64,000 nt of DNA from Pseudomonas urmiensis (lineage in GTDB: Bacteria > Pseudomonadota > Gammaproteobacteria > Pseudomonadales > Pseudomonadaceae). This document shows positions 1-64,000 of this stretch, piece by piece. The stretch covers positions 3,043,001-3,107,000 of the forward strand of contig NZ_JABWRE020000001.1 in NCBI RefSeq assembly GCF_014268815.2, written 5' to 3'. A program made the position numbers and the translations under genes. Every line of letters begins with the position of its first letter. Position 1 is the first letter of the stretch. The notes under the pieces are model-generated. The model was not told the origin of the DNA. It did no database searches and was given only the letters and a program-made list of their open reading frames with translations.

Positions 1-181
1 TGCCTGCCATCTGCACACCAACACTGAGCATGGCCTTGGCCACTTCAACGTGCTGCCCCTGTAGGAATGCCTTGGCGTCCTCGGAGAAATCCAGGGTTAC
101 CAGAGAGCCTTCATCTTCGGCGCGACGCAGCTCGATCCGGCCATCAGGCAACTCTACAATTTCAAGAAAGGACGTTGACAT
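1..181 (-). CDS. Conserved hypothetical protein, 3' end outside window
   Basis: The first 60 codons of a leftward gene are visible, beginning MSTSFLEIVELPDGRIELRR. The stop codon lies beyond the left edge. The start is ATG with GGAG about 11 bases upstream. The visible part is acidic and soluble, with no signal peptide or membrane segment. From memory of Pseudomonas gene order, a small conserved protein sits at this place between sulA/lexA and topA (PA3009-like). No function is known to me. Confidence 0.75.
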   Translation of the reverse strand, partial: MSTSFLEIVELPDGRIELRRAEDEGSLVTLDFSEDAKAFLQGQHVEVAKAMLSVGVQMAG

Positions 182-231
182 AAAGGGCTGTTCTCCACGA
201 AAGGCGGGCATTGTACCAGCCAAGTGGCCTA

Positions 232-753
232 TCAGCACTCACTCAACGCGTCACGAAACCGTCGCACTAGATCTTTCAGATTTTTCCGCCAGCTTTCCAG
301 TTCTTCCCGAGATAGCGCGGGCTGCTCGGCTTGGTCAAGATTAATGGCTTGAATCAGCGGCTGGGTAACGTCGGTTTTGGCGACTTTCTTGGCGACAGGT
401 GGTCGGAACAAATCGGCATAAGCTGCTAGCAATTGCGCTAGCCAGGTTTCCGGTTGGCGAGCCAGTTCGAGCATCTCGGCCATTTCCGGAATCGCCACGC
501 TTTGCAGGACTTCATCGTTGAGCAACAACTCAGCACGCGAGGCGTTAGCCTGGGGCAGACGATAGAAACCACCGATTTCGTGGCACAACCCCAGCAGCGC
601 GCCATACAGGTGAAACAGCGCCGATTCGCGCTCAGCCTGGATCAACCCCTGGGCGTTCATTGCCCGGCTTTGCTCAGCCTTGGCCATGGATTCCAGTGCA
701 AGACCGGCAAAGAACAGTTTCTGGTTGGTGCGGGTGTAGAGTTCCTGGGCCAT
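232..753 (-). CDS. DUF6586-type conserved hypothetical protein
   Basis: A 173-residue protein starting MAQELYTRTNQKLFFAGLAL. The ATG is chosen over an upstream extension because GGAGG lies about 9 bases before it and the extension reads through REP-like DNA. It is predicted to be mainly helical and cytoplasmic, with no signal peptide. It matches my recollection of the DUF6586 family that sits next to topA in Pseudomonas (PA3010-like). The downstream partial gene lies on the same strand 50 bases away and may be co-transcribed. No activity can be inferred from the sequence. Confidence 0.8.
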   Translation of the reverse strand: MAQELYTRTNQKLFFAGLALESMAKAEQSRAMNAQGLIQAERESALFHLYGALLGLCHEIGGFYRLPQANASRAELLLNDEVLQSVAIPEMAEMLELARQPETWLAQLLAAYADLFRPPVAKKVAKTDVTQPLIQAINLDQAEQPALSREELESWRKNLKDLVRRFRDALSEC

Positions 754-831
754 TTCAAATGCCCTCCGAAAGGCTGCAAGGCGATAGCTCAGTTTCAGCC
801 ATCGCCCTGCCCTATCGCAAGCCCAAAAACA

Positions 832-904
832 TCGCAGGGCAAGCCCGCTCCCACGCCCTGGACTCAAACTCGAGCCCTAGGGTGGCAGCTTGCTTGCCCC
901 GCGA
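832..904. repeat. REP-type inverted pair
   Basis: TCGCAGGGCAAGC (832-844) faces GCTTGCCCCGCGA (892-904), 12 of 13 positions paired. It lies between topA and the DUF6586 gene. The core is the same as in the other REP elements of this window. Confidence 0.75.
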
Positions 905-922
905 ATGTTCAGCCAGGATCGA

Positions 923-3535
923 TCAGCGCTTGTCTTCTACCTTCCACGCGTTGCCGTCGTAGAACGCCTTCCAACCCGTCGGCTTGCCATCGACCTCGGA
1001 CTGCACGTACTGCTCCTTGGTCTTACGGCTGTAGCGGATCACCGCCGGGCGACCTTCCGGATCCTTCTGCGGCGCTTCGCAGAGGAAGTGATACTTCGGA
1101 TCGATCTCGTGCTTGTGCGGGATGATTTCCATTACCAAGGGCGCACGCGTCTCGCGGTTTTTCGGGAACTGGCTGGCAGCCAGGAACAGCCCCGAAGCGC
1201 CGTCACGCAGCACGTAGGTGTCGTTGACCTTCTCGCACTTGAGCTCCGGCATATCCACCTTATCCATCTTCGGTGGCGCCGCTTCGCCGCTCTTGAGCAG
1301 CTTGCGGGTGTTCTTGCACGTAGGGTTGGTGCAGCCGAAGAACTTGCCGAAACGGCCAGTCTTGAGCTGCATCTCGCTGCCACACTTGTCGCACTCCAGG
1401 CTCGGCCCTTCGTAGCCCTTGATGCGGTAGCTGCCTTGCTCGATCTCGTAGCCGACGCAATCTGGGTTGTTACCGCAGATGTGCAGCTTGTGCTTCTCAT
1501 CGAGCAGGTAGGCATCCATCGCCGTGGCGCAAATCGGGCAGCGATGCTTGCCCAGCAGCACCCGCGACTCCGACTCACCTTCGTCGTCGGCGGCAATTTC
1601 GTCGCCTGGCACCAGGTTGACGGTAGCCTTGCAGCGCTCTTTAGGCGGCAGGCTGTAGCCTGAGCAGCCAAGGAACACGCCGGTGGAGGCGGTACGAATC
1701 ATCATCGGCCGGCCGCATTCCTTGCACGGAATGTTGGTCATGGTCGGCTGGTTGGCGCGCATGCCGTTTTCCGACGACTCGGCAGTCTGCAGCTTCTTGC
1801 TGAAGTCGCCATAGAACTCGTCGAGAACGTTCTTCCAGTCGCGCTCGCCCTGGGCGACGTCGTCGAGGTTTTCTTCCATGTCGGCGGTGAAGCCGTAGTC
1901 CATCAGGTTGGAGAAGCTCTCCGACAGACGCTCGGTGACGATGTCGCCCATCTTCTCGGAGTAGAAGCGGCGGTTATGCAGGGTCACATAGCCACGGTCC
2001 TGAATGGTGGAAATGATCGCCGCATAGGTCGATGGACGGCCAATGCCACGCTTTTCCATTTCCTTGACCAGGCTGGCTTCGGTAAAGCGCGCCGGCGGCT
2101 TGGTGAAGTGCTGGCTTGGGTCGAGCTTGATGAGCTTGAGCGCCTCGCCCTGGGCCATGTCCGGCAGCACATCGTCTTCGCCTGGCTTGCTCTGTTGCGG
2201 CAGCACCCGGGTGTAACCGTCGAACTTGAGGATACGGCCCTTGGCACGCAGCTCGAAGTCACCGGCGTTGACTGTGACGCTGGTGGACAGGTACTGCGCA
2301 GGCGGCATCTGGCAGGCCAGGAATTGGCGCCAGATCAACTCGTACAGACGCTCGGCGTCACGCTCCATGCCACTGAGCTTGGTGGGATGGGTGTTGACAT
2401 CGGAAGGACGAATCGCCTCGTGCGCCTCCTGGGCGCCTGCCTTGCTGCCGTACACGATCGGCGCTTCAGGCAGGTACTGCTTGCCGAATTCTTTCTCGAT
2501 GTAGCTGCGAGCCATGTCCACAGCGTCAGCCGACAGGTTGGTCGAGTCGGTACGCATGTAGGTGATGTAGCCGGCTTCGTACAAGCGCTGCGCCATCATC
2601 ATGGTCTTCTTCACGCCATAGCCCAGGCGATTGCTCGCGGCCTGCTGCAGGGTCGAGGTAATGAACGGCGCCGAAGGCTTGCTGCTGGTTGGCCGGTCTT
2701 CGCGCTTGGCCACGCTGTAGCTGGAGGCCTTGAGCTTGTCCAGGGCAGCCATGGCCTGGGCTTCGTTGAGCGGCTTGAAGGCTTCACCCTTCTCGCGCGC
2801 CACTTCGAAACGCACCTTGGCATCCTTGGCGGTGCCAAGGTCGGCGTGCACTTCCCAGTACTCTTCAGGGTTGAAGGCACGAATCTCGCGCTCACGCTCG
2901 ACCACCAGCTTGACCGCTACCGACTGCACGCGACCTGCCGACAGGCCGCGAGCGATCTTCGACCACAGCAGCGGCGAGACCATATAGCCCACGACGCGGT
3001 CGAGGAAGCGCCGTGCCTGCTGGGCGTTGACCCGGTCGATATCCAGCTCACCCGGCTGCGAGAACGCCTCCTGGATGGCTTTCTTGGTGATTTCGTTGAA
3101 CACCACGCGTTTGTAGCGAGTGTCGTCACCGCCGATGGCCTCACGCAGGTGCCAGGCAATCGCCTCCCCTTCGCGGTCCAAGTCGGTCGCGAGATAGATG
3201 GTGTCGGCATCTTTTGCCAAACGACGCAACTCGTCGATGACCTTTTCCTTGCCCGGCAGGATCTCGTACTTGGCCTTCCAGCCCGCATCCGGATCGACGC
3301 CCATACGCGCGACCAGCTGGCGCCGAGCCTTCTCTTTCGGCGACAAGGCCGGCGCCTCACCCGCTGCAGCCTTGCCACGCTTGGCCGCCGGCTCCTTACT
3401 GGTGCTGGCCGAACCGCTGGTGGGGAGGTCACGGATGTGGCCGATACTCGACTTCACCACGTACTGGCTGCCCAGGTACTTGTTGATGGTCTTGGCCTTG
3501 GCCGGGGATTCCACAATGACCAGCGATTTGCCCAT
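923..3535 (-). CDS. topA: DNA topoisomerase I
   Basis: A type IA topoisomerase of 870 residues that relaxes negative supercoils by cutting one strand. It starts [16 protein letters not shown], the canonical N-terminus; an upstream in-frame extension of 17 residues is ignored. The Toprim domain carries the metal-binding DLDREGE (residues 118-124). The catalytic tyrosine is in [10 protein letters not shown] (Tyr326). Three C-terminal zinc-ribbon modules follow, with CKECG...C, CPIC...CGNNPDC and CDKCG...CTNPTC pairs, then a further ribbon-like end. The length is usual for Pseudomonas. The insert after the first Toprim strand is shared with other gammaproteobacteria, so it is not an oddity. Confidence 0.98.
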
Positions 3536-3635
3536 GGATCGGAGTATTCCTGAATCTGAAAATGAAAAACGCGTCAGGTGCCGCACGCGGCACCGCTATA
3601 TATAGTGGCAACAGGGTGAGGTCAAGCGCAGTCGA

Positions 3636-3887
3636 CTAAGCCTGGTCTGCACCGGGATGCTCGAACCGCCCTTCTTCGGCCGTGACCAAAGCAAAGCGTG
3701 GCACCTGCTCGCCGTCAACCTCGACTGACTCCAGGAACATCGAAAGGGGTCGCACCCAAAGCCCGTAATCACCATACAGGCATTGGTAGAAGACTACCCA
3801 CTCTTCGCTTTCGGAGTGCCGCGCAGCGCCGAATACACGATACTCAGGGCCCTTGTAGTGGCGGTATACGCCTGGCTGTATGTGCAT
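3636..3887 (-). CDS. DUF1653 domain protein
   Basis: A small protein of 83 residues, MHIQPGVYRHYKGPEYRVFG at its start. The motif GxYRHYKGxxYxVxG and a later region with WVRPLSMFLE are typical of DUF1653 proteins. GAGGG lies before the ATG, which decides this start over an upstream one that would run into the fadA terminator. The protein is cytoplasmic and its function is unknown. It sits between topA and fadBA, as in other pseudomonads (PA3012-like, from memory). A terminator for fadBA stands about 40 bases upstream, so it may depend on read-through or on a promoter inside that short gap. Confidence 0.88.
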   Translation of the reverse strand: MHIQPGVYRHYKGPEYRVFGAARHSESEEWVVFYQCLYGDYGLWVRPLSMFLESVEVDGEQVPRFALVTAEEGRFEHPGADQA

Positions 3888-3925
3888 CTCGCTGACCCTC
3901 TTGAACAAATTCTGTAAAAAACAAA

Positions 3926-3948
3926 AACCGGGGCACATGGCCCCGGTT
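3926..3948 (-). terminator. Rho-independent terminator of fadBA
   Basis: The stem AACCGGGGC (3926-3934) pairs perfectly with GCCCCGGTT (3940-3948) around a 5-base loop. On the minus strand it is followed by TTTGTTTTTT. It lies 19 bases after the fadA stop. Confidence 0.85.
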
Positions 3949-3966
3949 GCTGCCTAGCGATCGCGA

Positions 3967-5157
<1,191 letters not shown>

Positions 5158-5174
5158 CTAACTCGTTTGGGCGC

Positions 5175-7322
5175 TCAGTTGAAGAAGCGCTGGCCAGTCT
5201 TGGCCATTTCGCGCAGCTTCGCGGTGGGGTGGTACAGCGGCCCCAGATCGGCGTACTGGTCGGCCAGGGCGACGAACTCAGCGACCCCGATCGAGTCGAT
5301 GTAGCGCAGCGCGCCCCCACGGAAGGGAGGGAAGCCGATGCCGTACACCAGGCCCATATCGGCCTCGGCGGCGGTTTCGACAATGCCATCTTCCAGGCAA
5401 CGGACGGTTTCCAGGCACAGCGGGATCATCATCCAGTTGATGATGTCCTGGTCGCTGACTTCACGCTGTTCGAAGACGATCGGCTTGAGCACATCCAGCA
5501 CGCTGGCATCGGCGACTTTCTTCGGCTTGCCGCGCTTGTCGGTCTCATAGGCGTAGAAGCCCTTGCCGTTCTTCTGACCGAGGCGATTGGCCTCATACAG
5601 GGCGTCGACGGCAGAGCGGCGATCGTCCTTCATGCGGTCCGGGAAGCCTTCGGCCATCACGTCGCGGCCGTGGTGGCCGGTGTCGATACCGACCACGTCC
5701 ATCAGGTAGGCCGGGCCCATCGGCCAGCCGAACTTTTCCATGACCTTGTCGATGCGCACGAAGTCGACGCCAGCGCTGACCAGCTTGGCGAAGCCGCCGA
5801 AGTACGGGAACAGCACGCGGTTGACCAAAAAGCCCGGGCAGTCGTTGACCACGATCGGGTTCTTGCCCATTTTCTTGGCGTAGGCAACGGTGGTGGCAAC
5901 GGCCACTTCGCTAGACTTCTCGCCACGGATCACTTCCACTAGCGGCATCATGTGCACCGGGTTGAAGAAGTGCATGCCGACGAAGTTTTCTGGGCGCTTG
6001 AGGGCTTTGGCCAGCAGGTTGATGGAGATGGTCGAGGTGTTGGAAGCGAGGATCGCATCTTCCTTGACCTGGCCTTCCACTTCAGCCAGCACGGCTTGCT
6101 TGACCTTGGGGTTCTCGACCACCGCCTCGACGACGATGTCGACATTGGCGAAATCGCCATAGGACAGGGTCGGGCGAATGGCATTGAGCGCCTCGGCCAT
6201 CTTCGCCGGGGTCAGACGGCCCTTCTCGACGCGGTTGCCGAGCAGCTTGGAGGCTTCGTTCAAGCCCAACTGAATGGCGTCTTCACGAATATCCTTCATC
6301 AGGATAGGCGTACCCTTGACCGCCGACTGGTAGGCGATACCGCCACCCATGATACCGGCGCCGAGCACGGCGGCCTGTTTCACGTCCTGGGCGATCTGGT
6401 CATGTGCCTTGGCCTTGCGTTTGAGCTCCTGATCATTGAGGAACAAGCCAATCAGGCTGGCGGCGACGTCGGTCTTGGCCAGCTTGGCAAAACCTGCGGC
6501 TTCGACTTCCAGCGCCTTGTCACGGCCGAAGTTGGCCGCTTTCTGGATCGACTTGATCGCTTCGACCGGCGCCGGGTAGTTCGGGCCCGCTTGGCCGGCA
6601 ACGAAGCCTTTGGCGGTTTCGAAGGCCATCATCTGCTCGATGGCATTGAGCTTGAGTTTCTCAAGCTTGGGCTGGCGCTTGGCCTGGTAATCCAGCTCAC
6701 CACTGATGGCGCGCTTGATCAGGTCCAGGGCGGCGGCCTGCAGCAGCTCAGGTGCGACTACAGCGTCGACTGCGCCGACTTTCAGGGCGTCTTCGGCACG
6801 GTTTTCCTTACCGGCGGCAATCCACTCGATGGCGTTGTCCGAACCGATCAGGCGCGGCAGGCGCACGGTGCCGCCAAAGCCTGGGTAGATGCCCAGCTTG
6901 ACTTCCGGCAGGCCAATCTTGGCGCTGCTGGACATGACCCGGTAGTCGGCGGCCAGGCACATTTCCAGGCCACCGCCCAAAGCAATGCCGTTGATGGCAG
7001 CGACAGTAGGCACGCCGAGGTCTTCAAAGTCATTGAAGATGCGATTGGCTTCCAGGTTACCAGCGACCAGTTCGGCCTCGGGCAGCTTGAAGTTGTCGAC
7101 GAATTCGGTGATGTCGGCGCCGACGATGAACACGTCCTTGCCACTGCTGACGATAACGCCCTTGACCGAAGCATCGCCGTTGATGGCAGCTACGGCCTGG
7201 CGCAGTTCGTCCAGGGTCAGGCGGTTGAACTTGTTGACGGACTCACCCTTGAGGTCGAATTTGAGTTCGACGATGCCGCTTTCAAGAGCCTTAACCGTGA
7301 TGGCTTTACCTTCGTAAATCAT
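5175..7322 (-). CDS. fadB: Fatty acid oxidation complex alpha subunit (enoyl-CoA hydratase / 3-hydroxyacyl-CoA dehydrogenase)
   Basis: A 715-residue bifunctional enzyme, the standard FadB length. The N-terminal crotonase domain has the oxyanion-hole region [11 protein letters not shown]. The NAD-binding domain begins [15 protein letters not shown] near residue 320, and the dehydrogenase signature [15 protein letters not shown] follows. It hydrates enoyl-CoA and oxidises 3-hydroxyacyl-CoA, passing the product to FadA. The start [10 protein letters not shown] has GGAG 7 bases upstream. A long non-coding stretch lies upstream and holds a CAAACG/CGTTTG dyad that could be an operator. Confidence 0.97.
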
Positions 7323-7452
7323 CAACTGATCTCCACGATATGGAAGCTGAACTGTACACGCCGAACGCTGGCTGAAACGCTGTCTATTCAGCGGTCTTAC
7401 CAGGCACACCCGTCAGCGCGATAGTCGGGATTCGTACGAGCGGTCTGACATA

Positions 7453-7479
7453 CAAACGCTCAATTCATACGCCCGTTTG
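7453..7479. promoter_or_regulatory. CAAACG / CGTTTG dyad, possible operator of fadBA
   Basis: CAAACG (7453-7458) and CGTTTG (7474-7479) form an inverted repeat with a 15-base spacer, about 130 bases upstream of the fadB start. The half-sites equal those described for the fatty-acid sensor PsrA (CAAAC and GTTTG). The known PsrA motif has a spacer of only 2-4 bases, so the assignment is weak. Confidence 0.3.
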
Positions 7480-7739
7480 ATTTGGGTATGCACACATTCT
7501 CCGAAATGATCGACGTTGTCAAATGCTCGCAAGCAGTGTGAAAACGCGACTTTCCGGTCATTTTGCAACGCTTGGGTGCAAACCCTGATGACAGTGATCG
7601 CCAGACATTCATGACAGCGATAAACAAAGAGGCAGGAGAAAAAAGCGTTTGGCTAAACGCATATTCGCTGAGGCTAGCTATAGTGAGGGGCGAGTCGAAT
7701 GTTTCCCGGCCTGCCTGGCCTTTCTGCGGCTGCAGAACG

Positions 7740-7794
7740 CATCGCGGGGCAAGCCCACTCCACGCTAACGCGGGAGCGGGTTTGCCCCGCGATG
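7740..7794. repeat. REP-type inverted pair
   Basis: A left arm of 22 bases (7740-7761, CATCGCGGGGCAAGCC...) faces a right arm at 7773-7794 with two mismatches. It has the Pseudomonas REP core and stands directly after the stop of the leftward small membrane-protein gene. Confidence 0.8.
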
Positions 7795-7807
7795 TCGTTT
7801 CGATGGT

Positions 7808-8245
7808 TTAAGCGAGGGTTTCCAAGGTCTGGGCAATATTCTGCAACACAGAGCTATCGCCGCGCTCTCCCCAGTACAGAGCGATCATCTGGGTATTGGC
7901 CTCGACCAGGTAGACATTGCCTGGCAGGCGGGCAAATTGCTCGGTCAGGCGTGGATCGGCACAAGGCTCACGCCACGTGTTCCACCATACCCCGGGACTC
8001 ACCTGCCAGTAGGCCCAGCAATCGTCGCGCCCTTTGCGCCGCGCCCGATGGTACTGCGGACAAGGGCTTGGCGGCTGGTCTTGTAGCCAGTGCGGCCACT
8101 GCTGCGGTGCCAATTGCATGGCCAGGCCCATACGCCGACCCTCCAGGCGCAGGTTCATCTGCTCGCTCTGTTTGCGTGAGGGGCGCAACCACGCCAGAGG
8201 GCTGAGAATCAGCGCAAGGATTGACACCACCAGCCATACCGTCAT
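7808..8245 (-). CDS. Conserved hypothetical protein with N-terminal membrane anchor
   Basis: A 145-residue protein, MTVWLVVSILALILSPLAWL at the N-terminus, which forms one hydrophobic helix. The rest is soluble and rich in Trp and Gln, for example QQWPHWLQDQ and CWAYWQ. In-frame upstream starts exist (ATG at 8260, TTG at 8272), but GGGA 8 bases ahead favours the ATG at 8245. From memory, similar proteins occur near uspA/uup in Pseudomonas. I do not recognise a functional family. Downstream lies a REP pair; upstream is the divergent usp gene. Confidence 0.75.
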   Translation of the reverse strand: MTVWLVVSILALILSPLAWLRPSRKQSEQMNLRLEGRRMGLAMQLAPQQWPHWLQDQPPSPCPQYHRARRKGRDDCWAYWQVSPGVWWNTWREPCADPRLTEQFARLPGNVYLVEANTQMIALYWGERGDSSVLQNIAQTLETLA

Positions 8246-8354
8246 ATCTGTAGATCCCATAAAGCGTTGCAAATGAGCTGGTTAGCCAGGTTTCACGTTA
8301 ATCGGCGCGAAAGCGACCATACTTCTACTATCGCGATTGTCAGGAGTACCACCC

Positions 8355-8798
8355 ATGGAATACCAACATATTCTGGTCGCCGTCGACCTGACCGAAGAAT
8401 GCGACCCGGTGATCAAGCGCGCCAAGGCGATCGCTCTGGCTAACGGCGCGAAGGTATCGCTGGTACACATCGTCGAGCCGATGGCCATGGCCTTTGGCGG
8501 TGACGTGCCGATGGACCTGTCGCAGCTGCAACAACAGCAGTTCGACCAGGCCAAGGAGCGCATGGAGCGCTTGTACAACAAGTATCCCGATATCAACCGC
8601 GGTGATTCGCACCTGGTCTACGGCCAGCCGCGCCAAGAGATTCATCAGCTGGCCAAGGATCAACAGTGCGACCTGATCGTGGTCGGCAGCCATGGTCGTC
8701 ATGGCCTGGCGCTGCTACTGGGTTCCACTGCCAATGACGTGCTGCATGGTGCGCCGTGCGATGTGCTGGCAGTGCGTCTGCAGAAGAAGGAAAGCTGA
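8355..8798 (+). CDS. Universal stress protein, UspA family
   Basis: A single Usp domain of 147 residues. It starts MEYQHILVAVDLTEECDPVI and has AGGAG 8 bases upstream. The C-terminal ATP-binding motif G-x2-G-x9-G-S/T is present in GSHGRHGLALLLGST. That places it with the ATP-binding Usp proteins, not with the non-binding UspA type. The family helps cells survive stasis and stress, but the partner is not evident. It is monocistronic, divergent from the small membrane protein and followed by a REP pair. Confidence 0.93.
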   Translation: MEYQHILVAVDLTEECDPVIKRAKAIALANGAKVSLVHIVEPMAMAFGGDVPMDLSQLQQQQFDQAKERMERLYNKYPDINRGDSHLVYGQPRQEIHQLAKDQQCDLIVVGSHGRHGLALLLGSTANDVLHGAPCDVLAVRLQKKES

Positions 8799-8822
8799 GC
8801 GCCGCAGGGTTCAGGCTGACCC

Positions 8823-8896
8823 CATCGCTGGGCAAGCCCGCTCCCACGCCAGCGCTTTCAGTGCCAGGGGCGTGGGAGCGGGCTTGCCCCGCGATG
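8823..8896. repeat. REP-type inverted pair
   Basis: 28-base arms, 8823-8850 (CATCGCTGGGCAAGCC...) and 8869-8896, with a near-perfect match. It lies between the 3' ends of convergent usp and uup, where it could act as a bidirectional transcript end. Confidence 0.85.
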
Positions 8897-8927
8897 AGGC
8901 CCGCCCAATCACCGCAAGTGCCGAACC

Positions 8928-10856
8928 TTAGCCCTCCAGCTCAGCCCAGCGCTCAACCAGCACGTCCAGCTCGGCCTGCAGCTTCTCAAGCTTGGCCAGC
9001 ACCGTCGAGGTCTCCCCGATCGGTCGCTGGTAGAAGCTCGGCGAACCGACTTCTTCCTGTAGCTTGGCCATGGCCTGCTCGATCACATCAATCTGCCCCG
9101 GCAAGGCTTCCAGCTCACGCTGAAGCTTGTAGCTGAGCTTCTTCTTGCTGGCATCCGCCACCGGTGCTGCACTAACCGGCGCCGGCGCTTCAACCGATTT
9201 CTCCACCACAGCGCTGTTGAGCTCGGACTTGCCGCCCTTGCTCTCGGTCACGCCCAGCAGCTTCGGCGAGCCGCCCTGACGGATCCAGTCTTCATAGCCG
9301 CCGACATACTCACGCACCTTGCCCTCGCCCTCGAACACCAGGGTGCTGGTGACCACGTTGTCGAGGAAGGCCCGGTCGTGACTGACCATCAGTACCGTAC
9401 CCTTGTAGTTGCACAGCACCTCCTCGAGCAGCTCGAGGGTTTCCACGTCCAGGTCGTTGGTCGGTTCGTCCAGCACCAGCAGGTTGGCCGGCTTGCTGAA
9501 CAGCTTGGCCAGCAGTAAACGCGCACGCTCACCACCCGACAGCGCCTTGACCGGCGTACGAGCACGCTGCGGGCTGAACAGGAAGTCGCCCAGGTAGCTC
9601 AGGACATGGCGGTTCTGCCCATCGATCTCGATGAAATCGCGGCCTTCTGCCAAGTTTTCGATAACGGTTTTTTCCAGGTCGAGCTGGTGACGCATCTGGT
9701 CGAAGTAAGCCACTTCCAGCTTGGTGCCGCTCTCGACCTTGCCGCCGGTGGGCTGCAAATCGCCGAGCATCAGCTTGAGCAGGGTGGTCTTGCCGGTACC
9801 GTTGGCGCCCAGCAGGCCGATACGGTCCTCGCGCTGCAGCACCATGGAGAAGTCCTTGACCAGCATCGGCCCTTGCGGGTGAGCGAAGCTGACGTTTTCC
9901 AGGACCATCACCTGCTTGCCGGATTTTTCCGCCGACTCGATCTGGATATTGGCTTTGCCCTGGCGCTCGCGGCGCTCACCACGCTCGACACGCAAGGCCT
10001 TGAGGGCGCGCACGCGACCTTCGTTACGGGTCCGCCGGGCCTTGATGCCCTGGCGGATCCATACCTCTTCCTGGGCCAGGCGTTTGTCGAACAGCGCGTT
10101 GGCGGTTTCTTCAGCGGCCAGTGCGGCTTCCTTGTGCACCAGGAAGCTGGCGTAGTCGCCGTTCCAGTCGATCAACCCACCACGGTCCAATTCCAGGATG
10201 CGTGTAGCCAGGTTCTGCAGGAAGGAACGGTCGTGGGTAATGAACAGCACAGCGCCGTTGAAACCGCTCAGGGCTTCTTCAAGCCAGGCGATGGCACCGA
10301 TGTCCAGGTGGTTGGTTGGCTCGTCGAGCAGCAGCAGGTCCGGCTCGGACACCAGCGCCTGGGCCAGCAGTACCCGGCGACGCCAGCCACCGGAGAGCTC
10401 GGCCAGGGTCTTGTCGGCCGGCAGTTGCAGGCGGCTCAGGGTACTGTCGACCACTTGCTGCAGGCGCCAGCCGTCACGCGCTTCGAGCTCGTGCTGGACA
10501 TGCATGAGCTTGTCCAGGTCTTCATCGTTGTGGATGTTCTGGCTCAGGTGATGGTACTGCGCGAGCAGCTCACCGACGCCATCCAGGCCGGCAGCGACCA
10601 CATCGAACACGGTGCGCTCGTCGGCCACCGGGAGTTCCTGCGGCAGTTCGCCGATCTTCAGCGCCGGGGCGCGCCAGATGGCACCATCGTCGGGCTTCTG
10701 CTCGCCCTTGACCAGGCGCAGCATGCTCGACTTGCCCGTGCCGTTGCGACCGATGATGCACACCCTCTCACCACGGGCGATCTGCCAGGAAACCTTGTCC
10801 AGCAGCGGCATGGCGCCGAACGCAAGGGACACATCGCTTAATTTGAGTAAGGTCAT
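8928..10856 (-). CDS. uup: ABC-F ATPase Uup
   Basis: A 642-residue soluble protein with two ATP-binding cassettes and no membrane domain. Each cassette has a Walker A (GRNGTGKSSM; GANGTGKTTL), a signature (LSGGWRRR; LSGGERAR) and a Walker B with Asp-Glu (LLLLDEPTNHLD; LLVLDEPTNDLD). The charged linker between cassettes and a C-terminal coiled coil (about residues 565-642) are the Uup type of ABC-F protein, which acts on ribosomes or branched DNA, not in transport. Two ATGs compete (10862 and 10856); GGAG is spaced 6 bases from the second, which is chosen. Confidence 0.93.
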   Translation of the reverse strand: MTLLKLSDVSLAFGAMPLLDKVSWQIARGERVCIIGRNGTGKSSMLRLVKGEQKPDDGAIWRAPALKIGELPQELPVADERTVFDVVAAGLDGVGELLAQYHHLSQNIHNDEDLDKLMHVQHELEARDGWRLQQVVDSTLSRLQLPADKTLAELSGGWRRRVLLAQALVSEPDLLLLDEPTNHLDIGAIAWLEEALSGFNGAVLFITHDRSFLQNLATRILELDRGGLIDWNGDYASFLVHKEAALAAEETANALFDKRLAQEEVWIRQGIKARRTRNEGRVRALKALRVERGERRERQGKANIQIESAEKSGKQVMVLENVSFAHPQGPMLVKDFSMVLQREDRIGLLGANGTGKTTLLKLMLGDLQPTGGKVESGTKLEVAYFDQMRHQLDLEKTVIENLAEGRDFIEIDGQNRHVLSYLGDFLFSPQRARTPVKALSGGERARLLLAKLFSKPANLLVLDEPTNDLDVETLELLEEVLCNYKGTVLMVSHDRAFLDNVVTSTLVFEGEGKVREYVGGYEDWIRQGGSPKLLGVTESKGGKSELNSAVVEKSVEAPAPVSAAPVADASKKKLSYKLQRELEALPGQIDVIEQAMAKLQEEVGSPSFYQRPIGETSTVLAKLEKLQAELDVLVERWAELEG

Positions 10857-11072
10857 GATCATCTCCAAAAACTGGGCGCGCATTCTACCTGACTTGACCC
10901 TTGCCGGCATCAAGTCAACGCCAGTGGAAACGCTTTGCGACATCTGGTCGAACTTAACAGTTGGATACAAGCGCAGTGCTTTCACCGCCAGCGCGCAAAC
11001 GGCTAAGCTTACGCAATACAACAGTGCTGGCCTCGCCGTCACTTTCCCATGGTTCAACTGCCCGGACGTATC

Positions 11073-13001
11073 ATGCGCAGCCGCCTGTTACAGATTGCTT
11101 CTTGCCTGCTGATCACCGCCGCCACTGCCAGTGCGGCGCAGGCCGCCGACCTTACCCAGCAACGTCAGTACTACGACGAAGCCAAACGTGCGCTGGCCAA
11201 AGGTGACAAAGGCCCCTACCTGCGTTACTCGCAGGCCTTGCGTGACTATCCACTGACGCCCTACCTGGCCTATGACGAACTGACCGCCCGCCTGAAAAGC
11301 GCCAGCAACGAAGAAATCGAAGGTTTCCTCGCCAAGCACGGCGATCTGCCTCAAGCCAACTGGATGAAGTTACGTTGGCTGCGCTGGCTGTCCGAGCGCG
11401 GCGAATGGAACACGTTCGCCAAGTATTACGACCCCAAGCTCAACTTCACCGAACTGGACTGCATCAATGGCCAGTATCAGCTCAGCCATGGCAAACGCGC
11501 CGAAGGCTTTGCCAGCGCCGAAAAACTGTGGAACGTCGGCAAGTCGCAACCGGCGGCCTGCGACACTCTGTTCGCGATGTGGGCAGCCGAAGGCCAACTG
11601 ACCGAGGCCAAGCGCTGGGAACGCGCCAAGCTTGCTGCCCAAACGCGTAACTACGCCCTGGCCAACAGCTTGGTAAAGACCCTGACCTCCCTCTCCCCGC
11701 AAGGCAAACTGCTGATCGATGTGGCGCAAAAGCCCGAGCTGCTCAACCAGCCTTCGCGCTTTACCCCGGTCAATGAAGCGATGTCCGACGTGGTCAGCCT
11801 GGGCCTGCGCCGGCTCGCTCGCCAAAACCCTGAACGGGCCATGGCCTTGCTCGATGACTACGCCCAGCGCATGCACTTCTCGCGCGACGAAAAGGTCGCC
11901 ATCGCTCGCGAAATCGGCTTGACCCTGGCGCGCCGCTACGACCCACGCGCACTGGACTTGATGACCCGCTACGATCCTGAGCTGCGCGATAACACCGTCA
12001 GCGAATGGCGCCTGCGCCTACTGCTGCGTCTGGGTCGTTGGGAAGAAGCTTACGAACTGACCAAGCGCCTGCCCCAAGACCTGGCCAGCAGCAGCCGCTG
12101 GCGCTACTGGCAGGCCCGTAGCCTGGAGCTCGCCCAGCCGAACAACCCGCAGATCCCGCTGCTGTACAAGACCGTGGCTCGTGAGCGCGACTTCTATGGC
12201 TTCCTTGCAGCCGATCGGGCGCAGACGCCTTATCAGCTGAACAACAGGCCGCTGGTGCCGAGCCCGCAGCTGGTCAACAAGGTGCGTAATACCCCAGGTA
12301 TCCGTCGCGCGCTGGAATTCCATGCGCGCGGCCAGATCGTTGAGGGGCGCCGTGAGTGGTACCACGTCAGTCGGCACTTCAACCGTGACGAGATGGTCGC
12401 CCAGGCGCGCCTGGCGTACGACTTGCGCTGGTACTTCCCGGCCATTCGCACCATTAGCCAGGCGCAGTACTGGGACGACCTGGACATCCGCTTCCCGATG
12501 GCACACCGCGATACCCTGGTGCGTGAGGCCAAGGTCCGTGGCCTGCACTCCAGCTGGGTGTTTGCCATTACCCGGCAGGAAAGTGCCTTCATGGAAGATG
12601 CTCGATCTCCGGTGGGTGCCAGCGGCCTGATGCAGTTGATGCCGGCCACGGCCAAGGAAACTGCGCGCAAGTTCAGTATTCCACTGGCCTCACCCTCGCA
12701 GGTGCTTAATCCGGACAAGAACATTCAGCTGGGTGCGGCTTATTTGAGCCAGGTGCATGGGCAGTTCAATGGCAACCGGGTGTTGGCCTCGGCGGCCTAC
12801 AACGCTGGGCCTGGGCGGGTGCGGCAGTGGCTCAAGGGGGCCAAGCATTTGAGTTTCGATGTTTGGGTTGAGTCGATTCCATTCGATGAGACGCGCCAAT
12901 ATGTGCAGAACGTGCTGTCTTATTCGGTGATTTATGGGCAGAAGCTGAATTCGCCGCAGCCTTTGGTGGATTGGCATGAGCGGTATTTTGACGATATGTG
13001 A
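11073..13001 (+). CDS. slt: Soluble lytic murein transglycosylase
   Basis: A periplasmic 642-residue enzyme that cleaves peptidoglycan glycan strands to 1,6-anhydromuropeptides. A signal peptide is seen (MRSRLLQIASCLLITAATAS, cleaved near AQAA). A long superhelical alpha-domain follows, then the C-terminal SLT domain with the catalytic glutamate in TRQESAFMED, and GASGLMQLMPATA and ASAAYNAGPGRV. An ATG 24 bases earlier is possible but would break the signal peptide. The last 300 bases use noticeably more G- and T-ending codons than the rest. Confidence 0.95.
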   Translation: MRSRLLQIASCLLITAATASAAQAADLTQQRQYYDEAKRALAKGDKGPYLRYSQALRDYPLTPYLAYDELTARLKSASNEEIEGFLAKHGDLPQANWMKLRWLRWLSERGEWNTFAKYYDPKLNFTELDCINGQYQLSHGKRAEGFASAEKLWNVGKSQPAACDTLFAMWAAEGQLTEAKRWERAKLAAQTRNYALANSLVKTLTSLSPQGKLLIDVAQKPELLNQPSRFTPVNEAMSDVVSLGLRRLARQNPERAMALLDDYAQRMHFSRDEKVAIAREIGLTLARRYDPRALDLMTRYDPELRDNTVSEWRLRLLLRLGRWEEAYELTKRLPQDLASSSRWRYWQARSLELAQPNNPQIPLLYKTVARERDFYGFLAADRAQTPYQLNNRPLVPSPQLVNKVRNTPGIRRALEFHARGQIVEGRREWYHVSRHFNRDEMVAQARLAYDLRWYFPAIRTISQAQYWDDLDIRFPMAHRDTLVREAKVRGLHSSWVFAITRQESAFMEDARSPVGASGLMQLMPATAKETARKFSIPLASPSQVLNPDKNIQLGAAYLSQVHGQFNGNRVLASAAYNAGPGRVRQWLKGAKHLSFDVWVESIPFDETRQYVQNVLSYSVIYGQKLNSPQPLVDWHERYFDDM

Positions 13002-13064
13002 GGGGGGGCTTGGGCTTTTAGAGACTTGAGCTTATCCATTTGAGGGGGCGGCGCTACTGGCCCC

Positions 13065-13292
13065 TTCCGCCCTTACGGCGGCCTACTTTGGTCTTGGCCA
13101 AAGTAGGCAAAGCCGCTCGCTCCTGCATACGGCCCTACGCTGCGCTTCGGGTCCCTTCGCGCCGGCGCCTTCCGGGCCCGCGCGGCCTACGATTTGCTGC
13201 GCAAATCTACATCTCGCGCCTTCGGCTACGCCGAAGGGTGCTAGCGCACCTGGCCCTCCAGACGCCTCTGCTCAGCCTCCTGAAGTCGCGAA
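13065..13292. repeat. Left arm of a large inverted repeat
   Basis: 228 bases that are matched in inverse by 13519-13751. The block 13167-13242 (76 bases) is identical to the complement of 13569-13644. Inside it lie two smaller dyads, GATTTGC/GCAAATC and CCTTCGGC/GCCGAAGG. The outer end (13065-13081) also matches exactly. A further dyad, GCCTACTTTGG/CCAAAGTAGGC, is present only in this arm. Confidence 0.9.
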
Positions 13293-13351
13293 TCTGCGGC
13301 GTCTGAACCTGCGTGCACGAACATCAAGAGCAGGCGAATCGCTGCGCTCTC

Positions 13352-13393
13352 GCCAAAGCCAAAGCCAAAGCCAAAGCCAAAGCCAAAGCCAAA
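13352..13393. repeat. Tandem hexamer array, seven copies of GCCAAA
   Basis: Seven perfect head-to-tail copies of GCCAAA, followed at once by a T-rich stretch. The array lies in the centre between the two arms of the large inverted repeat. A unit of 6 bases keeps any reading frame open, which explains the low-complexity frames across it. Confidence 0.97.
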
Positions 13394-13422
13394 TTTTGAT
13401 TTTTCTGTTTTGTGTTGTTTGT

Positions 13423-13460
13423 TCTGGCCTCTTCGCGGGCAAGCCCGCGAAGAGGCCAGA
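13423..13460. repeat. Perfect REP palindrome
   Basis: 18-base arms (TCTGGCCTCTTCGCGGGC and its complement) separated by AA. The core CTTCGCGGGCAAGCCCGCGAAG is the Pseudomonas REP type. It is the most symmetrical REP in the window and sits almost exactly in the centre of the large inverted repeat. Confidence 0.9.
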
Positions 13461-13518
13461 GCATCCACCACACCTGTCACTATCGGCAGATAACGCCAGG
13501 CCAGGCGCCGCCACTAAC

Positions 13519-13751
13519 TTCGCGACTTCAGGAGGCCGAGCGTAGGTGTCTGGAGGGCCAGGTGCGTCAGCACCCTTCGGCGTAGCCGAAGGCGCGAGAT
13601 GTAGATTTGCGCAGCAAATCGTAGGCCGCGCGGGCCCGGAAGGCACCGAAGCGAGGGGACCCGAAGCGCAGCGTAGGGCCGGATGGTGGAGCGCAGACCT
13701 TTTGGTTACTTTTGGGGCGACTGCCAAAAGTGACCCGCCGTAAGGGCGGAA
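13519..13751. repeat. Right arm of a large inverted repeat
   Basis: 233 bases matching the left arm (13065-13292) in inverse. The match is exact over 13569-13644, at the inner end (13519-13536) and at the outer end (13735-13751). In between it diverges by substitutions and small indels. The stretch around 13700-13730 has its own small dyad of TTTTGG/CCAAAA type. Confidence 0.9.
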
Positions 13752-13848
13752 AGGTGCCTAAATGCCACCATCGCGAATGGATAATCACACAAAACACAGG
13801 AAATCAGGAAATCAGCATGGATATCTCATAACGCGAGAACCCCCGAAC

Positions 13849-14652
13849 CTACTCAAGCACCTCAACCCCCATCCCAACCGCAATCTCCCCCGCCCCATCC
13901 GCAGCCAGATTCTGCCCAAACAGCACATCCCCCTCCCGCTCCCGAAACGTCTTCAGCGTCGCCAAAGGCTCCCGATCGGCACTACGCTCCCCCGTCCCAG
14001 GATCAAGCGTAGTCAGAATGCACCGCACACTAGGCTTGAGCACCCGAAAGGTCAGATCACCAATACGAATCCGCTTCCAGCCATCCTCGGCAAAAGGCTC
14101 AGCCCCCTGCACCACCAGGTTCGGCCGAAACCGCAGCATTTCCATGTCCCGGCCAATCCGCCGATTCAGCTCATCGAGCGAGCCCTGCCCAATCAGCAAC
14201 AACGGAAAGCCATCCGGAAACGCCGCCCGATCACTGTTCAGTCCATACCCGCTCGGCAGGTAGCGTGCACGCTGCTGCGGGCAGTACACCAGGCGTACCG
14301 GCTTGCCGAGCAACTCACTGAGCCAAGCCGCTGCCGCATCGCCGGCATCCGGCACGCGCAAGGTGTCACGCCAGATAGTCACCCCGCGCAGGTCGTCATC
14401 CACGCCCGGCACAGCCACTTCCAGCGGCATCTGCCCAGGCGTTTGAAGCAGCAACTGCCCCGTCGGGCCAAGGCTGGCTTCAAGCTGCGTCAGCCGCGGC
14501 CAGGCCCGCTGGGTAAGAAAGCGGCCATTGGACTCTTCCACCACCAGCCAACGCCGATCACCCTGCAACCCCAGCAGATCTACTGCGCTGGTCACCAGGC
14601 TTTGCGCCTGACACGACTTCACCGGATACCGATACAACGCACTCAGAAACAT
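13849..14652 (-). CDS. MOSC domain protein (YcbX-like)
   Basis: A protein of 267 residues with the MOSC N-terminal beta-barrel (start MFLSALYRYPVKSCQAQSL) and a C-terminal MOSC domain. The conserved cysteine region reads FRVLKPSVRCILTTLDP. MOSC proteins carry a molybdenum cofactor and work in sulfur or N-hydroxylated compound reduction; E. coli YcbX detoxifies N-hydroxylated bases. The substrate here is unknown. Another ATG 15 bases upstream is also possible; neither has a strong ribosome site. The 3' third of the gene shows the same G/T-rich coding-strand bias as the end of slt. Confidence 0.85.
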   Translation of the reverse strand: MFLSALYRYPVKSCQAQSLVTSAVDLLGLQGDRRWLVVEESNGRFLTQRAWPRLTQLEASLGPTGQLLLQTPGQMPLEVAVPGVDDDLRGVTIWRDTLRVPDAGDAAAAWLSELLGKPVRLVYCPQQRARYLPSGYGLNSDRAAFPDGFPLLLIGQGSLDELNRRIGRDMEMLRFRPNLVVQGAEPFAEDGWKRIRIGDLTFRVLKPSVRCILTTLDPGTGERSADREPLATLKTFREREGDVLFGQNLAADGAGEIAVGMGVEVLE

Positions 14653-14716
14653 CCCTGCCCGCCTCATGCCAGTCGAAAACGCCTAGCTTATACCCGGCGG
14701 GCGGCGCGCGCAGTGC

Positions 14717-15652
14717 TCAAGCGGGGGCGTGATCAAGCAACAAGCGCTGGCGCACCACATCCACCAGACGATCCGGCTGGAACTTGGAGAGGAAGTTGTC
14801 GCACCCTACCTTCTTCACCATCGATTCGTTGAAGCTACCCGACAACGAGGTGTGCAGCACCACGTAAAGCCCGCGCAGGCGCGCATCGGAGCGAATTTCG
14901 GTGGTCAGCCGATAGCCATCCATCTCTGGCATTTCCGCGTCGGTAAAGATCATCAACAGCTTTTCGCAGACATCCTCGCCCGCATCGGCCCAGCCTTTGA
15001 GCATGCGTAAAGCCTTGAGGCCATCGCTGGCCACGTGCAGCTTGACCCCCAGCTGCGACAGCGTGTCACGCAACTGCGCGAGAGCCACGGTGGAGTCATC
15101 GACCAACAGCACCTCGCGCCCGCGGGCGCGCGCCAGGATCGGGTCGGCGAGCTTGTCATTGGAGACCTTGGCGCTGTACGGAACGATCTCGGCGAGCACT
15201 TTCTCGACGTCAATGATCTCCACCAGCTTCTCCTCGACCTTGGTGATAGCGGTCAGGTAGTGCTGACGCCCAGCGCTGGTCGGCGGTGGCATGATCGCCT
15301 CCCAGTTCATGTTGACGATGCGATCGACACCGCCCACCAGGAAGGCTTGCACCGAACGGTTGTACTCGGTGACGATAATGGTGCTATCAGGCCCCGGCTG
15401 CAGAGGACGCATGCCGATGGCCTGGGACAGGTCGATCACCGGCAAGGTCTGCCCGCGCAGGTTGACCACCCCACAGACGAAGGCATGACGCTGCGGCATC
15501 AGGGTCAGCTTGGGCAGCTGCAGGACTTCCTGGACCTTGAATACGTTAATCGCGAACAACTGGCGACCGGCCAGGCGGAACATCAGGATTTCCAGGCGGT
15601 TCTCACCTACCAGTTGGGTGCGTTGGTCTACCGTATCGAGAATGCCGGCCAT
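14717..15652 (-). CDS. cheV: Chemotaxis coupling protein CheV
   Basis: A 311-residue fusion of an N-terminal CheW-like domain (about residues 15-160) and a C-terminal receiver domain (about 178-305). The receiver has the acidic pair in LLVDDS, the phospho-acceptor aspartate in IFTDAEMPEMDG and the lysine in FLSKF. CheV couples chemoreceptors to CheA and is tuned by phosphorylation. A FliA-type promoter lies 49-75 bases upstream. It stands alone, away from a che operon, as usual for CheV paralogues in Pseudomonas. Confidence 0.96.
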   Translation of the reverse strand: MAGILDTVDQRTQLVGENRLEILMFRLAGRQLFAINVFKVQEVLQLPKLTLMPQRHAFVCGVVNLRGQTLPVIDLSQAIGMRPLQPGPDSTIIVTEYNRSVQAFLVGGVDRIVNMNWEAIMPPPTSAGRQHYLTAITKVEEKLVEIIDVEKVLAEIVPYSAKVSNDKLADPILARARGREVLLVDDSTVALAQLRDTLSQLGVKLHVASDGLKALRMLKGWADAGEDVCEKLLMIFTDAEMPEMDGYRLTTEIRSDARLRGLYVVLHTSLSGSFNESMVKKVGCDNFLSKFQPDRLVDVVRQRLLLDHAPA

Positions 15653-16002
15653 TGGAAAAACCCCCAGGCTTGAGTCGGGAAAAGTGAAATCATCTGTCCT
15701 GTATCGGCGACTTTGAGCGCAGCTTGACCCCTCACGGAAAAAGCCGCCGGGACGATTGATATCACTTTACCATCATGCTTTACTGCTGCCACATCTCCTG
15801 CCCGAACACACCTGGGACTTGTGTCCCAACCCGACCACCTATCAGGGTTTCCCCTAGGTAGCAATCGGGTGCAACCTGATGTTCGCGATATCCATTAGCC
15901 ATTAATGTGACGCCATTCTCATTGCATGAACGGAGTCAGGCTTTTGCACGCGATCGACTTGGTGTGGCCCAGCCCTGCTTCAGCCTCGCACGCTGGAGCC
16001 TC
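15653..16002. other. Intergenic region between divergent cheV and the His-rich gene
   Basis: About 350 bases. The part near cheV holds its FliA-type promoter (15701-15727). The part near the rightward gene can be read as an N-terminal extension of that gene but has no ribosome site or conserved look. Nothing else stands out. Confidence 0.55.
15701..15727 (-). promoter_or_regulatory. FliA (sigma-28) promoter of cheV
   Basis: Read on the minus strand: TCAA, 15 bases, GCCGATAC. The flagellar sigma consensus is TAAA-N15-GCCGATAA. Exactly the same -35 tetramer, spacing and -10 octamer occur before aer at 43316-43342. The start point would fall about 40 bases before the cheV ATG. Confidence 0.8.
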
Positions 16003-16497
16003 ATGATGGATAGCACCCCGCTGAACAGCAGCGCGCTGCAGGAGTTTCTGCTGGATGCGCAGATCTTGCTGACCAAGGCCCAAGAGTGCCTGCAACACCT
16101 TGAGCTGATCGACAACGACCCTGATGCCTGCCATTGCCTGGATGACACCCTGGGCATGCTGGCGCAGCGGGCGAATGACCTGGGCCTGCAGGAAGTGGCT
16201 CACTATGCCAACGAACTGGGACAGCTGCTCGCACCCGCGTGCCAGCACCCACAGCTCGAAGCGCAAGCCCTGCCAGCAGTGGGCGCCTGCCTGACCCTGC
16301 TTGCCTGGCAACTGGAGCTGGTCGATGCACGCACTGGGCGGTTGAACCTGGACACCTGCGAACAGACCCAGCTACTCGGTGAACTGGCCAATGCTCTAGG
16401 CCAGCCGTTTACGCAAACGTGTGCGCCTTGCCAGGCAAACGATCACCTCTGCAACCACCCGCACCCGGCGCTCCATCACCATCACCAGGGTAAATAA
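16003..16497 (+). CDS. Hypothetical protein, Hpt-like helical region and His-rich tail
   Basis: 164 residues, start MMDSTPLNSSALQEFLLDAQ with GGAG 8 bases upstream. A longer start 96 bases earlier has no ribosome site. The central part (about residues 25-85) is helical with a pattern like histidine phosphotransfer domains: GMLAQRANDLGLQEVAHYAN resembles HTLKGxAxxLGxxxLxxxAxx, but the phospho-accepting His position is Gly. The C-terminus is rich in Cys and His (CAPCQANDHLCNHPHPALHH), suggesting metal binding. It is divergent from cheV. I do not recognise a named family; the Hpt resemblance is my inference. Confidence 0.7.
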   Translation: MMDSTPLNSSALQEFLLDAQILLTKAQECLQHLELIDNDPDACHCLDDTLGMLAQRANDLGLQEVAHYANELGQLLAPACQHPQLEAQALPAVGACLTLLAWQLELVDARTGRLNLDTCEQTQLLGELANALGQPFTQTCAPCQANDHLCNHPHPALHHHHQGK

Positions 16498-16887
16498 AGC
16501 CAGCGCCAGGCCGGCAACTAGATTGCAAGTAACTACCTTTACAGGCTCAAACTTAAAAATATAGGGAAAGTTCAGACCGCAGTAATGCACGGCGCAACAC
16601 CTTAGTTGAATGTTGAACACAGACAATCCACCGGATAATGGCATTTTGCTAGTTTAGGATGCGACGCCACACCTCCCCAGTGCCCCGTAAATCCTGAGGT
16701 TTCAGACTGTTAGCCAGCCGCGACCAAATGAACTTGAAGTGATACCATGCGCGCAAACGAATGCAGGCATCGCAGATAGCCATCAATTGAATACGCACTC
16801 GGCGATTGATTGAACGCAGGATGCCCAAGCCTCTGGTCAGACACGTGCACGGCCTCCAACAGCAATAATTCAGTGGCTTTCCTATCT
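16498..16887. other. Intergenic region before the NarL-type kinase gene
   Basis: About 390 bases with lower G+C than the surroundings. It may hold the promoter of the kinase/regulator operon. I find no convincing gene, hairpin terminator or operator. Confidence 0.5.
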
Positions 16888-17784
16888 ATGCTCCTACGCT
16901 TGAAGATCCCACAGCGTCGCTGCTCCCGCATCGCCGTGTTGCGCTGGACGACCACTGTGCTGTGCGTGGCATCGCTGGCGGCCAACCTGGTGTTGTATTG
17001 CCAAGCCTTACCCATGTCCCTGGGCTTGCTTCTGCTGCAGGCAATCGCCATGGCCGGGGTCGGCTGGCAACTGCGTCATTGGGCTCGCTCGATCAGCCTG
17101 CGCCCGGCCGAGCTTGCCGATCGAATGCTCAAGGTCCAGGAAAGCGAACGCCAGCGCTTGAGCCGTGAACTGCACGATGACATTGGCCAGCTGTTGACGG
17201 CCGCCAAGCTGCAGCTCGACTGGCTGCAACGGCGCATCCCCGGTGAGCTGCAAGCGCAATGCGCCACCCTGCGCGCGACCCTCGACGACACCTTGACCAA
17301 CGTGCGCGATGTTTCTGCCTTGCTCAACCCGCGCCAACTGGCCAGCCTGGGCCTTGAAGCGAGCCTGCGCGCGCACCTGGTGCGCACCCTGGCCAACAGC
17401 GGGGTTAATTGGAGCCTGGAGTGCCAGCAGCGCCTGGGCGGCATTTGCGAAGCGGCAACCATGGCGGCCTTCCGGATTACCCAAGAGGCGGTGACCAACA
17501 TGCTGCGCCATGCTCAAGCGCGCAATCTGAAGATCCATCTGCGGCGCACTCCAGAAGGCTTGGCCCTGACCATCCAGGATGACGGCCGTGGCTTCATACC
17601 GGCCCACAACCCGGCCGAGGCCGGGCAGCGTGGGATGGCTGGCATGCACGAGCGGGCGACCGCGCTGCAAGGTAGCCTGACCGTCATCAGCCAGCCCGAT
17701 CAGGGCACCCGAATCGAGGCCCTGTTCCCATGGCCACCGCGCACCCATGAACGCGCCAGGACCCCCGCCACCCATGACCTGTAG
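16888..17784 (+). CDS. Sensor histidine kinase, NarL/HisKA_3 type
   Basis: 298 residues. Two hydrophobic stretches at the N-terminus (about 20-38 and 41-62) anchor it in the membrane with almost no periplasmic part. The HisKA_3 box RLSRELHDDIGQ holds the phospho-acceptor His96. The ATPase domain shows TQEAVTNMLRHA, DDGRGF and GQRGMAGMHERA. It phosphorylates the response regulator encoded next, whose start overlaps its stop. The first ATG (16888) is taken, although an upstream TTG keeps the frame open. The signal is unknown; with so small a sensor part it probably senses in the membrane. Confidence 0.9.
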   Translation: MLLRLKIPQRRCSRIAVLRWTTTVLCVASLAANLVLYCQALPMSLGLLLLQAIAMAGVGWQLRHWARSISLRPAELADRMLKVQESERQRLSRELHDDIGQLLTAAKLQLDWLQRRIPGELQAQCATLRATLDDTLTNVRDVSALLNPRQLASLGLEASLRAHLVRTLANSGVNWSLECQQRLGGICEAATMAAFRITQEAVTNMLRHAQARNLKIHLRRTPEGLALTIQDDGRGFIPAHNPAEAGQRGMAGMHERATALQGSLTVISQPDQGTRIEALFPWPPRTHERARTPATHDL

Positions 17785-18433
17785 ATTATTGCTGGTGGAT
17801 GACCACTCGCTCATCCGCGCGGGCGTTCGCGCCTTGGTTTCCGACATCCCGGGCTATCTGGTGGTCGGCGAAGCCGATGATGGCGATCAATTGCTCGACC
17901 TGGTTAAGCGCTTGAATCCAGACATCGTGCTGCTGGACATTTCCATGCGCTCGACCAGTGGCCTGGATGCACTGACCTACCTGCGCGCCAACGGCCACAC
18001 CTGCAAAGTGCTGATTCTGTCAATGCACACCGATCCAGAGCTGATCATGCGCGCGCTGGAAAGCGGCGCTCATGGCTACCTGCTCAAGGACACCACTGCT
18101 ACTGAACTGGAGCAGGCGCTCACTGCATTGCGCGCCGATGAGCGCTATCTGAGCCCGGCGATTGCGCACACGGTAATCAATCAGGCCCTGCTACACGCGC
18201 AAAATGGCAAGCCGCTTGGCGCCGACCGCCACAACCTTACCGCACGCCAATTGGAGATCCTGCGGCTGATCGTGCGTGGCAAGTCGACCCGGGAAATCGC
18301 CAACGGCCTGGGCCTTTCGATCAAAACCGTGGAAACCCACCGCTCGCAGATCATGAAGCGCCTGCAGATCTACGATGTCGCCGGCCTGGTACTGTTTGCC
18401 GTGCGCGAGAAGATCATCAGTCTGGACGACTAA
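17774..18433 (+). CDS. Response regulator, NarL/LuxR family
   Basis: 219 residues with an N-terminal receiver and a C-terminal LuxR helix-turn-helix. The receiver has LLVDDHS, the acceptor Asp55 in IVLLDISM and a lysine in YLLKDT. The DNA-binding part reads LTARQLEILRLIVRGKS and STREIANGLGLSIKTVETH. The start overlaps the end of the kinase gene, so translation is coupled; an ATG 27 bases earlier is possible. Its last 17 bases overlap the convergent lipid kinase gene. Targets are unknown. Confidence 0.92.
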   Translation: MTCRLLLVDDHSLIRAGVRALVSDIPGYLVVGEADDGDQLLDLVKRLNPDIVLLDISMRSTSGLDALTYLRANGHTCKVLILSMHTDPELIMRALESGAHGYLLKDTTATELEQALTALRADERYLSPAIAHTVINQALLHAQNGKPLGADRHNLTARQLEILRLIVRGKSTREIANGLGLSIKTVETHRSQIMKRLQIYDVAGLVLFAVREKIISLDD

Positions 18434-19304
18434 GCACCGGCGAGCCTGCTGGCAAATGCACCCGCAAGGCCGAGGGCAGCACCTCGAAACGCAAGCTGTC
18501 CGCCTGCAGCGGCTCGCCATCGAGATTGATGTCCAGGCCCTGCGAGCTTTTGATCTCCACCCAAGGCAAGCGCGCACGAACGAATAGCCCCTCTCCGGCC
18601 AACAGGTCTCGCAAGGCGCCGACCATTTCCTGCGGGGCGGGCAGGATGCCAATATCGAGCAGGCCGTCATCGGCCAGTGCGTCCGGGCACAGCACATGCC
18701 CGCCGCCGGCCTGACGACCGTTGCCAATCCCTAATGCCAATAAATCCCCCTGCCATTGGAAATCCGGCCCTTGCAGTTCGACCGAGGCCGCTTGCAGCTC
18801 GCTGAAACGCGACAGTCCGGTGAACAGGTAGGCGGCAGCGCCCAAGACCTTTTTCAGATCCTCAGAGGTATTGGCCGTGACTTGGCTACCAAAGCCTGCG
18901 GTGGCCATGTTCAGGAACAGTTGATCGCCAACCCTGCCCAGGTCGATCGAATGCGCTGGCTGTTCGAGCAAAACCAACGCCTCGGCGGGCTCCAGAGGTA
19001 TGCCGGCAGCCTTGGCGAAATCGTTGGCGGTACCCAGCGGTAACAGCACCAGGCTGGCGTGGCTACTGGCCTGCGCCATGGCCTCGGCGACGTCCCGCAG
19101 CGTACCGTCGCCGCCACCGGCGACGATATGGCTGTAACCGGCCTGCAGCGCTTCGCTGACCAGACGCTGTGCATCGCCGCCTTCCCAAGTCAAGCGCACA
19201 TCCAGGGTCCAGCCCCGTTCACGCATGGCGCCGACCGCCTCGCGCACTTGCTCATTCAAGGCCTGCTTGCCGTGCAGGACCAACATTGCCTTGCGCTCGC
19301 CCAT
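18417..19304 (-). CDS. yegS: Lipid kinase, YegS/diacylglycerol kinase family
   Basis: A 295-residue soluble kinase of the DAGK catalytic family. The nucleotide-binding signature is HIVAGGGDGTLRDVAEAM, followed by LLPLGTANDFAKAAGIP. A later acidic metal site region is present in CPDALADDGLLDIGI. YegS-type enzymes phosphorylate lipids such as phosphatidylglycerol; the native substrate is uncertain. The ATG at 19304 is chosen over a TTG 24 bases upstream. It is convergent with, and overlaps by 17 bases, the response regulator gene. Confidence 0.93.
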   Translation of the reverse strand: MGERKAMLVLHGKQALNEQVREAVGAMRERGWTLDVRLTWEGGDAQRLVSEALQAGYSHIVAGGGDGTLRDVAEAMAQASSHASLVLLPLGTANDFAKAAGIPLEPAEALVLLEQPAHSIDLGRVGDQLFLNMATAGFGSQVTANTSEDLKKVLGAAAYLFTGLSRFSELQAASVELQGPDFQWQGDLLALGIGNGRQAGGGHVLCPDALADDGLLDIGILPAPQEMVGALRDLLAGEGLFVRARLPWVEIKSSQGLDINLDGEPLQADSLRFEVLPSALRVHLPAGSPVLSRPD

Positions 19305-19604
19305 GACCTGTGCCCCCAAGAAAACCAAAAAAGGTTGCTACCTCAATCTCGACCATGGCCGAGGGCGAATTGCTGCACCCAGAGGGCAATTGCGTCAGAA
19401 AATAGCCGTATTAACACAAATGACATTGAAACCCAGGGACCAGAGGTGCATCATCGACAAATATTTGGCCATCACGGAAGATGACGGACCAAAAAGTCAT
19501 TTAATTGACTTTTTGCCTCGCCAGACGCCTGACAGGTCGCTGCTTCTTTGGTCGAAAGTCCCTTTGATCGCGCTGTCCCAAGCGCCTTGCTTCGAGGCTG
19601 TGAA
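19305..19604. other. Divergent promoter region of yegS and the GDP-mannose pyrophosphorylase gene
   Basis: 300 bases. It holds a perfect 9-base dyad, AAAAAGTCA (19491-19499) and TGACTTTTT (19506-19514), about 90 bases before the rightward gene. The arms are A+T rich, the spacer is TTTAAT, and it could be an operator. It is unlikely to be a terminator because no gene ends here. Confidence 0.5.
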
Positions 19605-21059
19605 ATGAGCGTTCTGATCCCCTGTATCATCGCTGGCGGTGCCGGCACACGTCTTTGGCCGGTTTCCCGCGAGGCCATGCCCAAGCCGTTCATGCGTCTG
19701 CCAGACGGCGAGAGCCTGCTGCAGAAGACCTTTGCCCGCGCCAGTGCCCTCGCGGGCGTGGAACGGGTATTGACGGTGACCAACCGCGATGTGTTCTTCC
19801 GCACTCAAGATGAATATCGCCAGGTCAACGCGTTCAACGTCGCCCTGGACTACATCCTTGAACCCTGTGGGCGCAACACCGCGCCCGCCATCGCCGCCGC
19901 GGCGCTGCACTGCGCGCGCCACTATGGCGAGGATAGCGTGCTGCTGATTCTGCCGGCCGACCACCTGATCCAGGATCTGCCCGCCTTCGAGCAAGCGGTC
20001 GCCCAGGCCGCGCAACTGGCCCATCAAGATTGGCTGTGTACCTTTGGCTTGCGCCCCAGCCGTGCAGAAACCGGCTTTGGCTACATCGAGCAGGGCCAGG
20101 CGCTGGAGCAGCTTGGCCATAAAGTCGCGCGCTTCGTCGAAAAACCCGATGCGCAAACCGCGCAAGCCTACCTCGACGGCGGTCGCCACCTGTGGAACGC
20201 CGGCATGTTCTGCCTACGCGTCGACACCCTGCTGCGCGAGCTGCAAGCGCATGCGCCAGAAGTGCTGGAAAGCGTAGCTCAGTGCATGCAGGTCAGTTCG
20301 GTCAAGCAAGGTGATCGCGCCCTGCAAGTGGAGCTCGACCCAGACAGCTTCGCCCAGGCCCCCGATATCTCCATCGACTATGCACTGATGGAGCAATCGA
20401 CCCAGGTCGCCGTCGTCCCTTGCGAGCTGGGCTGGAGCGATATCGGCAGCTGGGAAGCGGTTCGCGAGCTGCGCGAGACCGACCCCCAAGGCAACCACTG
20501 CAATGGCGAGACCGTGCTGCACGACGTCAGCAACTGCTACATCGACGCACCTCGGCGCCTGGTGGGGGCAGTCGGCCTGGACAACCTGATTGTCATCGAC
20601 ACCCCGGATGCCTTGCTGATCGCCGATGCCGCGCGCAGCCAAGAGGTCAAGGTGATCGCCCAGCAACTCAAGCGCCAGGGCCATGAAGCCTACCGCCTGC
20701 ACCGCACCGTCACCCGCCCCTGGGGCACCTACACCGTGCTCGAAGAAGGCCCGCGCTTCAAGATCAAGCGGATCATGGTGCGCCCGGGTGAATCGCTGTC
20801 GTTGCAGATGCATCACCATCGCAGCGAGCACTGGATCGTGGTCAGCGGTATCGCCTGCGTGACCAATGGTGAAGAGGAGTTCCTGCTCGACACCAACGAG
20901 TCGACCTTCATCAAGCCCGGCCGCACCCACCGCCTGACCAACCCCGGGGTGATCGACCTGGTGATGATCGAAGTGCAAAGCGGTGAGTACTTGGGCGAAG
21001 ACGACATCGTACGCTTTACTGATATCTATGGACGCGCCCCGGCAGCAGCGGTCAGCTGA
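19605..21059 (+). CDS. Mannose-1-phosphate guanylyltransferase / mannose-6-phosphate isomerase
   Basis: 484 residues, the length of AlgA/WbpW/PslB bifunctional enzymes. The N-terminal nucleotidyltransferase has the pyrophosphorylase signature GGAGTRLWPVSREAMPKPF and the GDP-mannose motif region FVEKPDAQTA. The C-terminal cupin isomerase domain contains RPWGTYTVLEEG and the metal-site stretch QMHHHRSEHWIVVSG. It makes GDP-mannose for exopolysaccharide or O-antigen. The start MSVLIPC has GAGG about 9 bases upstream. Only one glycosyltransferase gene accompanies it, so the end product cannot be named. Paralogues exist in Pseudomonas, hence no gene symbol. Confidence 0.93.
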   Translation: MSVLIPCIIAGGAGTRLWPVSREAMPKPFMRLPDGESLLQKTFARASALAGVERVLTVTNRDVFFRTQDEYRQVNAFNVALDYILEPCGRNTAPAIAAAALHCARHYGEDSVLLILPADHLIQDLPAFEQAVAQAAQLAHQDWLCTFGLRPSRAETGFGYIEQGQALEQLGHKVARFVEKPDAQTAQAYLDGGRHLWNAGMFCLRVDTLLRELQAHAPEVLESVAQCMQVSSVKQGDRALQVELDPDSFAQAPDISIDYALMEQSTQVAVVPCELGWSDIGSWEAVRELRETDPQGNHCNGETVLHDVSNCYIDAPRRLVGAVGLDNLIVIDTPDALLIADAARSQEVKVIAQQLKRQGHEAYRLHRTVTRPWGTYTVLEEGPRFKIKRIMVRPGESLSLQMHHHRSEHWIVVSGIACVTNGEEEFLLDTNESTFIKPGRTHRLTNPGVIDLVMIEVQSGEYLGEDDIVRFTDIYGRAPAAAVS

Positions 21060-21115
21060 TTGCCTGCGGGCGCGCCTTGCCATCCAACAGCCGACGCTCA
21101 GCGAGGATTGGGGAG

Positions 21116-22363
21116 ATGCGTATACTTTGGACCTTGCCCTACCTGCCCTGGCCAACCACCAGTGGCAGCAAGACCCGGCAATATCACCTGCTGCGCCAGT
21201 TGGCCGAGCATGGTCACCGGATCACCTTGCTGGTGCAGTCCAAAGTCCCCCTGGGCGATGCCGCCCGCGCCGCCCTGGAGCCGCTGCTCGAGCGCCTGAT
21301 CGTTCTGCCCAGGCGCCCGCTGCACAGCCCACTGAACTTGTTGGCCTCGCCGATCATCGACTACCCCATGCGGGCGATCATCCACGGCCTGGCGCCGTGC
21401 CTGCGCCACCAATTCGAGCAGTTGTTGGATGAGCCCTGGGACGTCATCCAGATCGAGCACAGCTACAGCTTCCAGCCGTTCGAAAAAGCCCTGCAAGCAC
21501 GCGGCCTGCCCTACATGCTCAGCGAACACACCATCGAGTCGGTGATGGGCGCAGCCTGCCAGGATCGCCTGCCACTGTGGCTAAGACCCCTCAATGCGTT
21601 TGATCGTTGGCGCTACCGGCGCTGGGAGCAACGGGTATTGCGCCAACCCAATGAAGTGGTGGCGGTCAGCGCCCATGACGCCGAACTGATCGGCCAGATC
21701 AGCGGCAGGCCGGTGAATGTGGTGGTCAATGGTGTGGACTGCGATTACTACCAGGACGTGCGCCCCGCCCTGCACAGCCAGCGCTTGCTGTTTGTCGGCA
21801 ACTTCGAATACGGGGCAAACCTTGAGGCGATCGAATGGGCGCTTGAAGAAATCCTGCCCCAGGTGTGGATGAGCAACCCGGCTGTGCGCCTGGCGATCGC
21901 CGGCCATGCCCTGCCGTCGAGCTGGAAGCTGCACTGGAACGACCCGCGCATCGAATGGATTGGCTATCGCCCAGATTTACGCGAACTGCAGCGGCGCTCG
22001 GCGCTGTTCTTCGCCCCGCTACGCTATGCCGGTGGCTCCAAGGTGAAGATTCTCGAAGCCATGGCCGCCGGCCTGCCGGTGATTACCACCAGCAAGGGCG
22101 TATCGGGCCTTGCGGTGAATAACGGCGAGCATTACCTGGGCAGCGACGAGGGCGGCCAGTTGGCCCTGCAAATCAATCAACTGCTCAATCAGCCTTGGCG
22201 GATGTGCCAACTGGGCGAGTCGGGCCGCCAGTTTGCCCGGCAGCGTCACGACTGGAGCGTTGCCGCGCAACAACTGGAAAACGTGCACATGCGCCTGACC
22301 CAGCAGGCACCGGCCAGTTCCACAGCCGTCGGCGGCGTATTGATCGGCCGCTCAGCCAAGTAG
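21116..22363 (+). CDS. Glycosyltransferase, GT4 type
   Basis: 415 residues with a GT-B fold. The N-terminal half starts MRILWTLPYLPWPTTSGSKT. The C-terminal donor-binding half has LLFVGNFEYGANLEAIEWAL and the GT4 signature APLRYAGGSKVKILEAMAAG with PVITTSKGVSGL. It is cytoplasmic, with no signal peptide, and probably adds a sugar to a lipid-linked glycan. It follows the GDP-mannose gene by 56 bases, which suggests a GDP-mannose-dependent step. GGGGAG stands immediately before the ATG. Its last 12 bases overlap the end of convergent moeA. Confidence 0.88.
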   Translation: MRILWTLPYLPWPTTSGSKTRQYHLLRQLAEHGHRITLLVQSKVPLGDAARAALEPLLERLIVLPRRPLHSPLNLLASPIIDYPMRAIIHGLAPCLRHQFEQLLDEPWDVIQIEHSYSFQPFEKALQARGLPYMLSEHTIESVMGAACQDRLPLWLRPLNAFDRWRYRRWEQRVLRQPNEVVAVSAHDAELIGQISGRPVNVVVNGVDCDYYQDVRPALHSQRLLFVGNFEYGANLEAIEWALEEILPQVWMSNPAVRLAIAGHALPSSWKLHWNDPRIEWIGYRPDLRELQRRSALFFAPLRYAGGSKVKILEAMAAGLPVITTSKGVSGLAVNNGEHYLGSDEGGQLALQINQLLNQPWRMCQLGESGRQFARQRHDWSVAAQQLENVHMRLTQQAPASSTAVGGVLIGRSAK

Positions 22364-23578
22364 CTCGCTTAGGGGAATGAACGACACGCTGTCGCCTTGG
22401 CGCGGCGTGCTGCCTTCAAGCACCTCGACCAGCCCCTCCGCCCAGGCCGCACTGCGCAGCACGCCCGAACTCTGGTTCTTGTAGATGCGCACCCTGCCCT
22501 GCTCGATCCGTGCCCGCAGGTATTCGCGCCGGGTGCCTGCCTTGGTCCAGTCGAAACCTGCCGGGACACTGAAGCGCAGCGGTGTCACCTCGGTGACGCC
22601 TTGGCGGCGCAGCAGGTAAGGCCGGGTCAACAAGCCAAAGGTGACCAGGGTCGAGGCCGGGTTGCCTGGCAAACCAATCACCGGCACCCCGCGGTAGTGG
22701 CCGAAGGTTAGCGGCTTGCCCGGCTTGATGGCCAGCTTCCATAATGCCAACTCACCGGCTTCACGCAGGGCGATGCCCAGATAATCCGCCTCGCCCACCG
22801 ATACCCCACCGGTAGACAGGATCAGATCGACATCAGCCAGGCCGGCCAGGCAATCGCGGGTGATCTGCAGGTCATCGGCAACAATGCCGACATCCACCAC
22901 TTCGCAGCCCAAGCGCTGCAACCAACTGGCGAGCAGACGGCGGTTGCTGTTGTAGATCTGGCCGGGGCCCAACGGCAGGCCAGGCTCGACCAGTTCGTCA
23001 CCGGTCGACAACACCGCCACGCGCACCCTGCGCACGACCTTGAGGCGGGCGCGCCCCAGGGTCGCGGCCAGGCCCAGTTCGATTGGGCCCAAACGGGTGC
23101 CTTTGCTCATCACCTGTTCGCCAGCCCGAGTCTCCTGACCTTGCGGGCGAACGTTCTGGTCGACCCGCAACGGCTCGAGAAAACTTACTCGGCCATCTTC
23201 CAGCAGCTCGACGTTTTCTTGCATTTCGACGCAGTCGGCGCCCTCGGGCAGCGGTGCGCCGGTAAATATCCGAGCACAGCTGCCGGGCTGTAATGGCTGC
23301 GGTGCGTGGCCGGCGAAAATGCGCTGGCTCACCGGCAGCGGCTCGCCCTGCCAATCGCTCAGTCGCAGTGCGTAGCCGTCCATGGCACTGTTCGGCCACG
23401 GCGGCAGGTCCAGCTCGGCCAGCAGATCTTCCGCCAACACGCGCCCCTCGGCCTCGGCCAAGGTGACCACTTCGGTTTCGGCGATGGGCGCCTGCTCAGC
23501 CAGTTTCAGCAGTTGCTCAAGGGCCTCTTCCACCGGCATCAACGGCCGGTTCTGCACGCCCTCAACCACGGCTTTCAC
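22352..23578 (-). CDS. moeA: Molybdopterin molybdenumtransferase MoeA
   Basis: 408 residues; inserts molybdate into adenylylated molybdopterin. Signatures seen are PPWPNSAMDGYALR, RIFTGAPLPEGAD and the MoCF-domain STGDELVEPG and STGGVSVGEADY. A GTG at 23578 is the start used; it overlaps the end of moaB by 17 bases, consistent with coupled translation. A later ATG (23539) would remove 13 residues and lacks a ribosome site. It works with MoaB and ultimately serves molybdoenzymes such as the XdhAB encoded near the right end of the window. Confidence 0.95.
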   Translation of the reverse strand: MKAVVEGVQNRPLMPVEEALEQLLKLAEQAPIAETEVVTLAEAEGRVLAEDLLAELDLPPWPNSAMDGYALRLSDWQGEPLPVSQRIFAGHAPQPLQPGSCARIFTGAPLPEGADCVEMQENVELLEDGRVSFLEPLRVDQNVRPQGQETRAGEQVMSKGTRLGPIELGLAATLGRARLKVVRRVRVAVLSTGDELVEPGLPLGPGQIYNSNRRLLASWLQRLGCEVVDVGIVADDLQITRDCLAGLADVDLILSTGGVSVGEADYLGIALREAGELALWKLAIKPGKPLTFGHYRGVPVIGLPGNPASTLVTFGLLTRPYLLRRQGVTEVTPLRFSVPAGFDWTKAGTRREYLRARIEQGRVRIYKNQSSGVLRSAAWAEGLVEVLEGSTPRQGDSVSFIPLSELLG

Positions 23579-24101
23579 AGGCCGCTGCCTGTTTCAGGTG
23601 AGGCACGAAATTGCATGGTCGATGCCGCGAGTCGAGCTGCTCGGCGAGGATGCCGTCCCAACCGGTGCGCACCGCGTTGGTTGAGCCTGGCAGGCAGCAG
23701 ACCAGGGTGCCATTGGCCAGCCCCGCCAGCGCGCGCGACTGTACGGTAGAGGTGCCGATATCGGCCACGGAGATCTGGCGGAACAGCTCACCAAAGCCGT
23801 CCACTTGTTTGTCCAGCAGGCACCCGACCGCCTCTGGGGTGCTGTCGCGACCAGTGAAGCCGGTGCCGCCGGTAATCAACACCACCTGTACGTGCTCGTC
23901 GGCAATCCAGGTCGCGACTTGGGCGCGGATCTTGTACAGGTCATCCTTGAGCAGCACGCGCTGCGCCAGCTGATGGCCAGCGGCGGTCAAACGGTCAACG
24001 AACAGCTGGCCAGAGGTATCGGTGTCAAAAGTGCGGGTGTCGCTGACCGTGAGCACGGCGATGTTCAGCGCCACGAAGGGAGTATCTGCCTTGGCTTTCA
24101 T
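23562..24101 (-). CDS. moaB: Molybdopterin adenylyltransferase-like protein MoaB
   Basis: 179 residues of the MoaB/Mog family, which adenylylates molybdopterin before metal insertion. Motifs are AVLTVSDTRTFDTDTSG, LITGGTGFTGRDSTPEA and CCLPGSTNAVRTGWD. The start MKAKADTPFV has a GGAT-type ribosome site. It is the first gene of a two-gene operon with moeA, which overlaps its end. Confidence 0.95.
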   Translation of the reverse strand: MKAKADTPFVALNIAVLTVSDTRTFDTDTSGQLFVDRLTAAGHQLAQRVLLKDDLYKIRAQVATWIADEHVQVVLITGGTGFTGRDSTPEAVGCLLDKQVDGFGELFRQISVADIGTSTVQSRALAGLANGTLVCCLPGSTNAVRTGWDGILAEQLDSRHRPCNFVPHLKQAAACESRG

Positions 24102-24283
24102 GGGGATCCGTCGCAGGGAGGGAAGTCGATGGCGCTTGTTATATCACAGGCCGGCCCGCCATCGCCGCGAGGGTTGTTCTACATCAACCCTTGCGCATTG
24201 GCGCTATGCTGCACTGTGCAAGGAACTTGCGAGGACGCGCTGCGTCTTACAGTCATCAAGCACCATCGAACTGGAGAAACACG

Positions 24284-24505
24284 ATGATCCAACGGACCCT
24301 TCCCGCCTTCCTGCTTGCCCTGGGCCTGGGCGCCCTCGCCGGCTGTGCATCGCCTACCGTCATCACCCTGAATGACGGTCGCGAGATTCAGGCGGTGGAC
24401 ACCCCTTCCTATGACGACGACTCTGGCTTCTACGAATTCGAGCAGCTCGATGGCAAGCGCACACGCATCAACAAAGACCAGATCCGCACGGTAAAAGAGC
24501 TGTGA
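24284..24505 (+). CDS. YgdI/YgdR-family lipoprotein (DUF903)
   Basis: A 73-residue exported lipoprotein. The signal sequence MIQRTLPAFLLALGLGALAG ends in a lipobox with cysteine 21 (ALAGCAS). The mature part is the short SH3-like DUF903 fold, with VITLNDGREIQAVDTPSYDD and INKDQIRTVKEL. GGAG lies 9 bases before the ATG. E. coli YgdI and YgdR are homologues of unknown function. It is monocistronic and followed by tRNA-Pro. Confidence 0.93.
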   Translation: MIQRTLPAFLLALGLGALAGCASPTVITLNDGREIQAVDTPSYDDDSGFYEFEQLDGKRTRINKDQIRTVKEL

Positions 24506-24586
24506 TCTGACCCTGTTTTTTGGCAAACAGTCTTTTCACAACAAGGGCTTGCGTCGAAAAATGGCTTGCAGTAGGATTTTGTTCAT

Positions 24587-24663
24587 CGGAGTGTAGCGCA
24601 GCCAGGTAGCGCGTCTCGTTCGGGACGAGAAGGCCGCAGGTTCGAATCCTGTCTCTCCGACCA
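24587..24663 (+). tRNA. tRNA-Pro (anticodon CGG)
   Basis: 77 bases ending in an encoded CCA. The anticodon arm is TCTCG-TTCGGGA-CGAGA, giving anticodon CGG that reads CCG. The T arm is GCAGG-TTCGAAT-CCTGT. The 5' end starts with C, as bacterial proline tRNAs do. One T-T mismatch is seen in the acceptor stem. A terminator follows 14 bases later. No integrase or duplicated 3' end is next to it, so it is not in use as an attachment site here. Confidence 0.97.
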
Positions 24664-24677
24664 AATCCTGCTTCTCG

Positions 24678-24705
24678 AAAAGCCCGCCTTGCGCGGGCTT
24701 TTTGT
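24678..24705 (+). terminator. Rho-independent terminator after tRNA-Pro
   Basis: GCCCGC (24682-24687) and GCGGGC (24693-24698) form the stem, with A residues before and TTTTT after it. Confidence 0.9.
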
Positions 24706-24730
24706 TGTCTGCGTGAACGTCTGCTGAATA

Positions 24731-24836
24731 CGCGTCGGCCTTTTCGCGGGCAAGCCCGCTCCCACAAACATCCCGCCGGCATCAACAACGGTGAGTTGCC
24801 TGTGGGAGCGGGCTTGCCCGCGAAAAGGCCGACGCG
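24731..24836. repeat. REP pair with perfect 36-base arms
   Basis: Arms 24731-24766 and 24801-24836 are exact inverted copies, each with the REP core TTTTCGCGGGCAAGCCCGCT. The spacer is 34 bases. It lies between tRNA-Pro and the convergent end of mqo. Confidence 0.95.
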
Positions 24837-24844
24837 GATCCCAG

Positions 24845-24871
24845 ACAAAACAACGCCTCCCGAGGGAGGCG
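24845..24871 (-). terminator. Rho-independent terminator of mqo
   Basis: CGCCTCCC (24854-24861) pairs with GGGAGGCG (24864-24871). On the minus strand TTGTTTTGTCT follows. It begins 16 bases after the mqo stop. Confidence 0.85.
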
Positions 24872-24887
24872 CTATTCACAACCAGAC

Positions 24888-26483
24888 TTACTGCACCGCA
24901 GTCGCCTGAGCCAACGCTTGCTCCGCCTGCACCGGCACGTACAGCAGTTGCAGACGCGAGCTGCTCCACTCACGGGTCTTGTTGGTCAACTCAAGGTTGT
25001 TATTCAGCTTCTGGCCATAAGTCGGCACGATCTGCTTGAGCTTGGCCTGCCACTCAGGGCTCTTGACCTGATCCTTGAAGGTCTTCTCCAGCACCGTCAG
25101 CATGATCGGCGCTGCGGTCGAGGCGCCAGGCGAGGCGCCGAGCAGTGCAGCGATGCTGCCGTCCTGGGAGGCCACCACTTCAGTGCCGAACTGCAAGATA
25201 CCGCCCAGCTGCGGGTCCTTCTTGATCACCTGAACGCGCTGGCCAGCCTGGAGCAATTTCCAGTCTTCATTCTTGGCGTTCGGGAAGTACTCGCGCAGGT
25301 TGTTCATGCGGTCGTCGAAGCTGAGCATCAACTGGCCCATCAGGTAGGTGCTCAGGTCGATGTTGTCGATCCCGGCATGCACCATCGGGCTGATGTTGTG
25401 GCTGGTCAGCGAAGCGAACATGTCCAGCAGCGAGCCGTTTTTCAGGTACTTGGTGGAGAAGGTCGCGAACGGGCCGAACAGCAGCACCTCCTTGCCATCG
25501 ATGACCCGGGTATCCAGGTGCGGCACCGACATCGGCGGCGCACCGACCGAGGCCTTGCCATACAGCTTGGCCTTATGCCGGGCAACCACGTCAGGGTTGT
25601 CGGTCATCAGGAACTGGCCACCCACCGGGAAGCCGGCGTAGCCTTCAGCCTCGGGGATACCGGACTTCTGCAGCAGCTTGAGCGCGCCACCACCGGCGCC
25701 GATGAAGACGAACTTGGCATTGACGGTGGTTTGCTTGCCGCCGTCGGCCAGGTCCGCCACCACTACATTCCACGAACCATTGTCGTTGCGCACGATGTCG
25801 CGTACTTCATGACGCAGGTGCAGCTTGACGTTCGGGTTGCGGCTCATCGAGGCGAACAGCTGGCGGGTGATCTCGCCGAAGTTGACGTCGGTGCCGATGG
25901 CCATGCGGGTTGCCGCAACCTTCTGCTCAGGTGAGCGGCCTTCCATCACCAGTGGCACCCACTGACGGATCTGCTCGTGGTCTTCGGAGATTTCCATGCC
26001 ACGGAACAGCGAGCTGTGCTGCAGGGCAGCGACACGCTTGTGCAGGAAGGCAATGTTCTCCTCGCCCCAGACAAAGCTCATGTGCGGCACGTTGTTGATG
26101 AACGACTTGGGATTGCTCAGCACGCCCTGCTCGACCTGATAGGCCCAGAACTGCTTGGAGATCTCGAACTGCTCGTTGACCCCAACTGCCTTGCTGATGT
26201 CGATCTTGCCGTCCTTGCCTTCGCTGGTGTAGTTCAGCTCGCAGAAGGCCGAGTGGCCGGTACCGGCGTTGTTCCAGGCGTTGGAGCTCTCTTCGGCGAC
26301 CTGGTCCATGCGCTCGTAGACGTCGACTTTCCAGTCCGGTTGCAGCTCAGTGAGGTAAGTCCCCAGGCTTGCACTCATGATGCCGCCGCCGATCAGCAGG
26401 ACGTCGACGGTTTTTTCCGGTTGCGCAGGCTTGGAGCAGCCGACGACGCTCAGGCACAGGAGCGTCAGCAGGATTTTTTTCAT
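24888..26483 (-). CDS. mqo: Malate:quinone oxidoreductase, predicted lipoprotein
   Basis: 531 residues. It oxidises malate to oxaloacetate and passes electrons to quinone, replacing or backing up soluble malate dehydrogenase in the TCA cycle. The FAD-binding motif is [19 protein letters not shown] near residue 26, and family motifs such as [16 protein letters not shown] follow. Unusually, it begins with [20 protein letters not shown], a type II signal with a lipobox at Cys16, so the protein may be lipid-anchored outside the inner membrane. Several Mqo paralogues exist in pseudomonads; this is the exported type. It has its own terminator and is monocistronic. Confidence 0.93.
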
Positions 26484-26774
26484 AGCTCAATCCAATTGAA
26501 GTGAAGTGTCTGGCTGACCGCTCCCTGCGCATATGCACGCCCGGATTGTTGTTCTGGCTTGGCTGATCCTGGTGTCAACCGGCGCCTGGGGTTTCGATGA
26601 ATCGGGTACGACCGCCGTTGCGCCCTTAAGCAGACTCCGTGCCAGTTTTACCAAGACCAATGTCTAATGGCTGAGGCCTGTCGTCGCACCCTGATTGATG
26701 TGCCTTTTATGGCGACAATCCGCCACATGCTTGGCCTCTATCAGCGCCATCTGGCGGATTTCCCCCTGGTTTTT

Positions 26775-28391
26775 TCAGGCGCTCAAGCGCGATGTCACTT
26801 CACCCAACTGCCCCGACAAACCATGCAGCCGCTGCCCAGCCTGCTCGGTATGCTGCACGGCCTGTTGGTTGGCCGTAGCGATGCGGGTGATCTCGATCAG
26901 ATTGCGCGAGATATCTTCGGCGACGCTGGTCTGCTCCTCAGCCGCCGTGGCGATCTGCCGGTTCATGTCGCGGATCGCCTCCACCGCCGCAGTGATGCGC
27001 TGCAGCATCTGCCCCGCCTGCTGCACCTGCTCGCCACCCTCTTCGCTGCGCCGCTGGCCACTCTCGATAGCCTTGACCGCCTCTACTGCGCCCGACTGCA
27101 CCGCCTCGATGATCTGATTAATCTCGGCAATCGATGCCGCAGTGCGTTGGGCCAGGCTGCGTACCTCATCAGCGACCACCGCAAAGCCGCGCCCGGCCTC
27201 ACCAGCACGAGCGGCCTCGATCGCGGCATTGAGCGCCAGCAGATTGGTCTGCTCGGCGATACCCCGGATCACCTCCAGGACCTTGCCGATGCGCGTGCTG
27301 TCGTGTTCCAGATCGCGAATAACCGCAGCGGTGCCAGCGATCTCGCGGTTGACGTTGGCAATGGTGTCGATGGTGGCCTGCATGACCTGCTCGCCGGCCT
27401 GAGCACTGTGATCGGCATCGTCTGCAGCGCGCGCCGCTTCAGCCGCATGACGCGCCACTTCTTGAGCGGTGGCGGACATCTCATGCATGGCCGTGGCCAC
27501 TTGATCGGTACGCTGGAACTGATCGTGCGTGCCGCGCGCCATGTCGCCGGCCAGGTTGCGCAACTGGCCGCTGGCGCCTTCAAGTTCATCGGCGTTGTCC
27601 TTGAGGCGGCCTATGGTCTCGGCCAAGAAGTCACGCAAGGTATTGGCCGCCCGGGCCAGTCGGCCCAGTTCGTCTTCACGGCGGTCATCCACGCGCGCAG
27701 CGAAGCGCCCTTGGCTCAGTTGTGCGACATAGTCGATCAGTTGGCGAATCGGCTCGATCAGGCTGCGATTGACCAGCCACAGGCTGAGCACGCCGACCAG
27801 CAGCGCCGAGCCGAGCATCACCAGCAAGCCGATCCACACAGTTCGCTGCGCGCTGGCATTGATGGCAGTGGCGCGCTCGCGGGCATCGGCACGCAATTGT
27901 TCCACCAGCACACTCATCTGCTCACTGGCCGCGCGGTCCACGCCCTTGACTGCCAGATCACCTGCGACCGGATCGCCTCCAGCCGCCAGAAACGCCTGGC
28001 GGCCTTGCGCATAGGCCTGGCCTAACTGCCGATGACTGTCGCGCAGTTGCTCAAGTGGCGCCTTGAGCTGATCGTCGCTGCTCTGGATCAGTTGCCCAAG
28101 CAACTGCTGGACCTGTTGCTCGCGCGCCTGGAACTGCTGCCAGTACTTATCCAGCTCGGCCGGCTGACGACCGCGCAGCAGCACGTTCTTCCACTCCTGC
28201 ACCTGGATCTTGAACTGCAGGTTGGCCTCATCGATCAATTGCGAAGCGCGTAGCGGGCCATCGACCAGCTCGGCATAGCCACGCACGCTGGACGACAGGA
28301 ACTGGAAGCACACCAGGGCAATCAGCAGCATCGCCGCCAGGCTGCCGCCGAGCAAAGAGAGGATTTGTACGCGGAGGGATTTACGCAACAT
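26775..28391 (-). CDS. Methyl-accepting chemotaxis protein
   Basis: 538 residues. One membrane helix lies at about residues 10-32 and a second at about 190-212, with a helical ligand-binding domain of some 150 residues between them, four-helix-bundle-like and rich in Gln. A HAMP domain and the coiled signalling domain follow, with the hairpin [20 protein letters not shown] and [18 protein letters not shown]. It signals to CheA and CheW. The ligand is not predictable. There is no C-terminal CheR-binding pentapeptide. An upstream in-frame extension is rejected because [11 protein letters not shown] is the natural N-terminus. Confidence 0.94.
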
Positions 28392-28474
28392 CGCGGATCT
28401 CGGGAACAAGGAGGGAAGAAAACGGCGTGCCGAAACAGCGCCGCGACAGACATCCTTGTCCTCGTTCGCAGGCC

Positions 28475-28504
28475 AAAAAAAAGCTGCCATCGTTCGATAG
28501 CAGC
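28475..28504 (-). terminator. Rho-independent terminator of the ABC exporter gene
   Basis: GCTGCCATCG and CGATAGCAGC (28483-28504) form a stem with one C-A mismatch and a TT loop. Eight T residues follow on the minus strand. It lies about 100 bases after the exporter stop and upstream of the chemoreceptor gene. Confidence 0.85.
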
Positions 28505-28605
28505 CAGGTCGAGCACTCACGTCACAGCTGAGCCAGATAGTCTCAGGCAATTGCTACAGAAATGTTACAAATCAACTACATCCGCCCGCCAAGCAGCGAC
28601 AAATC

Positions 28606-30369
28606 TTAAATCGAGGTGAACTGCAGCTGGGCAAGCCTGGCGTAGAGCGGGTTTTCCTCGACCAATTGCCGGTGGCTGCCCACCGCGACGATCCGGCCTT
28701 TGTCGATCACCGCAATCCGCTCGGCGTGCTGCACGGTGGCGAGCCGATGAGCGATCACCAGCGTTGTGCGCCCCGCCATGAGGCTCGGCAAGGCCTGCTG
28801 GATCAGGTGTTCGCTTTGCGCATCCAAGGCACTGGTGGCCTCGTCGAGCAGCAGTATCGGCGCATCGACCAGAAGCGCCCGGGCAATCGCCAGGCGTTGC
28901 CGCTGGCCGCCAGACAGGCCGATGCCACCCTCCCCGAGCAACGTTTGATAGCCTTGGGGCAGTTGCTGGATGAATTCATGAGCATGCGCGCCACGCGCTG
29001 CCGCCTCGACTTCGGCAAAGCTGGCATCAGGGCGACCGTAGCGGATGTTGGCCTCCACCGTGCCGCGAAATAGCGCTGGGTTTTGCGCCACCAAGGCAAA
29101 CTGGCGGCGCAAGGCAGATGGCTCAAGTGCCGTCAGCGGCTGGCCATCGAGCAGAATCGCCCCCTGTTGCGGGTCGTAGAAACGCAGCAGCAGGTCGAAC
29201 AAGGTCGATTTGCCCGCCCCTGAGGGACCGACCAATGCCAGTGTCTGCCCCGGCTCGACAAGCAGGTCCAAGCCATCCAAAGCCGCTACCGTCGGCCGTG
29301 ATGGATAGGCAAAAACCACCTCACGCAGCTCGATACGGCCGCTAGCTCGCTCACCGGGTTGGGCAACTGCGCCGACCGGAGCGAGGATCGCACTCTGCGC
29401 CGCCAGCAACTCGGCAATACGTTCTGCCGCACCCGCCGCACGCTGTAGCTCACCGATCACCTCACTAAGGGTGCCGAAGGCACTGCCGACGATCAGGCTA
29501 TAAAACACGAAAGCTGCCAACTCACCCGCTGAGATACGTCCGGCGATCACATCCATGCCGCCCACCCAGAGCATCACCCCCACCGCGCCCAGCACCAGCA
29601 CGATCACCAAGGTGATCAACCACGCGCGTTGGGCAATGCGTCGCCGCGCGACAGTGAACGCAGCCTCTACCGTCTCAGCGAAGCGCTCGCGATCCAACGG
29701 CTGATGGTTGTAGGCCTGCACCGTCTTGATCTGGCCGAGCGTCTCGGCCACGTAGCTGCCGACATCGGCCACCCGATCCTGGCTCTGGCGCGACAGGCTG
29801 CGTACCCGCCGACCGAACAACAGAATCGGCGCCAACACCAACGGCAAAGCCAGCACCACGATACTGGTGAGCTTGGGGTTGGTGATGAACAGCAGCACCA
29901 CGCCACCCAGCACCATCAGAGCATTACGCAGGAACATCGACAGCGACGAGCCGATCACCGATTGCAGGAGCGTTGTATCAGCGGTCAAGCGCGACTGAAT
30001 CTCCGAGCTGCGGTTGTCTTCGAAAAAACCGGGGTGCAAGCCGATCAGGTGATCGAACACGGCCCGGCGGATATCAGCCACGCAGCGCTCACCAATCCAC
30101 GACACCAGGTAGAAACGGCTGAAGGTGCCCACTGCCAAGGCGACCACCAGCAGCATGAACAGGCCCAGGGTCTGGTTGAGCTGGTGGGCCGAACCGGTCA
30201 TGAAGCCCTGGTCCACCAGCAGGCGAATGCCCTGCCCCATCGACAAAGTAATCCCCGCAGTGACCACTAGCGCCAGCAAAGCCAGGAGCATCTGCTTGCG
30301 GTACGGTTGCAGGAACTGCCAGCCCAGGCGCAAGGCGCGGCGCTGACGTGAAGTAACGGAATCGGGCAT
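28606..30369 (-). CDS. ABC exporter, fused permease and ATPase (MsbA/LmrA type)
   Basis: 587 residues with an N-terminal six-helix exporter domain (about residues 20-310) and a C-terminal ATPase. The ATPase has Walker A GPSGAGKST, signature LSGGQRQRLAIARAL, Walker B ILLLDEATSALD and the H-loop IAHRLATV. It is a half-transporter that works as a homodimer in the inner membrane. The substrate (lipid, drug or peptide) cannot be told. The ATG at 30369 is chosen; one 12 bases upstream is equally open. It is a single gene with its own terminator. Confidence 0.92.
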   Translation of the reverse strand: MPDSVTSRQRRALRLGWQFLQPYRKQMLLALLALVVTAGITLSMGQGIRLLVDQGFMTGSAHQLNQTLGLFMLLVVALAVGTFSRFYLVSWIGERCVADIRRAVFDHLIGLHPGFFEDNRSSEIQSRLTADTTLLQSVIGSSLSMFLRNALMVLGGVVLLFITNPKLTSIVVLALPLVLAPILLFGRRVRSLSRQSQDRVADVGSYVAETLGQIKTVQAYNHQPLDRERFAETVEAAFTVARRRIAQRAWLITLVIVLVLGAVGVMLWVGGMDVIAGRISAGELAAFVFYSLIVGSAFGTLSEVIGELQRAAGAAERIAELLAAQSAILAPVGAVAQPGERASGRIELREVVFAYPSRPTVAALDGLDLLVEPGQTLALVGPSGAGKSTLFDLLLRFYDPQQGAILLDGQPLTALEPSALRRQFALVAQNPALFRGTVEANIRYGRPDASFAEVEAAARGAHAHEFIQQLPQGYQTLLGEGGIGLSGGQRQRLAIARALLVDAPILLLDEATSALDAQSEHLIQQALPSLMAGRTTLVIAHRLATVQHAERIAVIDKGRIVAVGSHRQLVEENPLYARLAQLQFTSI

Positions 30370-30636
30370 GACGCAGATCATCTAGCCAAGGAAGCGCTCA
30401 GCCTACCATTCATCTACACGGGCGGAACTCAGGCCTCTTGCAGTGGATCGCATTAATGACCGGGGCATGTCCGATGGCAAGCTTGCGCCAGTGGCTATAG
30501 CTTATCGTTCTAAAGTGCTTCTGGAGCTTTGCCGCGGTTTCTGATGGACTGTCCATGTCGTGACGCCCAAGGAGCTGTCACAGGCCAGTCACGGCAAGGG
30601 GATACCCTGAGCTTGAACCTGATGAGGAGACAGGAA

Positions 30637-30810
30637 ATGAGCTTGCAACATAGCAGCGAAACGCCCAAGACCACCAAGCCACAGCACGACCTGGATTGCG
30701 GCTCGATTATCGATGCCCAGGGCCGCGAGGTGCCGATCACCGATGAGATGATCAAAAAGGCTTGCGAAGACCTGGAAAAAAGCCGCGTCGAACGCTCGAA
30801 CAAGGCCTGA
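30637..30810 (+). CDS. PA1571-family small protein
   Basis: A 57-residue soluble protein, start MSLQHSSETPKTTKPQHDLD, with a strong AGGAG/AGGA region before the ATG. It contains the segment DCGSIIDAQGREVPITDEMI and a charged C-terminus. It resembles small PA1571-type proteins found in Pseudomonas; no function is known to me. A good terminator follows. Upstream in-frame starts lack ribosome sites. Confidence 0.8.
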   Translation: MSLQHSSETPKTTKPQHDLDCGSIIDAQGREVPITDEMIKKACEDLEKSRVERSNKA

Positions 30811-30826
30811 TACACAGAATTGACTC

Positions 30827-30851
30827 AACCCGGCGCATGCGCCGGGTTTTT
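30827..30851 (+). terminator. Rho-independent terminator
   Basis: The stem AACCCGGCGC (30827-30836) pairs with GCGCCGGGTT (30839-30848) and is followed by further T residues. It ends the PA1571-family gene and lies just before the convergent end of pdxB. Confidence 0.9.
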
Positions 30852-30888
30852 ATTGGGCGATACATAAGCCTCGCGGGACAAGGCCCAA

Positions 30889-32031
30889 TCAGACCAGCAC
30901 AGCCCCCAACGCATTGACCATCTGCGCCAACTGCGGCGACTCGCCCCGCAACTTCACTGCCAGCCCCTCGATCTCGCGCCGCTGTGGGTAATGCTTGCGC
31001 AGCAAGTCGAACGTCGCCCGCTGCTCGACCGGATCTTCACTGAGGCTGCGACGAAAATCAGCGTCGTCTCGGCGTGGGTCATACACCGCCCGGCACAAGG
31101 TCGCCAGGGCCCAGGCGGGGTCACTGCTGGCATTGAGTTCGATCTGCGCAAGGGCAGGTTCGGGTAACAAGTCCGCCAACTGCACCTGCTCAGCCTCACC
31201 ACGCACCTTGCACAACGCCTGGTAGATCTGCGCAGTGCCACGCTGTTTGCCATCCAGGCTGTAGCCGGCGATATGCGGCGTGGCCAAGGTGCACAGGTCA
31301 GCCAGGTCGAGATCGACCTCAGGCTCGCGCTCCCAGACGTCCAGCACCGCATGCACGTCGTCACGCTCCAGCAGCAGATCGCGCAGGGCCTGGTTATCCA
31401 CTACCGGTCCGCGGCTGGCGTTGATCAGCCAGGCGCCCGGACGCAACTGCGCCAGTTGCTCGCGCCCCAGCAAGTGCCAGGTGCTGTGCTCAGCGTCGCG
31501 CTGTAGCGGCGTGTGCAGGCTGATCACATCACACTGTTCAAGCAGCGTTTGCAGGTCGACGAAGTCACCCCCTTCAGCGGCCTGGCGCGGCGGATCGCAG
31601 ACCAGCACCTTCCAGCCCAGGCCATGAAGAACGCGCACCAGGCGCTCACCGACCTGCCCTGCGCCGACCACGCCATAGACCCGCTCGGCGAGGTTTTCGC
31701 CATCGAGCTCAGCCAGCGTCAGCAGACTGCCCAGCACGTAATCGACCACGCCGCGGGCGTTGCAGCCCGGTGCACTGCTCCAGTGGATGCCAGCTTGGGC
31801 GAAGTAATCCAGGTCCAGATGATCGGTGCCGATGGTGCAGGTGCCGACGAAGCGCACCTTACTGCCCTGCAGCAGTTGCCGGTCGACGCGAGTCACCGAG
31901 CGTACCAGCAGCACGTCAGCGTCCTTGACGCACTGCGCGTCGATGCTGCGTCCGGGATAACGGCGGATCTCGCCAAATCCGGCAAAAAAGGCATCGAGCA
32001 GCGGGATATTCTCGTCGGCAACTATCAGCAT
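30889..32031 (-). CDS. pdxB: Erythronate-4-phosphate dehydrogenase
   Basis: 380 residues, the standard PdxB length. It oxidises 4-phosphoerythronate in the DXP-dependent pyridoxal phosphate pathway. The NAD-binding motif is [20 protein letters not shown]. The catalytic Arg is in [10 protein letters not shown], the Glu in [10 protein letters not shown] and the His in TPHIAGYS. The C-terminal PdxB dimerisation domain (about residues 290-380) separates it from other D-2-hydroxyacid dehydrogenases. It follows tusA by 60 bases on the same strand. Confidence 0.97.
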
Positions 32032-32091
32032 GGCGCTCTCCTGTCAGGGGAACGCAGTGTAGGCGCTACGGCGGGCTCGATCCAGCGCGGT

Positions 32092-32334
32092 TCAGTCGGC
32101 CTTCTTGCGGATCCAGTACAGGTAGGTGCCGGCCTGCTCTTGCTGTTCGAGCAGCTCGTGCCCCAGGAAGGTACAGAACTTAGGGATGTCGCGGCGGGTC
32201 GACGGGTCGGTGGCGATCACCTTGAGCAGGCCGCCAGCGGCCAGGTTGCGTACGTGCTGATGCAACATCATTACCGGCTCCGGGCAGTTCAGGCCGGAGG
32301 CGTCGAGGACGGCGTCAGGGGTGAAATCGGTCAT
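32092..32334 (-). CDS. tusA: Sulfurtransferase TusA
   Basis: 80 residues. It carries sulfur as persulfide for tRNA 2-thiouridine and other uses. The active cysteine is Cys17 in the CPxP motif ([12 protein letters not shown]). GGAG lies 7 bases before the ATG. It is upstream of pdxB on the same strand and divergent from the siderophore-interacting protein gene. Confidence 0.95.
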
Positions 32335-32483
32335 GGGCTACTCCGCGGATGGGTGCCCATTGTCGCTCAAGCGCGAACCAAGGGCCATCCTCATCAGCCA
32401 GGTCACCCGCGCAGGTCTGCGCTAATTCGTTGCAGTGCCCGGTCGTCCCTTTAGTACCTTCCTCTACGCACGAGGTACAACTG

Positions 32484-33416
32484 ATGACCTCCTTCCTGTC
32501 CGGCCTGATCCGCCGGAGCAAGGCAACGGCCTATCGCATTTTCGACATCCAGCTCAAAGCCATCCAACCGCTAAGCCCTTCGCTGTGCCGTTATGTGTTT
32601 AGCGGAGAAGACGTGCGCCTGATGAGCACCCTGGCACCTGATCAACGGGTCAAGGTGTTCTTCCCCTCGCCCTCTGGCCAACCGCCGAAGCTGCCCAAGG
32701 ACGGCCAATGGCAACAGGCCCGGCGCAACCTGGCCGCCGCACACACGCCGCCGATGCGCACCTACACCCTCCGCAGCCTGGACCGTGAGACAGGCGAAGT
32801 CGCGATAGATTTCGTCCTGCATGGCGTCAATGGCCCCGCCTCGGCCTGGGCCACCCAGGCGCGCATCGGTGATTGCCTACAGATGGTTGCACCCAACCTG
32901 GTCTACCGGGGAGACCCGGGAGGTTATGAGTGGAAGCTTCCACAGGCGGTCAAGCGGGTACTGCTGGTGGGCGATGAAACCGCGCTACCGGCGATTGGGG
33001 GCATTCTCGAACAATTGGCCGAAACCCAACCTGAACTGCCTGTCGAGGCCTTTATCGAGGTGCCGTTGCAAGCCGACTGCCTAGCGCTTTCGCACAGCCC
33101 CGCCACTCACCTGCACTGGTTGCCGCGCGACTTGCTGCGCTGCGATCACGTGCATGCCATGAGCCATGCTGTTCGCGAGTTGGCCACACTGCCAAGCACG
33201 GTCGCCCCAGCAGCGGTAAAGCTGGAAGAGGTGGACATCGAACAGCGCATCTTGTGGGAACTGGCCAGCGGCGAGAGCAACGAGTTCTATGCCTGGGTCG
33301 CTGGCGAATCGGCCACGGTCATGGACATTCGCCGCTATCTGATCAAGGAGCGCGGGCTGGATCGCAATAGCCTGACATTGATGGGCTATTGGCGTGCCGG
33401 GCGCAGTTTTGAATAG
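32484..33416 (+). CDS. Siderophore-interacting FAD-binding protein (ferric-chelate reductase)
   Basis: 310 residues of the SIP/ViuB family, which reduces iron in imported ferric siderophores. The FAD-binding motif RxYTxR is present as MRTYTLRSL. The NAD(P)H-binding half has LLVGDETALPAIGGILEQL and the C-terminal ESATVMDIRRYLIKERGL. The start MTSFLSGLIRR has GAGGT 9 bases upstream. I see no Fur box in the 150-base divergent promoter region, which is odd for an iron gene. Neighbouring genes are not siderophore genes. Confidence 0.92.
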   Translation: MTSFLSGLIRRSKATAYRIFDIQLKAIQPLSPSLCRYVFSGEDVRLMSTLAPDQRVKVFFPSPSGQPPKLPKDGQWQQARRNLAAAHTPPMRTYTLRSLDRETGEVAIDFVLHGVNGPASAWATQARIGDCLQMVAPNLVYRGDPGGYEWKLPQAVKRVLLVGDETALPAIGGILEQLAETQPELPVEAFIEVPLQADCLALSHSPATHLHWLPRDLLRCDHVHAMSHAVRELATLPSTVAPAAVKLEEVDIEQRILWELASGESNEFYAWVAGESATVMDIRRYLIKERGLDRNSLTLMGYWRAGRSFE

Positions 33417-33498
33417 CGCTGGGCTGACGAGCCATTGGCGCCTGACAGCAGGTCTTGGCCCCTTCATGCTTTTGCGCGGTGAAGAGGCCTGCTGACGA

Positions 33499-34821
33499 TC
33501 AGTGTCCCGAACGTGCGGGCACCTGCAGCCAGACCCGCAAGCCATCGCTGCGGCTGTCAAAGCGCAAACTACCGGCGCAGCGCTGGACAATCGCCTGAAC
33601 GATCGCCAAGCCCAAGCCACAGCCACCGCTCTGGCTGTTGCGCCAGAAGCGTTCAGTCAGGTGCTCAAGATCACCGTCCTTGATCCCTGGGCCATGGTCG
33701 CGAACCATGAAGCCGACCTGCCCATCGGCCATCTGCAACTCCAGCTCCACGGGCGCATCCCCGCCATGACGCAGGGCGTTGTCGAGCAGATTGCGCAGCG
33801 CCGCCACCGCCAGCGGTGCCGGCATACCGAGGTAGATCCGGGTGGCGTCTTCCGGCAAGCGCACAATGATCCGCCGGTTATCCCCCCCACCGGCATCCTG
33901 CACGGCTTGGCGTGCGACCTGCTCGGCACTGCACTGCACGCCATCGTCGAAGGACAGGCTGCCCTCTACCCGGGCCAGCAGCAGCAACTGCTCCAAGGTG
34001 CGATGCATGCGATCTGCGCCCTGCTCGGCATGCGCCAGGGCCTGATCACGCACGACGCCGTCGGTCATCTGCGCCACTTGCAGGTGGGTCTTGATCGCGG
34101 TCAGCGGACTGCGCAGCTCGTGGGCGGCGTCGTCCGTCAGGCGCCGCTCACGCTCAAGCGTCTGAGCGATCCGCAAGAACAACTGGTTCTGGGTTTCGAG
34201 CAAGGGCTGCAGCTCGCTGGGCATACCCGCCACCTGCAACGGCTCGACACTATCGGCACGTCGCTTGCGCAAGGCATCGCGCATTCGATTGAGCGGCTCC
34301 AGGCCCTTGCCCAGGCCGATCCAGAGCAAACCGAGACTACCGAGCAGCGCCATCAGCACCGGTGCCGAGGCGGCCAGCAGGATCGACTGGTTCAGTGCCT
34401 CTCGCTCCTGGTGACGGTCAGCGGTGGTGATGCGCACATCGCCATGGTTGTAGGTGAAGGTGCGCCAGCGGGCGTCATCGATGGTCTGATCGCGAAAGCC
34501 GCTGCGCTGGTCATCCATGGCGCCGTCGTGCTTGTGATTGCTGGCGAGGATCTCGCCGCGCAGCGAGCTGACCTGGCAGGCCATGCCATCCGGTACGCTG
34601 AGCTGATCGGCGGAAAAGTGCGCATCCTCGCCCTTGGCCGCCAGCGGTTGCGGCAGCTGGTCGATCAGCCCGGCGACCATGCGCGCCGAGGCCACCAGGC
34701 GCTGGTCGAGGGAAAACATCATCTGCTGGCGCAGGTCGCGCAACATCCACGCCGCCGCCAGCGCCCAGATCAGGATGAAAGCGCTGCCCAGGATCAGCGA
34801 CAGACGCACACGCAAGCTCAT
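33499..34821 (-). CDS. Sensor histidine kinase, OmpR-system type (QseC/PmrB-like)
   Basis: 440 residues. A helix at about 8-27 and another at about 147-170 flank a periplasmic domain of roughly 120 residues with one cysteine (Cys82). The HisKA box DDAAHELRSPLTAIKTH holds His234. The ATPase domain shows LRNLLDNALRHGG, DHGPGIKDG and GGCGLGLAIVQAIV. It overlaps its regulator gene by 4 bases (ATGA). The pair is divergent from the dsbD operon, the order known in P. aeruginosa (PA2479-PA2480, from memory), so it probably controls those genes in response to envelope thiol stress. Confidence 0.93.
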   Translation of the reverse strand: MSLRVRLSLILGSAFILIWALAAAWMLRDLRQQMMFSLDQRLVASARMVAGLIDQLPQPLAAKGEDAHFSADQLSVPDGMACQVSSLRGEILASNHKHDGAMDDQRSGFRDQTIDDARWRTFTYNHGDVRITTADRHQEREALNQSILLAASAPVLMALLGSLGLLWIGLGKGLEPLNRMRDALRKRRADSVEPLQVAGMPSELQPLLETQNQLFLRIAQTLERERRLTDDAAHELRSPLTAIKTHLQVAQMTDGVVRDQALAHAEQGADRMHRTLEQLLLLARVEGSLSFDDGVQCSAEQVARQAVQDAGGGDNRRIIVRLPEDATRIYLGMPAPLAVAALRNLLDNALRHGGDAPVELELQMADGQVGFMVRDHGPGIKDGDLEHLTERFWRNSQSGGCGLGLAIVQAIVQRCAGSLRFDSRSDGLRVWLQVPARSGH

Positions 34822-35501
34822 GGGGCAATCTCTTCAGGTGCCTGCGCCGGGCCCAGGCGATAGCCGAGGCCGCGAACGGTCTCGACGATGCTGTTGCCAA
34901 GCTTGCGCCGCAGGTGATGGATGTGAACGTTCAGCGCATTGCTCTCTACCTCATCGCTGAAGCCGTAGACGCAATCCTTGAGTTGTTCGCTGGAGAGCAC
35001 TCGCCCCGGATTCTGCAGCAGCGCCTGGAGCAAGGCCTGCTCGCGCCGCGACAGGTCTACCGGTTGGCCGGCCAGGGTCGCTTCGCAACTGCTGGGGTCA
35101 TAGTGCAGAGGACCGTGCTCGATGATGTTGACCGCACGCCCAGCCATGCGCCGCATCAGAGTGTGCAAGCGGGCGGCCAATTCGCGCAGGTCGAACGGCT
35201 TGAGCAGGTAATCGTCGGCACCGGCCTGCAGCCCGTCGACCCGGTCGGTCACGGCATCGCGGGCGGTCAGCACCAAGACCGGCAGCGTCTCGCCTTGCTG
35301 ACGCAAGCGGCGCAGAAGCTTCAGGCCATCTTCGTCAGGCAGCCCCAAGTCGAGGATCATCACATCGAACTGCGCGGCCTTGAGCAACGCCTGCGCCGAA
35401 GAAGCATTGGCCACCCGATCCACGGTCAGACCCTGGGCGGTGAGGCCCGCGCAGATGCCACTGGCGATCAGGTCGTCGTCCTCGCAGAGCAGTACGTGCA
35501 T
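34818..35501 (-). CDS. Response regulator, OmpR family
   Basis: 227 residues with a receiver (acceptor Asp51 in DVMILDLGLPDEDG, Lys in YLLKPFDL) and a winged-helix DNA-binding domain (LSRREQALLQALLQNPGRVL, NALNVHIHHLRRKLG). GGAG lies 9 bases before the ATG. It is the first gene of the two-gene operon. An 11-base-phased direct repeat before the divergent dsbD gene fits the binding-site form of this family. Confidence 0.94.
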   Translation of the reverse strand: MHVLLCEDDDLIASGICAGLTAQGLTVDRVANASSAQALLKAAQFDVMILDLGLPDEDGLKLLRRLRQQGETLPVLVLTARDAVTDRVDGLQAGADDYLLKPFDLRELAARLHTLMRRMAGRAVNIIEHGPLHYDPSSCEATLAGQPVDLSRREQALLQALLQNPGRVLSSEQLKDCVYGFSDEVESNALNVHIHHLRRKLGNSIVETVRGLGYRLGPAQAPEEIAP

Positions 35502-35617
35502 GGGGTGGTCTCCAATAGGGGGGTGAGTATTGCGCCACAAGGTGATTAAGTGAGGATTATGACCGCTGGTACGCGGTTCGTCGCGGCTGGGCATCCGCCA
35601 TTGCCGCTCAGGGCGCA

Positions 35618-35653
35618 TGAGTAACTCCCCCGAATCAATAGGTGAGTAATTCC
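35618..35653. repeat. Direct repeat TGAGTAAYTCC
   Basis: TGAGTAACTCC (35618-35628) and TGAGTAATTCC (35643-35653) recur 25 bases apart in the divergent region of the two-component system and dsbD. A related TGAGTATT is at 35524. They may be regulator sites. Confidence 0.5.
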
Positions 35654-35654
35654 G

Positions 35655-35671
35655 GGTTAACTCTCGGTTAA
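35655..35671 (+). promoter_or_regulatory. GGTTAA-N5-GGTTAA direct repeat, likely OmpR-family regulator box
   Basis: Two identical GGTTAA hexamers 11 bases apart, 49 bases before the dsbD start. PmrA/QseB-type regulators bind direct TTAA-bearing half-sites with 5-base gaps. The neighbouring regulator is of this family. Confidence 0.6.
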
Positions 35672-35719
35672 TCGGCCCAGGCCAGCATGGCCGCTTATCT
35701 GCATTACCAAGGCCAAGAC

Positions 35720-37432
35720 ATGCGCGTTTTCCTGATCATCCTGACCTTTCTGCTGGCGGGGCCTCTGCAGGCCAATCCGTTCGACGTCAAACCTGACTTC
35801 CTGCCCGTCAACCAAGCGTTCGTCCTCACCCACGACCGCCTGCCATCAGGCCAGATGCGCGTACATTTCCAGATCAAGGAAGGCTACTACCTCTATCAGA
35901 AACGGCTGAAGTTCGACGGCCTGCCTCCCGCCCAACACCCGCAACTGCCAGCCGCGCTGAACCATCACGACGAGTTCTTCGGCGACAGCGCGATCTACCG
36001 CAGCGAGCTTGAACTGCTGTTGCCGGCCGAAGCCAGCGGCCAGCTGCGCCTGGGCTGGCAGGGCTGCGCTGATGCCGGCCTGTGCTACCCGCCGCAAACG
36101 ACCGCCATCGATCTAGGCAACAGCAGCAGCGCAACAGTCGCCGACCAAGCCAGCGACCAGGCCCTAGCCAGCAACCTGCAGCAGGACAATCTGCTCTGGG
36201 GTCTGCTGGCCTTCTTCGGCCTGGGCCTGCTGCTGGCGTTCACCCCCTGCTCGCTGCCAATGCTGCCGATCCTGGCGGGGCTGGTCCTGGGCAACGGCGC
36301 CAGCGCCCGGCGTGGCTGGCTGCTGGCGGGGGTCTATGTGCTGAGCATGGCGCTGGTCTACGCAGGCCTGGGCGTAGTCGCCGCACTGCTGGGCGCCAGC
36401 CTGCAAGCGTGGCTGCAACAACCCTGGCTGTTGGGCAGCCTGGCCGGGCTGTTCGTGCTGCTCGCGTTGCCCATGTTTGGCGCTTTCGAGCTGCAATTGC
36501 CCACGGCCCTGCGCGACCGCCTCGATCGCGCAGGGCAAGGCACGCGTGGCGGCAACCTGTACGGCGCGGCGCTGCTCGGTGCGCTGTCCGGCTTGCTGAT
36601 GGGGCCATGCATGACCGCGCCGCTGGCCGGTGCGCTGCTCTACATCGCGCAGAGTGGCGATGTGCTGCATGGCGCGCTGGTACTGTTCAGCCTGGGCTTG
36701 GGCATGGGTGTGCCACTGCTGTTGCTGGTGACCTTGGGCAACCGCTATCTGCCACGCCCAGGCGCCTGGATGAACCTGGTCAAAGGTCTGTTCGGCTTCG
36801 TGTTCCTGGCCATGGCGCTGTACACCGTGCGCACCCTGCTGCCCGCTCCACTGCTGCTGGGCCTTAGCGGCAGCTGGTTGATCGCCCTGGGCTGGGCGAC
36901 TTGGCCCGCCCTGCAGCGTCTGCCTGCGCTGCGTGCGATTCCCTTGCTCGGCGCACTGTGGGGCGGACTATTGCTGGTTGGCGCCGCTGCTGGCAGTAGC
37001 GACCTGTGGCAACCCTTGCAGCCGTTCGCCGGCAGCAATACGCCGGCTGCGGCTAAGGCCGAGGATGCCTTCATCACTGTCAGCCGACCCGAAGACCTGC
37101 AACGCGAACTGGATGCCGCCAAGGGCCGTGGCCAATGGGTGCTGGTCGACTACTATGCCGACTGGTGCGTGTCGTGCAAGGTCATGGAGAAACAGGTCTT
37201 CGCCCGGGCCGATGTGCTCAACAGCCTGGCCGGTGTGCACCTGCTGCGCCTGGACGTAACCGCCGACAGCCCAGCTAGCCGGGCACTGCTGCAACGCTAT
37301 CAGGTGCCCGGTCCGCCAAGCCTGATCTGGATCGGCCCAGAAGGGAACGAGCGCCGTGCGCGGCGCATCACCGGTGAAGTGGATGCGAGCGGTTTTCTGC
37401 AACATTGGGCACAGACCAGGAGCCAAGGCTGA
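35720..37432 (+). CDS. dsbD: Thiol:disulfide interchange protein DsbD
   Basis: 570 residues. It carries reducing power from cytoplasmic thioredoxin across the inner membrane to periplasmic partners. A signal peptide (MRVFLIILTFLLAGPLQA) precedes the alpha domain with its cysteine pair in GCADAGLCYPP. Eight or so membrane helices follow with the pair in FTPCSLPML and GPCMTAPL. The C-terminal thioredoxin domain has DWCVSCK. All three redox pairs are intact. An ATG 33 bases earlier is open but spoils the signal peptide. It leads an operon with tlpA and dsbG. Pseudomonas has a second DsbD, so this is probably the dsbD2 type. Confidence 0.95.
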   Translation: MRVFLIILTFLLAGPLQANPFDVKPDFLPVNQAFVLTHDRLPSGQMRVHFQIKEGYYLYQKRLKFDGLPPAQHPQLPAALNHHDEFFGDSAIYRSELELLLPAEASGQLRLGWQGCADAGLCYPPQTTAIDLGNSSSATVADQASDQALASNLQQDNLLWGLLAFFGLGLLLAFTPCSLPMLPILAGLVLGNGASARRGWLLAGVYVLSMALVYAGLGVVAALLGASLQAWLQQPWLLGSLAGLFVLLALPMFGAFELQLPTALRDRLDRAGQGTRGGNLYGAALLGALSGLLMGPCMTAPLAGALLYIAQSGDVLHGALVLFSLGLGMGVPLLLLVTLGNRYLPRPGAWMNLVKGLFGFVFLAMALYTVRTLLPAPLLLGLSGSWLIALGWATWPALQRLPALRAIPLLGALWGGLLLVGAAAGSSDLWQPLQPFAGSNTPAAAKAEDAFITVSRPEDLQRELDAAKGRGQWVLVDYYADWCVSCKVMEKQVFARADVLNSLAGVHLLRLDVTADSPASRALLQRYQVPGPPSLIWIGPEGNERRARRITGEVDASGFLQHWAQTRSQG

Positions 37433-38268
37433 TGCTGACCGTAACCCTTGGGCCGCTGACCATGGCCCTGAACCACCTGTTGCTGCTCGCAGCGCTCGGC
37501 ATTGCCTGCGTGGTCGGTTGGTGGGTCGCCCGGCGCGGCGGGCAAAGTCCTGAGTCGGCGCTGTTCAACCTGTTCCTTTTGGGGTTGCTCGGCGCGCGCC
37601 TAGGCTTCGTTCTGCTCTACTGGCCGATGTACCGCGACGAACCGCTGCAGATCATCGATATTCGCGATGGCGGTTTTCTGTTCTGGGGCGGCCTGGTCGG
37701 GATCGTCCTTGGCACCCTCTGGCAGGGCTGGCGCCAGCCCGGCTTGCGCCAGCCACTGGGCTGGGCGCTGGCCAGTGGCGCACTGTTCTGGGTGCTAGCG
37801 AGCCTGGGTAGCCACCTGTACAGCAAGGGTACCGAGCTGCCTGACCTGACCTTGCGCACCGCCGCTGGCAAATCCATGGCCCTGCACGACTACCGCGGCA
37901 AGCCACTGGTGATCAATATCTGGGCGACCTGGTGCCCGCCGTGCCGACGTGAAATGCCGGTGCTCCAGCAAGCCCAGCACGACTATCCGCATGTGACCTT
38001 CTTGTTCGTCAACCAGGGCGAGACACCAGAGAACGTCAGCACCTTTTTGGCAACCACTGGCCTGAGCCTGACCCACGTCCTGTTCGATGGCAGCGGCCTA
38101 CTGGCCCAGCGGGTCGGCTCCATGGCCCTGCCCACCACTTTGTTCTACAACGCCGAAGGGCGACTGGTCGGCAGCCACCTGGGTGAACTGTCCCGCGCCA
38201 GCCTGCACCACGCCCTGGAACCCTTCGAGCGGGCCAACCCGCCCGCCTCTGCCGTAAAAGGAAATTGA
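37432..38268 (+). CDS. Lgt-like membrane domain fused to TlpA-type thioredoxin
   Basis: 278 residues in two parts. The N-terminal third (about residues 10-125) has four hydrophobic helices; GARLGFVLLYWPMY and GGFLFWGGLVGIVLG recall prolipoprotein diacylglyceryl transferase. The rest is a periplasmic TlpA/ResA thioredoxin fold with WATWCPPCRREMP and a cis-proline (ALPTTLFY). The N-part is too short to be a full Lgt, so it is probably an anchor or a quinone/thiol relay. The start codon shares one base with the dsbD stop. It likely receives electrons from DsbD. Confidence 0.9.
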   Translation: MLTVTLGPLTMALNHLLLLAALGIACVVGWWVARRGGQSPESALFNLFLLGLLGARLGFVLLYWPMYRDEPLQIIDIRDGGFLFWGGLVGIVLGTLWQGWRQPGLRQPLGWALASGALFWVLASLGSHLYSKGTELPDLTLRTAAGKSMALHDYRGKPLVINIWATWCPPCRREMPVLQQAQHDYPHVTFLFVNQGETPENVSTFLATTGLSLTHVLFDGSGLLAQRVGSMALPTTLFYNAEGRLVGSHLGELSRASLHHALEPFERANPPASAVKGN

Positions 38269-38269
38269 C

Positions 38270-39028
38270 ATGCGATTGAATGCGCTCCTGCCACTGACCC
38301 TCGCCCTGCTGGCAGCCCCGCTGCTGCACGCCGAGGAACTGCCCCAGGCAATCAAGCAACTACAAGCCAAGGGCGCAGTGATCAAGGGTAGCTTCGACGC
38401 GCCCAACGGCCTGCGCGGCTATGCCGCTGAATACCAGAACAACGGCATTGCCCTGTACCTGACACCCGACGGCAAGCATGTACTGGTCGGCAGTCTGTTC
38501 GACGAGCAGGGCCAGGACCTCAGCGCCGAGCCGCTGGAAAAGCTGGTGTATGCGCCGATGAGCAAGGCCATCTGGGCGAAAATGGAGAAGACCGCCTGGA
38601 TCGCCGACGGCAAGCCCGACGCACCGCGCACTGTGTATCTGTTCAGCGACCCCAACTGCCCTTACTGCAACATGTTCTGGCAGCAGGCACGCCCTTGGGT
38701 CGAGTCTGGCAAGGTGCAGTTACGTCACATCATGGTCGGCATCATTCGCGAGGACAGCCCTGGCAAATCGGCTGCGCTACTGGCCGCCAAAGACCCGGCC
38801 AAGGCGCTGCAACAGCATGAGAAAGCCGGCAAAGCCAGCAGCCTCAAAGCCTTGGATAAAATCCCCGAGAACGTGCAGAAACAGCTCGACAGCAACCTGG
38901 CATTGATGGAAGAACTGGGGCTGGCAGCCACCCCGGCCATCTTCTACCTGGACGAACAGGGACGCCTGCAAAGCCAGCAAGGCGCCCCACGCCCGGAAAC
39001 GCTCGGCAAGATCCTCGGCAAGCGCTGA
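38270..39028 (+). CDS. dsbG: Thiol:disulfide interchange protein DsbG
   Basis: 252 residues. A signal peptide (MRLNALLPLTLALLAAPLLH) is followed by an N-terminal dimerisation domain and a thioredoxin domain with the active-site motif CPYC in SDPNCPYCNMF. The cis-proline region is AATPAIFYLDEQG. DsbG rescues sulfenylated or mis-bonded periplasmic proteins and is kept reduced by DsbD, encoded two genes upstream. It starts one base after the tlpA stop, with AGGA 9 bases before the ATG. Confidence 0.95.
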   Translation: MRLNALLPLTLALLAAPLLHAEELPQAIKQLQAKGAVIKGSFDAPNGLRGYAAEYQNNGIALYLTPDGKHVLVGSLFDEQGQDLSAEPLEKLVYAPMSKAIWAKMEKTAWIADGKPDAPRTVYLFSDPNCPYCNMFWQQARPWVESGKVQLRHIMVGIIREDSPGKSAALLAAKDPAKALQQHEKAGKASSLKALDKIPENVQKQLDSNLALMEELGLAATPAIFYLDEQGRLQSQQGAPRPETLGKILGKR

Positions 39029-39040
39029 GTCAGCGCGTGA

Positions 39041-40117
39041 TCAAGCCGCGCCATTACGCGGCTTGAGATCGAGCCTGCGCAAATGGCAGGTAACTTCCTC
39101 GCGGTCGTGATACAGCTGTTTGCAGGCGATCGAAACCTTGATCTTGCGCGCCTTGAAGCCCTCCTCGATACGATCGAGCAAGCGCCGCACCTCGACGTAG
39201 CGCTGCTTCATCGGCAGCTTGAGGTTGACCACCGCCTCACGACACAACCCCTCACCCAGCCATGTCTCGATCAGCGCCGCACTGCGCGCAGGCTTCTCGA
39301 CGATATCGCAGACCATCCAGTCGACCATCTGCTTGGGCTGCCAGGTAAAGCCATCAGCCATCAAATGCTGCACCAGGCCAGTGTCCATCAAGCTTTCAGC
39401 CATCGGGCCATTGTCGATGGCGGTCACCAGCATGCCGCGCTTGACCAGCTGGTAGGTCCAGCCACCTGGCGATGCGCCAAGGTCGACCCCGGTCATGTCA
39501 TCGTGCAGGCGCAGCTCCCACTGATCCCGCGGGATGAACTGATGCCATGCCTCTTCCAGCTTGAGCGTCGAACGGCTCGGCGCTTCCCGGGGGAACTTCA
39601 AGCGCGGGATACCCATCGGCCACAGCGCGCAATTGTTCGCCTCCGATACACCGACAAACACCCGGCGACCACTGATGAAGGTCAGCAGCAAGCGCGGACG
39701 GTTGGCGTCGTCGACCAAGCGCCCAGCCTTTTCCAGGGCTTTGCGCAGTGGCACTTCAAACTTGCGGCAGAAGGTCGACAGCTCCTTGCCGTCGTTGCTG
39801 TCGACCACTTCCAGCCACAGGCTACCGGCAACCGGCGCATCCGCCAGGTGTTCGAGCAGCACGCTGATGCGGTCGGTTTCTGGCAACTCGACAAAACTGC
39901 CGCGCGCCCACTGGCGCGGGAAAATCAACTGCGTGAAGCGCAGTTCACGCATCAGGCGCTCGGCACCGTCCGGCTCGGTGCAGACAAACTCGGCGCAAGC
40001 GCTCTGCGGCTTGCCCTTGGCGTAGCCAGCAACGCCCAGGCGGGCGGCGTGTTCGCTGATCTCGGCGCAAACCTCGCCCTCGAAACCGGGCCGGCAATGC
40101 ATGAACAGGGTATTCAT
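39041..40117 (-). CDS. rlmM: 23S rRNA 2'-O-ribose methyltransferase (C2498)
   Basis: 358 residues. It methylates C2498 of 23S rRNA. The N-terminal THUMP-like domain precedes a Rossmann methyltransferase with the SAM motif DLGASPGGWTYQLVKRG. The catalytic Lys/Asp region is seen in DWMVCDIVEKP and VVNLKLPMKQRY. The length equals the family's. It is convergent with dsbG and divergent from acnA. Confidence 0.96.
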   Translation of the reverse strand: MNTLFMHCRPGFEGEVCAEISEHAARLGVAGYAKGKPQSACAEFVCTEPDGAERLMRELRFTQLIFPRQWARGSFVELPETDRISVLLEHLADAPVAGSLWLEVVDSNDGKELSTFCRKFEVPLRKALEKAGRLVDDANRPRLLLTFISGRRVFVGVSEANNCALWPMGIPRLKFPREAPSRSTLKLEEAWHQFIPRDQWELRLHDDMTGVDLGASPGGWTYQLVKRGMLVTAIDNGPMAESLMDTGLVQHLMADGFTWQPKQMVDWMVCDIVEKPARSAALIETWLGEGLCREAVVNLKLPMKQRYVEVRRLLDRIEEGFKARKIKVSIACKQLYHDREEVTCHLRRLDLKPRNGAA

Positions 40118-40360
40118 TTCTCACTCCACATCGCTGGCGGGTACCGCCAGCCTTGATCCAGCGCACGTCACGCACCGGCAGGGCGGCGATGATAAAGGAA
40201 GATCGGAACCTGCGACATGCCCCGCCTGTCCAGTACAGGGTCGGGACCGGGAAATCGGTCTAACCTGACCATTCAGCCAGGTCCGTACCGTGCGGACCGG
40301 TACAGAGCGGTGACACCGGCCTTCACGAGGGGCCGGGCACCGGCGCAGAAGGAGTTGGCA

Positions 40361-43102
<2,742 letters not shown>

Positions 43103-43108
43103 GCCTTA

Positions 43109-43129
43109 AGGGGGCGCGCTGCGCCCCCT
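43109..43129 (+). terminator. Hairpin after acnA, possible terminator
   Basis: AGGGGGCGC (43109-43117) and GCGCCCCCT (43121-43129) form a perfect stem 6 bases after the acnA stop. A T run is missing, so it may only stabilise the 3' end or act with Rho. Confidence 0.5.
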
Positions 43130-43315
43130 GTCCCCGCCCCAAATCGGCGCCTCGGCGCTGGCCCTTGCCTGGGCAATGCGTCATGATCCGACCAGAGCGT
43201 CAGAAATCTGGAATAATTCAGTAACATTGCCGCCAACTGCTGCAAAAAGCACGTGTTTGCTACTTTACGTGAGCAACCGAGCCCTTGCGCCAGATCAACT
43301 AAGTTAAATATTCAT

Positions 43316-43342
43316 TCAATAAAACCAGAGGCTTGCCGATAC
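43316..43342 (+). promoter_or_regulatory. FliA (sigma-28) promoter of aer
   Basis: TCAA (43316-43319), 15 bases, GCCGATAC (43335-43342), 30 bases before the aer ATG. The elements and spacing are identical to those upstream of cheV. Confidence 0.8.
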
Positions 43343-43372
43343 CCATCGAAAGCCTTGCGGACCTGACGACCC

Positions 43373-44938
43373 ATGCGTAACAACCAGCCGATTACCCAGA
43401 GAGAACGGACTTTCCCTGCACAACAGCGGTTGATCTCCACCACCAACGCCAAGGGTGTGATCACCTACTGCAACGATGCGTTCATCGAGATCAGCGGTTT
43501 CTCTCGCGAGGAGCTGACCGGTGCTGCGCACAACCTGGTGCGTCACCCTGACGTGCCGCCTGCGGTGTTTGCCCACATGTGGCAGACCCTCAAGCAGGGC
43601 CTGCCGTGGATGGGCATCGTCAAGAACCGCTGCAAGTCTGGCGATCACTACTGGGTCAACGCCTACGTCACGCCGATCTTCGATAACAATCAGGTGGTCG
43701 GCTACGAATCGGTGCGGGTCAAGCCTACTGCCGAACAGATCCGCCGCGCCGAAGCGTTGTACCAGCGCATCAACCAGGGCAAGTCGGCGATACCGCGCCG
43801 CGATAAGTGGCTGCCGGTACTGCAAGACTGGCTGCCGTTCATCCTGGTCAGCCAGGTCGGCTTCCTGATAGGAAACTGGCTGGGGCATTCCTGGGGCTTC
43901 GCCCTGGCTGCGGGCCTCTCGGTACCGCTCGGCCTGCTCGGTCTGAGCTGGCAGCAGCGCGGCCTCAAGCGGCTGCTGCGCCTGGCCGAACAAACCACCT
44001 CCGATCCGTTGATCGCGCAGATGTTCACCGACAGCCGGGGCGTACAGGCCCGCCTGGAAATGGCCATGCTCAGCCAGGACGCGCGGATGAAGACCTGCCT
44101 GACACGCCTGCAAGACAGTGCCGAACACCTCAGCGATCAGGCCCGTCAGTCCGATGCGTTGGCGCACAAGAGCTCCTCGGGCCTGGAACGTCAACGGGTG
44201 GAGACCGAACAGGTCGCCGCCGCCGTCAACCAGATGGCCGCCACCACCCAGGAAGTGGCCAACCACGTGCAGCGCACGGCCGATGCCACCCAGGAAGCCA
44301 ATCGCCTGACCAGCCAAGGTCGGCAGATTGCCGGGGAAACCCGCGATGCCATCGAGCGGCTGTCGAGCGCCGTGGGCGAGACCGGCCTGACCGTGACCCA
44401 ACTGGCCAAGGACAGTGACGAGATCGGTGGCGTGGTTGACGTGATCAAAGGCATTGCCGACCAGACCAACCTGCTGGCCCTCAACGCTGCGATCGAAGCC
44501 GCCCGGGCCGGCGAGATGGGCCGCGGCTTTGCCGTAGTCGCCGATGAAGTACGCCAACTTGCGCAACGCACCGCCGAATCCACTGGGCAGATTCACAGCC
44601 TGATCGCCAAGCTGCAGCAGACTGCGAGCAGCGCCGTGCTGACCATGGAGAACGGCCATCGCCAGGCTCAGGAAGGTGTGGAGCGGGTAATGCAGGCCGA
44701 CCAGGCGCTGCTGGGTATCAGCGAAGCGGTGGCCAACATTACCGACATGGCGACCCAGATCGCTGCTGCCACCGAAGAGCAGACCGCCGTGGCCGACGAG
44801 ATCAGCCGCAACATCAGCACCATTGCCGAGCTGGCCGACCAAACCGCCGAGCAGGCGCAGCATTCGGCGCTACTCAGCGAAGAGCTGACCAGTACCGCAG
44901 GTACGCAATACTCGCTGGTAGAGCGCTTCAACCGCTGA
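43373..44938 (+). CDS. aer: Aerotaxis receptor Aer
   Basis: 521 residues. The N-terminal PAS domain (about residues 20-115) starts [20 protein letters not shown] and includes [17 protein letters not shown], the FAD-binding PAS type of Aer. One hydrophobic hairpin (about residues 152-190) anchors it in the membrane; there is no periplasmic domain. The signalling domain has [20 protein letters not shown] and [20 protein letters not shown]. It steers cells by redox state. Its FliA-type promoter ties it to the flagellar regulon. Confidence 0.95.
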
Positions 44939-44956
44939 GCTTGTGGGCCTATAGGC

Positions 44957-45036
44957 GGCCCATCGCAGCGTATAAGCTGGCCCACCTGCGATTTATGTAG
45001 GCGCTGGTTTGTCTGCGATGGGCCGCGAAGCGGCCC
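44957..45036. repeat. Inverted repeat and hairpin between aer and the pseudouridine synthase gene
   Basis: GGCCCATCGCAG (44957-44968) faces CTGCGATGGGCC (45013-45024). A second short stem, GGGCCGC-GAA-GCGGCCC, lies at about 45020-45036. It sits between convergent genes and may end both transcripts. Confidence 0.6.
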
Positions 45037-45061
45037 CCAGAATCAGCGCCGCACCCCCCAT

Positions 45062-45946
45062 CTACCAGTCCAACGCCAACCGGCTCTCAAAATACCGCTC
45101 TTCCCCGCTCAAGGGATCCTCAAAGCGCAGGCTCTGCGCCAGCAGCTTAAGCGGCTGCTGATAGTCATCCTGCACCTCCAGCAACCGCGGGTAGAACGGA
45201 TCGTTACAGATCCCCGCTCCCAGCGCTGCCATGTGCACCCGCAACTGGTGGGTCTTACCCGTCACCGGCGACAAGCCATAGCGCCACAGCTCACCGTTTT
45301 TCTCCAGCACCTGCGCCAGTGTTTCACTGTTGGGCGCCCCCTCTACTTCATGCATGCGAAAGAACGGTTCGCCATGCACCAAACGGCTGCGGTGCACCAA
45401 GGGAAACTCAAGCGCCGGCAACGCCGCAGCAATGGCCTGGTAACGTTTGTCGATGCGCCGCTCGGGGAACAGCCGCTGGTAGGCACCGCGAGTCTGCGGG
45501 TTAGCCGAAAACAGCACCAAACCTGCGGTATGCCGATCGATGCGGTGCAGTGGCACCAGGTGCGGGTTATCCAAACGGCGGATCAGCCGGCGCAGCAGCG
45601 TCTGCTCGACGTACTCTCCGGTGGGGGTCACCGGGAGAAAATGCGGTTTGTCGGCCACCACCAGATGATCGTCCAGATGCAGGATGGTTTCTTCTACCGG
45701 GATCGGCTTCTCATTGGGCACTTCGCGAAAATAATGCAGGCGCATACCGCGACGATACGCCAGGTCTGCCTGGATGGCCTGGCCCTGGGCATCGAGCACC
45801 CGTCCCCTGGCAAAGCGATCAAGCCACTGTTCACGAGCGATGCCCTTGAAGTGATCACACAAACATTCGAGTACGGTTGGCCAATTTCCCGGAGGAAGGC
45901 AGACGGTACTGGCTTGCTGATGGGCGGGGTCGAACGGTGTGGTCAT
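45062..45946 (-). CDS. RNA pseudouridine synthase, RluA family
   Basis: 294 residues. The catalytic motif is HRIDRHTAGLVLFS (Asp in HRIDR), and the family's conserved KPHFLPVTP, YQAI and GKTHQLRVHMAALG are present. There is no N-terminal S4 domain. It converts uridine to pseudouridine in rRNA or tRNA; the exact target is not clear, so no symbol is given. The ATG at 45946 is the first with a fitting N-terminus. Confidence 0.92.
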   Translation of the reverse strand: MTTPFDPAHQQASTVCLPPGNWPTVLECLCDHFKGIAREQWLDRFARGRVLDAQGQAIQADLAYRRGMRLHYFREVPNEKPIPVEETILHLDDHLVVADKPHFLPVTPTGEYVEQTLLRRLIRRLDNPHLVPLHRIDRHTAGLVLFSANPQTRGAYQRLFPERRIDKRYQAIAAALPALEFPLVHRSRLVHGEPFFRMHEVEGAPNSETLAQVLEKNGELWRYGLSPVTGKTHQLRVHMAALGAGICNDPFYPRLLEVQDDYQQPLKLLAQSLRFEDPLSGEERYFESRLALDW

Positions 45947-45996
45947 GACAGGCTCGTGCAATCGAGGGGTTGCCATTATCCCCCAAGCCCCGGCCC

Positions 45997-46302
45997 TCAA
46001 CCAGCCTCGGCGGTTTCGCAGCGCGCCTTGAGCCAGCGCAGCACCTGCACAGCCTCCCAGCGGCCGGAATCATAGAGCGCATAAACCTGGCCCTGATAGC
46101 CCACCACATCCAGTGGCCGGTGAAACCCGGCACGCTGGAACAAGGCCTCGATTTCAGCGAAGCAGGTGTTGAAATGGACTTTGCCGAAAGGCGTTCGGTC
46201 ATCAGTCACCAAGCCTTCGAGGCGCAGCTCCAGCACGGCGTCACCCACCTTCTGCGGGGACATCCGATTGACGCTGTACTTCAATTGCTCGACGTTGAGC
46301 AT
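45997..46302 (-). CDS. Conserved hypothetical protein
   Basis: 101 residues, start MLNVEQLKYSVNRMSPQKVG, with GGGGTGG before the ATG. It is soluble, with mixed alpha/beta pattern and the segment GYQGQVYALYDSGRWEAVQVL. I recall similar proteins in this place in pseudomonads, but I do not recognise a family with a known role. The pseudouridine synthase follows 50 bases downstream on the same strand, so they may be one transcript. Confidence 0.75.
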   Translation of the reverse strand: MLNVEQLKYSVNRMSPQKVGDAVLELRLEGLVTDDRTPFGKVHFNTCFAEIEALFQRAGFHRPLDVVGYQGQVYALYDSGRWEAVQVLRWLKARCETAEAG

Positions 46303-46372
46303 CGGCCACCCCAATACTGTATTTATATACAGCATACGGAGTTACCTGCGGTTGCGTCAAATCAAGCCATCG

Positions 46373-46609
46373 CTACTGCAGGAAGGCCACTACCTGTTCA
46401 GCATCGAACGGCCAGCGCAGCTCGCCACCGTTATCACAACGACGCAGCACCGGAATGATCAAACCATAGCGTTCGAATAACGATTCATCGTCGGCGATGT
46501 CGATAAGCTCCACCAACAAGCCGTGTTCGACAAAGGGCATCAGCACCGCTTCGGCCACTTCACACAAGTGGCAACCGAGGGTGCTGAACAGTTGGCATTC
46601 AGGCAGCAT
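46373..46609 (-). CDS. Glutaredoxin-like protein (DUF836)
   Basis: 78 residues with a thioredoxin fold. The redox motif is CHLC in FSTLGCHLCEVAEAV; the cis-proline is in GLIIPVLRR. This is the small glutaredoxin family DUF836. GGGA lies 10 bases before the ATG. The next gene on the same strand is the conserved hypothetical 70 bases downstream; the amt gene is upstream on the same strand. Confidence 0.9.
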   Translation of the reverse strand: MLPECQLFSTLGCHLCEVAEAVLMPFVEHGLLVELIDIADDESLFERYGLIIPVLRRCDNGGELRWPFDAEQVVAFLQ

Positions 46610-46681
46610 GGCAAGTCCCGCGCAAGCTGTGGAGGGATGCTTATTTTAGGTCCACAGCGCGCGAAGTGCACCTGACCACGA

Positions 46682-47890
46682 TCAATCCTGGCTGGTTGCG
46701 CCAATCCGATGCAGCGACAGGTCAGCCCCCTGGAACTCCTCTTCATGGCTCAAGCGCAAGCCATGCACCGCCTTGATCAGGCCATACACGGCAAAGCCCC
46801 CGAGCAATGCCACCAGCACACCTGCCAGGCTGCCCAGCAGCTGGCTGACCAGACTGACGCCACCCAAGCCACCCAGACTAGCCTGGCCAAAGATGCCACA
46901 GGCGATGCCACCCCATACCCCGCACAGCCCATGCAACGGCCAGACCCCAAGCACATCGTCGATCTTCCAGCGATTCTGCGCAGCGGTGAAGCACCAGACG
47001 AACAGCACCCCCGCTACCAGGCCAGTGGCCAAAGCGCCTAGCGGATGCATCAGGTCGGACCCAGCGCAAATCGCTACCAAGCCGGCCAGCGGCCCGTTGT
47101 GCAAAAAACCTGGGTCGTTGCGACCTGCCCACAACGCGGCCAGCGTGCCGCCGACCATGGCCATCAGCGAATTGATCGCCACCAGGCCGCTGATGCCCTG
47201 CAGGCTTTGCGCACTCATCACGTTGAAGCCAAACCAGCCAATGATCAGAATCCACGAGCCCAGCGCCAGGAAGGGGATACTCGACGGCGCAAACGCCACC
47301 AGGCGGCCATCGCGATAGCGCCCGCGGCGCGCCCCCAGCAACAGCACCGCCGCCAGCGCCAGCCACCCGCCCATCGCGTGCACCACAACCGACCCGGCGA
47401 AGTCATGGAACGGTGCCCCAAAGCGCGCCTGCAGCCAGGCCTGGATGCCCAGATTGCCATTCCACACGATGCCTTCGAAGAACGGATAAACCAACGCCAC
47501 GATCAACGCCGTGGCACACAACTGCGGGGCAAAGCGGGCACGTTCAGCAATGCCCCCGGAAATGATTGCCGGTATGGCTGCGGCAAAGGTAATCAGGAAG
47601 AAGCATTTGACCAGGCCATAGCCGTGATCGCTGGCGAGCTGCGCAGCTGGCTGCAGGAAGCTCACGCCATAGGCGATCCAGTAGCCGACGAAGAAGTACA
47701 CCAGGGCCGACACGGCGAAGTCGCTGAGGATCTTCGACAAGGCATTGACCTGGTTCTTATGGCGCACCGTGCCGACTTCAAGAAACGCAAAGCCGGCATG
47801 CATCGCCAGGACCAGGATGGCCCCCAGCAGAAGGAACAGGGTGTTGGAGCCATGGACCAGGGAGTCCATCGCGCTGTGCATGTTTTCCAT
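46682..47890 (-). CDS. Ammonium transporter, Amt family
   Basis: 402 residues with about eleven membrane helices. Family signatures seen are HAGFAFLEVGTVRHKN, VYPFFEGIVWNG, HAMGGWLALAAVLLLGARRG and GVWGGIACGIFG. The pore His is in FAGSVVVHAMGG. It moves ammonium across the inner membrane when nitrogen is short. No glnK gene accompanies it, so it is not the classic glnK-amtB pair. Start choice is uncertain: ATGs at 47890 and 47881 compete. An NtrC-like site lies 55 bases upstream. Confidence 0.92.
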   Translation of the reverse strand: MENMHSAMDSLVHGSNTLFLLLGAILVLAMHAGFAFLEVGTVRHKNQVNALSKILSDFAVSALVYFFVGYWIAYGVSFLQPAAQLASDHGYGLVKCFFLITFAAAIPAIISGGIAERARFAPQLCATALIVALVYPFFEGIVWNGNLGIQAWLQARFGAPFHDFAGSVVVHAMGGWLALAAVLLLGARRGRYRDGRLVAFAPSSIPFLALGSWILIIGWFGFNVMSAQSLQGISGLVAINSLMAMVGGTLAALWAGRNDPGFLHNGPLAGLVAICAGSDLMHPLGALATGLVAGVLFVWCFTAAQNRWKIDDVLGVWPLHGLCGVWGGIACGIFGQASLGGLGGVSLVSQLLGSLAGVLVALLGGFAVYGLIKAVHGLRLSHEEEFQGADLSLHRIGATSQD

Positions 47891-48193
47891 GAGGTAGGCA
47901 GACCTGCTGAAAAAGCACCAGGACAGTTCAAGAACCTGCATCCCTGCACCGAATCGGTGCCCACTCCCCTGCCCCGTTTCGGTGAGGCGAGCAGAGCGTG
48001 CGTGGTTTTTTCTTGGGTTTGTCGTGGATTGGGTTAAGGTTTAGCGGTATCCGCGGGCGTGGCGCACGAATTGGGCGCACAGGCGCTCGGCTGCGCCCCC
48101 AGACGTAGCAAGCGCCATACCAGCAACTGGCACTGAACCTTCATTGCACCGCGTCACTCGAATTAACCACACACATCAACAGGGAGAGATCCA
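47891..48193. other. Divergent promoter region of amt and the ElaB-type cluster
   Basis: About 300 bases. The left part holds the NtrC-like dyad (47945-47961) and a weak sigma-54-like element (47905-47920, minus strand) with GG and GC 10 bases apart. The right part carries the promoter of the rightward cluster. No gene is seen. Confidence 0.55.
47945..47961. promoter_or_regulatory. NtrC-type binding site upstream of amt
   Basis: TGCACCGAATCGGTGCC: a perfect 7-base dyad (GCACCGA/TCGGTGC) in the form TGCACC-N5-GGTGCA known for NtrC. It stands upstream of an ammonium transporter, a classic NtrC target. Confidence 0.7.
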
Positions 48194-48508
48194 ATGGCCA
48201 GCAAATCGGCAAAGACTGCTCAAGAGATATTGATGGCTGACTTCCAGGCACTGGTGCGCGACACCGAAAAACTGCTCGCTGACACCGCCAACCTGGCCGG
48301 TGACCAGGCTGATGAGCTGCGCGAGCAGATCCACGAGCGCCTCGAGCAGGCCCGCGAAAGCCTGCAGCTGACCCAGGATTCGGTGCGCGTGCGTGGCCAG
48401 GCGGCAATGGCCAGTGCCGAAGAGTACGTCCAGGAAAACCCGTGGCAGGCCATTGGCATTGCCGCAGGCGTCGGCTTGCTGATCGGCCTGCTGGCCAATC
48501 GGCGCTGA
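48194..48508 (+). CDS. ElaB/YqjD-type protein (DUF883)
   Basis: 104 residues. A long charged helix, rich in Ala, Gln and Glu, fills residues 1-80. A C-terminal membrane anchor (AIGIAAGVGLLIGLLANRR) ends the protein. E. coli ElaB and YqjD of this family bind ribosomes at the membrane in stationary phase. GGGAGA precedes the ATG. It leads a three-gene cluster that resembles the E. coli yqjDEK set. Confidence 0.93.
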   Translation: MASKSAKTAQEILMADFQALVRDTEKLLADTANLAGDQADELREQIHERLEQARESLQLTQDSVRVRGQAAMASAEEYVQENPWQAIGIAAGVGLLIGLLANRR

Positions 48509-48517
48509 GGAGTGCCC

Positions 48518-48892
48518 ATGGATAACGAGGCCATCACAGCTGGCGCCTCTGGCAAACGCCTGGGCGCGGCCATGCTTGGGTTGCTGCACAGCCATATCGA
48601 ACTGTTCGGCATCGAACTGCAAGAGCAGAAAGGTCGCACCCTCAAGCTGCTGCTGTTTGCAGGGTTGGCGCTGGTGTTTGCCTTGTTGCTGCTGACGGCG
48701 CTGTCCGGCTTGCTGCTGGTACTGTTGTGGGACAGCTATCGCCTGGCGGGCATCATCGGGCTGTGTGTGTTCTATGGCGCAGCAACGGTCTACTGCGGCT
48801 TGCGCTTGAAGGCTGCCGTGTTCGATGAATCATCCCCTTTCAGCTCCACCCTCGAGGAGCTCGCCAAGGACAGGGAGCGCCTGTTGCCATGA
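48518..48892 (+). CDS. YqjE-type membrane protein ("phage holin" family)
   Basis: 124 residues with two hydrophobic stretches (about 45-75 and 78-98) and an N-terminal amphipathic helix (GLLHSHIELFGIELQEQKGR). Databases often name this family phage holin, but it is a normal chromosomal YqjE protein, not a phage gene. GGAG lies before the ATG. It sits 9 bases after the DUF883 gene and overlaps the next gene by 4 bases. Confidence 0.9.
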   Translation: MDNEAITAGASGKRLGAAMLGLLHSHIELFGIELQEQKGRTLKLLLFAGLALVFALLLLTALSGLLLVLLWDSYRLAGIIGLCVFYGAATVYCGLRLKAAVFDESSPFSSTLEELAKDRERLLP

Positions 48893-49218
48893 GCCTGCCC
48901 GAACTCCCCAACACCCGTAATCCGCGCGAGCTGCGCAAAGCGTTGCTGCGCCTGCGCCTGGAAATGCACCGCCAGGAAATTCGCCATGAGTCGGCGCAAC
49001 TGCTCGAACCGGTCAGACGCCTGCGCGGCATGGGCGGCTCGTTGCAGGATGGCCTGGGAATCAAGCACGCGCCGTTGTGGGGCCTTGGCGCAGTGGTTGC
49101 GCTGGGTTTCTTGACGGGCAAGGGTGCGCGCAGCGGCAACCTTTCTCGCTTGATGCGTTTGGGCAGTAGCCTGATCCCACTGGTACGCCTATTCCTGCAA
49201 AACGGTCGGCGGCATTGA
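48889..49218 (+). CDS. YqjK-like small protein
   Basis: 109 residues, start MSLPELPNTRNPRELRKALL, overlapping the YqjE stop (ATGA). It has a basic, helical N-terminal half (RLRLEMHRQEIRHESAQLLE) and a weakly hydrophobic segment near the middle (GLGAVVALGFLTG). By position and make-up it is the third partner of the YqjD/YqjE set. Function unknown. Confidence 0.8.
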   Translation: MSLPELPNTRNPRELRKALLRLRLEMHRQEIRHESAQLLEPVRRLRGMGGSLQDGLGIKHAPLWGLGAVVALGFLTGKGARSGNLSRLMRLGSSLIPLVRLFLQNGRRH

Positions 49219-49294
49219 TCAGTTGCGCCCGCCGCTTGCGCGGGCGCCGCTGAAACAGGAAGCTATGGCGATTATCCGACGGGAGAAATGAGCC

Positions 49295-50626
49295 TTGGAC
49301 TGGCATACCCTGCTGACCCGCGAACGCCTGGGCAAAGCCCTTTACAGCCCGGAAGAACTGGGGCGCAGCCCCTTCCACAAGGACCACGACCGCATCATCT
49401 TCTCCGGCGCCTTCCGCCGCCTGGGGCGTAAGACCCAGGTGCACCCGGTGTCCAGCAACGACCACATCCACACCCGCCTGACCCACTCGCTGGAAGTCAG
49501 CTGCGTCGGCCGCTCGCTAGGCATGCGCGTAGGTGAAACCTTGCGCCAGAATCTGCCCGACTGGTGCGAACCGAGCGACCTGGGCATGATCGTGCAGTCC
49601 GCCTGCCTGGCCCACGATATCGGCAACCCGCCGTTCGGCCACTCTGGCGAAGACGCCATCCGTTACTGGTTCCAACAGGCCGCAGGACGCGGCTGGCTGG
49701 ATGATATGAGCGACGACCAGCGCGCCGACTTCCTCAATTTCGAGGGTAATGCCCAAGGGTTTCGCGTGTTGACGCAACTGGAATACCACCAGTTCGACGG
49801 CGGCACTCGCCTGACCTATGCCACGCTCGGCACCTACCTCAAGTACCCGTGGAGTTCGCGCCATGCCGACGCCCTGGGCTACAAGAAGCACAAGTTTGGC
49901 TGCTACCAGAGTGAGCTGGCGCTGATGGATCAAATCGCCCGCAAGCTTGGCCTGCCCCAACTCGAAGAACAGCGCTGGGCGCGTCATCCGCTGGTGTACC
50001 TGATGGAGGCGGCAGACGACATCTGCTATGCGCTGATTGACCTGGAAGACGGCCTGGAAATGGAGCTGCTGGAGTACGCCGAAGTTGAGGCGCTGCTGCT
50101 CGACCTGGTCGGTGACGACCTGCCAGAGACCTACCGTCAACTTGGCGCCAATGATTCTCGTCGGCGCAAATTGGCCATTCTGCGCGGCAAAGCCATCGAG
50201 CACTTGACCAACGCTGCTGCGCAGGCATTTGTCGAGCAGCAGGCCGCCCTGCTAAGCGGCCGGCTGGCGGGCGATCTGGTCGAGCACATGCACGGCCCGG
50301 CCAAACGTTGCGTGCTGCAGGCCAAGGACATGGCGCGCAAGAAGATCTTCCAGGACAAGCGCAAGACGCTGCATGAGATTGGCGCCTACACCACCCTGGA
50401 AATCCTCCTCAACGCCTTCTGTGGCGCCGCACTGGAACAGCACGGCGGACGTACGCCGTCGTTCAAGAGCCGCCGCGTCCTCGACCTGATCGGCAATCAT
50501 GCCCCCGACCCTCACGGCTCATTGCACAACGCATTCCTGCGCATGATCGACTTCATCGCCGGAATGACTGACAGCTATGCCAGCGAGATGGCCTGCGAAA
50601 TGACCGGGCGCTCCAGCCCAACTTGA
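49295..50626 (+). CDS. dgt: Deoxyguanosinetriphosphate triphosphohydrolase-like protein
   Basis: 443 residues of the HD-domain dNTP triphosphohydrolases, which split dNTPs to nucleoside and tripolyphosphate. The metal site is visible as [24 protein letters not shown] and a later [15 protein letters not shown]. The start is TTG, giving [23 protein letters not shown] stands 9 bases before it, and the nearest ATG (49288) is in another frame. It is monocistronic. A 7-base-pair hairpin (50636-50653) without T run follows. Confidence 0.93.
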
Positions 50627-50897
50627 GACGACCACGGCCAGCGCAAGCTGGCCGAATCGCATTGAAGGAAAAGTCCGACCTTGCTATCACCAAAATAAAC
50701 AACCCAAGTTATCTCCCTGGCAAATGACCAGACTGTCGTTAAAACAAAACATCTTGATGGTGCTCTCGCAGGACAAATAGTCTTTTGCTGTAGGCCATTT
50801 CCCATATACGGCTCAACGCCGTTTCCTGCATGTCCGACCTCCTCCATCTGCGATAAGGTGCTCACTGTTTCAGACACCTGCCCATGGAAAGTTGAAT

Positions 50898-51518
50898 ATG
50901 CAATCCATATTTATTGTCGACGATCATCCCGTTATACGGTTAGCAGTGCGTATGCTGCTGGAAAATCAGAGTTACAGGATCGTGGGTGAATCGGACAATG
51001 GCGTCGACGCCATGCAACTGATTCGTGAAGCACGGCCTGACCTGGTGATTCTCGACATCGCCATCCCCAAACTAGATGGGCTGGAAGTACTGTCACGCTT
51101 CCAGTCGATGGCGTTGCCCAGCAAAGTGCTGATCCTTACCGCGCAAGCGCCCGCCTTGTTCGCCCTGCGCTGCATGCATTCGGGCGCTTCAGGCTATGTG
51201 TGCAAACAAGAAGACCTGACTGAGCTGGTCAGTGCAATCAAAGCGGTACTTTCCGGTTACAACTACTTTCCCAGCCAGGCGCTCCACGGCGACTTGGAAA
51301 AAACCAGTTCCGACATACACCTTTTCCGACAAGTTAATGATAGAGAACTGATGGTGCTGCAACTTTTCGCCCAGGGAAAGAGCAACAAAGACATAGCCAA
51401 AGGCATGTTTCTCAGCAACAAGACCGTTAGCACCTATAAAAAACGCCTCATGCAGAAACTCCAGGTCGCCAGCCTGGTGGACCTGATCGACGTGGCAAAA
51501 CGCAACGCGCTGGTCTGA
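50898..51518 (+). CDS. Response regulator, NarL/LuxR family (BvgA-like)
   Basis: 206 residues. Receiver motifs are FIVDDHPVIRLAVRM, the acceptor Asp53 in LVILDIAIPK and YVCKQEDL. The LuxR domain reads NDRELMVLQLFAQGKSNKDI with SNKTVSTYKKRLMQKL. GGAAAG stands 7-12 bases before the ATG. The gene is less G+C-rich than its neighbours, with AAA and ATA codons in the second half. It is followed 8 bases later by the hybrid kinase, as in BvgA/BvgS and EvgA/EvgS systems. Confidence 0.93.
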   Translation: MQSIFIVDDHPVIRLAVRMLLENQSYRIVGESDNGVDAMQLIREARPDLVILDIAIPKLDGLEVLSRFQSMALPSKVLILTAQAPALFALRCMHSGASGYVCKQEDLTELVSAIKAVLSGYNYFPSQALHGDLEKTSSDIHLFRQVNDRELMVLQLFAQGKSNKDIAKGMFLSNKTVSTYKKRLMQKLQVASLVDLIDVAKRNALV

Positions 51519-51526
51519 GGTTGGCA

Positions 51527-54500
51527 ATGGCGCGGTACTTAGCCTTACTGATGCTTAGCTTGGTCTTCAGCACCGGGCAGGCACAGGTCGTCCAGCGTGA
51601 CGTCGTATCCTATACCCTGCTCACACGGTCGACCGCCAATGCTATGCACCCGGCCCTGTCGAACGAACAAAGAGAATGGCTCAAGAACAAGCAGACCTTG
51701 ACCCTCGGCACATCCTTTCCAGATTACGCCCCGTTCGACATCACCAGCGGCGGCCGTGACTACCAAGGGCTCACTGCCGAATACGCCGGGCTGATCGGTA
51801 GCGCCCTGCAACTCCCTGTGCGGGTGCTGGGCTTCCCTAGCCGTCATGCAGCGGTTGAGGCCCTTAAACAAGGGCAAATCGATATGCTCGGCAGTGCCAA
51901 TGGCTATGAAGCCGCCAGCGCTGGCCTGGCCCTCTCGCGACCCTACGCAATAGACCAGCCGGTGCTGGTGACCCGCGAAAACGAACAACGCTCGCTGGAC
52001 GCTGGGCTCGAAGGCATGCGCCTGAGCATGCTCTATCACTACCTGCCAGCTAAAGGCGTGAATCAAGCCTATCCCAAGTCGACCTTGCAGACATTCGGAT
52101 CCTCCACCCAAGCACTGAACGCCGTGGCCTTTGGTCAGGCCGACGTGTTCATCGGCGATACCATATCCACCCATTACCAGCTCAATCGGGGACACCTGCC
52201 GCGCCTGCGCATGGCGGCCTTCGGCAAACATGAGGCCTTTGGTTTCAGTTTTGCCATGCGCAGCGACGACACCATGCTCAAGACGCTGATCGATGCCGTA
52301 CTCGATAGCCAGCCCAGCACCGTGCGCACCAACATCCTCAAACGCTGGAGTGCAGGCAGCGACACACTGTTGAGCGAACGTAAACTGCAACTTACGCGGC
52401 GCGAAGAGCAATGGCTGTCACAACATCCCGTAATGCGCGTGGTGATCGATGAAACTGCCGCGCCCATGTCGTACGTTGACAGCAATGGCCAGTTTCGTGG
52501 CATCACCGCTGACCTCTTGGAGCTGCTGCGCCTACGTACCGGTCTGCGTTTTGAAATTCAGAAGTCCAGTAGCCTTAGCGACATGATCACCCGGCTCGAA
52601 GACGGTCGCGCCGACGTCATTGCAGCCATCTCCAAACAGCAAGAACGCGACAGCAAGCTGCGCATCAGCCGCCCCTACCTGGAGAGCGCCTTCGTGCTGC
52701 TCACCCGGGCCGACAGCGATACGCCCCCTGCTTTGGAGCAGTTGGCGGGAAAACGCGTTGCGGTAACCCGTGACAGCACAGTCGCCGAACTGCTTTCCGA
52801 GCAGCACCCCCAAGTCATGGCGATCGAAACCGAAAGCCCGTATTTCTCCATGGCGCTGCTCAGTAGTGGCGCTGTCGACGCCGCAATCACCACAATGATC
52901 GATGCCAATCACGCGCTGGCCAACAGTTCCGAGCTGATCATCCGCAGCACAGTCGGTACGGAGCCCGCCAGCTTCTCCATGGCCACGACCCTGCAGGCGC
53001 AACTGCTGGCATCGATCCTCGACAAGGCGCTGATGAGCATCTCGCCCGAAGAGCTCGGTGTGATCAATAACCGCTGGCGAGGCTACACCAACCACGACGA
53101 CGTCTATTGGCGAAAATACCGGCAGTTGGCGATTCAAATCGTCATAGGCTTCTGCCTACTGCTGCTACTGGCGTTGCTCTGGAATGCGCGACTGCGCCGC
53201 CAGATTAAACAGCGCCAACAAGCCGAAAAGGCCCTCAATGATCAACTCGAATTCATGAGTGCGCTGCTCAATGGAACGCCGCACCCACTGTTCGTACGTG
53301 ACCGTGAAGGCCGTCTGCAATCGTGCAACGACAGTTATCTGGAGGCAGTGCAGGCTTGCGCCACAGACGTCATCGGCAAGCGCCTGGAAGATAGCCTGTG
53401 TAGTAATCATGAGCATACCCAGCAGATCCAGGCCGACTATCAGCACGTGATGCAAGCCGGCGTGCCATTGATCGTTGATCGACAGATTTGCATCAACGAT
53501 CGCGAGCTGACGATCTATCACTGGGTGCTCCCCTTCAGAGATTCGTTGGGTGAGCTGCAAGGCATCATCGGTGGCTGGATCGATATCAGTGATCGACGCA
53601 AGCTGATCGAGGAACTGCGCCTGGCGAAGAAACAGGCCGACGACGCCAACCGCGCCAAGAGCACGTTTCTGGCGACCATCAGCCATGAAATCCGCACCCC
53701 TATGAACGCAGTGATCGGCATGCTTGAGTTGGCGGTCGAGCATGCCGAGCAAGGCCGCCTGGACAAACCGGCGATCGAAGTCGCCTATCAGTCGGCGAAG
53801 GACTTACTGGGGCTGATTGGCGATATCCTCGACATCGTCAGGATCGAATCGGGCCACTTGTCACTGCTGCCGGAGCCGGTAAACCTGACCAGTGTGATCG
53901 AATCAGTGGCGCGGGTGTTCGAGGGCCAGGCGCGGCAGAAAGGCCTGGCGTTGCAGTTGATGATCGATTCGAGTGCTCGCTGCCATGTGTTGCTCGACCC
54001 CCTGCGCTTCAAACAAGTGCTGTCCAACCTGGTGAGCAATGCCATCAAGTTCACTGAGCACGGCCAGGTGCGCATCAGCGTTGCCTTAACGCATCAGGAT
54101 GCGATGAGCGGGCCAACGCTGGATCTGGAAGTGCGCGACAGCGGCATCGGTATCGCCGATGACGAGGTGCAGCGGCTGTTCAATCCATTCGTCCAGGCCA
54201 ACGCCCACAGCGAAGGCGCTCGCGCAGGCACGGGGCTGGGGCTGGCAATCAGCCGCAACCTCTGTGAAATGATGGGCGGCAGCCTGACGCTCAAGAGCCT
54301 ACAAGATGTCGGCACCCAAGTGCGCCTGCTGATGCCCCTACAACAGGTCGAGGCCGCGCTGCCAGTAGGCCCGGAGGAACCTGAGGTCGAGGTGCCTGAT
54401 GCGCGCCTGAGCATTCTGGTCATTGACGACCATCCGGCGAACTTGCTGCTGATGGCGCAGCAATTGAACTTCCTGGGTCTTGGCCACACCACCGCAAGCG

Positions 54501-55132
54501 ATGGCCGTGAAGGCCTTGACCGATGGCGTGAACGAGATTTCGACGTGTTGATCCTCGATTGCAATATGCCGCACTTGAGCGGCTACCAAGTCGCCCGGGC
54601 TATACGTGCCGAGGAGCAGGCGGGCGCAAGGTCGCGTTGCATCATCCTTGGCTATACCGCCAATGCCCAGCCTGAGGTGCGGCAAAAATGCCTGGATGCG
54701 GGCATGGATGACTGCCTGCTCAAACCTATCAGCCTACGTTCCTTGAGCCAGCGCCTGGCCAGCGTTACGCCTGCAATTGGCACAGCAGCACCGGCACCGC
54801 TGAACCGCCACTTCTGCTTGTCTGGGCTGGCCTCAGTGGTGGGTGATAAGCCGCAGGACCGCAGGCGCCTACTGACTATCCTGCTGCAGAGTTTGCACGA
54901 TGACTTTGCCGCGCTCATGGCGCTCGATCCGCAGCAGCAAGCGCAAGCGATCGCCGAACAGGCACACAAGATCCTCAGCGCCGCGCGAATGCTGGAGGCA
55001 AGGAAGTTGATGGAGGCGTGTGAGCGGCTGGAGCAGGCGAATCTGTCTTTGCTGCAGCTCAAACTGCGCCGACAGGTTCTGGCACGACAAATGCGCCGCA
55101 TAGAAAAAGCCCTGGCTGATCAGCTGGGCTGA
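51527..55132 (+). CDS. Hybrid sensor histidine kinase, BvgS/EvgS type
   Basis: 1201 residues. A signal peptide (ends near TGQAQ) leads to two periplasmic solute-binding domains (about 55-285 and 295-525), one membrane helix (535-557), a PAS domain (575-700), HisKA with His720 in TISHEIRTPMNAVIG, an ATPase domain (about 820-940; NLVSNAIKF, GTGLGLAIS), a receiver with Asp1011 (ILDCNMPHLSG) and a C-terminal Hpt domain with His1147. The Hpt motif is AHKILSAARM, lacking the Lys-Gly usual after the histidine. Phosphate should pass His-Asp-His to the regulator encoded upstream. The ligand is unknown. Confidence 0.95.
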   Translation: MARYLALLMLSLVFSTGQAQVVQRDVVSYTLLTRSTANAMHPALSNEQREWLKNKQTLTLGTSFPDYAPFDITSGGRDYQGLTAEYAGLIGSALQLPVRVLGFPSRHAAVEALKQGQIDMLGSANGYEAASAGLALSRPYAIDQPVLVTRENEQRSLDAGLEGMRLSMLYHYLPAKGVNQAYPKSTLQTFGSSTQALNAVAFGQADVFIGDTISTHYQLNRGHLPRLRMAAFGKHEAFGFSFAMRSDDTMLKTLIDAVLDSQPSTVRTNILKRWSAGSDTLLSERKLQLTRREEQWLSQHPVMRVVIDETAAPMSYVDSNGQFRGITADLLELLRLRTGLRFEIQKSSSLSDMITRLEDGRADVIAAISKQQERDSKLRISRPYLESAFVLLTRADSDTPPALEQLAGKRVAVTRDSTVAELLSEQHPQVMAIETESPYFSMALLSSGAVDAAITTMIDANHALANSSELIIRSTVGTEPASFSMATTLQAQLLASILDKALMSISPEELGVINNRWRGYTNHDDVYWRKYRQLAIQIVIGFCLLLLLALLWNARLRRQIKQRQQAEKALNDQLEFMSALLNGTPHPLFVRDREGRLQSCNDSYLEAVQACATDVIGKRLEDSLCSNHEHTQQIQADYQHVMQAGVPLIVDRQICINDRELTIYHWVLPFRDSLGELQGIIGGWIDISDRRKLIEELRLAKKQADDANRAKSTFLATISHEIRTPMNAVIGMLELAVEHAEQGRLDKPAIEVAYQSAKDLLGLIGDILDIVRIESGHLSLLPEPVNLTSVIESVARVFEGQARQKGLALQLMIDSSARCHVLLDPLRFKQVLSNLVSNAIKFTEHGQVRISVALTHQDAMSGPTLDLEVRDSGIGIADDEVQRLFNPFVQANAHSEGARAGTGLGLAISRNLCEMMGGSLTLKSLQDVGTQVRLLMPLQQVEAALPVGPEEPEVEVPDARLSILVIDDHPANLLLMAQQLNFLGLGHTTASDGREGLDRWRERDFDVLILDCNMPHLSGYQVARAIRAEEQAGARSRCIILGYTANAQPEVRQKCLDAGMDDCLLKPISLRSLSQRLASVTPAIGTAAPAPLNRHFCLSGLASVVGDKPQDRRRLLTILLQSLHDDFAALMALDPQQQAQAIAEQAHKILSAARMLEARKLMEACERLEQANLSLLQLKLRRQVLARQMRRIEKALADQLG

Positions 55133-55184
55133 CCCACCAGGGCTTGGCAGAGCGGTGTGCTTGAAGCACCCGCTCAGGCGTGGA

Positions 55185-55529
55185 TCAGGAAGCCGAGTTG
55201 ATCGGCTTTTCCGGATACCAGGCATCCAGCAGCGGGCTGACTTCGATCTTGGTCAGCTCGTTACGGCCTTTGAGCCAGGCTTCAACAGCAGCGCGCTGCT
55301 CTTCACTGACCGAGCCACGGTTAGCCAGGCAAACCAGGCCGAAATCATCACCGCCTACATAGTCCAGGCCGTTGGCATCCATTGCTTCTGCAAGGAATGC
55401 GTCGAGGAAGGCATCGATGGCTTCGTCGGACAGGTCTTCCTTGAAAGCAAGGTTCAGCTCGAAGCCCAGCTCCTGGAATTCATCCACGCAGAGTTTCTTG
55501 CGCAGACGACGGGAACGGTTGGTAGCCAT
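55185..55529 (-). CDS. YggL-family 50S ribosome-associated protein (DUF469)
   Basis: 114 residues, start MATNRSRRLRKKLCVDEFQE with GAGGA 10 bases upstream. The basic N-terminus, FQELGFELNLAF and an acidic middle are the YggL/DUF469 signature. YggL has been linked to ribosome assembly. It is convergent with the hybrid kinase and divergent from dacB. Confidence 0.93.
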   Translation of the reverse strand: MATNRSRRLRKKLCVDEFQELGFELNLAFKEDLSDEAIDAFLDAFLAEAMDANGLDYVGGDDFGLVCLANRGSVSEEQRAAVEAWLKGRNELTKIEVSPLLDAWYPEKPINSAS

Positions 55530-55714
55530 GAAACAATCCTCTTGAGTAATTACCGGCGGCACTTTACCAGTTTCCGCGGCCATGCGGCGCATTTGTGTCG
55601 AACGGGGCCCATGTTCGGTGCGCTTGGGGCATAATGCGCACTATATTTCGATCTGGGGCCATCATCTTTTACAGCCCCGTTATCTTTCCCCTCGCCCGCA
55701 GGGTTTCAGTTCTT

Positions 55715-57178
55715 ATGATCAAAGCGCTCCGCCCACTGTTTCTCGCCGGCCTCATGCTGCCCTTGGCCATGCCCAGCCAGGCTGCCGCCGTCAACACCAC
55801 CCTGCCACCGAAGGTGCAGCAGGCTCTCAAGACCAACAAACTGCAAGATTCGGCCCTGTCGTTGGTGATGCTGCCCCTGGACGGCCCTGGCACAGCAACG
55901 GTGTTCAACGCCGATGTGTCGGTCAACCCGGCTTCGACCATGAAGCTGGTGACCACCTACGCAGCCCTCGAGCTGCTCGGCCCAACCTTCCAGTGGAAAA
56001 CCGAGTTCTATACCGATGGCACCCTGAGCAACGGCGTGCTCAACGGCAACCTGTACCTCAAGGGCGGCGGTGATCCCAAGCTGAACATGGAAAAGCTGTG
56101 GCTGCTGATGCGCGATCTGCGTGCCAACGGCGTGCGCACGGTCACGGGTGATCTGGTGCTTGATCGCAGCCACTTCGTCCAGCCCAACCTGCCGCACTTC
56201 GACGATGACGGCGGCGACATGAACAAGCCGTTCCTGGTCAAGCCGGACTCGCTGCTGGTCAACCTCAAAGCGTTGCGCTTCGTTGCCCGTAACGATGGCG
56301 GCAAAGTACTGGTGGCGGTCGAGCCCCCCATCGCCACGATCCGCATCGACAACCAAGTCAAGGCCGTAGCCTCCAAGCAGTGCACCGGCGAGGTGCGCTA
56401 CAACCCGCAGGTTCAACCTGATGGGGTCAGTGTCGTGGTCAGCGGCCAGTTAGGTGAAGGCTGCAACTCGCAGACCTACCTGGCCCTGCTCGACCACCCG
56501 GCCTACGCCGCCGGGGCCGTACGGGCAATCTGGAACGAGCTTGGTGGCAGCATTCAGGGCCGTGACCGCATCGAGAACGTGCCCAAGAGCGCACGCTTGC
56601 TGGCCCGGGCGTTCTCGCCGGACCTGGTGGAAGTGATTCGCGACATCAACAAATACAGCAACAACACCATGGCCCAGCAGCTGTTCCTCAGCCTGGGTGC
56701 ACAATTCCGGACCGATGCCGACGGCGATGATGCGCGTGCTGCCCAGCGCGTGGTGCGTCAGTGGATGGCGAAAAAGGGCATCACCGCGCCGCACCTGGTG
56801 ATGGAAAACGGCTCCGGCTTGTCTCGCGCTGAACGCGTTAGCACCCGCGAGATGGCGCAGTTGCTGCAAGCGGCCTGGAAGAGCCCCTACTCTGCCGAGT
56901 TCATCAGTTCCATGCCGCTGGTAGGCATGGATGGCACCATGCGCAAGCGGCTCAAGCGTACCGCCTTGACCGGTGAGGGCCACATCAAGACCGGGACGCT
57001 CAACACAGTGCGGGCGATCGCCGGGTTTAGCCGGGACAGCAACGGCCATACCTGGGCGGTGGCGGCGATCTTGAATGATCCCAAGCCTTGGGGGGCATCC
57101 CAGGTGCTGGATCAGGTGTTGCTCGAGCTTTACCGGCAGCCAAAGTTGAACAACGGTACAGCCGCGTCAGGGCTGTGA
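55715..57178 (+). CDS. dacB: D-alanyl-D-alanine carboxypeptidase/endopeptidase (PBP4 type)
   Basis: 487 residues, periplasmic. It trims and cuts peptidoglycan cross-links. A signal peptide (MIKALRPLFLAGLMLPLAMP) ends near SQAAA. The penicillin-binding motifs are STMK (Ser74, Lys77), SNN in YSNNTMAQQ and KTG in IKTGTL. The large insert between the first and second motifs is typical of class C PBP4. The frame is open upstream, but only this ATG yields a signal peptide. Confidence 0.96.
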   Translation: MIKALRPLFLAGLMLPLAMPSQAAAVNTTLPPKVQQALKTNKLQDSALSLVMLPLDGPGTATVFNADVSVNPASTMKLVTTYAALELLGPTFQWKTEFYTDGTLSNGVLNGNLYLKGGGDPKLNMEKLWLLMRDLRANGVRTVTGDLVLDRSHFVQPNLPHFDDDGGDMNKPFLVKPDSLLVNLKALRFVARNDGGKVLVAVEPPIATIRIDNQVKAVASKQCTGEVRYNPQVQPDGVSVVVSGQLGEGCNSQTYLALLDHPAYAAGAVRAIWNELGGSIQGRDRIENVPKSARLLARAFSPDLVEVIRDINKYSNNTMAQQLFLSLGAQFRTDADGDDARAAQRVVRQWMAKKGITAPHLVMENGSGLSRAERVSTREMAQLLQAAWKSPYSAEFISSMPLVGMDGTMRKRLKRTALTGEGHIKTGTLNTVRAIAGFSRDSNGHTWAVAAILNDPKPWGASQVLDQVLLELYRQPKLNNGTAASGL

Positions 57179-57553
57179 TCATGGCTGGACTGTAGCCCTC
57201 GCCACACATTCGCTGCCAGGCAACGGGAAGCTCTTTGCGATTTGCCTGGCGGTGCATGATCACCAGCTCCGCCCTTAGTGGAGCTGGCCCCAGGCAAACG
57301 CGCAACGCCTGCCTGGGAGCAAAGCCTGCAAACTACCAAGCAAGCTGGCTGCAAACGCCAAATACCTGCGCAACTCGTCACTCCACCCCCAATAAATCCG
57401 GCGCGATCTATGCTTACGGTAAAGGCAGTGTTCGCGGCCTAGACTCATTACAGATAATTTCTTGACCTTTGAGTCAGAAAATTATTGACCAAGAGGTCAA
57501 GGGTTGCTTAGAGTCCGCCCGAACAACAATAAAACCATTGCGAGGCCTTCCCC
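57179..57553. other. Intergenic region before the xdh operon
   Basis: About 375 bases, A+T-rich toward the right end. The last 100 bases hold two TTGACC dyads (57462-57500) and must contain the xdhA promoter. The left half shows no gene and no clear terminator for dacB. Confidence 0.6.
57462..57500. promoter_or_regulatory. Paired TTGACC dyads, likely operator of xdhABC-guaD
   Basis: TTGACC-AAGA-GGTCAA (57485-57500) is a perfect 6-base dyad. A second, imperfect copy, TTGACC-TTTG-AGTCAG, begins 23 bases earlier at 57462. The spacing is near two helical turns, and the pair lies 54-92 bases before xdhA. Confidence 0.6.
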
Positions 57554-59008
57554 GTGATCCAGTTTCTCGTCAACCAGGAGCTGCGTAATGAGCACGCCCT
57601 GGACCCGAACATGACGGTGCTGCAATACCTGCGTGAGCACCTAGGCAAACCCGGAACCAAGGAAGGCTGCGCCAGTGGCGACTGCGGCGCCTGCACCGTG
57701 GTCGTGGGCGAGCTCACCCAGGACGACCAAGGTCACGAGACCCTGCGCTACCGCAGCCTCAACTCGTGCCTGACCTTCGTCTCGTCGTTGCACGGCAAGC
57801 AACTGATCAGCGTCGAGGGCCTCAAGCATCAAGGCGAGCTGCACAGCGTGCAGCGGGCAATGGCTGACTGCCATGGTTCGCAATGCGGCTTCTGCACCCC
57901 GGGCTTTGTCATGTCGCTGTTCGCCCTGCAGAAAAACAGCCAAGGCCATGACCTGCAGCAAGCCCAAGAAGCGCTCGCCGGCAACTTGTGCCGCTGCACC
58001 GGCTACCGGCCGATTCTCGCCGCTGCCGAGCAGAGCTGCGCCATGCCCTGCCGCGATCAGTTCGATGCCCAGCAGGCGCAAACCATCGCTCGCCTTAAAG
58101 CCATCGCCCCGAGCGAAACCGGCGAACTCAACAGCGGCGACAAACGCTGCCTGGTACCGCTTACCGTGGCCGACCTGGCCGACCTGTACAGCTCGCACCC
58201 AGAAGCTCGCCTGCTCGCAGGCGGCACCGACCTGGCCCTGGAAGTCACCCAGTTCCACCGCACCTTGCCGGTGATGATCTACGTCGGTGGCGTGGCCGAA
58301 CTCAAGCGCATCGACAAGAGCGCCACGCACCTGGAAATCGGTGCAGCCACCCCTCTGACCGACTGCTATGGCGCGCTGAGCGAAGAATACCCGGACTTCG
58401 GCGCCCTGCTGCACCGCTTCGCCTCCCTGCAGATCCGCAACCAGGGCACCCTGGGTGGCAACATCGGCAACGCCTCGCCGATTGGCGACTCACCGCCCCT
58501 GCTGATCGCCCTGGATGCCCAGGTGGTACTGCGCCAGGGTCAACGTCAGCGCACCCTGGCCCTGGAAGACTACTTCATCGACTACCGCATCACCGCCCGC
58601 CAGGACAGCGAGTTCATCGAGAAGATCATCGTGCCGCGCGCCAGCAATGACTGGACCTTCCGCGCCTACAAGGTTTCCAAACGTCTGGACGACGATATCT
58701 CGGCGGTGTGCGCAGCGTTCAACCTGAGCATCGAGAATGGCGTGGTCAGCGGCGTGCGCATCGCCTTCGGCGGCATGGCGGCGATCCCCAAACGCGCCCG
58801 CGCCTGTGAAGCGGCGCTGCGCGGCAAGCCTTGGAACCAGGCCACCCTGGAGCGCGCCTGCCAGGCGCTGGCTGAAGACTTCAGCCCGCTCACGGACTTC
58901 CGTGCGAGCAAAGAGTACCGCCTGCTCACCGCGCAGAACCTGCTGCGCAAGTACTTCATCGAACTGCAATCGCCGCACATCGAAACCCGGGTGACCGCCT
59001 ATGTCTAA
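57554..59008 (+). CDS. xdhA: Xanthine dehydrogenase small subunit (FeS/FAD)
   Basis: 484 residues. The N-terminal plant-type [2Fe-2S] domain has CASGDCGAC with a further Cys in LNSCLTF. The second [2Fe-2S] domain has CGFCTPGFVMS and LCRCTGYRPI. The FAD domain (about 195-380) shows LLAGGTDLALEVT and QIRNQGTLGGNIGNASPIGD. It takes electrons from the molybdenum subunit and gives them to NAD. The start is GTG, with GAGG 10 bases upstream. Its end overlaps xdhB by 8 bases. Confidence 0.97.
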   Translation: MIQFLVNQELRNEHALDPNMTVLQYLREHLGKPGTKEGCASGDCGACTVVVGELTQDDQGHETLRYRSLNSCLTFVSSLHGKQLISVEGLKHQGELHSVQRAMADCHGSQCGFCTPGFVMSLFALQKNSQGHDLQQAQEALAGNLCRCTGYRPILAAAEQSCAMPCRDQFDAQQAQTIARLKAIAPSETGELNSGDKRCLVPLTVADLADLYSSHPEARLLAGGTDLALEVTQFHRTLPVMIYVGGVAELKRIDKSATHLEIGAATPLTDCYGALSEEYPDFGALLHRFASLQIRNQGTLGGNIGNASPIGDSPPLLIALDAQVVLRQGQRQRTLALEDYFIDYRITARQDSEFIEKIIVPRASNDWTFRAYKVSKRLDDDISAVCAAFNLSIENGVVSGVRIAFGGMAAIPKRARACEAALRGKPWNQATLERACQALAEDFSPLTDFRASKEYRLLTAQNLLRKYFIELQSPHIETRVTAYV

Positions 59009-61400
59009 CCATCACGCCGTCAAGAGCCAGGCCGAGATGGCCGAACTGTTCCGCCAGGACCTGAGCACCGGGGTCGGCCGCAGCGTCAAGCACGACAGCG
59101 CCGACAAACATGTGTCCGGCGAGGCGATCTACATCGATGACCGCCTGGAATTCCCCAACCAGTTGCACGTCTATGCGCGCACCTCGGACCGCGCCCACGC
59201 GCGCATCCTGCGCATCGACACCACGCCCTGCTACGCCTTCGAAGGTGTGCGCATCGTCATCACCCACGAAGACATTCCGGGCCTGAAGGACATCGGCCCG
59301 GTCGTAGCCGGCGACCCACTGCTGGCGATCGACAAGGTCGAGTTCTTCGGCCAGCCCGTGCTCGCCGTCGCTGCCCGCGACCTGGAAACCGCACGCCAGG
59401 CGGCGATGGCGGCAATCGTCGAGTACCAGGACCTGGAGCCGGTGCTCGATGTGGTCCAAGCGCTGCGTAAAAAGCACTTCGTGCTCGACAGCCACACCCA
59501 CCAGCGCGGTGACTCGGCAGCAGCACTGGCCAGCGCCCCGCACCGCTTGCAGGGCACGCTGCACATCGGCGGCCAGGAGCACTTCTACCTGGAGACGCAG
59601 ATCTCCTCGGTGATGCCCACCGAAGATGGCGGCATGATCGTCTACTGCTCCACGCAGAACCCCACCGAAGTGCAGAAGCTGGTCGCCGAAGTACTCGACG
59701 TACCGATGAACAAGATCGTCCTCGACATGCGCCGCATGGGTGGTGGTTTCGGCGGCAAGGAAACCCAAGCGGCCAGCCCCGCCTGCCTGTGCGCGGTGAT
59801 CGCACGCCTGACCGGACAGCCGACCAAGATGCGCCTGCCCCGGGTCGAAGACATGACCATGACTGGCAAGCGTCACCCGTTCTACGTCGAATATGACGTG
59901 GGCTTCGATGATGACGGCCGCCTGCATGGCATCCAGTTCGACCTGGCCGGCAACTGTGGCTACTCACCTGACCTGTCTGGCTCGATCGTCGACCGCGCCA
60001 TGTTCCACTCCGACAACGCCTATTACCTGGGCGATGCCACCGTGCATGGCCATCGCTGCAAGACCAACACCGCCTCCAATACCGCCTACCGCGGCTTTGG
60101 CGGCCCGCAAGGGATGGTCGCCATCGAGCAGGTGATGGACCACATCGCCCGTCAGCTGGGCCGTGACCCGCTGGCGGTGCGCAAGGCCAACTACTACGGC
60201 AAGACCGAGCGCAACGTCACCCACTACTACCAGACCGTCGAGCACAACATGCTCGAGGAGATGACCGCAGAGCTCGAGGCCAGCAGCGATTACGCCGAGC
60301 GCCGCGAGTCGATCCGCCGTTTCAACGAGCACAGCCCAATCCTGAAAAAGGGCCTGGCGCTAACACCGGTGAAGTTCGGTATTTCCTTTACCGCCACCTT
60401 CCTCAACCAGGCCGGTGCGCTGATCCACATCTATACCGACGGCAGCATTCACCTCAATCACGGCGGCACCGAGATGGGCCAGGGTTTGAACACCAAGGTC
60501 GCGCAGGTGGTGGCGCAGGTATTCCAGGTCGATTTCGATCGCATCCAGATCACCGCAACCAACACCGACAAGGTGCCCAACACCTCGCCAACCGCCGCCT
60601 CCAGTGGCGCCGACCTGAACGGCAAGGCCGCTCAGAACGCCGCCGAAATCCTCAAGGCACGGTTGACTGAGTTTGCTGCACGGCACTGGAAGGTCACCGA
60701 GGAAGACGTCGAGTTTCGCAATGGCCATGTGCGCATTCGCGAAGAGATCGTCAGTTTCGAGCAGTTGGTGCAGCAGGCGTACTTTGCCCAGGTATCGCTG
60801 TCGAGCACCGGCTTCTACCGCACCCCGAAGATCTACTACGACCGCACTCAGGCGCGTGGTCGGCCGTTCTACTACTTCGCCTTTGGGGCGGCCTGCGTCG
60901 AAGTGATCGTCGATACGTTGACCGGCGAGTACAAGATGCTGCGTGCCGACATCCTGCACGACGTCGGTGACTCGCTGAACCCGGCCATCGACATCGGCCA
61001 GGTGGAAGGCGGCTTTATCCAGGGTATGGGCTGGTTGACCACCGAAGAGCTGGTGTGGAACGCCAAAGGCAAGCTGATGACCAACGGCCCGGCCAGCTAC
61101 AAGATTCCCGCCGTCGCCGACATGCCGTTGGACCTGCGGGTGAAACTGGTGGAAAACCGCAAGAACCCGGAGGACACCGTGTTCCATTCCAAGGCCGTTG
61201 GCGAACCGCCGTTCATGCTCGGCATCGCTGCCTGGTGCGCGATCAAGGATGCGGTGGCGAGCATTGCCGGCTACCAGGTGCAGCCGAACATCGACGCCCC
61301 GGCAACCCCCGAGCGGGTACTGTGGGGCTGCGAGCAGATGCGCCAGGCGCTGGCCGCCGCGCAACCTGCAGAAGTTGAAGTGGAAACCGTAACGCATTAA
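59001..61400 (+). CDS. xdhB: Xanthine dehydrogenase large subunit (molybdopterin-binding)
   Basis: 799 residues. It oxidises hypoxanthine and xanthine to urate at a molybdenum centre. Family motifs are GQEHFYLETQ, RMGGGFGGKETQAA, AYRGFGGPQGM, HGGTEMGQGLNTK and the catalytic Glu region KAVGEPPFMLGIA near residue 735. The start overlaps the end of xdhA, so translation is coupled. It needs the cofactor made through MoaB/MoeA and loaded by XdhC. Confidence 0.97.
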   Translation: MSNHHAVKSQAEMAELFRQDLSTGVGRSVKHDSADKHVSGEAIYIDDRLEFPNQLHVYARTSDRAHARILRIDTTPCYAFEGVRIVITHEDIPGLKDIGPVVAGDPLLAIDKVEFFGQPVLAVAARDLETARQAAMAAIVEYQDLEPVLDVVQALRKKHFVLDSHTHQRGDSAAALASAPHRLQGTLHIGGQEHFYLETQISSVMPTEDGGMIVYCSTQNPTEVQKLVAEVLDVPMNKIVLDMRRMGGGFGGKETQAASPACLCAVIARLTGQPTKMRLPRVEDMTMTGKRHPFYVEYDVGFDDDGRLHGIQFDLAGNCGYSPDLSGSIVDRAMFHSDNAYYLGDATVHGHRCKTNTASNTAYRGFGGPQGMVAIEQVMDHIARQLGRDPLAVRKANYYGKTERNVTHYYQTVEHNMLEEMTAELEASSDYAERRESIRRFNEHSPILKKGLALTPVKFGISFTATFLNQAGALIHIYTDGSIHLNHGGTEMGQGLNTKVAQVVAQVFQVDFDRIQITATNTDKVPNTSPTAASSGADLNGKAAQNAAEILKARLTEFAARHWKVTEEDVEFRNGHVRIREEIVSFEQLVQQAYFAQVSLSSTGFYRTPKIYYDRTQARGRPFYYFAFGAACVEVIVDTLTGEYKMLRADILHDVGDSLNPAIDIGQVEGGFIQGMGWLTTEELVWNAKGKLMTNGPASYKIPAVADMPLDLRVKLVENRKNPEDTVFHSKAVGEPPFMLGIAAWCAIKDAVASIAGYQVQPNIDAPATPERVLWGCEQMRQALAAAQPAEVEVETVTH

Positions 61401-61412
61401 CGCCGCGGCTCT

Positions 61413-61442
61413 CTGTTGGAGCGGGCATATCCGCTCCAACAG
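61413..61442. repeat. Perfect hairpin between xdhB and xdhC
   Basis: CTGTTGGAGCGG (61413-61424) and its exact complement (61431-61442) with a 6-base loop. It has no T run, so it is more likely an mRNA-processing or REP-like element than a terminator inside the operon. Confidence 0.75.
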
Positions 61443-61464
61443 GGATCGAGAGAGGATCTGCATC

Positions 61465-62310
61465 ATGCACCAATGGATCAACGCCCTCGCCGACCTGCAA
61501 GCCCGCGGCGAAGCCTGCGTCCTGGTGACCATCATCGAGGAGCGCGGCTCGACCCCGCGCAATGCCGGCTCGAAGATGGTCGTCAGCGCCAGCCAGATGT
61601 TCGACACCATCGGCGGCGGCCACCTGGAATACAAAGCCCTACACATCGCCCGGCAGATGCTCGAGGAACAACGCAGCACCCCACACCTGGAGCGCTTCAG
61701 CCTCGGGGCCAGCCTCGGCCAATGCTGCGGCGGCGCCACTGTGCTGCTGTTCGAACCAATGGCCGCAGTACAGGCACAGATCGCCGTGTTCGGCGCGGGC
61801 CATGTCGGTCGCGCTCTGGTACCCTTGCTCGCCGCCCTACCCTGCCGAGTGCGCTGGATCGATTCGCGCGTGCAGGAATTCCCCGATCTGATCCCAGCCG
61901 GGGTGAGCAAGATCATCAGCGAGGAGCCGGTCGACGAAGTCGCCGAACTGCCAGCAGGCAGTTACTGCATCGTCATGACCCACAACCACCAGCTCGACCT
62001 GGAGCTGACTGCGGCCATCCTCAAGCGCAACGATTTCACCTGGTTCGGCCTGATCGGCTCGAAGACCAAGCGCGTCAAGTTCGAGCACCGCCTGCGTGAA
62101 CGCGGTTACGACGACGCCCTGCTGGCAAGGATGCGTTGCCCGATGGGCCTGGCCGAGGTCAAGGGCAAGCTGCCAATCGAGATCGCCGTGTCCATCGCCG
62201 CGGAAATCATTGCCACCTACAACGCCTGCTTTGGCCAGCACGACGCTGGCGTGAACGCCGGCCCCATTGCCCAACTGCTGCCGCCCTCTCGGCGCAGCCA
62301 AGCCATTTGA
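61465..62310 (+). CDS. xdhC: Xanthine dehydrogenase accessory protein XdhC
   Basis: 281 residues. XdhC binds the molybdenum cofactor, promotes its sulfuration and hands it to XdhB. The N-terminal domain has ATP-free CoxI-type features (IIEERGSTPRNAGSKMVV, DTIGGGHLEYKAL, SLGQCCGGA). The C-terminal Rossmann domain starts IAVFGAGHVGRALVPLLAAL and contains MTHNHQLDLEL and GLIGSKTKRVKF. GAGAGAGG lies before the ATG. It follows xdhB by 64 bases. Confidence 0.96.
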   Translation: MHQWINALADLQARGEACVLVTIIEERGSTPRNAGSKMVVSASQMFDTIGGGHLEYKALHIARQMLEEQRSTPHLERFSLGASLGQCCGGATVLLFEPMAAVQAQIAVFGAGHVGRALVPLLAALPCRVRWIDSRVQEFPDLIPAGVSKIISEEPVDEVAELPAGSYCIVMTHNHQLDLELTAAILKRNDFTWFGLIGSKTKRVKFEHRLRERGYDDALLARMRCPMGLAEVKGKLPIEIAVSIAAEIIATYNACFGQHDAGVNAGPIAQLLPPSRRSQAI

Positions 62311-62320
62311 CGAGCGTGAT

Positions 62321-63625
62321 ATGACTGCAACCCGTAAAGCCTACCGATCGGCCATCCTGCACAGCATCGCTGACCCAGCCGAGGTCGGCCTGGAGGCCTC
62401 CCATGCCTATTACGAAGACGGCCTGCTGGTAGTCGACGACGGCCGCATCAGTGCCTTGGGGCATGCCAGCGAGCTGCTGCCGACGCTGGATGCCGACATC
62501 GAAGTGGTGCACTACCAGGATGCCCTGATCACCCCAGGCTTCATCGATACCCATATCCACTTCCCGCAGACCGGCATGATCGGCTCCTATGGCGAGCAAC
62601 TGCTGGACTGGTTGAACACCTACACCTTCCCGTGCGAAAAGCAGTTCGCCGACAAGGCCCATGCCGACAACGTCGCGAAAATCTTCCTCCAGGAACTGCT
62701 GCGCAATGGCACCACCACCGCCCTGGTGTTCGGCAGCGTGCACCCCGAGTCGGTCAACGCCCTGTTCGAAGAAGCCCAACGCCTGGACCTGCGCCTGATC
62801 GCCGGCAAGGTGATGATGGACCGCAACGCACCGGACTACCTCACCGACACCGCCGAATCTTCCTACAGCGAAAGCAAGGCACTGATCGAGCGCTGGCACG
62901 GCAAGGGCCGCCTGCACTACGCAGTTACTCCTCGCTTCGCCCCGACCAGCACCCCAGAGCAACTGGCCCTGGCCGGACAACTGCTCAAGGAGCATCCGGG
63001 CGTGTATATGCACACCCACCTGTCGGAGAACCTCAAGGAAATCGACTGGGTCAAGGCGCTGTTCCCTGAACGCACAGGCTACCTGGACGTCTACGACCAC
63101 TTCGAGCTGCTCGGCGAGCGCTCGGTGTTCGCCCACGGCGTGCACCTGTGCGATGAAGAATGCCAGCGCCTGGCCGAGACCGGTTCGGCGATCGCCTTCT
63201 GCCCGACCTCCAACCTGTTCCTGGGCAGCGGCCTGTTCAACCTGCCGCAAGCGGAGAAGTTCAAGGTCAACGTCGGCCTGGGCACCGACGTGGGGGCCGG
63301 TACCAGCTTCTCACTGCTCAATACCCTCAACGAGGCGTACAAAGTCATGCAGTTGCAGGGCGCTCGCCTGCACCCGTACAAGTCGCTGTACCTGGCCACT
63401 CTCGGCGGCGCCCGCGCGCTGCGCCTGGACGACCGCATCGGCAGCTTGAAGCCTGGCAACGACGCCGACTTCGTGGTGCTCGACTACAAAGCCACGCCGC
63501 TGCTGGACTACCGCATTCAGCAGTCCAACAGCATCGAGGAGACTCTGTTCGTCCTCACCACCCTGGGCGACGACCGTACCGTGCGTGAAACCTTCGCGGC
63601 CGGGCGCTGCGTGCACCAGCGCTAA
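62321..63625 (+). CDS. guaD: Guanine deaminase
   Basis: 434 residues of the amidohydrolase superfamily. It turns guanine into xanthine, the substrate of XdhAB. Metal ligands are in [18 protein letters not shown] and the Asp of [13 protein letters not shown]; the second-shell His is in [12 protein letters not shown]. The start [12 protein letters not shown] lies 10 bases after xdhC; a longer frame overlapping xdhC has no ribosome site. It ends the purine-degradation operon. Confidence 0.96.
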
Positions 63626-64000
63626 GGTTCGCGCGCCAGCCCTCGATACAGCGCGCCGCCGATCACAGCCCCGATCAGCGGCGCCACCCAGAACAGCCAC
63701 AACTGCTGCAACGCCCAGCCTCCCACGAACAACGCCGGCCCGGTGCTACGCGCCGGGTTCACCGAAGTGTTGGTGACCGGGATGGAGATCAAGTGGATAA
63801 GGGTCAGGGCCAGGCCAATGGCAATTGGCGCAAAGCCCGCCGGCGCACGAGCATCGGTGGCGCCCATGATGATCACCAGGAACATCGCCGTCATCACCAC
63901 TTCACTGGTGAACCCCGCCAGCAGCGAATAGCCGCCGGGGGAGTGCTCGGCATAGCCGTTCGAAGCAAGCCCCGACGACAACTCGAAGCCGGCCTTGCCA
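63622..64000 (-). CDS. aqpZ: Aquaporin Z, N-terminal part outside window
   Basis: The C-terminal 125 residues of a leftward gene; the start lies beyond the right edge. Visible motifs are [34 protein letters not shown] and the second pore motif NPARSTGPA. Segment content and the ending [12 protein letters not shown] match AqpZ. It passes water across the inner membrane. Its stop overlaps the guaD stop by 4 bases in convergent orientation. Confidence 0.95.

Follow-up and report, generated by a model that had tools for sequence, protein, structure and literature searches.

The inverted-repeat locus between slt and a MOSC-domain gene of Pseudomonas urmiensis belongs to a non-coding family dispersed over Pseudomonas chromosomes, whose unit of copying has two arms and a REP sequence at its centre. 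It lies within a mirrored compositional halo, in which the strand running 5' to 3' into the element loses C (to T, and at recJ also to G) on both sides. The loss extends for some 600-800 bp and falls mostly on third positions of codons. Comparison with element-free relatives suggests that the halo follows insertion at slt and recJ, the two loci compared. Our best reading, to which we assign a probability of roughly 0.45, is chronic breakage at the element, followed by resection and mutation of the exposed 3' strands.

The features of the locus are listed below, with positions counted within the window, that is, the whole stretch of 64,000 nucleotides analyzed.

11049..13001, + strand: flanking gene slt, lytic transglycosylase (SLT domain)
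12600..13030, + strand: left halo in skew, C-poor + strand, covering the 3' part of slt (the excess of C>T reaches about 800 bp from the slt end)
13002..13030, + strand: G/T-rich flank with two GGGCTT units, adjoining the left end
13031..13785, no strand: whole inverted-repeat element, from outer edge to outer edge of the terminal motifs (end alignment)
13031..13066, + strand: left terminal segment, family motif CTTATCCATTTG...CCCCTT (compared with ends of other copies)
13067..13081, + strand: 15-bp near-palindrome CCGCCCTTACGGCGG, outer end of the left arm
13082..13107, + strand: left-arm hairpin CCTACTTTGG..CCAAAGTAGG (sequence, RNA fold)
13118..13292, + strand: inner left arm, 175 bp (repeat search, arm alignment)
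13167..13242, + strand: 76-bp block, conserved family core with two dyads (arm alignment)
13293..13518, no strand: centre, 226 bp, with GCCAAA tandem repeats (13352-13393) and a REP palindrome (13424-13459)
13519..13693, - strand: inner right arm, 175 bp (repeat search, arm alignment)
13569..13644, - strand: 76-bp block, inverse copy (arm alignment)
13704..13735, - strand: right-arm hairpin GGTTACTTTTGG..CCAAAAGTGACC (sequence, RNA fold)
13735..13749, - strand: 15-bp near-palindrome, outer end of the right arm
13750..13785, - strand: right terminal segment (end comparison)
13786..13848, - strand: flank with a short tandem repeat (TGATTTCC on the - strand), adjoining the right end
13786..14600, - strand: right halo, C-poor - strand, covering most of the MOSC gene
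13849..14667, - strand: flanking gene, MOSC-domain protein

The inverted repeat is real: the inner arms (13118-13292 and 13519-13693) are 175 nt long, 93% complementary and 226 nt apart, while an outer pairing between 13027-13089 and 13727-13789 is weaker (71%). Alignment also bears out that the two 76-bp blocks are identical in inverse orientation, each with two dyads, GATTTGCTGCGCAAATC and CCTTCGGCTACGCCGAAGG. The original prediction had drawn arms from 13065 to 13751 that match exactly at their outer and inner ends and drift in between. The inverted arms stand, but the conserved element is longer, from about 13031 to 13785, with a TATCC terminal motif outside the arms, and the pattern of drift needs correction, since the outer third is the most divergent part and the left and right hairpins differ (13082-13107 and 13704-13735). 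In the aligned ends, the order from the end inward is the TATCC terminal motif, found at both ends of the element, then CCGCCCTTACGGCGG, one of two kinds of hairpin, and the inner arm. The predicted RNA fold of 13031-13785 is a single long hairpin of -586.9 kcal/mol, an energy given without a shuffle baseline. None of the 11 Rfam matches in 12500-14500 reached its gathering score, so that the locus was not placed in a structured RNA family, and neither of the two ORFs in the element matched a Pfam family. A hairpin or cruciform would fit the flanking halo.

The left arm (13030-13300) has at least 34 BLAST matches in the 5.79-Mb genome of P. urmiensis, a lower bound as 40 of 53 candidates were scored, and the best non-self match is 96% identical (E 2.8e-124). 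This recurrence rules out chance as the origin of the inverted repeat; nor is the block unique to the locus, as 11 loci carry both arms. Seventeen regions around arm matches were fetched, and 26 arms, each with a core of at least 150 bp, were aligned; the 76-bp core is common to 24 of them with few differences. In 10 of the 11 two-armed loci, the left and the right arm each keep a fixed signature of their own, which makes the two-armed element the unit copied, and arm identity within an element (0.877-0.948) is like that between elements (mean 0.889, sd 0.111). Gene conversion between arms, offered earlier as one explanation of the exact matches, is thus unneeded and receives no support from this alignment. 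The central part of the copies holds GCCAAA repeats plus a REP or a REP pair. A strict search for the terminal pattern gave four matches in this genome, all at elements, and was insensitive, missing the ends of the window's own copy.

Some copies show features of their own. The copy at L040 has an IS3-family transposase gene inserted in its central REP (3403-4604), and ORFs in the left arm at L037 (2931-4132) have the same lengths as this insert, a likeness by length only. Directly downstream of rpoS there is an element that belongs to a different arm subfamily (L045, G000:C1:557001-564000, positions 3128-3904). The 34 listed arm matches all fall within 0.39-3.65 Mb of the 5.58-Mb main contig, with none listed in the other 2.3 Mb.

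We fetched 29 relatives at slt, of which 13 had a recognizable MOSC gene in the locus, and read the gap in eight. The slt-MOSC gap is 49-133 bp in these eight and 847 bp here; by this comparison the element is an insertion, and the empty sites that the original prediction had proposed to look for do exist. The flanks of the filled site are too altered for a target-site duplication to be sought by aligning them by eye against the empty ones. With its many copies, no recognized gene of its own and an empty site in relatives, the element supports the earlier suggestion of a dispersed non-autonomous element; in being scattered in many copies that lack their own transposase gene, it shows one of the features of a MITE. 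In G003 (L050), a diverged inverted element of the same plan follows slt, and this gene end may have been hit twice.

The family is widespread in the genus. Arm matches at E <= 0.001 occur in 104 of 199 sampled genomes, with 66 in G091, 60 in G104, 54 in G156 and 45 in G015, and the exact 26-base core pattern was found in 31 stretches of named records, all Pseudomonas, with P. wadenswilerensis, P. donghuensis, P. japonica, P. huaxiensis and P. viridiflava among the hosts. Searches of 72,556 records of plasmids and 50,697 of phages gave no match; records close to the P. urmiensis genome may be absent from these sets. In G104, G091 and G190, arms also occur with their outer ends facing, as inverted repeats of 595-667 bp between inner-end markers (L155-L162, L165-L167, L169, L170, L172, L176, L177, L180, L181).

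The halo was read along the strand running 5' to 3' toward the element. Over 28 ends, between a distance of 1 kb and the final 25 bp, the share of C drops from 0.31 to 0.09 and that of A from 0.18 to 0.11, whereas G rises from 0.32 to 0.41 and T from 0.19 to 0.39. The gradient fades across 600-800 bp and is mirrored, lying on the + strand on the left and on the - strand on the right, and the GC skew toward the end is positive at all 28 ends in the first 25 bp. This set includes one end inside a double element (L037 4353), and a few ends were missed by the motif; the tandem-repeat and Chi analysis used a list of 28 ends, and the analyses of transcription direction, replichore and codon position a list of 29. 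At the window's copy, keto excess at 0-100, 100-400 and 400-800 bp is 0.34, 0.12 and 0.01 on the left and 0.50, 0.29 and 0.18 on the right, the left halo being the shorter. The third codon position carries the halo, with a keto excess of 0.68 as against 0.07 at position 2 in own-genome genes pointing at an element. Exceptions in this genome are the weak flhA side, the weak L046 and a partial arm at L038 10937 without a halo; flhA, which is transcribed away, shows a weak effect in both species with the element there.

Short tandem repeats also mark the ends. Perfect arrays of at least three units of 5-9 bp were found within 220 bp of 11 of the 28 ends, compared with two arrays in 400 kb of control sequence. 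The units vary among many copies (GGGCTT, TTGGGG, TTTCTTGG and others), and some copies share one. A (GTGTT)16 tandem array at L233:15234 has no halo around it.

In a blind scan of 464 kb for mirrored skew, the window's element ranked first, narrowly, with 0.33 against 0.32 for the runner-up, a site with no long inverted repeat. REP sequences were considered as a cause of the halo and are not supported as such, since 29 element-free REP clusters (of 32 found) have no halo. At L047, termini and a REP pair remain without arms and the halo is kept, which we read as a collapsed element. The 176 gene 5' ends likewise have no halo, with a keto excess of about 0.01 on average.

Transcription might make the halo if nontemplate strands of convergent genes are exposed where RNA polymerase stalls at the element. 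As the original prediction had noted for this locus, a site between convergent 3' ends is common, with 19 of 29 own-genome ends facing a gene 3' end, but it is not general, the other 10 facing a gene transcribed away (gene neighbours and controls are from our own simple ORF caller). At 19 element-side gene 3' ends, the GC skew is 0.43, 0.35, 0.26 and 0.16 in successive bins to 400 bp. The halo is somewhat stronger toward genes than away (0.211 vs 0.154 at 100-400 bp), and within coding sequence the third-position keto excess of the first 150 bp is 0.68 toward and 0.28 away, both as stalled transcription would have it. Yet the 10 away-facing ends also show the halo, nine of them being positive at 100-200 bp and nine at 200-400 bp (p = 7e-4 against random points; p = 1e-10 for the toward ends), where transcription leading outward from the element should, by our reasoning, yield the opposite sign. 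Moreover, 162 convergent control gene 3' ends without an element, from 464 kb of the same genome, have a GC skew of at most 0.11 and no halo, and we therefore consider transcription a distinctly unlikely cause.

Replication offers another route to the same strand, given that the strand running toward the element would be the lagging-strand template for a fork arriving from that side and might stay single-stranded when the fork halts there. Fork stalling predicts, however, a halo on one side according to replichore, and the left and right ends are alike in both replichores. These were inferred from GC skew in a sample of 20 regions, and the comparison omits three ends close to the inferred terminus. 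In the first 100 bp, keto excess is 0.48 on the left and 0.58 on the right in the first replichore (8 and 9 ends) and 0.43 and 0.44 in the second (4 and 5 ends); at 100-400 bp the corresponding values are 0.21 and 0.16, and 0.24 and 0.26. An effect of fork direction is thus unsupported, and fork stalling appears very unlikely.

Comparison of filled sites with element-free relatives bears on the order of events. In the last 400 bp of slt, C>T occurred at 18 of 101 C sites conserved in four element-free relatives, whereas G>A occurred at 2 of 98; C>T falls to 8 of 116 at 400-800 bp and stands at 20 of 321 farther away, with G>A at 11 of 251. One control relative had no C>T in the last 400 bp. 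The slt changes are mainly C>T (18 vs 2). At recJ, the keto excess at third positions in the four species with the element (G000, G025, G127, G190) amounts to 0.65-0.82 over the last 100 bp, 0.64-0.76 at 100-200 bp and 0.27-0.45 at 400-600 bp, whereas the averages of 11 species with no element detected are 0.09 and -0.01 in the two nearest bins; an element was taken as absent when no arm matched at 1e-4 over a distance of 1300 bp, a threshold that a diverged element could escape. Ten of these 11 have at most 0.35 and 0.15, the exception being G045 with 0.76 and 0.27. Third-position C in the last 300 bp of recJ is 0.14 with the element (4 species) and 0.376 without (10 counted); G003, with 599 bases, was omitted from this count and may be out of frame in the keto comparison. 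Changes at recJ include about as many C>T as C>G and few from G, in four element species that share descent and are not independent.

The skewed recJ end of G045, with no element detected, is what would be expected if the element preferred to insert at sites already skewed. The other element-free orthologous sites, at slt and in 10 of 11 species at recJ, are little skewed, and such a preference seems extremely improbable. Neither it, nor transcription or fork direction alone, fits as well as breakage.

Chronic breakage would act as follows. The inverted repeat would fold into a hairpin or cruciform, mainly while single-stranded in replication, and the folded repeat would be cut repeatedly, with SbcCD as the natural candidate nuclease. 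Resection of the 5' ends would leave the 3'-ended strands adjoining the element single-stranded, and cytosine damage together with imperfect refilling would alter them, while slippage in the course of this repair could give rise to the terminal short tandem repeats. With the sister chromosome as its template, repair would retain the element in place. The direction of the halo, in which the affected strands are those that end 3' at the element, is that of resected double-strand-break ends. A precedent comes from E. coli, where an interrupted palindrome of 246 bp, introduced by engineering, folds when it is on the lagging-strand template; SbcCD cuts it in each cycle, yet it is not lost (PMC4213011, PMC3315005), and the natural elements might behave in the same way at a lower rate. 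Rifampicin-resistance mutation was not raised there by chronic breakage at the palindrome (PMC4213011), a measure that does not address the flanks of the break site. Weighing most against breakage are the halos at single arms, which are the main difficulty, and the C>G changes at recJ, which are about as common as C>T and exceed what plain deamination predicts; the weak or missing halos noted for this genome, the skewed G045 end and the E. coli rifampicin result count against it as well.

These C>G changes would suit selection rather than mutation, with a fragile site favouring G/T-rich 3'-ended strands, whether RecA-favoured or Chi-like, for efficient repair. RecA prefers GT-rich DNA. Selection of this kind has the correct orientation for 3' overhangs, accounts for the rise of G along with T, and fits the loss of recJ C to G as often as to T as a selection for keto bases. 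Neither GCTGGTGG nor GCTGGCGC, the Chi sequence of Pseudomonas (PMC5959072), is enriched within 300 bp of the 28 ends, where each has one copy on the toward strand, and both the smooth decay and the third-position bias look mutational. We accordingly regard selection as rather unlikely.

The halo is repeated in G024 (10 ends), G025 (9) and G036 (6), is confined mainly to the first 100 bp at the five G015 ends, and is hardly visible in G156 (2 ends). G104 and G091 show none by the outer-end measure, because their outer ends mostly face the partner arm. Outside the whole inverted repeat of this facing form (18 elements with 36 ends in G104, G091 and G190), the halo is 0.22, 0.13, 0.14 and 0.11 at 50-100, 100-200, 200-400 and 400-600 bp; it is positive at 31 of 36 ends at 200-400 bp and at 32 of 36 at 400-600 bp, and at only 23 of 36 in the first 50 bp.

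The pairing of the arms matters for the choice of mechanism. Over nine genomes, at 100-200, 200-400 and 400-600 bp, paired ends (n = 54) average 0.25, 0.14 and 0.09, ends without a good inverted partner (n = 19) 0.15, 0.09 and 0.09, and the latter without four facing-form G091 ends (n = 15) 0.18, 0.11 and 0.10. As the halo is also present at unpaired ends, arm pairing is not strictly required, unless the single arms have lost their partners, and a strict need for an inverted partner is unsupported. The outer end of a transposon, with a directional nick or replication step of its own, might instead make the halo, the inverted pairing being incidental. The termini are conserved, the 15 unpaired ends (four genomes) nearly equal the paired ones beyond 200 bp, and five single arms in G036 have a halo outside their outer end and no consistent one on their inner side. 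This account does not readily explain why elements whose outer ends are turned inward (G104, G091, G190) have the halo outside the whole inverted repeat, and no partner transposase was found in the Y1 family, the one searched: its two matches in the P. urmiensis genome (PF01797, at 5.29 and 5.45 Mb) lie away from the listed arms, and G015 has none. A transposon-end origin therefore seems unlikely.

Breakage by SbcCD leads one to ask about the distribution of the nuclease. Of 59 genomes of the genus, 56 have SbcD, that of P. urmiensis among them; by model TIGR00619 it is absent from G013, G028, G054 and G148, three of which have arm-like matches. SbcD-negative ends (18, in three genomes) have 0.06, 0.003 and 0.01, compared with 0.25, 0.14 and 0.09 for SbcD-positive ends (71, in eight genomes), the contrast at 200-400 bp being 0.003 vs 0.143. 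Taken end by end, this contrast has p values of 1e-4 to 2e-3; taken genome by genome, it does not reach significance (p = 0.14, 8 vs 3, 200-400 bp). It used 71 of 96 end rows, omitting one inner duplicate (L037 + 4389), two inner G156 ends (L213) and 22 facing-form ends (8 in G104, 10 in G091 and 4 in G190). G156, G104 and G015 are SbcD-positive yet have little halo at 200-400 bp. The contrast points toward SbcCD as a possible agent, confounded as it is by ancestry and element subfamily.

We tentatively propose, with clearly less than even confidence, the broader view that natural elements in many Pseudomonas chromosomes are chronic break sites, at which SbcCD-dependent cutting and 3' exposure write a mirror-symmetric mutational halo into neighbouring genes, for instance at the synonymous sites of recJ, over hundreds of bases. 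Repeats of this sort are usually regarded as inert sequence between genes; this family is linked to a strong, directional and far-reaching change in adjoining coding DNA, one that accompanies the element at both loci compared with relatives. If chronic breakage were the cause, natural genomes would hold many long-running experiments on local mutagenesis at inverted repeats, the local mutagenicity of bacterial break repair could be tested by sequence comparison, and the halos would preserve over evolutionary time a trace of how often each site breaks, in a form that needs nothing but sequence to read. Irrespective of the cause, neither codon use nor skew close to these elements should be taken as gene-level selection.

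A literature search restricted to open-licence full texts found no description of the element or its halo, and the nearest known systems each share some of its features. In P. fluorescens, R178 and R200 are intergenic repeats of 101 and 320 bp with tens of copies; the same source reports a tail-to-tail bias for repeats and calls some of them MITE-like (PMC2718517). R178 and R200 resemble our family as dispersed Pseudomonas repeats, compared here by description and not by consensus sequence, but the part of that source consulted describes for them neither long paired arms, nor a halo in the flanks, nor tandem repeats at the termini (PMC2718517).

REPINs and REPs mobilized by RAYT are likewise non-autonomous, chromosomal and palindromic, and a REP lies in the centre of this element (PMC3116915, PMC3733652). 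Unlike REPINs, the element is about 755 bp long with non-REP arms of about 230 bp, and REP clusters alone have no halo; in place of two inverted REPs forming the unit, REP makes up the central part only and the arms are another sequence. TIRtrons and the TIR repeats of tyrosine transposases share the long inverted repeats and the dispersed families, with Pseudomonas among their hosts (PMC3733652). TIRtron arms flank a Y1 tyrosine transposase gene, whereas the arms in the P. urmiensis genome have no such gene adjoining them, and G015 has the repeat with no Y1 match.

Vertebrate mitochondrial DNA carries deamination gradients, in which strand-specific C>T scales with the time spent single-stranded. 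The halo is similar in its strand-specific C>T and differs in being centred on dispersed repeats, in being mirrored and in the C>G at recJ. As for the E. coli palindrome cut by SbcCD, it is engineered and 246 bp long, whereas our element has a 226-bp spacer, imperfect arms and a cutting that is presumed; by analogy, we propose it as a working model for the family, both being chromosomal interrupted inverted repeats that would persist as break sites (PMC4213011, PMC3315005).
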